The notes under the pieces were generated by a model that searched no databases, was not told the origin of the DNA, and worked only from the letters and a program-made list of their open reading frames with translations. Below are positions 1-20,712 of a DNA stretch of 20,712 nt, one piece after another. Numbering within the stretch: the first letter of the stretch is position 1; the number at the start of each line of letters is the position of its first letter. Source of the stretch: a virus; the IMG/VR virus record IMGVR_UViG_3300043465_000529, positions 1 through 20,712 of that record. One strand, written 5' to 3'. The translations under genes and the position numbers were made by a program.

Positions 1-162
1 ACTGGCGAGCTCATCGGCAACAACATGCGTCTCGCTGAAGTCGAGGATAACAAAGAGTTGTGGATGATGCTCCTCAAGCAAGGCAAGCTGACCGAGTTCA
101 TCAAGAATAAGTACACGCTGACCAGTGACTCGCCTATCATGGAAGACTCTTCAGTCGAATAG
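1..162 (+). CDS. C-terminal end of a phage protein, possibly UvsX (RecA-like recombinase)
   Basis: An open frame runs from the first base to a TAG at 160-162, giving 53 residues with no start in the window. It contains ELIGNNMRLAE, a stretch reading ELWMMLLKQGKLTEFI, and an acidic, Ser-rich tail (MEDSSVE). In T4-like phages the RecA-like recombinase UvsX often lies just upstream of the helicase gene 41, and UvsX proteins end with a segment in which a W/F-rich helix is followed by a short acidic tail. Position and general character fit, but no Walker motif or other diagnostic residue is present in this fragment, so the identity is an inference from gene order. That it is a real coding end is well supported by codon use like that of its neighbours and by the promoter and leader that begin right after it. 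Confidence 0.6.
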   Translation, partial: TGELIGNNMRLAEVEDNKELWMMLLKQGKLTEFIKNKYTLTSDSPIMEDSSVE

Positions 163-172
163 TCTCTTACTA

Positions 173-223
173 CCAATCAACAATCGCCAATCAAAAATCT
201 ATAGTGAGCCGCATTTTGATTGG
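173..223 (+). repeat. Leader inverted repeat with a duplicated left arm, overlapping the helicase Shine-Dalgarno
   Basis: CCAATCAAAA (187-196) is a perfect 10-bp inverted repeat of TTTTGATTGG (214-223). A second copy of the left arm, CCAATCAA, lies at 173-180 and could pair with the same right arm. The right arm ends in the first two G's of the GGAG (222-225) that serves the helicase start at 232. In read-through RNA a hairpin here could mask that ribosome site, with two left arms competing. In RNA started at the promoter below, the left arms would be missing. The regulatory role is inference. Confidence 0.6.
177..205 (+). promoter_or_regulatory. Possible sigma70-type promoter for the helicase gene
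   Basis: TCAACA (177-182, 4 of 6 to TTGACA) and TATAGT (200-205, 5 of 6 to TATAAT) are separated by 17 bp. The expected start near 212 gives a leader of about 20 nt before the ATG at 232. The site lies in the only gap between the first two genes. The -35 match is weak, so this is tentative. Confidence 0.4.
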
Positions 224-231
224 AGATCTGT

Positions 232-1608
232 ATGATCGAGCAGACGATTCTCTCGCACCTCGCGTACAACGAAGAGTACTCTAGAAAAGTCTTACCATTC
301 TTGAAAGAGGAGTACTTCGTAGATCCGTCTCATAAGATCACGTTCAAGTTGGTCGACGCCTACATCAACAAGTACAATGGTCTTCCCTCTAAGGAAGCCA
401 TCCTCATTGAATTAGGCAACGCCTCGGGTCTCAATGAGACAGGCTTCAAGGCGGCTAAGGAAGTAGTCGAGAGTCTGTCTCGCGACGAGACTGGAATGGA
501 CTGGCTGATCGACACGACCGAGAAGTTCTGTCAGGACAAGGCCCTCTACAACGCCGTGTCTAAGTCCATTCAGATCATGGATGGCACCGACAAGAGCTTC
601 GACAAGGGCATGATTCCGAAGGTGCTGCAGGACGCCTTGGCAGTCACCTTCGACAACTCGGTCGGCCACGACTACCTCGAGGACTTCGATCAGCGCTACG
701 ACTTCTATCATCGCAAGGAGGCGAGGCTGCCTTTCGATCTCAACTACATGAACGAGATCACTAATGGCGGCATACCGGCCAAGACGCTCAACATCATCCT
801 GGCAGGCACCGGTGTAGGTAAGACGATGTTCATGTGTCATTGCGCAGCGGGTAACCTGACTCTGGGCAGGAACGTGTTGTACATAACGATGGAGATGGCC
901 GAGGAAGAGATCGCTAAGCGCATCGACGCCAATCTCATGAACGTCCCTCTAGACGAGCTGCTCGTGTTGCCTCGCGAGACTTATCGCACTAAGGTGAAGA
1001 AAGTACGAGAGAAGACCGTCGGTAAGCTGCTCATCAAGGAGTATCCTACTGCCTCGGCCTCTGCTCATCACTTCAGGGCACTACTCAACGAGCTGGCGCT
1101 GAAGAAGAACTTCGTGCCCGACATCATCTACATCGACTACCTCAACATCTGCGCGAGCTCTCGCATCAAGCCTGGCGCTAACGTCAACTCGTACACCTAC
1201 ATCAAGAGCATCGCCGAGGAGTTGCGCGGCCTCGCAGTGGAGTTCAAGCTGCCGATCGTGTCTGCCACGCAGACTACTCGTACTGGTTACTCATCGTCGG
1301 ACGTAGAACTGACCGACACCTCTGAGTCGTTCGGTCTACCTGCCACGGCCGACTTCATGATCGCTCTCATCTCTACCGAGGAGCTGGCCGACATGGGACA
1401 GATCATGGTGAAGCAGTTGAAGAATCGATACGGCGATCCTAACAAGTTCAAGCGATTCGTGATCGGAGTGGACAGGGCTAAGATGAAGTTCTACGACGTA
1501 GAGCAGGGAGCCCAAGAGAACTTGCTCGAGGGCCCCGTGTTCGATCGTACTGACATGGGTAGAGAGACTAATCAGTCCCTCAAAGATAAGTTAAAGATGT
1601 TGGTCTAA
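232..1608 (+). CDS. 41: Replicative DNA helicase, DnaB/gp41 family
   Basis: This 458-residue protein is the hexameric 5'-3' helicase of the T4-type replisome, which unwinds the fork and works with the gp61 primase. The N-terminal part (about 1-150) is helical and variable, as in gp41. The RecA-like core carries a clear Walker A, GTGVGKT at 192-198, and a Walker B ending in IIYIDY with Asp302. Further on, SATQTTR matches the DnaB-type sensor region. Length is close to T4 gp41 (475 residues). I chose ATG 232 over a TTG at 220 because GGAG (222-225) sits six bases before it. A gp61-type primase lies at 16571, so the two partners are in the same window but not adjacent. The stop overlaps the end of the convergent gene by 4 bp. 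Confidence 0.92.
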   Translation: MIEQTILSHLAYNEEYSRKVLPFLKEEYFVDPSHKITFKLVDAYINKYNGLPSKEAILIELGNASGLNETGFKAAKEVVESLSRDETGMDWLIDTTEKFCQDKALYNAVSKSIQIMDGTDKSFDKGMIPKVLQDALAVTFDNSVGHDYLEDFDQRYDFYHRKEARLPFDLNYMNEITNGGIPAKTLNIILAGTGVGKTMFMCHCAAGNLTLGRNVLYITMEMAEEEIAKRIDANLMNVPLDELLVLPRETYRTKVKKVREKTVGKLLIKEYPTASASAHHFRALLNELALKKNFVPDIIYIDYLNICASSRIKPGANVNSYTYIKSIAEELRGLAVEFKLPIVSATQTTRTGYSSSDVELTDTSESFGLPATADFMIALISTEELADMGQIMVKQLKNRYGDPNKFKRFVIGVDRAKMKFYDVEQGAQENLLEGPVFDRTDMGRETNQSLKDKLKMLV

Positions 1609-2111
1609 GAGAACATGAACTTAGCTCGCCAGTCTTGCTTCTCCTCTTCGGATAACAAGTCTGTCACACTCATCCAACTGAGCATGAGTCCCTTCTCTCT
1701 GCCGTGGGCTTCTATCTCCCACGGCAGGTCCCAGTAGGGTACCTTCTCGTCATTGACCCACTCTTTACGATTCCACTTGTGGAGGTTGCACTCCTTCAGT
1801 GACTGGAAGAGTTCTCCCTTAGCGTACTGCTTCACGTGAACCATCTCGTGCATGACACACAGGATCGTCAGGAATGGGTTGATGTTCTTGTCTACAAAGA
1901 TAGTGAATACACGTCCACGGAGATGATTGTCCATCCACTCCATCTGGGCCACGTCTCCCGTCTCGTCCATCAATTTGGAGTCGAACTTGACGGAGATCTC
2001 GAGATTCTCGAGGATCCTCTTGTCAAAGAAATTCGCGGCAACATGCTTTACGGCATCACGAACGAGCGCCTTCATGCGCTTAGTGCTCGAACCGTACACT
2101 TTTATGAGCAT
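1605..2111 (-). CDS. SprT-like zinc metalloprotease domain protein
   Basis: The product has 168 residues. It carries HEMVH at 88-92, the HExxH zinc-binding and catalytic motif, and PWEIEAHGRE at 130-139, where Glu134 or His136 could be the third ligand. Small SprT-like proteins of this layout are common in T4-like phages; their substrates are unknown, though the cellular family removes DNA-protein crosslinks. ATG 2111 is preferred over one at 2138 because AAGGAAGG lies five bases before it. It is the only complete leftward gene in the window, has its own exact TATAAATA late promoter at 2142-2149, and meets the helicase gene tail to tail with a 4-bp overlap (1605-1608). Late expression in the opposite direction to the helicase gene could produce antisense RNA to gene 41 if there is no stop in between. 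Confidence 0.82.
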   Translation of the reverse strand: MLIKVYGSSTKRMKALVRDAVKHVAANFFDKRILENLEISVKFDSKLMDETGDVAQMEWMDNHLRGRVFTIFVDKNINPFLTILCVMHEMVHVKQYAKGELFQSLKECNLHKWNRKEWVNDEKVPYWDLPWEIEAHGREKGLMLSWMSVTDLLSEEEKQDWRAKFMFS

Positions 2112-2141
2112 GATTTCCTTCCTTGGGTTGGCAGGCATCAG

Positions 2142-2149
2142 TATTTATA
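2142..2149 (-). promoter_or_regulatory. T4-type late promoter (TATAAATA)
   Basis: The minus strand reads TATAAATA exactly, the T4 late promoter consensus recognised by the gp55/gp33 sigma system. It sits 31 bases upstream of the metalloprotease start at 2111, leaving room for a short leader with the AAGGAAGG ribosome site. It is the best late-promoter match in the window. Confidence 0.75.
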
Positions 2150-2231
2150 GGACCGAGGGAATCTGTCTCCTACGATTTCGGTATGTACCAATTTGAATAG
2201 ATAGGGTATGTTGACTATCATGGAGGGCGTA

Positions 2232-2420
2232 ATGCATATCTCTGACTCTCATAAGCAACTTCTGGTTACAATGCTAAACTATGAGATCCGAAACTTCTTG
2301 GATCCTGCCATAGGCAAAGCGTACGACGACGCGGCAGAGAACTTCACACATAGAGAGTTGGACAAGCTCTTGACAGTCAAAAAATATATGGAAGAGCGGA
2401 TAGAGCTCTATCTTAAATAG
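2232..2420 (+). CDS. Small phage protein of unknown function
   Basis: A 62-residue product beginning MHISDSHKQLL. I chose ATG 2232 because a strong GGAGGG (2222-2227) lies just upstream; in-frame ATGs at 2208 and 2220 lack a ribosome site. The protein looks all-helical, with a central AYDDAAENF segment and a charged C-terminal helix (LTVKKYMEERIELYLK). There is no recognisable catalytic motif and no membrane segment. It stands between the divergent metalloprotease gene and the tRNA cluster, and its stop lies six bases before the first tRNA, so it is probably co-transcribed with the tRNAs. I see no obvious promoter in 2150-2231. The function is not known to me. Confidence 0.7.
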   Translation: MHISDSHKQLLVTMLNYEIRNFLDPAIGKAYDDAAENFTHRELDKLLTVKKYMEERIELYLK

Positions 2421-2425
2421 AACAC

Positions 2426-2517
2426 GGGCGTGTGGCCAGGTGGCCCGGAGGGACTTATAAACCCTTTAGCACTAGATTGGTGTTCTCGCTAGGGTTCGAA
2501 TCCCTACACGCCTACCA
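2426..2517 (+). tRNA. Class II tRNA (long variable arm), anticodon by position UAU
   Basis: The gene is 92 nt with an encoded CCA. Acceptor GGGCGTG pairs with CACGCCT, starting with a G-U pair, and the T arm is a perfect TAGGG/CCCTA stem around TTCGAAT. The variable arm is long, with a CACTA-GAT-TGGTG stem, as in Leu, Ser and Tyr tRNAs. The anticodon arm is odd: AGGGA/ACCCT has an A-A mismatch at the loop-closing pair and the seven-base loop CTTATAA reads TAT (Ile AUA), which does not fit a class II body. Read instead as a 9-nt loop closed by GAGGG/CCCTT, the anticodon is undefined. The D arm pairs poorly. The gene is real in outline, but its amino acid cannot be assigned. Confidence 0.7.
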
Positions 2518-2522
2518 ACAAA

Positions 2523-2598
2523 GCCCCCTTAGCCCAGCGGCAGAGGCGAGCGACTTAAAATCGCTTCAGGGTCAGTTCGAATCTGACAGGGGGTACCA
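2523..2598 (+). tRNA. tRNA with UAA anticodon (Leu codon UUA) on a class I body
   Basis: The gene is 76 nt with CCA encoded. Acceptor GCCCCCT/AGGGGGT is paired throughout (G1-U72), the D stem is GCC/GGC, the anticodon stem AGCGA/TCGCT is perfect, and loop CTTAAAA gives anticodon TAA. The T stem is GTCAG/CTGAC around TTCGAAT. The anticodon says leucine, but the variable loop is only five bases (TCAGG), whereas bacterial tRNA-Leu normally has a long arm. The fold is good throughout, so this is probably a functional tRNA, possibly one charged in an unusual way. It lies five bases after the previous tRNA. Confidence 0.85.
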
Positions 2599-2601
2599 AT
2601 A

Positions 2602-2676
2602 GCGCCTGTAGCTTAAAGGTGAAGCTGACAGCTCATAACTGTCTGAGTGTAGGTTCGAGTCCTACCGGGCGCACCA
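2602..2676 (+). tRNA. tRNA with CAU anticodon (elongator Met or Ile2)
   Basis: The gene is 75 nt with CCA encoded. Acceptor GCGCCTG/CGGGCGC is fully paired, so it is not an initiator tRNA, which would have an unpaired position 1-72. The D arm is GCTT/AAGC, the anticodon stem is GACAG/CTGTC with loop CTCATAA, and the T arm is GTAGG/CCTAC. CAT may read AUG (Met) or, if C34 becomes lysidine, AUA (Ile). It lies three bases after the preceding tRNA, so the three are probably cut from one transcript. Confidence 0.92.
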
Positions 2677-2695
2677 ATTCAATATGGAGTTCGAT

Positions 2696-2914
2696 ATGAA
2701 ACCGTCAGTAGACGTCAACATCAATCCTGGATTTCTTGGTATCCTCTGTCTCATCTTCATCACTCTCAAGTTGACTAACTACATCGACTGGTCTTGGTGG
2801 TGGGTACTCGCTCCCATCTGGATTCCACTGGCTTTCGTACTATTCGCTTTGGTTGTCATTCTCATCGCCATCGCATTCGGCGCCAAGATTAGTATGAAGA
2901 GGATTATGAAGTGA
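2696..2914 (+). CDS. Small membrane protein with two predicted membrane segments
   Basis: The 72-residue product begins MKPSVDVNINPGFLG. Start ATG 2696 has GGAG (2686-2689) at good spacing; the ATG at 2684 contains that ribosome site and is less likely. A first hydrophobic stretch spans about residues 13-25 and a second, Trp-rich one about 33-62, including WSWWWVLAPIWIP. The C-terminus is basic (KISMKRIMK), which suggests it faces the cytoplasm. Short proteins of this pattern recur in T4-like phages without an assigned role. There is no signal peptide and no lysis motif. The stop TGA shares bases with the GTG start of the next gene (GTGA), so translation is coupled. Confidence 0.8.
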   Translation: MKPSVDVNINPGFLGILCLIFITLKLTNYIDWSWWWVLAPIWIPLAFVLFALVVILIAIAFGAKISMKRIMK

Positions 2915-3114
2915 ATAAGGTAGAGCTCTCGACATTCTACTCCGACGACATGAACCTCAAGGCTATCGTCTACTACAATAGAGAGGCGAAGCACATCGAG
3001 GTCGACTATATAAAGAACGACTTGGTCATAGCGACTGAGTCCTACGAAGGACACAGCGAGCAGTACCATGAAGACGCCGCAGAGAACTACGTAATGGGGA
3101 TCAAGAAGTTATGA
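2911..3114 (+). CDS. Small phage protein of unknown function
   Basis: A 67-residue product that starts at GTG 2911 inside the previous stop (GTGA) and ends at a TGA that overlaps the next start (ATGA, 3111-3114). Such tight coupling on both sides is good evidence that it is a real gene. The first half looks like beta strands (LKAIVYYNREAKHIEVDYI) and the second half like a helix rich in acidic and aromatic residues (YHEDAAENYVMGIKKL). It has no cysteine motif, membrane segment or known fold that I recognise. It forms an operon with the membrane protein before it and the sugar-transfer fusion protein after it. Confidence 0.75.
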   Translation: MNKVELSTFYSDDMNLKAIVYYNREAKHIEVDYIKNDLVIATESYEGHSEQYHEDAAENYVMGIKKL

Positions 3115-4412
3115 AACTGGGTAAGGCATACATCCTATACATCGACACTGAGAAGTCGAGAGAGTACGCGAAGGAGTGCGAGGCCTCGTGTGTGAAGTAC
3201 GGCGTGGAGCACGAGATGTTCGAGGGCTTCATGGGTCTCACCATCGAAGCCCTTGCCGAGAAGACCGGATGGAAGATCGGCCGCGAGGGCATCGAAGAGA
3301 ACGATCGTCAGTACGTAAAGGAGTACAACGCTGCCCTCGGTCACATCGAGATCTGGCGTAAGATCGCAGCTGGAACAGAGGCCGGCATCGTCTTAGAACA
3401 CGACGCGATCGTCAAGGAAGACTACACTCACCTCGAGGTCCGCGACGATCAGATCCTGCACCTCGGCCCGCGCCTCGACTATGCCGGCGACTACGAGTTT
3501 CCGGACCTACCAGACGAGTACCTAGAGGCTCGTCGCCATGAGGGTGCACACGCCTACGCGCTGACTCCTAATACAGCCCGCTTCTTGTTAGACAAGATCG
3601 AGGAAGAGAAGAGGCTGCTGCCGACCGAGGCCTTGATCAGCGTACGTAACAGGTACGATCTGGAGTTCTTGGAGATCGATCCGCCGTACGTAGTCTGCGC
3701 CATCGGCGACCGCGAGTCCTTCACACACCACGACGCGGTGACTGACAAGCAGAACTTCAGGCACAATCCCGGCTTCGTCGCCGGTCTCACACGACCGGAT
3801 GCACTGAATAACTATCGCATGATGGACTACAAGTTCGGCGAGGACTGGTTCAGCGGTAACATCGAGAACTGGAAGAGCATCTTCGTCGAGACTAATAAGA
3901 AGAACGGCGATCTATTGAAGATCCTCGAGATCGGCTGCTTCGAGGGCCGAGCGACTACCTGGCTTCTCGACAATATGATGGATCATCCAGAGAGTCTGAT
4001 CTATTGCATCGACACCTTCAAGGGAAGCCACGAGCACGATCCCAGCCAAGTCAACAAGATGGAGCAGAAGTTCCAGTTCAATATGGGAGTCTCCCGCTGG
4101 CCTGAGAAAGTTCGCCTGCTGAAGGGCGACTCGAGGTTCGTACTTCCTGCTTTGTGCAGGGACAATCGAGCTTTCGACATCATCTACGTGGACGGCTCGC
4201 ACGCCACTCTGGACGTGGTCAATGACGGCATCTACTCGCTGCATCTCTTGAAACCAGGCGGCGTCATCATATTCGACGACTACAAGTGGACAGACCCGAT
4301 CTTCGGCAACCAGCCGGTGATGAAGGCAGTCGACTTCTTGGATCGTAGCTATCCTAAATACATGAAGAGAATTCATGACGGATGGCAGCGCGCGTATCAC
4401 AAGGCCCCTTAG
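3111..4412 (+). CDS. Fusion of GT25-family glycosyltransferase and SAM-dependent methyltransferase
   Basis: The 433-residue protein has two parts. Residues 1-225 resemble family 25 glycosyltransferases (LPS and collagen galactosyltransferase type): KAYILYIDTEKS at the start, NAALGHIEIWRKI at 73-85, then IVLEHDAIV at 93-101, where EHD replaces the usual E/D-D-D metal site, and GAHAYALT at 145-152. Residues 245-433 form a class I methyltransferase of the Methyltransf_24 type: SAM loop EIGCFEGR at 273-280, acidic Asp301, IIYVDGSH at 357-364 and KPGGVIIFDD at 381-390. The protein may glycosylate and methylate a phage structural glycan, phage DNA or a host surface sugar; the sequence does not say which. 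Start ATG 3111 overlaps the previous stop. Its own stop (4410-4412) lies inside the following tRNA-Arg gene. Confidence 0.85.
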   Translation: MKLGKAYILYIDTEKSREYAKECEASCVKYGVEHEMFEGFMGLTIEALAEKTGWKIGREGIEENDRQYVKEYNAALGHIEIWRKIAAGTEAGIVLEHDAIVKEDYTHLEVRDDQILHLGPRLDYAGDYEFPDLPDEYLEARRHEGAHAYALTPNTARFLLDKIEEEKRLLPTEALISVRNRYDLEFLEIDPPYVVCAIGDRESFTHHDAVTDKQNFRHNPGFVAGLTRPDALNNYRMMDYKFGEDWFSGNIENWKSIFVETNKKNGDLLKILEIGCFEGRATTWLLDNMMDHPESLIYCIDTFKGSHEHDPSQVNKMEQKFQFNMGVSRWPEKVRLLKGDSRFVLPALCRDNRAFDIIYVDGSHATLDVVNDGIYSLHLLKPGGVIIFDDYKWTDPIFGNQPVMKAVDFLDRSYPKYMKRIHDGWQRAYHKAP

Positions 4413-4478
4413 CTCAGCGGATAGAGCAACAGCCTTCTAAGCTGTGGGTCGGAGGTTCGAGTCCTCCAGGGGTCGCCA
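4403..4478 (+). tRNA. tRNA-Arg (anticodon UCU)
   Basis: The gene is 76 nt with CCA encoded and discriminator G73. Acceptor GGCCCCT/AGGGGTC pairs with one G-U, the D arm is GCTC/GAGC, the anticodon stem is ACAGC/GCTGT with loop CTTCTAA (TCT, reading AGA), and the T arm is GGAGG/CCTCC around TTCGAGT. The first ten bases (4403-4412) are also the last codons and stop of the fusion gene before it. 5' processing by RNase P would therefore cut inside that mRNA. Confidence 0.95.
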
Positions 4479-4485
4479 CTAATTT

Positions 4486-4511
4486 CCCTGTGTACATGAA
4501 TGCGCACAGGG
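4486..4511 (+). other. Hairpin downstream of tRNA-Arg
   Basis: CCCTGTG (4486-4492) pairs with CACAGGG (4505-4511) around a 12-nt loop. It lies eight bases after the tRNA and is not followed by a T run. It may be a processing or stability element for the tRNA transcript. TATACT follows at 4514-4519 but I find no convincing -35. Confidence 0.5.
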
Positions 4512-4524
4512 AGTATACTGAGAA

Positions 4525-4550
4525 AGAGTGAATGGTTCACTCTCTTTTTT
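4525..4550 (+). terminator. Intrinsic terminator after tRNA-Arg
   Basis: AGAGTGAA (4525-4532), loop TGG, then TTCACTCT (4536-4543) followed by CTTTTTT (4544-4550). This is a classic rho-independent terminator, closing the transcript that carries the fusion gene and tRNA-Arg. The next gene begins only 15 bases later, so that gene depends on read-through or on RNA that starts nearby. Confidence 0.85.
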
Positions 4551-4564
4551 ATGGAGAACTATGA

Positions 4565-4771
4565 ATGGCCTATATCGATCGAGTTGCTAACTACCTCGCC
4601 CGTCGTCCGAAGTCCCCCGGCGTGACCGCCTCGCGGATCGCCTCGGATACCAAGGTTCCTCGTGGCACCGTGATGAAGCGCATCTCGGATCTTCGCGCCG
4701 AGGGCTTCCAGATCTACTCCAACCGCCGCATGGTCAATGGCCGGCAGGTCCTGTATTACCGCATGGGGTAA
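4565..4771 (+). CDS. Small winged-helix/helix-turn-helix protein
   Basis: A 68-residue, basic protein. The pattern GVTASRIASDTKVPRGTVMK (residues 19-38) reads as two helices of a helix-turn-helix, with RGTVMKRISDLRAEG as the recognition helix, followed by a beta wing (FQIYSNRRMVNGRQVLYYRMG). This is typical of small winged-helix DNA-binding regulators such as MarR/ArsR-like minimal domains. ATG 4565 has GGAG (4553-4556) upstream; an out-of-frame ATG at 4561 is soon stopped. The gene is isolated by a terminator before it and hairpins after it, and stands at the head of the early-type cassette with two promoters, so a role in early gene control is plausible. Targets are unknown. Confidence 0.8.
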   Translation: MAYIDRVANYLARRPKSPGVTASRIASDTKVPRGTVMKRISDLRAEGFQIYSNRRMVNGRQVLYYRMG

Positions 4772-4783
4772 GCCCCTAGCCGG

Positions 4784-4810
4784 CCTGGGAGCTCCGGAAG
4801 GGCTCCCAGG
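4784..4810 (+). other. Strong GC-rich hairpin after the HTH gene
   Basis: CCTGGGAGC (4784-4792) pairs perfectly with GCTCCCAGG (4802-4810); the stem can extend with GGCC/GGCC around one bulged G. No T run follows, so it is not a standard terminator. The same left arm can also pair with CTCCCAGG at 4896-4903, which gives two mutually exclusive structures. Confidence 0.65.
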
Positions 4811-4816
4811 GCCATT

Positions 4817-4883
4817 AAAAAGCCTAATCTTTTCATGGACTTGCAGGTACATCCTAAGTCTTTGATTTGGTTAGGCTTTTTTT
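4817..4883 (+). terminator. Nested inverted repeat, probable (bidirectional) terminator
   Basis: AAAAAGCCTAA (4817-4827) pairs with TTAGGCTTTTT (4871-4881), and the T run continues to 4883. Inside the 43-nt gap is a second stem-loop, GACTT..AGG-tacat-CCT-AAGTC (4838-4860). The A-run/T-run symmetry allows termination on either strand. The large, structured loop is unusual for a simple terminator, so a small structured RNA is an alternative. Confidence 0.6.
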
Positions 4884-4917
4884 ATGCGCTTTTTTCTCCC
4901 AGGGAGCGTTTTAGGCA

Positions 4918-4946
4918 TGTACATTTAATGCGAGGTCAGGTAAGAT
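4918..4946 (+). promoter_or_regulatory. Sigma70-type promoter
   Basis: TGTACA (4918-4923, 4 of 6) and TAAGAT (4941-4946) are 17 bp apart. The -10 is identical to that of the promoter at 5154-5182, preceded in both by a G. The expected start is near 4953, giving a leader of about 25 nt before ATG 4978. It opens the small-gene cassette after the terminator. Confidence 0.6.
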
Positions 4947-4977
4947 ACTAATAATGGAAACACAGGGAAACACCGGC

Positions 4978-5157
4978 ATGACCAACTCGGAATTCAAGGC
5001 ACTGGCTCGCTACTCTAACGGCCGCATCAAGAACTTCCCCGAGGTCGCTTTCGACCTGACCGACGCTCAGATCAAGCAGCTTCACGGCGACGACTACTCC
5101 TACTTCCACGAACTCAAAGAAGAGTGCATGTACGAAATCAGCCTGATGATGGGTTGA
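4978..5157 (+). CDS. Small phage protein of unknown function
   Basis: A 59-residue product beginning MTNSEFKALARYSNGR. I prefer ATG 4978 over ATG 4954 because the promoter at 4918-4946 should start RNA at about 4953, which would make 4954 leaderless, while AGGGA (4962-4966) precedes 4978. The middle, VAFDLTDAQIKQLHGDDYSY, looks like a helix-rich acidic region. No catalytic motif is visible. The stop TGA (5155-5157) overlaps the -35 box TTGACA of the next promoter, so this gene forms its own short transcription unit, though read-through into the next genes is likely. Confidence 0.68.
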   Translation: MTNSEFKALARYSNGRIKNFPEVAFDLTDAQIKQLHGDDYSYFHELKEECMYEISLMMG

Positions 5158-5182
5158 CATTTTATCAGAAGCGCAGTAAGAT
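5154..5182 (+). promoter_or_regulatory. Strong sigma70-type promoter
   Basis: A perfect TTGACA (5154-5159), 17-bp spacer and TAAGAT (5177-5182). The expected start is near 5189, with AAGGAG (5195-5200) and ATG 5207 following. It is the best host-type promoter in the window and suggests early transcription by unmodified host polymerase. Confidence 0.82.
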
Positions 5183-5206
5183 CTGCACATGATCAAGGAG
5201 AACGAC

Positions 5207-5632
5207 ATGACTCTCGCTGAACACCTCGCCGCTCTGAATGCCAAGACTCTTGCCTGGATCGCCGAAGATCCGGACAACCGCTGGGCTGGTCTCCTCACCG
5301 AGGATCTGACTCACTGGGCTGAGATAGGTATCACTACTGTTGCCCAGTACAAGCGTTACGACCTCGAGACTCTCGTCTGGGAGATGTACAAGGACGCGAC
5401 GGGCTTTCGTCCCCGTCACATCGATTTCAAGTCGATGTCCGACGAGGACCTCCAGCGTGAGGTCGACTATCTCGGCGAGCAGATCTCGCGCCAGATTGAA
5501 GCGGACAAGGAGTGGGAGGCCGAGATGATTGTCTACGCTCAGGAAGACGCTGAGGAAGAGAATGCTAAGCGTGAAGAGCTGCCTCTTCCCATAGACTATG
5601 TCGCCTGCCACTATCAAGACGGCTGGCTCTAA
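5207..5632 (+). CDS. Acidic phage protein of unknown function, probable early gene
   Basis: A 141-residue product. ATG 5207 has AAGGAG six bases upstream; the in-frame ATG at 5189 sits at the predicted transcription start and is unlikely to be used. The first half, up to ITTVAQYKRYDLETLVWEMY, is helical with several Trp and Asp-Pro turns. The second half is strongly charged (EADKEWEAEMIVYAQEDAEEENAKREE). No known domain is evident to me. It is the first gene of a run of closely packed small genes on this promoter. Net negative charge and early position would suit a host-interaction protein, but nothing in the sequence proves this. Confidence 0.72.
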   Translation: MTLAEHLAALNAKTLAWIAEDPDNRWAGLLTEDLTHWAEIGITTVAQYKRYDLETLVWEMYKDATGFRPRHIDFKSMSDEDLQREVDYLGEQISRQIEADKEWEAEMIVYAQEDAEEENAKREELPLPIDYVACHYQDGWL

Positions 5633-5648
5633 TAATTGGAGAATGATG

Positions 5649-5972
5649 ATGTACTACGGTGAATTTCGGTCTTGGCATGACGTGTGCGAGCAGTTTCAGG
5701 TAGAAGTGCCTGAGCCCGACGAGGTGCTCTTGGCTCTCTACGATCAACCTGATTACGAGGGATACGCGGATGTGATATACCGCGTGGGTGACCGGTACTT
5801 CTGGGTGACGGCTTCTCACTGCTCCTGCTACGGGCTCGAGGGCCAGTGGGAGCCCGAGGAGTACTCCCGTGACTTGCTCCGCGGTGCGTTGGAGCGCGGA
5901 CTCCAGTTCTACTCCCTCGAGGACGGAGAGGGCGCTCGTCTTCGCCAGTCTCTTCTCGATCGTCTCGTTTAA
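5649..5972 (+). CDS. Acidic phage protein of unknown function
   Basis: A 107-residue product starting MYYGEFRSWHDV. Three ATGs in a row (5643, 5646, 5649) follow GGAG (5638-5641); spacing favours 5649. It is rich in Tyr, Trp, Glu and Asp (EPDEVLLALYDQPDYEGYAD near the start), then has a beta-like stretch VIYRVGDRYFWVTASHCSCYG with three close Cys/His residues, then WEPEEYSRDLL and a helical end. The stretch CSCYGLEGQWEPEE occurs in related small phage proteins that I recall only as hypothetical. It follows the previous gene after 16 bases and is surely in the same operon. Confidence 0.75.
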   Translation: MYYGEFRSWHDVCEQFQVEVPEPDEVLLALYDQPDYEGYADVIYRVGDRYFWVTASHCSCYGLEGQWEPEEYSRDLLRGALERGLQFYSLEDGEGARLRQSLLDRLV

Positions 5973-5984
5973 CAGGAGGTAATC

Positions 5985-6197
5985 ATGGCACGCGAATACA
6001 CCAACACGATCCTCGAGATGGTCAAGGAAGGACGCTTCGACAAGGATCAGCTCATCCTCGAGATCCTCAACTGGATGTCCGAGAGCGAAGTCCGCCAGAT
6101 GGCAGAGACTTTAGGTTGGACAGACGAAGAGGAAGTCGAGGAAGACTTAGACGACTCGGATCGATTTGAAACCTGCTCTTATGCGGAGGACTTCTGA
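5985..6197 (+). CDS. Small acidic phage protein of unknown function
   Basis: A 70-residue product with a textbook ribosome site (AGGAGGT) before ATG 5985. The N-terminal part is amphipathic helix (ILEMVKEGRFDKDQLILEIL), followed by SESEVRQMAETLGW and a very acidic tail (DEEEVEEDLDDSDRFE). The strongly negative tail could mimic nucleic acid or bind a basic host protein, but that is speculation. The stop at 6195-6197 is one base before the next start, so translation is coupled. Confidence 0.75.
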   Translation: MAREYTNTILEMVKEGRFDKDQLILEILNWMSESEVRQMAETLGWTDEEEVEEDLDDSDRFETCSYAEDF

Positions 6198-6198
6198 T

Positions 6199-6609
6199 AT
6201 GACTATGCCAGCTGGAACTTACTACGTCGGCGACCTCTGCTACGTGATGCACGAGCGTTGGGACGAATTCTGCGACGTCACAATCTCGGGTACCCACGTG
6301 CTCTCGGGAGAGATGGAGTTCAAGGACGGGACTCAGTTCGCCTGCTATTCCACTAAGTGGGGTGATGGCACCTACTTCGACAATCACGGTCGTGAGTACT
6401 CGGTGGACGCCGGCTTGATCGGTTGCGCCCGTATCGAGGACCTAAACCTCGAGACTGACGACAACACCACTCGTGGTGGTCAGGTAATAGAGTTCAAAGA
6501 GCCCTTCGAGACCTATTCTAAAGACGGTCTCATCTACTTCGGTAACGTCTGCGTAGACACCGATCCACCCTACGATGACGACGACTATACTCCAGAGGAG
6601 GACCTCTAA
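6199..6609 (+). CDS. Conserved phage protein (YYVGDLCYV type), unknown function
   Basis: A 136-residue product beginning MTMPAGTYYVGDLCYVM. GGAGGA (6185-6190) is eight bases before ATG 6199. The opening (GTYYVGDLCYVMHERWDEFC), the middle KWGDGTYFDNHGREYSVDAGLIGC and the acidic end (DDDDYTPEEDL) follow a pattern that I recognise from many phage and some bacterial hypothetical proteins, which look like a compact beta domain. No enzyme activity is known to me. It lies in the cassette with one-base spacing upstream and a TAATG overlap with the next gene. Confidence 0.8.
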   Translation: MTMPAGTYYVGDLCYVMHERWDEFCDVTISGTHVLSGEMEFKDGTQFACYSTKWGDGTYFDNHGREYSVDAGLIGCARIEDLNLETDDNTTRGGQVIEFKEPFETYSKDGLIYFGNVCVDTDPPYDDDDYTPEEDL

Positions 6610-6827
6610 TGAACCAGCGAGCAGGCAAGACTCACGCGGCCGGAGCCTACGACTCAGAGAATGTCAGCCTCGGCAGCCTCATTAAGTTCGTGCGAGCGGC
6701 CAAGGAAGACCTCTTAGACGCAGGAGATCAAGACGCGGCCATCAGGTTCGAGATCCTCGAGGACTGGCTCCGAGACGACTTCAAGGGCGGACCTCTCAAG
6801 TATACTCAAAAATCCATAGGACTCTAG
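6609..6827 (+). CDS. Small phage protein of unknown function, last gene of early cassette
   Basis: A 72-residue product whose ATG shares an A with the previous stop (TAATG, 6607-6611); GAGGAGG precedes it. It has a short polar start, then helices (LGSLIKFVRAAKEDLLDAGD and AAIRFEILEDWLRDDF), so it may form a small helical bundle. It contains no cysteines and no known motif. It ends four bases before a late promoter and hairpin, so it marks the boundary between the early-type cassette and the late virion-gene block. Confidence 0.7.
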   Translation: MNQRAGKTHAAGAYDSENVSLGSLIKFVRAAKEDLLDAGDQDAAIRFEILEDWLRDDFKGGPLKYTQKSIGL

Positions 6828-6830
6828 ACT

Positions 6831-6860
6831 GATAAATAGAGGTAGTCCCTCTAATTTATC
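6831..6860 (+). promoter_or_regulatory. Late promoter GATAAATA embedded in a hairpin
   Basis: GATAAATA (6831-6838) matches the NATAAATA late promoter of cyanophage-like T4 relatives and lies about 30 bases before the virion gene at 6869. The left arm GATAAATAGAGG (6831-6842) pairs with CCTCTAATTTATC (6848-6860) with one extra base, so the promoter box is also one arm of an inverted repeat. In a transcript arriving from upstream this forms a hairpin just before the start codon. Confidence 0.65.
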
Positions 6861-6868
6861 GGTGAAAC

Positions 6869-8182
6869 ATGGCACAATTTAGAAAAGACTCGCATCAGTA
6901 CCTCGCGGATGGAAAGACCATCTTCGAGGTAATGATGCTTGCTGACGAGTATGGTAACCTGGTCGGAGCTGCCAACCCGTCTGGCATGGCGGTAGACGCA
7001 TTCGGAAGGGCCAGGATGTCTACCCCTCTGACTCTGTTTGACTCCTCTCACCGATATAAGGACAACGGCCTGTGGTCCACTTCTAATAGTGTCGGGACTA
7101 CCTACTCATTCAATGCTAACGCCGGTCTCATAGAGCTGAACCTCCCCGTCACTTCGGGAGCAGAGATCATCAGAGAGACCACGAAGGTCTTCTCTTATCA
7201 GCCAGGCAAGTCGCTCCAGATCCTTAATACGGTGGTCATGGAGCCGCCGAAGGCCAATGTCCGACAGAGAGTCGGGTACTTTAGCCCGCAGAATGGCATC
7301 TATCTAGAGGCCAACGGCACCAACATAGCCTTCGTCGAGCGCTCTTACTCCAATGGATCCGTCGTAGAGACTAGGGCCGAGCAGGCCGACTGGAATATAG
7401 ACACGCTACTAGGAGCGGTAGCCAGTAGTCCGTCGCAGAAGACTCTGGACATGTCCAAGGCACAGATCGTCTTCCACGACATCGAGTGGCTCGGTCTCGG
7501 ATCGGTCCGCTGCGGCTTCGTCATCGACGGTCGCCTCATTCACTGCCACTCCTTCCATCACGCCAACTACATCACCTCCACGTACATGACCACCGGATCT
7601 CTGCCACTCAGGTACGAGATCAGGAACACCGGCACTGCCGCGAGCAATAGCACCATGAAGCAGGTGTGCTCTTCCGTCATGTCCGAGGGTGGCTACGAAC
7701 TCAGAGGCCTGCAGCAGGCCGTCGGCAGTCCAGTCGGTACTGGGTATCGTCTCACCGACGCTGGTGTCTTCTATCCAGTAGTATCTGCCAGACTCAAGTC
7801 TACGGCACTCGACGCCATCGTCATACCGACCGCGATTGCTCTCATGGGTAGAGGCAGCGGCATCGACTTCCAGTGGAAGATGATCGCGGGCGGGACCGTC
7901 TCAAACACTCAGGCCTGGTCTACAGCCGGAGCTGATTCTGCCGTCGAGTACACGCTGACCGCTAACTCCATAACTGGAGGCAGGACGCTCGCTACCGGCT
8001 ACTTCAACTCGGCGACTCAGTCCTCTCCTTCCATAAACATCTTGAAAGAAGCGCTGTTCAAGTTCCAGTTTGAGAGGAACGGGCTCACTTCTACTCCTGA
8101 GCCTTTCACGATAGCGGTAGCCACCGGTACTGCGACTAGCAACTGCTACGCATCGCTTGACTGGGAAGAAGTCTCTAGATAA
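6869..8182 (+). CDS. Virion structural protein, T4-like marine phage type
   Basis: A 437-residue protein, rich in Ser, Thr and Gly, with the pattern of beta-rich tail or fibre proteins. It starts MAQFRKDSHQYLADGKTIFE and soon has NPSGMAVDAFGRARMSTP, a conserved opening that I know from structural proteins of cyanophage-like T4 relatives. The middle has a segment FVIDGRLIHCHSFHHAN and the end SLDWEEVSR. No enzyme motif is present. The late promoter and hairpin directly upstream fit expression with the virion genes. The ribosome site is weak (GGTGA, 6861-6865). It may be a tail fibre, baseplate or head-decoration component; sequence alone does not say. Confidence 0.78.
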   Translation: MAQFRKDSHQYLADGKTIFEVMMLADEYGNLVGAANPSGMAVDAFGRARMSTPLTLFDSSHRYKDNGLWSTSNSVGTTYSFNANAGLIELNLPVTSGAEIIRETTKVFSYQPGKSLQILNTVVMEPPKANVRQRVGYFSPQNGIYLEANGTNIAFVERSYSNGSVVETRAEQADWNIDTLLGAVASSPSQKTLDMSKAQIVFHDIEWLGLGSVRCGFVIDGRLIHCHSFHHANYITSTYMTTGSLPLRYEIRNTGTAASNSTMKQVCSSVMSEGGYELRGLQQAVGSPVGTGYRLTDAGVFYPVVSARLKSTALDAIVIPTAIALMGRGSGIDFQWKMIAGGTVSNTQAWSTAGADSAVEYTLTANSITGGRTLATGYFNSATQSSPSINILKEALFKFQFERNGLTSTPEPFTIAVATGTATSNCYASLDWEEVSR

Positions 8183-8194
8183 CACGAGGACTAC

Positions 8195-8467
8195 ATGATG
8201 AAGATAGAGCGAGCCGTCGATAGATACAACAGAGAGATACTGAGCCAGACTTCTTCTTACACCGTTAGTGGCTTCACGCCACGTGGTGGCTGGATCAGAG
8301 AGCCAGAAGTAGAGAGCCTCGCAGCCGCCAAGGAACTGGCCGTTCGACTCCTGACAGATCATCCCCGCATGCGTACAGTCCTGCTGTACGCCGCCGACCA
8401 ACACGAGAGACATGTCATGGTCGGTTCTTATGACAGGCAGCTGCGCTACAAGCCTGTCGATAATTAA
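8195..8467 (+). CDS. Small phage protein of unknown function
   Basis: A 90-residue product starting MMKIERAVDRYN, with GAGG (8185-8188) before ATG 8195 (the ATG at 8198 is also possible). It is basic in its first and last parts. The region SGFTPRGGWIREPEVESLAA leads into a helix and a strand (RTVLLYAADQHERHVMV), which suggests a small alpha/beta domain. It sits 12 bases after the virion gene and ahead of the next late promoter, so it is probably made late from the promoter at 6831. I do not recognise the family. Confidence 0.68.
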   Translation: MMKIERAVDRYNREILSQTSSYTVSGFTPRGGWIREPEVESLAAAKELAVRLLTDHPRMRTVLLYAADQHERHVMVGSYDRQLRYKPVDN

Positions 8468-8481
8468 AAAGCAGCGTCGCA

Positions 8482-8511
8482 GATTTGATAAATAGAAGAC
8501 AGAATCAAATC
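8482..8511 (+). promoter_or_regulatory. Late promoter GATAAATA within an inverted repeat
   Basis: GATAAATA (8487-8494) stands about 30 bases before ATG 8523. GATTTGAT (8482-8489) and ATCAAATC (8504-8511) are perfect 8-bp inverted repeats that bracket the promoter box. The arrangement recalls the one at 6831-6860. Confidence 0.65.
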
Positions 8512-8522
8512 GAGGCGGACCT

Positions 8523-9761
8523 ATGCTCAATTTCAGACATTATCTATTGGAGGCTAAAGCCGCTGCCGTTCTAGGCGACGGGCCTCTCACACATCTATAT
8601 CATACGTCTTCTCTCGGTCACTTAGCCGGAGCAGATGGCACCGAGCACGGACTCGGTGCTCTCAACACGCTACTCTCTCACGTGATAAAGGGGAAGCTTC
8701 CCAAAGATCTCAAAGTAAAAGTAGACGGCTCTCCTTCCGTAGTAGTGTCGGGACCTTCTGCTAAGCACCCGGCTGGCACAGTGGCGACTAAGTCCGCCTT
8801 CAATGCCAATCCTAAGATCAACGCCTCTCACGAAGACATCGATCGCAATCACGGCGACAAGCTAGGTCTTGCCGAGAAGCTCAAGGATCTTCACGACAAC
8901 GTACCGAGCATACTACCTCCGGGCATGACGGTACAAGGCGACTTGGTGCATTCCGGAAACAAAGACGTCCGCGAAGAGATGATCGACGGAGTCCCGCACC
9001 TTACTTTCAAATCCAACCTCCTTCGCTATGCGGTCCCCTCTAACTCAGAAGAGGCCGAGAAGATTCGCAACAGCAAAGTCGGAGTGGCTCTTCACACCAT
9101 ATACGACGAGCATGGCAGGGCTAAGCCTATCTCTGAAGATGACATGGCCAGGATAGGTCAACATCCCGATGTTCACTTCATGTCAGTGATGCCGACGAAT
9201 CCACCGGTCATTGATAAAGACACAGTGTCTAGAGTACAGCAGCACCTGCAGAATGCGGCAGCTCATCACGAAGCTCTCAGCAAGCCAGACCAAGATGGTC
9301 ACACAGGATATGACTTAGTCACTCCTCACGGCATGGCTCTCGAGACCTACGTCAATCACACCATTCGAGAAGGCAAGCCTCAGAGCCTGGGTGGATTCAC
9401 GCAGTGGCTACAGGACCGTGGTGAGAAAGAAGCCATGAAGATGAAGACGGCGGCCTCTCAGAACTCTAAGAGACAAGCAGCTCAGGGTGTCATCATGCAC
9501 GTCAGGAGAAATAAGGCTCACTTCGAGAATGCTCTCGGCCTTCAACAAGAGATGGAGCAGGCCACTTCTCACCTGTCTGACTCGATGACTAATACTCACG
9601 GCTATCGCAGCTTCATTGGTGATCAAGAAGTCGGGCCCGAGGGTCACGTGTATAACTATAAGGGCAGCTCGGTAAAGGTGCTTCGCCGCAGACCGGATGA
9701 AGAGAGCGGTAAACTTTCTTTCACAGCCGCCAATCTACAAAAGGGAGGTGTCGGAAAGTGA
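8523..9761 (+). CDS. DUF6267-like protein with KxDG motif and capsid-targeting-like N-terminus
   Basis: A 412-residue protein. It matches, from memory, the DUF6267 proteins of T4-like cyanophages: KVDGSPSVVVSG (residues 66-77), FNANPKI at 93-99, VQGDLVHS at 137-144 and a TFKSNLLRYAVP stretch at 161-172. K66-x-D-G69 and Q138-G-D resemble motifs I and III of covalent nucleotidyltransferases such as RNA and DNA ligases; that relationship is my inference. The start MLNFRHYLLEAKAAA has the form of the T4 capsid-targeting peptide, with LLE before residue 11 as a gp21-type (L/I)xE cleavage site. It is the first gene of a coupled trio behind a late promoter; its TGA overlaps the next GTG start. Confidence 0.8.
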   Translation: MLNFRHYLLEAKAAAVLGDGPLTHLYHTSSLGHLAGADGTEHGLGALNTLLSHVIKGKLPKDLKVKVDGSPSVVVSGPSAKHPAGTVATKSAFNANPKINASHEDIDRNHGDKLGLAEKLKDLHDNVPSILPPGMTVQGDLVHSGNKDVREEMIDGVPHLTFKSNLLRYAVPSNSEEAEKIRNSKVGVALHTIYDEHGRAKPISEDDMARIGQHPDVHFMSVMPTNPPVIDKDTVSRVQQHLQNAAAHHEALSKPDQDGHTGYDLVTPHGMALETYVNHTIREGKPQSLGGFTQWLQDRGEKEAMKMKTAASQNSKRQAAQGVIMHVRRNKAHFENALGLQQEMEQATSHLSDSMTNTHGYRSFIGDQEVGPEGHVYNYKGSSVKVLRRRPDEESGKLSFTAANLQKGGVGK

Positions 9762-10738
9762 TACCACGATTCATCAATTTTATCCTCGAAGCTAAGAGTG
9801 CTGCTGCAGAGGCCAGCGCTTCTAACACTCCACGAGGCGCAGCATACGAGACTGCTACGGCTCTGTGGGTGCACAATAACACTGCCGCTAAGAAGAACCC
9901 GGCTCAGAGAGAGCGCGTCGCTCGCATGCAGCAGATGCATGCCGAGGCTATGCAGAAGCTGACACCCGAAGTACAGAAGCAAGTAAAGCAGTACGCAGAG
10001 AATTCTGGCCGCGCCTATCTGTCTTCTCTTCAAAAAGAAGGCATCAAGCCTGAAGACGTTCATGAAGTGCATCACACATACTCTGGAATAGATCATCTCG
10101 TAGGTAATAGAGTAGACAGGTCAGGCAATCCTCACGATATCATGATCAAGACTAAGAGAGGAGAGCTACACGGCGCCTCTCTAAAATTCAAGTCTGGTAC
10201 ACTCAGCAATAATACTCATAATAGCTTCGATCAGATGATGAACAATGCCGGATTCAAGTCGAATATCAAAGGCGTGTGGGATGCTAAGATGAAGAAGCTC
10301 GGTATCGATCAGCACACCGGAGCTGAGCTTAAAGAGATCAGAGACAAGCCCGCTATAGTCAAGGCTAATGCCGAAGCTCAGACTGAAGCAGCTGCTCATC
10401 ACGCTACTGTATTCAATGGCGGCAACTTAGCTGCTCAGAAGAAGATGCTAAATCAAGTCATGAAATCTAGCCCAGAGGTGCCGTATCACTACGTAGTAGG
10501 CGACAAAGGTACGTCTGACGCCATCCTGCAGAAGAAACAGTACGTTCTCTTGAACAAGGCCAAGAAGCTGAGAGCAATGACTACGCCGGGTGGTCATGTT
10601 CATATCTTAGATCACGATAACAATCACATCATAACTTTCTCACATAGACCTACTCATGGATCGTTTAATTCGATTCAGGTAAATGGTAAGCTCGGCACTG
10701 GCTCAACACCCAAGTGGTTCAAGGGAGGAGAGAAGTAA
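9758..10738 (+). CDS. Unknown phage protein, possible nuclease-like fold, capsid-targeting-like N-terminus
   Basis: A 326-residue, basic, His-rich protein. It starts at GTG 9758 inside the previous stop (GTGA), with GGGAGG upstream. The first residues, MIPRFINFILEAKSAA, again give a hydrophobic/aromatic peptide with an ILE site before Ala12. A helical stretch with GAAYETATALWVHN (27-40) follows, then NPHDIMIKTKRGELHGASLK at 124-143. Glu31, Asp127 and Ser141-x-Lys143 could form a PD-(D/E)XK-like nuclease site (E...D...xxK), but this is a guess from spacing. The last third is beta-rich (HVHILDHDNNHIITFSHRP). The stop TAA overlaps the next ATG (TAATG). I do not know the family name. Confidence 0.75.
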   Translation: MIPRFINFILEAKSAAAEASASNTPRGAAYETATALWVHNNTAAKKNPAQRERVARMQQMHAEAMQKLTPEVQKQVKQYAENSGRAYLSSLQKEGIKPEDVHEVHHTYSGIDHLVGNRVDRSGNPHDIMIKTKRGELHGASLKFKSGTLSNNTHNSFDQMMNNAGFKSNIKGVWDAKMKKLGIDQHTGAELKEIRDKPAIVKANAEAQTEAAAHHATVFNGGNLAAQKKMLNQVMKSSPEVPYHYVVGDKGTSDAILQKKQYVLLNKAKKLRAMTTPGGHVHILDHDNNHIITFSHRPTHGSFNSIQVNGKLGTGSTPKWFKGGEK

Positions 10739-11343
10739 TGTTTACTTTTCTACAGTTTTTACTCAGCGAAGAGAAGAAAAGCGATCACAAGGTCCTCGCC
10801 TTCGGTCGAGTAAATCCAGTACAGCCTGGTCACGTGAAGTTGTTCGATAGCGTTCGCGCTACTGCGAAGAAGCTAGGCGCCGATCACGAGGTAGTCCTGT
10901 CTCACTCACAAGATCCAAAGAAGAATCCGCTATCTCCAGCTCAAAAGCTCGAGCACGCCAAGGCGGCCTCGCCAGAGACTAACATCACTACTTCCTCGAG
11001 CGCGCATCCTACTCTACTGCACCACGCCGCCAGGGCTCATGCTCAGGGCTACAAGCACCTGACTATCGTGGCAGGCGAGGATCGCGTCAAGGAGTTTCAC
11101 GACCTCCTGCACAAGTACAACGGGGCAGAAGGCAGGCATGGTCACTACAACTTCAAGTCTATCAGAGTAGTCTCTGCCGGCCATCGCGACCCCGACGCCG
11201 AGGGAGTCGAAGGAATGTCCGGCTCTAAGATGCGTGATCACGCTGCATCAGGCAGGAAGAAGGAGTTCATGTCCGGCGTGCCTAAGGGTGTCGATGGCGA
11301 GAAGATGTACTCCGACGTGCGCAAGGGCATGGGCGTAGAGTAG
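10738..11343 (+). CDS. Nucleotidyltransferase (NMN adenylyltransferase/cytidylyltransferase-like)
   Basis: A 201-residue protein of the HxGH nucleotidyltransferase superfamily, which transfers AMP or CMP from a nucleoside triphosphate to a phosphate acceptor such as NMN. AFGRVNPVQPGH (21-32) is the T/HxGH loop, with Gln in the first place, and GMSGSKMRDHA near the C-terminus is the ISxxxxR-type motif. Homologues occur in T4-like phages. The substrate is not set by the motif; NAD synthesis is one possibility. ATG 10738 overlaps the previous stop and has GGGAGGAG upstream; an in-frame ATG at 10714 is less likely. The start MFTFLQFLLSEEKKS again shows the hydrophobic leader and an LSE site after residue 11. 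Confidence 0.88.
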   Translation: MFTFLQFLLSEEKKSDHKVLAFGRVNPVQPGHVKLFDSVRATAKKLGADHEVVLSHSQDPKKNPLSPAQKLEHAKAASPETNITTSSSAHPTLLHHAARAHAQGYKHLTIVAGEDRVKEFHDLLHKYNGAEGRHGHYNFKSIRVVSAGHRDPDAEGVEGMSGSKMRDHAASGRKKEFMSGVPKGVDGEKMYSDVRKGMGVE

Positions 11344-11357
11344 CAGTCTCTGAATAG

Positions 11358-11365
11358 CATAAATA
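11358..11365 (+). promoter_or_regulatory. Late promoter CATAAATA
   Basis: CATAAATA fits NATAAATA and lies 29 bases before ATG 11394, the same spacing as the other late promoters. CTCTGAA (11348-11354) and TTTAGAG (11387-11393) flank it as 7-bp arms with one G-U pair, weaker than the two bracketing repeats at 6831 and 8482. Confidence 0.6.
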
Positions 11366-11393
11366 CAGTACTAGTAGAATCAAAGGTTTAGAG

Positions 11394-12737
11394 ATGGCAG
11401 ACGCAAAGCAAGACCAGGGCGCCTCAGAGAAGATCCCGAATAAGGGTGACGACTCGCAGAAGCCGGCCAACCAGCAGAAGGTTAACATACCTCAGGGTAC
11501 TGTTACCGTCGGCAAGGGCAAGAACCGCGTAGAGATAGTCATCAACCCTCCAAACATGAATTACCTGTCAGTAGCCAGCGATCCAGGAGCTGCCGCCTAC
11601 AGACCAGGCGGAAAAGGTGGAATCGTGTCACACTTCGATCAATTCTTTGGCGACTACATCTCCGAGAATAAGGCCTACTACAAGGGTCTATCAAAGTCTA
11701 CCGTAGCTGCACGCAAGGCGCATTGGGCCAAGACGTCCAAGATGGATACGAAGGATCCGGCTGCCTACGAGCCTGCGCCGGGCGACGCCAATGCTAAGAC
11801 GAAGGAGTCTAAGCACACGAAGGCGTATCGCGCCAAGTTCGGTGAGGAAGTCGAGCTCGAGGAAGAGATGATCGACGAGGAGGCCGGCAGCGCTCTTGCT
11901 AAGAAGGCCAAGTCGTCTGGCGTCTCCCTAGGTACCCTGAGGACCGTGTATAAGAGGGGCGTCGCCGCTTGGAGGACCGGTCACAGGCCGGGAACCACTC
12001 CTCAGCAGTGGGGCATGGCCAGAGTCAACTCGTACATCACCAAGGGCAAGGGCACATATCACGGCGCCGACAAGGACCTGCGCGAGGAAGAAGACTCCAT
12101 GAAGTCATTCTCGGAGTTCGTGGAGGAGCTGGAGCTCGGCTACGCCGAGGAGTTCTTCAACCTAGAAGAAGACGTAGAGTACGAGGACTGGGGTGAAGAG
12201 TCCGAGGAAGTCGAGGTATACGCCGTCATTCACGAGAAGAAGGGTCCGTGTTGGACCGGCTACAGGATGGAGGGCATGAAGAAGGGCAGAAACGGTAATC
12301 CTGTTCCGAACTGCGTCAAGGAAGAGACTAAGCACAGCACCGATATGACCGGCAAGGTTTGTTCTTCCTGCGGTAAGGGAAAATACAAAGAGATGAGTCT
12401 ACATGATGATCGGGAAGGTAAGCTTACCTGCAGTAATTCGAAGTGTAAAAGTAGAGTAGATAGATGGAAGCAGCCAGCTGTCAAGGAAGAAGCAGAGAGT
12501 GGAGGCCGCAAGGTGTCGCTCAATAAGCCGTTCCTCACTCCAGGCGAGAATAAGAAGCGCGCCGTATACGTGAAGAACGCCAAGGGCAACGTCGTCAAGG
12601 TTCGCTTTGGCGATCCGAACATGAGGATTCGTAAGAGCAATCCCGCTGCCCGTAAGTCATTCCGCGCCCGTCACGGCTGCGACGTCAACCCCGGTCCGAA
12701 GTGGAAGGCCAAGTACTGGTCTTGCAGAGCTTGGTAA
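11394..12737 (+). CDS. Mosaic multi-module phage protein with DUF5872-like, zinc-ribbon and C-terminal Arg/Trp modules
   Basis: A 447-residue protein made of modules that I recall from many T4-like phage proteins. Residues 85-150 have GLSKSTVAARKAHW and YEPAPGDANAKTKESKHTK. Residues 170-231 (GTLRTVYKRGVAAW, TPQQWGMARVNSYI) are DUF5872-like. M236 opens MKSFSEFVEELELG, like a capsid-targeting start. Next comes an acidic linker, then GPCWTGYRMEGMKK with a PNCVKE end. A zinc ribbon has C323/C326 and C346/C351. The C-terminal module (375-447) has GNVVKVRFGDPNMRI and ends KYWSCRAW. There are many LxE sites (for example in VELEEE and NLEED), so cleavage by a gp21-type protease is plausible. Codons in the zinc-ribbon part are visibly more AT-rich. 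Its role is unknown; a head-internal or core protein is my inference. Confidence 0.78.
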   Translation: MADAKQDQGASEKIPNKGDDSQKPANQQKVNIPQGTVTVGKGKNRVEIVINPPNMNYLSVASDPGAAAYRPGGKGGIVSHFDQFFGDYISENKAYYKGLSKSTVAARKAHWAKTSKMDTKDPAAYEPAPGDANAKTKESKHTKAYRAKFGEEVELEEEMIDEEAGSALAKKAKSSGVSLGTLRTVYKRGVAAWRTGHRPGTTPQQWGMARVNSYITKGKGTYHGADKDLREEEDSMKSFSEFVEELELGYAEEFFNLEEDVEYEDWGEESEEVEVYAVIHEKKGPCWTGYRMEGMKKGRNGNPVPNCVKEETKHSTDMTGKVCSSCGKGKYKEMSLHDDREGKLTCSNSKCKSRVDRWKQPAVKEEAESGGRKVSLNKPFLTPGENKKRAVYVKNAKGNVVKVRFGDPNMRIRKSNPAARKSFRARHGCDVNPGPKWKAKYWSCRAW

Positions 12738-12756
12738 ATATTGAGAGAGGAATAGA

Positions 12757-13194
12757 ATGGAAGAGCTAGTCGAAAAGATGAAGATAGTCCTCGCGGACAC
12801 CTTCGCCATGTACCTGAAGGCTCACATGTTTCATTGGAACGTGACCGGTCCGAACTTCAACGAGATGCACGCCTTCTTCGGTGGCATCTACAACGAGCTG
12901 TGGCTGGCTACGGACGCCATCGCCGAGCAGATCCGCACGCTCGACGCATACGCGCCAGGCTCGTTCACTCGATTCGGTCAGCTGGCCACCGTAAAAGACG
13001 AGACCTCCATTCCTGCCGCTGTGGCAATGGTGTCTAAGCTCAAGGACGACAACGACAAGGTCATGGAGACGCTGAAGGCTGCATTCCTCGAGGCCGAGAA
13101 GCAGAAGGTCTATGGCCTCGCTAACTTCCTGCAAGACAGGATCGACATCCACGCCAAGCACGGCTGGATGCTCAAGTCAACACTAAAGGTGTAA
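12757..13194 (+). CDS. Dps-like ferritin-family protein
   Basis: A 145-residue, four-helix-bundle protein of the Dps type, which oxidises Fe(II) with peroxide, stores iron and can shield DNA. The dinuclear iron site is intact: His26 (in HWN), His38, Asp53 and Glu57, with spacings of 12, 15 and 4, the same as H31, H43, D58 and E62 in Listeria Dps. It lacks a long basic N-terminal tail, so strong DNA binding is not obvious. GAGAGAGG lies before ATG 12757. A degenerate late box (GGTAAATA, 12733-12740) overlaps the previous stop. Dps-like genes occur in some marine T4-like phages. A two-base gap separates it from the next gene. Confidence 0.9.
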   Translation: MEELVEKMKIVLADTFAMYLKAHMFHWNVTGPNFNEMHAFFGGIYNELWLATDAIAEQIRTLDAYAPGSFTRFGQLATVKDETSIPAAVAMVSKLKDDNDKVMETLKAAFLEAEKQKVYGLANFLQDRIDIHAKHGWMLKSTLKV

Positions 13195-13195
13195 G

Positions 13196-13549
13196 ATGAC
13201 GTACAAGTCACTGGAGTCACAGATCAAGACTTCTCTCGTGGAAGGTCGCAAGTCGGCGGGCAAGAAGATGCTCGACGACTGGCAGAAGCGAGTCAATAAG
13301 GCGGTCGACAAGCTTCAGGAGCCTCCGAAGGAAGAGAAGCCCGTCAAGGAAGAGAGAGACTACGAGGGTGGCATGGCCAAGACTCAGCTCCTCGCGATGG
13401 CTGAGAAGGCCAAGCAGATGGCAGACTCCCTCGGTGAAGAAGAGCAACTCGAAGCCTGGATCCAGACGAAGATCTCTCTGGCCAGTGACTACATCAGTAC
13501 AGTACACGACGTCATGATGCACGACGAGAACAAGGGAAGGGTGAAGTAA
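13196..13549 (+). CDS. Conserved phage protein with DYEGGMAKTQLL motif, unknown function
   Basis: A 117-residue, highly charged, helical protein. The part DYEGGMAKTQLLAMAEKAKQ (residues 55-74) followed by LEAWIQTKISLASDYIST is a module that I know as a domain of larger proteins in T4-like phages; here it stands alone. The N-terminal MTYKSLESQIKTSLVEGRKS contains LVE at 14-16, a possible (L/I)xE protease site after which the charged body would begin, so it could be another head-internal protein, though its leader is less like the T4 signal. It begins two bases after the Dps gene and its stop overlaps the next ATG (TAATG). Confidence 0.75.
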   Translation: MTYKSLESQIKTSLVEGRKSAGKKMLDDWQKRVNKAVDKLQEPPKEEKPVKEERDYEGGMAKTQLLAMAEKAKQMADSLGEEEQLEAWIQTKISLASDYISTVHDVMMHDENKGRVK

Positions 13550-13761
13550 TGCCGAGTCTATTCGACGGACCAAAGTCCGTACTCAACGACATCACGAATG
13601 TGATGAAGCAGTCTCATGAGAAGAAGGTCAATGGCTTCGTGGACGAGGCCATCGCCAAGGGTAAGAACACTCCTCAGCAGGTGGCCGACTACGCTAATCG
13701 CGTGAAGGGACCTGGCTTTGCTAGGGAAGCCGCGAAGGTAGCTCAGGAGAAGTTGAAGTGA
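13549..13761 (+). CDS. Small basic phage protein of unknown function
   Basis: A 70-residue, Lys-rich product beginning MPSLFDGPKSVLNDITNVM. It looks helical throughout, with NTPQQVADYANRVKGPGFAR in the middle and AAKVAQEKLK at the end. There are no cysteines and no motif that I recognise. ATG 13549 overlaps the TAA of the previous gene and its own TGA overlaps the GTG of the next, so it is locked into a coupled operon. Net positive charge would suit nucleic acid or scaffold contacts, which is only a suggestion. Confidence 0.72.
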   Translation: MPSLFDGPKSVLNDITNVMKQSHEKKVNGFVDEAIAKGKNTPQQVADYANRVKGPGFAREAAKVAQEKLK

Positions 13762-13961
13762 CCGACTTTCCGGTAAGAGACAACGTCAAGGGCACTCCCT
13801 ACGAGAAGATGAAGCTCAAGCCCGGCGACAAAGAGACGATCGAGCGCAGGGCTCGAGTCAATAAGATCAAGCCGCGTCGCATCGACGTGGACGAGTCTGT
13901 CTCTCCTATGAGACAGTTAGCTAGGAAGCTAGTCGAGTTCGCGCATGACAATAAAGGCTAA
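13758..13961 (+). CDS. Small basic phage protein of unknown function
   Basis: A 67-residue product with a GTG start (13758) in the GTGA overlap and CAGGAG upstream. The first half is polar and Pro/Lys-rich (DNVKGTPYEKMKLKPGDKET), followed by ARVNKIKPRRIDVDESV and a C-terminal helix (MRQLARKLVEFAHDNKG). It could be partly disordered. It overlaps the next gene by 17 bp. No family is recognised; support comes from the tight operon and matching codon use. Confidence 0.65.
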   Translation: MTDFPVRDNVKGTPYEKMKLKPGDKETIERRARVNKIKPRRIDVDESVSPMRQLARKLVEFAHDNKG

Positions 13962-14136
13962 TACGATAATCATCGGCGGCAAGAAGTTCACGCCAGCGGT
14001 CGAAGTCGTCAAGGCAGAGCCGAAGAAGCCGCCTCAAGATCAAGTAGAGATCTTCGACGAACCGAAGTTAGTATCGACCAGAAACAGCTTCATTCTGCAG
14101 AGCAATTCAAAGTTTCATCGTGATATGAAAGAATGA
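13945..14136 (+). CDS. Small phage protein of unknown function
   Basis: A 63-residue product starting at ATG 13945 within the end of the previous gene. There is no clear ribosome site, which fits translation coupled to the upstream gene. A hydrophobic start (ANTIIIGGKKFTPAVEVV) is followed by a Pro/Lys-rich middle and STRNSFILQSNSKFHRDMKE at the end. The hydrophobic stretch is too short for a membrane helix. The call rests on the open frame and position; a later start cannot be excluded. Confidence 0.6.
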   Translation: MTIKANTIIIGGKKFTPAVEVVKAEPKKPPQDQVEIFDEPKLVSTRNSFILQSNSKFHRDMKE

Positions 14137-14164
14137 GAATAACAACCAACAGGAGTAACTACTA

Positions 14165-14809
14165 ATGGCTAATTGGGGTAATACCGATGATGCTGCAAAT
14201 TCAGTACTCTGGGCAACTACTCAAGTCAAGTTGACTCCGAATACTGATAATCAGGCAAACCTATACACGAACACCACTGCCGACGCTTTCATCACCGGCA
14301 TCACAGTTGGTCAGTTCGGTGTCAGCGGTCAGGAAGCTCAGGCTCTCCGTGGCGGCGCCAACACTAAGGTCACTCACGCCGGATGGGTGCTTCGCACCGT
14401 CGGCTCGGGCAGCCGTGCAGGTCGCGTACAGAACGAGACCCTCGTTGCAATGAAGACTATCGCACAAGACGGCTCTGACGATCCGGTCATTCCGGATTAC
14501 ATGCTCAACATCACCACGCAGCCGGCTAACGCCTCTGGTAACTCGACCAACAACGACATCACCAACATCAGCGTCGTCGCTGCCTCGGTACCGTCGGGCG
14601 CTACCATCACCTATCAGTGGCAGCTCTGGGGCGGCGCGTCGTTCGCCAACGTCAGCGGTGGTGCTTACAGCAACTCCACGACTGCTACTCTGTCGATCCT
14701 CGCGAACACCTCGCCATCTCTCAACGGCAAGATCTATCGCGTACAGGTCGGCGCTACAGGCGCGGCGAACGTCAACTCTGGCAACGCCGTCCTTACGATC
14801 ACCTCGTAA
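14165..14809 (+). CDS. Virion protein with C-terminal Ig-like domain
   Basis: A 214-residue protein. The N-terminal part (about 1-110), opening MANWGNTDDAANSVLW and including HAGWVLRTVGSGSRAGRVQN, matches a recurring virion protein of T4-like cyanophage relatives. The C-terminal part (about 112-214), rich in Ser, Thr, Asn and Gly with TITYQWQLWGG and YRVQVGATGAANVNSG, has the strand pattern and the central Trp of bacterial Ig-like domains that sit on capsids and tails and bind surface sugars. It has an own leader with CAGGAG before ATG 14165; I see no late promoter box here. It is probably a head or tail decoration protein. Confidence 0.75.
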   Translation: MANWGNTDDAANSVLWATTQVKLTPNTDNQANLYTNTTADAFITGITVGQFGVSGQEAQALRGGANTKVTHAGWVLRTVGSGSRAGRVQNETLVAMKTIAQDGSDDPVIPDYMLNITTQPANASGNSTNNDITNISVVAASVPSGATITYQWQLWGGASFANVSGGAYSNSTTATLSILANTSPSLNGKIYRVQVGATGAANVNSGNAVLTITS

Positions 14810-14830
14810 ACAAACTGAGAGTGGGAACAC

Positions 14831-15478
14831 ATGGCTACTACAACTAAGAAGATCACTGAGCTCACGGCCGCTAACTCCGTGTCTAACGCTGACCTTTTGT
14901 ACTTAGTACAGAACGTATCCAGTGTTCCCACTTCAAAAAAGATCACCGTCGGCAACTTACTCAACTACGTCAATAGCACCGCCATCGACACTAAGACGAC
15001 GGCAGCATACACGAACGCAGTCGCTAAGCTCGGTAACTTCACATTTAACAACAACGTCATCACGACTACTAACAGTACTGTGAATGTCAGTATCAGGTCT
15101 TCTAACGTAGGCTTGAATATGATCTCCAATACTCTCGTACAGATTCATTACAACAGTAATACTTCAGTAGCTAGTGACCACGCTAACAGTAGCTCTTGGG
15201 CTTATGTGTCTTCGGGTGGCTTCTTTGCTGAAATACTAGACGCGAGTGGATCTTTTCTATCTTCGATAGCAGTCGAACCGTCTGGCGTATCTCTAACTTC
15301 TAATGCTTTCACTTGGAATTTCAGTTCCAACGGTACTATCGGGAGAGCGGCGAATTCTTCTTTATACTATAGTGCGAACTCCAGTAACTGGGCGAATCCA
15401 GCTCCTACCACTATCGAGGATGCTATTAACAGGCTGGCCGTACTAGTCAAGACTCTCAACAGCGGAACTGGCGCTTAA
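14831..15478 (+). CDS. Tail-fibre-like structural protein
   Basis: A 215-residue protein. The opening, TTKKITELTAANSVSNADLL followed by YLVQN and KKITVGNLLNYV, is typical of the N-terminal attachment region of many phage tail fibres and tailspikes. The rest is a low-complexity, Asn/Ser-rich, beta-type sequence (SSNVGLNMISNTLVQIHY, FTWNFSSNGTIGRAANSS) without an enzyme motif, ending with a short helix (IEDAINRLAVLVKTLNSG). The DNA is more AT-rich than the gene before it. It begins 21 bases after the Ig-domain gene, with GTGGGAA before the ATG. A short fibre or fibre connector is likely; host specificity is not readable. Confidence 0.75.
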   Translation: MATTTKKITELTAANSVSNADLLYLVQNVSSVPTSKKITVGNLLNYVNSTAIDTKTTAAYTNAVAKLGNFTFNNNVITTTNSTVNVSIRSSNVGLNMISNTLVQIHYNSNTSVASDHANSSSWAYVSSGGFFAEILDASGSFLSSIAVEPSGVSLTSNAFTWNFSSNGTIGRAANSSLYYSANSSNWANPAPTTIEDAINRLAVLVKTLNSGTGA

Positions 15479-15487
15479 ATTATTATT

Positions 15488-15874
15488 ATGTATGAACGCT
15501 TGGACGAGTCCAACTTCTTATTATACGCCGCGAAGTACTACGATAATCCACAGTGCTACGACACGGCCGAGTTCTACGAGGACTTGAAGCGATTCAAGTA
15601 CATAAAGAGACTACTCAATAGATACGTCAAACGAGGCGACCTCAAAGAACGACTGATACTGAATCATGTCATAGCGCTGAATAACGTGTTTGGCCCGATG
15701 GCTACTGTGAGGATGATATTCTTGAAGCTGGAGGGCATGGAGTCTTATGTGAAGCCCTTCTTGGTATTCTTGAGCATACTACCAGACATAGTAGAGAACA
15801 TCGACGGAACCAATCACTACACAGCCAGGATTCCGATGGATCCTGAGATAGAGAAGAGGCTCAGAGATCTATGA
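15488..15874 (+). CDS. DUF7207-like conserved T4-superfamily protein
   Basis: A 128-residue, mostly helical protein. The pattern NFLLYAAKYYDNPQCYDTAE, then EDLKRFKYIKRLLNRY and GDLKERLILNHVIALNNVFG is one that I recognise as a conserved hypothetical protein of T4-like phages, especially cyanophages, usually next to baseplate or head-completion genes. Its function is unknown. The leader is odd: there is no Shine-Dalgarno, only an AT-rich TTAAATTATTATT run before ATG 15488, so translation may depend on an unstructured leader or on coupling to the gene that ends at 15478. The stop overlaps the next ATG (ATGA). Confidence 0.82.
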   Translation: MYERLDESNFLLYAAKYYDNPQCYDTAEFYEDLKRFKYIKRLLNRYVKRGDLKERLILNHVIALNNVFGPMATVRMIFLKLEGMESYVKPFLVFLSILPDIVENIDGTNHYTARIPMDPEIEKRLRDL

Positions 15875-16101
15875 CTAGATTAAGAGAGATGGTAGGAGTG
15901 GGAGCAGCCGCCGGCATGGGCGCGGCCCCGACTGGAGCAGATCCTACCACGCCGGAGTCTAAGAAGTTCGCCGAGCCTGGCGTACCTCCTAAGAGAAAGA
16001 AGCGCGTCATCGTCACCGACCCAGAGGCTCCACTCAAGAGGAGCGCGCTGAAGTCTCTCATGGGATTCAGAGAGTGGATCGAGGAGAATTCCAATGGCTG
16101 A
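15871..16101 (+). CDS. Small basic, Pro/Ala-rich phage protein
   Basis: A 76-residue product. It starts in an ATGA overlap, with an Ala/Gly-rich segment (GVGAAAGMGAAPTGADPTTP), then a basic patch (VPPKRKKRVIV), and ends with a helix SLMGFREWIEENSNG. Much of it is probably disordered. It overlaps the next gene by 8 bp, so it lies in a coupled operon with the DUF7207-like and coiled-coil genes. I know similar small proteins beside those genes only as hypothetical. Confidence 0.7.
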   Translation: MTRLREMVGVGAAAGMGAAPTGADPTTPESKKFAEPGVPPKRKKRVIVTDPEAPLKRSALKSLMGFREWIEENSNG

Positions 16102-16534
16102 TGACCTACAGACGAAGGTAGCTCTCTTAGAAAAAGAGATAAATCACCTAGACCCAGAGCTATCGATGAAGGTCGCTCTCTTGGAGAAAGAGGTCAGCCA
16201 GTACAATGGTCTGATTGCTAAGTTTGACTTGACGATCGACAAGCTCACAGATGTTTCTACTTCTCTCGAGAAGTTGGCGGTAGTTCATGAACAGAGGCTG
16301 ACTTATCAGGAAAAGAAAACGGAAGAGATCGTTGAGAAGATGAACGACGAGATCAAAAAAATAGTAGAGACTCTGAATAAACTCTCGACCAAGGAAGAAG
16401 AGCACTACGAAGACCTGTCTACCAGAATGCACGCCATCGAGAAGTGGAAGTGGACTGTCGTGGGAGGAGCGATCGTGGCCTCGCTGCTCGCCTCTAAAGT
16501 AGACTTCAGTAAGCTGTTTACTTTTATACCATAG
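16094..16534 (+). CDS. Coiled-coil protein with C-terminal membrane anchor (DUF7201-like)
   Basis: A 146-residue protein. Residues 5-115 are heptad-rich coiled coil with two near copies of KVALLEKE (8-15 and 26-33). At 116-135, EKWKWTVVGGAIVASLLASK is a single membrane segment, so the long coil probably points into the cytoplasm or periplasm. The ending ALEKWKW..VGG type is one that I recall for T4-like cyanophage proteins (DUF7201-like), whose role is unknown; a lysis-related or virion-membrane role has been neither shown nor excluded. It is the last gene of its operon, before the primase promoter. Confidence 0.75.
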   Translation: MADDLQTKVALLEKEINHLDPELSMKVALLEKEVSQYNGLIAKFDLTIDKLTDVSTSLEKLAVVHEQRLTYQEKKTEEIVEKMNDEIKKIVETLNKLSTKEEEHYEDLSTRMHAIEKWKWTVVGGAIVASLLASKVDFSKLFTFIP

Positions 16535-16544
16535 TGTGTATAAT
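16517..16544 (+). promoter_or_regulatory. Sigma70-type promoter for the primase-reductase operon
   Basis: TATAAT (16539-16544) is a perfect -10 box; TTTACT (16517-16522, 4 of 6) lies 16 bp upstream. The start would be near 16551, about 20 bases before ATG 16571. This promoter would allow early or middle transcription of DNA-metabolism genes that follow late-type genes. Confidence 0.7.
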
Positions 16545-16547
16545 GGG

Positions 16548-16568
16548 GCTAGCGCAAATGAGGCTAGC
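16548..16568 (+). repeat. Paired GCTAGC palindromes at the predicted transcription start
   Basis: GCTAGC occurs at 16548-16553 and 16563-16568, 15 bp apart centre to centre, just after the -10 box. Being self-complementary, they are both direct and inverted repeats. They could be an operator or a leader hairpin; the second lies between GAGG (16560-16563) and the ATG at 16571. Confidence 0.6.
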
Positions 16569-16570
16569 TT

Positions 16571-17611
16571 ATGTTAACGACAAATTCTACATGGCTTGAC
16601 GAGAAATACGTCAACCTCCTGTCCTTTCGCCTAGACCGATTCAAGAAGGTAGGCAAGACTCAATACAACTTCAGGTGTCCGATCTGCGGCGACTCTAAGA
16701 AGAGTAAGTCGAAGGCTCGAGGCTACGTCTTCGAGTACAAGGGCACCTTCTGGTACAAGTGTCACAACTGCGGCAAGTCGACCAAGTTCAAGAACTTCTT
16801 GAGAGAGGTCGACCTGACTCTCTTCGAGCAGTACAACATGGAGTGGCTCAAGGAGCACGGCTTCTCTTCTAAGCCTGCCACCAAGTTCGAGCACCAGATA
16901 GAGAAGTTCGACAAGCGCAGGACCGACAAGTTCGAGCCGCTGAAGACTCTCAAGAAAGTATCCCAACTCCCATTCGATCACAAGTGCAGACAGTACGTCG
17001 AGTCTCGGAAGATACCGACCGACACTCACTACTTCTTGTACTGGTGTCCGAAGTTCTACACCTGGGTCAATCACTACATCCCCGACAAGTTCTCTGCGCA
17101 GACTCTCGAGAAAGACGAGGGCAGGCTCGTGCTCCCGTTCGTGGACCAGAATGGATACGTCACCGGCTGTACCGGCAGGTCTCTGGAGAAAGACGCCAAG
17201 CTGAGGTACGTCACCATCAAGTTCAAGGAAGAAGCGCCTAAAGTATTCGGCTTAGATAGAGTGGACTTCAAGAAAGAAGTCATCGTGGTCGAGGGGCCGA
17301 TCGACTCCTTATTCCTGCCGAACTGCATAGCTCTGGCGGGTAGCTCCGCGGACTTATCTGCTCTGCCGCTGAGTAATGACACCATTTATTTTTTCGACAA
17401 TGAGCCTCGGAACAAGGACATCGTCAAACAGATGCAAGCATACATAGACAGCAACCGTCGTGTCTGCATCCTCGAAGACGTTCCCCACAAGGATATAAAT
17501 GAAATGATCATGTCCGGTATGAGTCGTCGGAACGTCTTGGATCTAATACACCGGTCTACACATCGCGGCCTTCAGGCCAAGCTCGCCCTACAACGCTGGA
17601 AGAAGATTTAG
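16571..17611 (+). CDS. 61: DNA primase, gp61 type
   Basis: The 346-residue primase lays RNA primers on the lagging strand and partners the gp41 helicase. An N-terminal zinc finger has C36-x2-C39 (CPIC) and C64-x2-C67 (CHNC), close to T4 gp61 and bacterial DnaG. A Toprim domain follows, with VVEGPIDSLF at 239-248 (Glu241 catalytic) and FFDNEPRN at 274-281 (Asp276 metal site). Near the end, HKDINEM is typical of gp61-type proteins. Length matches T4 gp61 (342). GAGG stands before ATG 16571. The gene heads a transcript with the ribonucleotide reductase 15 bases downstream, tying primer synthesis to nucleotide supply. Confidence 0.93.
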   Translation: MLTTNSTWLDEKYVNLLSFRLDRFKKVGKTQYNFRCPICGDSKKSKSKARGYVFEYKGTFWYKCHNCGKSTKFKNFLREVDLTLFEQYNMEWLKEHGFSSKPATKFEHQIEKFDKRRTDKFEPLKTLKKVSQLPFDHKCRQYVESRKIPTDTHYFLYWCPKFYTWVNHYIPDKFSAQTLEKDEGRLVLPFVDQNGYVTGCTGRSLEKDAKLRYVTIKFKEEAPKVFGLDRVDFKKEVIVVEGPIDSLFLPNCIALAGSSADLSALPLSNDTIYFFDNEPRNKDIVKQMQAYIDSNRRVCILEDVPHKDINEMIMSGMSRRNVLDLIHRSTHRGLQAKLALQRWKKI

Positions 17612-17626
17612 AGAGAGGTACTACTC

Positions 17627-19840
17627 ATGTATACTGACACACGTAAGCTATTGTCCGACGCTAAGTTCTATGAGTCCTACTCTAGATACGACGAAGACAA
17701 GGGACGCTACGAGACCTGGGATGAAGCCGTAGAGCGAGTGATGAATATGCATCGCGACTTCTACAAGGACAAGATGACTCCGAAGCTCGCCGAGTACATC
17801 GCGTTCGCGGAGGCCGCCTACAAAGACAAGCTCGTACTCGGAGCTCAGCGCGCCTTGCAGTTCGGCGGCGATCAGCTGCTCAAGCACCAGATGAAGATGT
17901 ACAACTGTACTTCGTCTTATGCCGATCGCGCTTCATTCTTTGGAGAGATCTTCTACATCCTGTTGTGCGGCGCAGGCGCCGGCTTCTCGGTGCAGAGGCA
18001 TCACGTCGACAAGATCCCAGTGATCGCTCCGAGGACGAAGCAGCCGAAGACTCACGTCGTCGAGGACTCCATCGAGGGATGGGCCACGGCGCTTGACGTG
18101 TTGATGTCGAGCTTCTTCAAAGACGGGGGTAAATATCCAGAGTACGCAGGACGCAAGGTGTACTTCGACTTGAATCAGATCAGGCCGAAGGGCGCGAAGA
18201 TCTCTGGTGGCTTCATGGCGCCAGGACCGGATCCTCTCCGCAGAGCACTCGACCGCATCGAGCACCTCCTGACCAGCATGGTCCTCATGTCTGAGAAGGA
18301 AGCGAAGATGAGGCCGGTCCACGTGTACGACATCGTGATGCACGCAGCCGACGCCGTGTTGTCGGGTGGTGTGCGTCGATCGGCGACCATCTGCCTATTC
18401 TCCCCTGATGACGAGGAGATGGCCAAGGCCAAGACGGGCAACTGGTTCATCGATAATCCGCAGCGTGGACGCTCGAACAACTCCGCAGTCATCGTTCGAA
18501 AGACCACAAGCAAAGAGCAATTCATGCAATTGATGCAGAGCATCAAGCAGTTCGGTGAGCCCGGCTTCGTATTCGTCGAGTCCACCGAGCACACGACTAA
18601 TCCATGCGTCGAAATCGGGATGTACCCGCAGATCGACGGCAAGTCGGGGTGGCAGGGATGCAACCTGACTGAGATCAACGGAGGAATGTGTTCCGACGAA
18701 GAGACTTTCCAGAGGGCCTGCAAGGCAGCGTCCATCCTGGGAACTCTCCAGGCCGGCTACACTAACTTCAAGTTCTTGGACGAGACGAGCAAGCAGATCT
18801 TCGATAGGGAGGCGCTGCTTGGCGTCTCCATTACGGGTTGGATGAACAACCCGAGGACGCTGTTCGATGAAAAGATCCTCGAAGCCGGAGCCACCACAGT
18901 ACGATCCACAAATAGGACTGTGGCTGCTCTTATTGGTACTAATCCCGCTGCTAGGACCACTTGCGTTAAACCTAGTGGCAACGCTTCTGTGCTTCTTATG
19001 ACTGCGTCGGGTATCCACGCGGATCACTCGCCCATGTACATTCGCAACATCCAGCTGAACAAGGACACAGAGGTCGCGCGTCTCATCAAGAAGCTGAACC
19101 CGCACATGGTAGAGGAGTCGGTGTGGTCTGCCGGCAGGACTGACTACGTCGTGTCATTCCCGGTCGTACCGAAGAAGGGCTCGCTGTACAAGGACGACAC
19201 CATCGGCATCAAGCACCTCGAACTGATCGCCAAGGCGCAGAAGCACTGGGTCAACGCCGGCACGGACGAGAAGCTCTGCGCAGACGAGGGCATCCGTCAC
19301 AACGTGTCTAACACAGTCATCGTGGACGACTGGGACGAGGTGGCCGAGTACGTATACGAGAATCGCGCCAACTTCGCTGGCATCTCGTTCCTCGCTATGA
19401 CCGGTGACAAGGACTACGCTCAGGCCCCGAACACGAAGGTGATCGACGCCAAAGAGATCGTGAAGACCTACGGCACTGGTGCGGTATTCGCCTCCGGCCT
19501 CGTGGTGGACGGACTCAAGGCGTTCGACAACCTCTGGGTGGCGTGCATGACTGCCCAGAACAGGAGCATCGACATAAGCAGCGACGACTCCAGCCTGTTG
19601 CTGAAGAAGGACTGGATTCGCCGCTTCAAGAAGTTCGCGGAGAACTACTTCAAGGGCGACGCCAAGCAGGCCGAGTACTGCCTCAAGGACGTGTTCATCC
19701 TCCACAAGTGGGAGAAGATCCAGCAGAACCTAGTCCAAGACGTGGACTGGGAGAGCAGCCTCGTGGAGAAGAAGTATATAGATGTAGATACCATGGGTGC
19801 CGCCGCGTGCGTCGGTACTGCTGATGGTTGCTTAGTCTAA
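17627..19840 (+). CDS. nrdJ: Adenosylcobalamin-dependent (class II) ribonucleotide reductase
   Basis: The 737-residue enzyme reduces ribonucleotides to deoxynucleotides with a B12-derived radical. Its length and layout are those of the monomeric Lactobacillus RTPR (739 residues). The catalytic set is present: Cys94 in MYNCTSS, then N325-P-C327-V-E329 for the radical Cys, Asn and Glu, and Cys345 in WQGCNLTEI as second redox cysteine, 18 residues after C327 rather than 11 as in RTPR. The C-terminal thiol pair is C728/C735 (ACVGTADGCLV). No ATP-cone is seen at the N-terminus. The host must supply or take up B12. T4 itself uses NrdA/NrdB, so this is a replacement. AGAGAGG precedes ATG 17627. Confidence 0.94.
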   Translation: MYTDTRKLLSDAKFYESYSRYDEDKGRYETWDEAVERVMNMHRDFYKDKMTPKLAEYIAFAEAAYKDKLVLGAQRALQFGGDQLLKHQMKMYNCTSSYADRASFFGEIFYILLCGAGAGFSVQRHHVDKIPVIAPRTKQPKTHVVEDSIEGWATALDVLMSSFFKDGGKYPEYAGRKVYFDLNQIRPKGAKISGGFMAPGPDPLRRALDRIEHLLTSMVLMSEKEAKMRPVHVYDIVMHAADAVLSGGVRRSATICLFSPDDEEMAKAKTGNWFIDNPQRGRSNNSAVIVRKTTSKEQFMQLMQSIKQFGEPGFVFVESTEHTTNPCVEIGMYPQIDGKSGWQGCNLTEINGGMCSDEETFQRACKAASILGTLQAGYTNFKFLDETSKQIFDREALLGVSITGWMNNPRTLFDEKILEAGATTVRSTNRTVAALIGTNPAARTTCVKPSGNASVLLMTASGIHADHSPMYIRNIQLNKDTEVARLIKKLNPHMVEESVWSAGRTDYVVSFPVVPKKGSLYKDDTIGIKHLELIAKAQKHWVNAGTDEKLCADEGIRHNVSNTVIVDDWDEVAEYVYENRANFAGISFLAMTGDKDYAQAPNTKVIDAKEIVKTYGTGAVFASGLVVDGLKAFDNLWVACMTAQNRSIDISSDDSSLLLKKDWIRRFKKFAENYFKGDAKQAEYCLKDVFILHKWEKIQQNLVQDVDWESSLVEKKYIDVDTMGAAACVGTADGCLV

Positions 19841-19851
19841 AGGAGGAATGA

Positions 19852-20112
19852 ATGGGTTGGTCAACAGGCTCAAGGATTATGGGCGACGTCATCGAGGCTC
19901 TAATGGAGACCGTGTCGGACGATCAGTACAGGGCGGAAGTCTATTCCGCCCTCATCGACATCTTCGAGAACTACGACTGCGATAATCTAAATGAGTGTTT
20001 AGAGATCGACGAGGTATTCGACGAGGTCTATCTAGAGAAGTATCCTGAAGAGGACTTAGTCGAAGAAGAAGTCCAGGAAGAATGGGACGATCAGACCGGT
20101 GGAGAATTCTGA
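19852..20112 (+). CDS. Small very acidic phage protein of unknown function
   Basis: An 86-residue product beginning MGWSTGSRIMGDVIEALMET. AAAGGAGG (19839-19846) precedes ATG 19852; an out-of-frame ATG at 19848 is less well placed. The first half is helical, then comes CDNLNECLEIDEVFDEVYLE and a tail of almost pure acid (PEEDLVEEEVQEEWDD). Similar proteins occur in phage and plasmid genomes as hypotheticals. It is probably in the primase-reductase transcript. The negative tail may bind a basic partner or be a regulatory segment; the function is unknown. It overlaps the next gene by 14 bp. Confidence 0.78.
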   Translation: MGWSTGSRIMGDVIEALMETVSDDQYRAEVYSALIDIFENYDCDNLNECLEIDEVFDEVYLEKYPEEDLVEEEVQEEWDDQTGGEF

Positions 20113-20545
20113 GTACGAGAATCCGTGGCTATATTGGGGAGTCCCGCTGACTCCGGAAATCATAGGCGACAACTACGGATTCATCTACCTCATAACCGAT
20201 ACCGAGACTGGTAAGAAGTACGTCGGTAAGAAGCTCTTCTGGAGTAAGAAGACGAAGGTAGTCAAGAAGAAAAAGAAGCGATCTCTCGTCGAGTCTGATT
20301 GGAAGACGTACTACGGCTCTAACTTAGAACTCATAGCTGACGTAGACAAAAAAGAAAGGACCTCGTTTAAGCGCGAGGTCCTTCACTTGTGTGCGTCTAA
20401 GGGCGAGTGCAACTACTGGGAGGCTTACGAGCAGTTCACCAGAGGTGTACTACTGAGCGACGAGTACTACAACGGACACATCTGGGTCCGCGTACACCGC
20501 AGCCACCTCAAGTCTTCTTCTCGGGTTGCTCGCCGGGGATCTTGA
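20099..20545 (+). CDS. GIY-YIG-like protein (Seg-like endonuclease domain) of T4-like phages
   Basis: The 148-residue product carries YGFIYLITDTETGKKYVGKK (residues 24-43), a GIY-YIG-type nuclease core (the FIY and YVG pair), followed by a very basic stretch (KKTKVVKKKKKR) and WKTYYGSN, then FKREVLHLC and EAYEQFTRGVLLSDEYYNGH. This pattern recurs in T4-like phages as putative endonucleases; it may cut DNA or act in repair, and a homing role is unproven. The start is GTG 20099, which overlaps the previous stop; no ATG is available. The 3' end overlaps the convergent gene by 38 bp, and a terminator for that gene lies within codons 86-95. Confidence 0.85.
   Translation: MENSEYENPWLYWGVPLTPEIIGDNYGFIYLITDTETGKKYVGKKLFWSKKTKVVKKKKKRSLVESDWKTYYGSNLELIADVDKKERTSFKREVLHLCASKGECNYWEAYEQFTRGVLLSDEYYNGHIWVRVHRSHLKSSSRVARRGS
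20348..20383 (-). terminator. Intrinsic terminator for the leftward gene, inside the GIY-YIG coding region
   Basis: On the minus strand, AAGGACCTCG pairs perfectly with CGAGGTCCTT (stem arms 20374-20383 and 20356-20365, 8-nt loop) and is followed by TCTTTTTT (20355-20348). This is a well-formed terminator in the leftward direction, about 125 bases after the leftward stop. It codes for KKERTSFKRE in the opposite gene. Confidence 0.8.
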
Positions 20546-20712
20546 GTCGATAGTCTATAGCGCCGTCGTGGACGTTTAAGTCCTGCACTACGGCATCAGC
20601 GAGGTTCTTTAGGGGGTGTTCTACGCCCCCTAATTTACACATGAAGGCAGTCAGCACTTCTCTAATGAGGATGATGTCTACCTCTCTGAGGTGCACCTCT
20701 TCGCTATTACCA
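20508..20712 (-). CDS. C-terminal part of a leftward phage protein of unknown function
   Basis: An open frame enters from the right edge of the window on the minus strand and stops at 20508-20510 (TGA), giving at least 68 residues. A helix EEVHLREVDIILIREVLTAF is followed by a Cys-Lys-Leu-Gly-Gly turn, a second helix LKNLADAVVQDL and a short basic tail. A GTG at 20694 could be a start but the frame stays open upstream, so the gene is probably longer. The strong leftward terminator at 20348-20383 supports this as real. The gene overlaps the end of the GIY-YIG gene by 38 bp. I do not recognise the family. Confidence 0.65.
   Translation of the reverse strand, partial: GNSEEVHLREVDIILIREVLTAFMCKLGGVEHPLKNLADAVVQDLNVHDGAIDYRLKIPGEQPEKKT

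Follow-up and report, generated by a model that had tools for sequence, protein, structure and literature searches.

How are two adjacent phage tRNA genes to be understood when the anticodon of each seems to sit on the wrong body? The pair lies in a 20,712-nt stretch of viral DNA (IMG/VR virus record IMGVR_UViG_3300043465_000529), referred to here as the window, in which ARAGORN found four tRNA genes: Ile(tat), Leu(taa), Met(cat), and Arg(tct). The first-pass annotation had described the first as combining a long variable arm, a UAU anticodon and an A·A mismatch at the base of the anticodon loop, and the second as carrying UAA on a class I body with a five-base variable loop. ARAGORN and direct reading of the sequence bore out both descriptions, and the mismatch of body and anticodon holds for both genes; of the accompanying suggestions, degenerate genes and recoding found no support and reassigned identity is the less likely reading, as discussed below. 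An abnormal D-arm in the first gene, an adjoining CAU tRNA gene and variability of the A·A mismatch came to light in addition. Chance can be excluded as the explanation of the pair, since the pair recurs in relatives and the family of the first gene covaries strongly.

The first gene, tRNA1, occupies positions 2426 to 2517 on the plus strand, as do all its parts given here, and encodes a 92-nt class II-like tRNA-Ile(UAU), an assignment based on ARAGORN, Rfam, covariation and a covariance model (R1) built from the gene's own family. It consists of a 7-bp acceptor stem, position 8, D-arm, anticodon arm, variable arm, a 5-nt joint, T-arm, A73, and an encoded CCA. As the sequence reads, a single nucleotide separates the acceptor from the D-stem, and the D-arm (2434–2445, GGCC-AGGT-GGCC) is a miniature of 4 bp with a 4-nt loop that covaries among relatives. 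The anticodon arm (2447–2467) has a 6-bp stem, GGAGGG/CCCTTT, and a 9-nt loop, ACTTATAAA, with A·A at 31·39; the anticodon TAT (UAU) called by ARAGORN lies at 2456–2458. The arm is followed by a 17-nt variable arm containing helix 4 (2468–2484, AGCACT-AGATT-GGTGTT) and by the T-arm with helix 5 (2490–2506, TAGGG-TTCGAAT-CCCTA), in which T55 co-varies with D-loop position 18. When covariance scores were computed, as the first-pass annotation had advised, tRNA1 reached 30.5 bits with the Rfam tRNA model (RF00005), barely above the 29-bit cut-off and obtained by separate scoring, as a faster cmscan run with Rfam did not list the gene. The family model R1 gave it 101.3 bits. RNAfold found an alternative fold of the window copy that is 2.5 kcal/mol better than the cloverleaf.

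The second gene, tRNA2 (2523–2598, plus strand), is a 76-nt class I tRNA-Leu(UAA) with the 5-nt variable loop TCAGG, and clears the same Rfam cut-off at 51.2 bits. Direct reading gave an anticodon stem of AGCGA/TCGCT and the loop CTTAAAA on an otherwise ordinary class I cloverleaf. Bacterial leucine tRNAs have class II bodies, and with its short variable loop tRNA2 lacks this feature. Directly downstream, tRNA3 (2602–2676, plus strand) carries a CAU anticodon and was called Met(cat) by ARAGORN, but has features of the lysidine-type tRNA-Ile2 (C4-G69, C5-G68, U12-A23, C29-G41, A73 and the loop CTCATAA, by direct reading), and to judge from these it is probably tRNA-Ile2 rather than tRNA-Met. 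The identity rules behind this call are in part general background and in part from the literature (PMC9976931). The fourth gene, tRNA-Arg(UCU) (4403–4478, plus strand), is canonical (ARAGORN; Rfam, 68.4 bits) and overlaps the final 10 bases of an ORF (3111–4412) with a methyltransferase domain and a weak glycosyltransferase 25 match. Elsewhere, the window encodes a protein with an HEMVH motif, a possible zinc metallopeptidase with no Pfam match (1605–2138, minus strand), and a B12-type ribonucleotide reductase (17627–19840) with 62% identity to that of Rhizobium phage RHph_I1_18; a search of that phage with the family model found no member of the tRNA1 family.

Comparison with related phages had also been proposed. 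Two relatives reached through the DnaB-like helicase of the window (contigs L003 and L004) carry the same tRNA trio, and the L003 copy of tRNA1, whose helicase is 80% identical, differs at two bases that together form a compensatory change in the D-stem (GGCC/GGCC to GGTC/GACC). The exact tRNA1 core was found in 12 contigs and a 17-base core in 41, each a complete tRNA-like RNA. A relaxed pattern, limited to the joint and a portion of the variable arm and leaving acceptor, D-arm, anticodon and T-loop free, matched at least 120 IMG/VR contigs with at least 63 distinct sequences, all tRNA-shaped. Although the anticodon was unconstrained in this search, it was UAU in 63 of 63 sequences among the matches listed. 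Together with the earlier matches, the family comprises at least 68 distinct sequence variants in IMG/VR. In the main search with R1, members scored about 60 bits or more and the best ordinary tRNAs 33; the best-scoring ordinary tRNA, in the window and several relatives, was the CAU gene with Ile2 features. A divergent member (L065) has a variable arm of its own and the same anticodon and scored 59.8 bits. T4-type gp23 capsid genes accompany family members in 8 of 19 records, one member sits on a 376-kb contig, and another tRNA lies within 1 kb at 81 of 99 distinct family loci. Among these contigs, ARAGORN called stop-reading anticodons in L241, L249, L247 and L222 (cta as Pyl, tca as SeC), which are possible suppressor tRNAs. 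A bacterial origin was also considered; in GTDB genomes the exact pattern gave no match and the relaxed pattern three, which we read as chance because the flanking sequence was not tRNA-like.

The 68-variant alignment supports the cloverleaf in all its parts. Its 28 pairs are formed in 99.1% of cells, and 20 of the 28 have changed on both sides. Double-change cells numbered 274 as compared with 63 in shuffles, counts that overstate the number of independent events since the variants are kin and the search pattern set some variable-arm columns. The covariation score was 0.497 vs. 0.164 for shuffled alignments, none of 500 shuffles scored as high, and shifting the partners by 1–3 columns abolished the signal. 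All five helices vary, four of them unconstrained by the pattern that found most members. Within the 6-bp helix of the variable arm, three inner pairs covary and three outer ones are invariant, the latter partly because the search pattern fixed them; the long, stem-forming arm places the family in class II. U33, the anticodon U34-A35-U36, A37 and A73 are found in 68 of 68 variants, an Ile anticodon with A37 and A73 being what is expected of a tRNA-Ile, and the compensatory cloverleaf together with A73 and a CCA end (encoded in 66 of 68) identifies these RNAs as tRNAs. Members lacking an encoded CCA, which would need CCA addition, are L144:648-738, L206:8785-8876 and those of phages S-SRM01 and S-SKS1. 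By energy folding, the cloverleaf lay within 3 kcal/mol of the minimum for 63 of 68 variants. G1·U72 is a wobble pair in 47 of 68; tRNA2 shares this wobble, as do the ordinary UAU tRNAs of S-PM2 and S-CREM1.

The departures from the standard fold are themselves conserved. The D-stem occurs as GGCC/GGCC, GGTC/GACC, GTGT/ACAC, GCGT/ACGC, or GACT/AGTC, with loops of 3–4 nt. A D-loop GG goes with UC at T-loop positions 55–56 in 58 of 58 variants and a D-loop AG with GC in 10 of 10; positions 18 and 55 thus co-vary (G18/U55 or A18/G55) while 19-56 stays G-C, suggesting that the elbow contact is kept. The anticodon stem is shifted upward, positions 25–30 pairing with 40–45 in place of a stem that extends to 31-39. 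Of the 68 variants, 24 can pair 31 with 39, 17 by a Watson-Crick pair and 7 by G·U, and the other 44 are open there; the A·A noted in the window copy occurs in 27 of 68 and is no fixed feature of the family. The paired variants also settle the register of the anticodon, for readings of the 9-nt loop as UUA (stop) or AUA were rejected because a paired 31-39 leaves a 7-nt loop with UAU at 34–36.

For tRNA2, the loci examined held 29 distinct class I Leu(UAA) sequences, including those of the cultured phages P59, 16Q, S-SRM01, S-SKS1, and S-CBWM1; class I genes for Leu(CAA) and Leu(UAG) were present as well, and in phage wV8 two tRNA-Leu genes with anticodons other than UAA are class I. Because of these sequences and the class I Leu genes of cultured phages, tRNA2 is a recurrent phage form and no mismatch peculiar to this window, and its degeneracy is unlikely. 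In some phages of the tRNA1 family, all Leu tRNAs found are class I. L238, L239, L241 and L244 have near-complete tRNA arrays; the Leu tRNAs found in them are without exception class I (77 nt), and the Ser and Tyr tRNAs retain long arms. A strict swap of bodies between Ile and Leu genes was considered and is not general, as some family phages have a class II Leu(UAA); L242 carries one in the same neighbourhood, in the order Arg(tct)-Leu(taa)-CAU.

BLAST searches from a consensus member and then from the S-SRM01 copy revealed members in five cultured phages: the Synechococcus phages S-SRM01 (80.3 bits), S-SKS1 (70.0), S-CBWM1 (65.1) and S-CRM01 (46.0), and Acinetobacter phage Acj61 (47.9). The weakest matches, S-CRM01 and Acj61, are based on the model and on reading of the sequence; the S-CRM01 member has a longer D-loop and partly overlaps the end of a hypothetical gene. 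The records of these five phages hold no tRNA annotation at the family members, and the published list of 11 tRNAs of S-SRM01 does not include its member (PMC8557907). In Acj61, a gene directly before the member (L292:497-571) is annotated only as 'similar to tRNA' and was called Trp(cca) by ARAGORN. Phage S-PM2 carries, in order, a 75-nt class I Ile(UAU), a CAU tRNA and an 86-nt class II Leu(UAA), and in the trio of S-SKS1 and S-SRM01 the Ile(UAU) is of the family type and the Leu(UAA) is class I. The same decoding set therefore exists on both kinds of body. This comparison is our main argument, and it suggests that the anticodons tell the function and that decoding roles are unchanged between the S-PM2-type trio and that of the window, because the orthologous S-PM2 genes carry the same anticodons on ordinary bodies.

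Codon meaning is in line with the anticodons. In the window, AUA accounts for 59 of 319 Ile codons (18%). AUA sites aligned with Ile in homologues at 0.49–0.51, compared with 0.46–0.60 for AUU and AUC, and UUA sites aligned with Leu at 0.57–0.64, values that carry some noise from the use of six-frame ORFs with hits. The Leu anticodon and the Leu at UUA sites identify tRNA2 as tRNA-Leu. The recoding proposed earlier, whether of stop or sense codons, thus finds no support in codon usage or site alignments. Both a family RNA and an Ile2-type CAU tRNA are present in L240, L242, L243, L246, L247 and the window. In a phage cluster that includes L104, L127, L238, L241 and L244, with 16–27 tRNA genes on a contig, the DNA examined (fragments) holds a single CAU tRNA without Ile2 features, which leaves the family RNA as the one reader of AUA found there. 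Ile2 genes were recognized by C4, C5 and a first base other than U, a crude criterion that may miss real ones and that called an extra gene Ile2 in L113 and L117. Phage S-CREM1, which has an ordinary UAU tRNA absent from its host, uses AUA at 16.6 per thousand and the host at 2.5 (PMC9964418).

The conserved fold, invariant anticodon, gene order and codon meaning are best accounted for if tRNA1 works as a tRNA-Ile(UAU) of the phage, built on a non-canonical scaffold and able to decode AUA without lysidine, and if tRNA2 is a class I tRNA-Leu(UAA) that reads UUA, a reading we consider probable. tRNA1 would then be expressed, charged with Ile by the host IleRS and used on the ribosome. Charging would be helped by A35, U36, t6A37 and A73, which are bacterial Ile determinants (PMC9976931), and U34 would read AUA in infected cells with no need for the lysidine on which the usual CAU tRNA depends. 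The scaffold combines the 1-nt acceptor/D-stem gap, 4-bp D-stem, 3–4-nt loop, upshifted anticodon stem, long variable arm and 5-nt joint, and its elbow would still form through 18-55 and 19-56. In 15 phage records we found no class Ia synthetase and, for TilS, only one sub-threshold, frame-broken match; these enzymes would thus have to come from the host. Several observations weigh against this reading. The UAU tRNA looks redundant in the window phage and in the many relatives with an Ile2-type CAU tRNA, although the same redundancy exists in Lactobacillus plantarum (cited in PMC9976931). Of the minor determinants for E. coli IleRS (C4-G69, U12-A23, C29-G41), the first occurs in about half of the variants (35 of 68), position 29-41 is mostly G-C, and the D-stem is too short for a 12-23 pair at the usual place. 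The alternative RNAfold structure of the window copy and a lower Ile:Leu ratio at AUA in one set of phages also count against it.

That ratio bears directly on the main rival, in which LeuRS (or SerRS) reads the body and not the anticodon, tRNA1 is charged with Leu (or Ser), and AUA is partly Leu or Ser. The class II-like body with A73 would suit such charging, and a nematode nev-tRNA-Ile(UAU) was charged only with Leu in vitro, AUA-as-Leu being theoretical there (PMC4300185). In the phages without detected Ile2, the Leu share at AUA is slightly higher, with an Ile:Leu ratio of 4.08 (interval 3.0–5.6) vs. 5.99 at AUU/AUC. However, AUA aligns with Ile far above Leu, and in the larger set the ratio equals that at AUU/AUC (5.59 vs. 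5.11). Neither the 5-nt joint nor the very small D-arm resembles those of Leu or Ser tRNAs, the Leu tRNAs of many family phages are themselves class I, and A73 is a listed antideterminant against SerRS in human tRNALeu (PMC9976931). We therefore regard Leu or Ser charging as unlikely, if the strongest of the competing accounts.

Defense is another context in which an odd tRNA body could be useful: tRNA1 and the class I Leu tRNAs might evade or decoy host tRNA-cleaving enzymes, with decoding secondary or absent. Escape from anticodon nucleases has been suggested for phage tRNAs whose anticodon loops are altered (PMC10264068). Changed recognition would be consistent with the 31·39 mismatch and the unusual body, and the redundancy with Ile2 in the window phage also speaks for this account. 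Yet the two anticodons have been preserved without change, something not required of a mere decoy, most bacteria have no UAU tRNA to imitate (PMC11938285), and there is no known target nuclease. We hold this account to be rather improbable as a rival; evasion is compatible with decoding and may be an added benefit. A role outside translation, as a regulatory or structural tRNA-like RNA, is hinted at by the extreme conservation of the anticodon and variable arms relative to the drifting acceptor and T-stems, but U33, UAU, A37, A73, the encoded CCA and the elbow covariation are requirements of translation and the genes sit in tRNA clusters, making such a role very improbable. Degenerate or dying genes, suggested by the departures from the tRNA consensus and the marginal Rfam score of tRNA1, can hardly be entertained, for compensatory changes in every helix and 68 variants with an invariant anticodon and no decay refute them for tRNA1 and the tRNA2-type Leu genes are equally widespread.

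In the open PubMed Central papers searched, no description of a tRNA1-type RNA was found. It is about an even chance that the family represents a kind of phage tRNA not described before, namely a tRNA-Ile(UAU) of class II-like build with a 3–4-nt D-loop and a tolerated A18/G55 elbow, which in some phages adjoins Leu tRNAs that have lost the class II arm. Such a tRNA would let its phages decode AUA without lysidine, or would even create a controlled ambiguity between Ile and Leu at that codon. Overlooked by current annotation, the family would show, as a widespread experiment of nature, how much deviation in a tRNA body the ribosomes and synthetases of bacteria accept. It also supplies compact orthogonal tRNA scaffolds, bears on the reason why phages carry tRNAs, and is directly testable through its members in cultured phages.

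Among known systems, the ordinary class I phage tRNA-Ile(UAU) of S-PM2 and S-CREM1 shares the anticodon, A73 and G1·U72 with tRNA1, and S-PM2 shares the gene trio Ile(UAU)-CAU-Leu(UAA) with the window; unlike tRNA1, these tRNAs are 75 and 74 nt long with a normal D-arm and a short variable loop. Allo-tRNAs, reportedly described by Mukai et al. in 2017, are class II bodies (8/4, 9/3) with odd D-arms, some of them in phages. Their acceptor and T-stems of 8/4 or 9/3 differ from the 7/5 of the tRNA1 family, where a G/A at position 8 faces a G at column 81 in 64 of 68 variants and the two cannot pair; an 8/4 fold is possible only for the window type (U8-A81) and is ruled out by the other 64. tRNA-Sec resembles tRNA1 in its 4-nt D-loop and long variable arm, but differs in its anticodon (UCA vs. 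UAU), D-stem (6 vs. 4 bp) and acceptor branch (13 vs. 12 bp). tRNA-Pyl is similar in the one nucleotide between acceptor and D-stem (G8 in D. hafniense), the small D-loop and the 6-bp anticodon stem, and some members lack G18 or the TΨC motif (PMC7609411); with CUA and a 3-nt variable loop, as opposed to UAU and a 17-nt arm, it too was rejected as an identity for tRNA1, anticodon and stems being unfit in both cases. The nematode nev-tRNA-Ile(UAU) likewise joins a class II body to UAU; it is eukaryotic, has a Leu-like variable arm, is Leu-charged in vitro, is weakly expressed and competes with the normal Ile(UAU) (PMC4300185). tRNA2, finally, matches the class I phage tRNA-Leu genes of Felixounavirus wV8, Bacillus phage P59 and Pseudomonas phage 16Q (75–78 nt, Leu anticodon, short variable loop) with no difference of importance.

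Follow-up and report, generated by a model that had tools for sequence, protein, structure and literature searches.

Three consecutive genes of an uncultured T4-like virus encode proteins that all begin with a short peptide of similar form. An earlier note on this DNA had likened these peptides to the capsid-targeting sequences of phage T4 internal proteins, and the question is thus whether the three proteins are packed into the head and delivered with the DNA. The window, i.e. the whole stretch of DNA that we analysed, is a 20,712-bp piece of this virus with 30 ORFs. It comprises, in this order, a gp41-type helicase (220-1608), a late cluster, a gp61-type primase (16571-17611) and a ribonucleotide reductase, which agrees with the gp41-gp61 locus of Kyanoviridae. 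No match for gp21 or the capsid genes was found in the window, which is itself a fragment.

A three-gene operon in the late cluster

The three ORFs, P1 to P3, have exactly the coordinates given in the earlier note, and they are followed by a fourth gene, P4:

8487 to 8494, plus strand: late-promoter-like site GATAAATA, 36 bp upstream of the first gene (P1)
8523 to 9761, plus strand: P1, 412 aa, N-terminus MLNFRHYLLEAK; DUF6267
9758 to 10738, plus strand: P2, 326 aa, GTG start, N-terminus MIPRFINFILEAK; PD-(D/E)XK-like nuclease suggested
10738 to 11343, plus strand: P3, 201 aa, N-terminus MFTFLQFLLSEEK; cytidylyltransferase/NMNAT-like
11394 to 12737, plus strand: P4, DUF5824 plus KAKYWSC-tail protein, with its own late promoter

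The genes for P1 and P2 overlap by 4 bp (GTGA) and those for P2 and P3 have one base in common (TAATG), in both cases with a strong Shine-Dalgarno sequence; the GTG start of P2 is backed by three homologues with ATG at the same leader. On the plus strand of the window, ATAAATA occurs three times, always intergenic and 36-38 bp ahead of a start (6869, 8523 and 11394), while it is found once on the minus strand. The gene at 6869 is a virion structural gene, with ATAAATA arranged as before P1 and P4, the P4 site lying at 11358. Since a lone ATAAATA site precedes P1, a single late promoter would drive the three-gene operon. Of the late promoters and coupled starts described earlier, the coupling and the presence of a late-type promoter are therefore borne out, but there is one site before P1, not one per gene. 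P4 probably belongs to this cassette as its downstream part.

P1, P2 and P3 belong to different families, so that the cargos of the shared leader are unrelated. P1 falls into Pfam family PF19782 (DUF6267, E=3.9e-52) and contains the motifs K66-x-D68-G and E373-G374-x-V376/K385, of which K66, D68, E373, G374, V376 and K385 are invariant across 20 homologues. Such motifs are typical of covalent nucleotidyltransferases and ligases, and P1 may accordingly be described as putatively ligase-like. A proof of this by fold was not obtained, as a Foldseek search of the PDB with the P1 model (mean pLDDT 87.7) gave no significant match, the RNA-editing ligase 1xdn ranking fifth (E=0.53). In P2, the residues E31, D127 and S-L-K143, invariant in four sequences, suggest a PD-(D/E)XK-like nuclease. 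The protein has no Pfam or PHROG match, and its model, which is of low confidence (69), has no PDB match, so that this assignment is not proven by fold either. P2 is not an ORFan, given that tblastn over the fetched loci yielded three homologues in other phages, all of them tagged. P3 matches phrog_3041 (E=9e-56) and phrog_395 (1e-41; phage cytidyltransferase), with PF01467 below the Pfam cut-off; its homologues carry a GR.NP..GH motif, 550 phage records were found, and relatives are named NMNAT in published annotation (PMC9602691). PDB sequence searches with P1 and P3 returned nothing useful. P4 matches PF19141 (DUF5824, E=1.5e-21).

Form, scoring and conservation of the leaders

As written for the operon, the leader peptides are MLNFRHYLLEA, MIPRFINFILEA and MFTFLQFLLSEE, and the pattern M-x-x-F-x-x-[FY]-[LI]-x-E opens exactly three of the 30 ORFs in the window. 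The leaders, with the predicted gp21 cuts marked by an arrow, are:

8523 to 8552, plus strand: P1 leader MLNFRHYLLE, predicted cut after E10 (LLE↓A), matrix score 13.7
9758 to 9790, plus strand: P2 leader MIPRFINFILE, predicted cut after E11 (ILE↓A), matrix score 15.8
10738 to 10770, plus strand: P3 leader MFTFLQFLLSE, predicted cut after E11 (LSE↓E), matrix score 12.7

Aromatic residues are found at F4/Y7 in P1, F4/F7 in P3 and F5/F8 in P2, the register of the P2 leader being displaced by one relative to T4 IPIII. All three leaders close with a gp21-type (L/I)-x-E site, as had been noted before; the acidic residue of P3, however, is residue 11, not 10 (L9-S10-E11).

The scores stem from a nine-column matrix. 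Homologues of P1 and P3 from other phages and contigs supplied the 60 distinct leaders on which it was trained, and shuffled N-termini and internal windows served as controls. The window was held out from training, while a 76%-identical relative (L009) stayed in the set. With this matrix, P1 to P3 score 12.7-15.8, compared to at most 2.1 for the remaining 27 ORFs, and the claim of T4-like capsid-targeting peptides on three successive proteins thus holds in that the held-out matrix picks only these three in the window. Shuffled N-termini of the window scored at least 12.6 in 9 of 60,000 trials, and the score of the weakest leader, that of P3, is attained by 0.2% of its own shuffles. The interior of P4 contains a leader-like segment, M236-KSFSEFVEE (12099 to 12128, plus strand), in the exact register of a capsid-targeting sequence (score 11.2). 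It is retained in L009 (12.5), and in C48C1 the P4 tail domain forms a tagged gene of its own; the segment is likely either what remains of a fusion of two genes or a gp21 site within the protein.

T4 lies outside the training set. Of its 286 called ORFs, the top three are gp61.1 (17.2), IPII and IPIII (12.4 each), and the gp23 sequence FGSFLTE↓AE, the established site at which gp21 cuts the major capsid protein during maturation, scores 11.9. A matrix derived from aquatic phage contigs hence recovers IPII, IPIII and the gp23 site, which substantiates the resemblance to the T4 capsid-targeting sequence. Its sensitivity is limited, as T4 IPI (-0.4) and Alt (-11) were missed, and it produces at least one likely false positive (MAAFTELLIEQ in G001). 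At the aligned cut position, the major capsid proteins of relatives read LTE↓A, LSE↓A, FLTE↓T, FLAE↓A and the like, and gp21 is encoded by all 16 relatives tested.

In an alignment of the P1 leader with those of 20 homologues, all but one of which are 25-35% identical to the window protein, columns F4, L8 and E10 are conserved to at least 90% and position 7 is occupied by F or Y; outside these columns, the leader is variable. In IPIII, residues 4 and 7 are described as controlling targeting, and residues 8 and 10 as controlling processing (Mullaney and Black 1996, reviewed in PMC9026906). Aligning the leaders with homologues, a check proposed in the earlier note, thus singles out as constant the IPIII positions that had been mapped by mutagenesis (PMC9026906). 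The three P2 homologues (L026, L031 and L032; ~44% identity) all keep the leader pattern, with different letters. The leader is present in ~70% of the distinct P1 N-termini (51/73) and in most P3 homologues. About 20 P3 N-termini and 22 of the 73 P1 N-termini are without it, the latter mostly from cyanophage and other marine groups; homologues lacking the leader, which had been envisaged as a counter-argument if they occurred at random, do exist, but apparently by lineage.

These leaderless P1 and P3 homologues would fit the explanation that the likeness is convergent or a by-product of coupled starts and late expression, and that the detection of relatives' proteins in virions, discussed below, reflects contamination by abundant late proteins. 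Convergence, however, would not account for position-specific conservation among homologues of ~30% identity, nor for the transfer of the leader in fusions and the recovery of IPII and IPIII in the T4 control, and we attach very little credence to this explanation as a whole.

Sequences and structural models indicate that the leader is a module distinct from the cargo domain. In the models, the folded domains leave out residues 1-14 of P1 and residues 1-23 of P2, which are disordered or of low confidence. In other contigs, P1-P3 fusions carry the leader at the N-terminus of the fusion only, with none at the junction, and where the P1 gene is split, the leader is confined to the N-terminal half. 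Neighbouring genes without homology to one another are tagged as well: the loci L091 and L096 each show a run of four consecutive tagged genes, one L096 member scoring only 8. Across six near-complete relatives, 16 genes apart from P1 and P3 are tagged, and 12 of them are found no more than 10 kb away from one or the other, compared to 237 of 1,523 genes overall (Fisher p=1.6e-7).

The restriction to one half of split P1 is also what might be expected of a partner-docking peptide, and a tail-fibre-assembly-like protein (G001 23930) likewise scores with the matrix. It is therefore conceivable that the leader tethers the enzymes to another late assembly, such as tail, neck or membrane, or to each other, with neither head targeting nor injection. 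We consider this improbable: in T4, this pattern is found in the IPII/IPIII tag and at the gp23 cut site, docking alone leaves the conservation of E10 unexplained, and the partner half of split P1 could ride into the head passively. Capsid targeting, the reading we prefer, makes a prediction for virions, on which published proteomes of relatives bear.

Tagged proteins in the virions of relatives

For the Synechococcus phage S-CREM2, a list of virion proteins has been published (PMC10665884, Table 3). Among its 218 proteins, the top three matrix scores belong to gp154, gp14 and gp13, with gp6 ranking fifth, and all of these, as well as gp12, are in the virion list (PMC10665884):

gp154: cytidylyltransferase, P3 homologue, leader MKNFSSFLTEADEK
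gp14: kinase, leader MKRFDAFLTEEE
gp13: small protein, leader MKDLHSFLTEQD
gp6: SAM hydrolase, leader MKDFDSFLEEFD
gp12: Cas9-like nuclease, motif RFASFMAEA at residues 18-26

Of these proteins, gp154 alone has known homology to members of the training set, and no annotated structural protein among the 218 scored carries an N-terminal tag. In the Synechococcus phage S-SCSM1, whose virions have been analysed by mass spectrometry (PMC9602691), the NMNAT begins with MKSFLQFLKEA; with a score of 22.6, it ranks first of 282, and the record marks it as a virion protein. Proteins encoded at this locus that have no tag were also detected in S-SCSM1 virions, several in number, indicating that the tag is not the sole route into the particle; the idea that each protein of the locus must have one is thereby rejected. 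The S-CRM01 kinase, which begins with MISFDQFLSEK, has been reported in virions according to a passage citing that work (PMC10665884). Among RaK2-like jumbo phages, CBB encodes NMNAT-like genes as well, none of which is placed in virions in the literature passages found. Tags are enriched among virion proteins in S-CREM2 (p=0.01-0.03) and in S-CREM2 and S-SCSM1 combined (p=0.006-0.01), the enrichment in S-SCSM1 alone not being significant; over all proteins it is modest, as structural proteins make up most of the virion set.

The authors of both virion studies allow for co-purifying contaminants as an alternative (PMC10665884, PMC9602691), which is the point at which the convergence explanation touches these data. 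Contamination is opposed by the virion detection of gp6, gp12, gp13 and gp14 of S-CREM2, which are tagged and non-homologous. A further alternative accepts the leaders as head-packaging tags, with the enzymes working in the head or in assembly, for example in DNA condensation or capsid maturation, and not in the next host. Mass spectrometry of relatives, which gives virion association only and not ejection, is compatible with such a role, as is the virion structural protein encoded by the adjacent late gene. This alternative nevertheless seems unlikely to us, as T4 proteins bearing this tag enter the host by injection and act there (PMC12373910, PMC9026906), and it is not obvious what use metabolic or nuclease-type enzymes would have inside a sealed head.

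Proposed route into the host and relation to known systems

Taken with the T4 precedent, the sequence comparisons and the virion data from relatives make it highly likely in our view that the late-operon proteins P1 to P3 start with capsid-targeting sequences of the T4 type, and that these enzymes would be packed into the head and ejected with the DNA. By analogy, we infer packaging and cleavage in the window phage, ejection, and the roles of the enzymes. The operon would be transcribed late in infection from the promoter at 8487, and the aromatic residues 4 and 7 would dock each protein onto the scaffold core within the forming prohead. The gp21 protease would then cleave after (L/I)-x-E (E10/E11), releasing the mature enzymes inside the head, where DNA would be packed around them. 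In the next infection, they would exit the head with the DNA and could act ahead of any phage gene expression. Early counter-defence or host takeover would be their likeliest role, to which we give somewhat less than an even chance; in such a role, NMNAT-like P3 might act on NAD+ metabolism, and ligase-like P1 and nuclease-like P2 on nucleic-acid processing.

Neither the tag nor its logic is new, both being known from T4. The IPII/IPIII tag (MKTYQEFIAEA) resembles the leaders of P1 to P3 in length, position, the aromatic residues 4 and 7, I/L at 8, E10 and the gp21-type site, and in both cases one tag is found on otherwise unrelated proteins. While the T4 internal proteins are small and inhibit type IV restriction enzymes (PMC12373910), the cargo in the window consists of larger, enzyme-like proteins of 201-412 aa, which, unlike the T4 proteins, are encoded in one operon between gp41 and gp61. 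The T4 ADP-ribosyltransferase Alt is, as in our model for P1 to P3, an enzyme that is processed by gp21, packed and injected, but its tag, MELITELFDE, does not fit the matrix (score -11). In the phiKZ-like phage SPN3US, head proteins are cleaved after x-x-E by the prohead protease, as predicted for P1 to P3, but several of the propeptides exceed 100 residues and the sites are of the A-x-E type (PMC5694885).

The closest counterparts of P3 are cytidylyltransferase/NMNAT-like virion proteins of cyanomyoviruses. S-CREM2 gp154 and S-SCSM1 ORF91 are P3 homologues that were detected in virions, both with the leader, and NMNAT-like virion proteins have also been reported for S-CBWM1 and S-SZBM1. Like P3, the NMNAT-like genes of S-SCSM1 and S-CRM01 are located in the gp41-gp61 locus, whereas that of S-CREM2 lies elsewhere, after the late sigma factor; the proteins also differ from P3 in their lengths and fused domains. 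The passages on them in published accounts make no mention of a leader or a packaging mechanism.

Foreign proteins fused to the tag are also packed and ejected by T4, and a review has already put forward that T4-like phages may be able to load a variety of proteins by means of the tag (PMC9026906). In the open-access literature that we searched, we found no paper that ties capsid-targeting sequences to cyanophage enzymes. What appears to be new is that aquatic T4 relatives put the tag on cassettes of large enzymes, and that it marks the odd enzymes of cyanophage virions and can predict them. Virion proteomics of cyanophages repeatedly finds metabolic and nucleic-acid enzymes, which have been ascribed to packaging or contamination. 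A T4-type tag would supply a mechanism, predict which proteins are packed and make the choice between packaging and contamination directly testable. It would also extend the T4 internal-protein strategy from the small restriction inhibitors of enteric phages to enzyme cassettes of abundant aquatic phages.

For Kyanoviridae-like T4 relatives in general, the chances seem evenly balanced that the tag is a portable barcode of a rapidly exchanged arsenal of injected enzymes, encoded mostly in a late gp41-gp61 cassette and serving counter-defence before phage gene expression, by which such effectors could be found from sequence alone. As members, this arsenal would have NMNAT-like, ligase-like and nuclease-like proteins, a kinase, a SAM hydrolase and even a Cas9-like nuclease.

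Leader-bearing proteins of related phages

When T4 ORFs were scanned with the leader matrix, the best match was gp61.1, in which NISIGTTSGAVVNKGP is similar to NIAAGQTSGAVTQIGP, a segment of the major capsid protein gp23 that comes after the gp23 cut site. The gp61.1 protein, which is encoded beside gene 61, is a candidate for an uncharacterised head protein.

T4 (NC_000866) 18966-19130, minus strand: gp61.1, N-terminus MKTFKEFIKED
L146 1406-2434 (G003 121406-122434): 342-aa protein of no known family, N-terminus MSSKSFKSFVLEDAEE
S-CREM2 (L190) 7704-10313, minus strand: Cas9-like nuclease, leader offset to residues 18-26

The 342-aa protein is directly followed by the prohead protease gp21, and in the relative G005 a protein of similar size, with the N-terminus MAKFLKSILEDK, also adjoins gp21; both are possibly tagged core or scaffold proteins. 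The presence of the S-CREM2 Cas9-like nuclease in virions has been published (PMC10665884), and a shorter S-CRM01 protein resembles it at the N-terminus (SRWAKWSRGTEVKLSLDSFIKEAA).

Split P1 genes and a leader-like segment inside P4

In three relatives (L026, L029 and L031), P1, the DUF6267 protein, is split into two adjoining genes, of which only that for the N-terminal half carries the leader. P4 harbours a leader-like segment in exact capsid-targeting register, possibly an internal gp21 site. The P4 tail domain forms a gene of its own in the C48C1 phage (N-terminus MKKFKQYIDEG), and P4 seems to be the product of a fusion in which the tag was retained internally.

Window 11394-12737: P4, with MKSFSEFVEE at residues 236-245
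Window 12757-13194: Dps/ferritin-like protein (PF00210, E=3.5e-20)
Window 2426-2676 and 4403-4478: four tRNA genes, Ile(tat), Leu(taa), Met(cat) and Arg(tct)

The Dps/ferritin-like gene lies immediately downstream of P4, within the late cluster.
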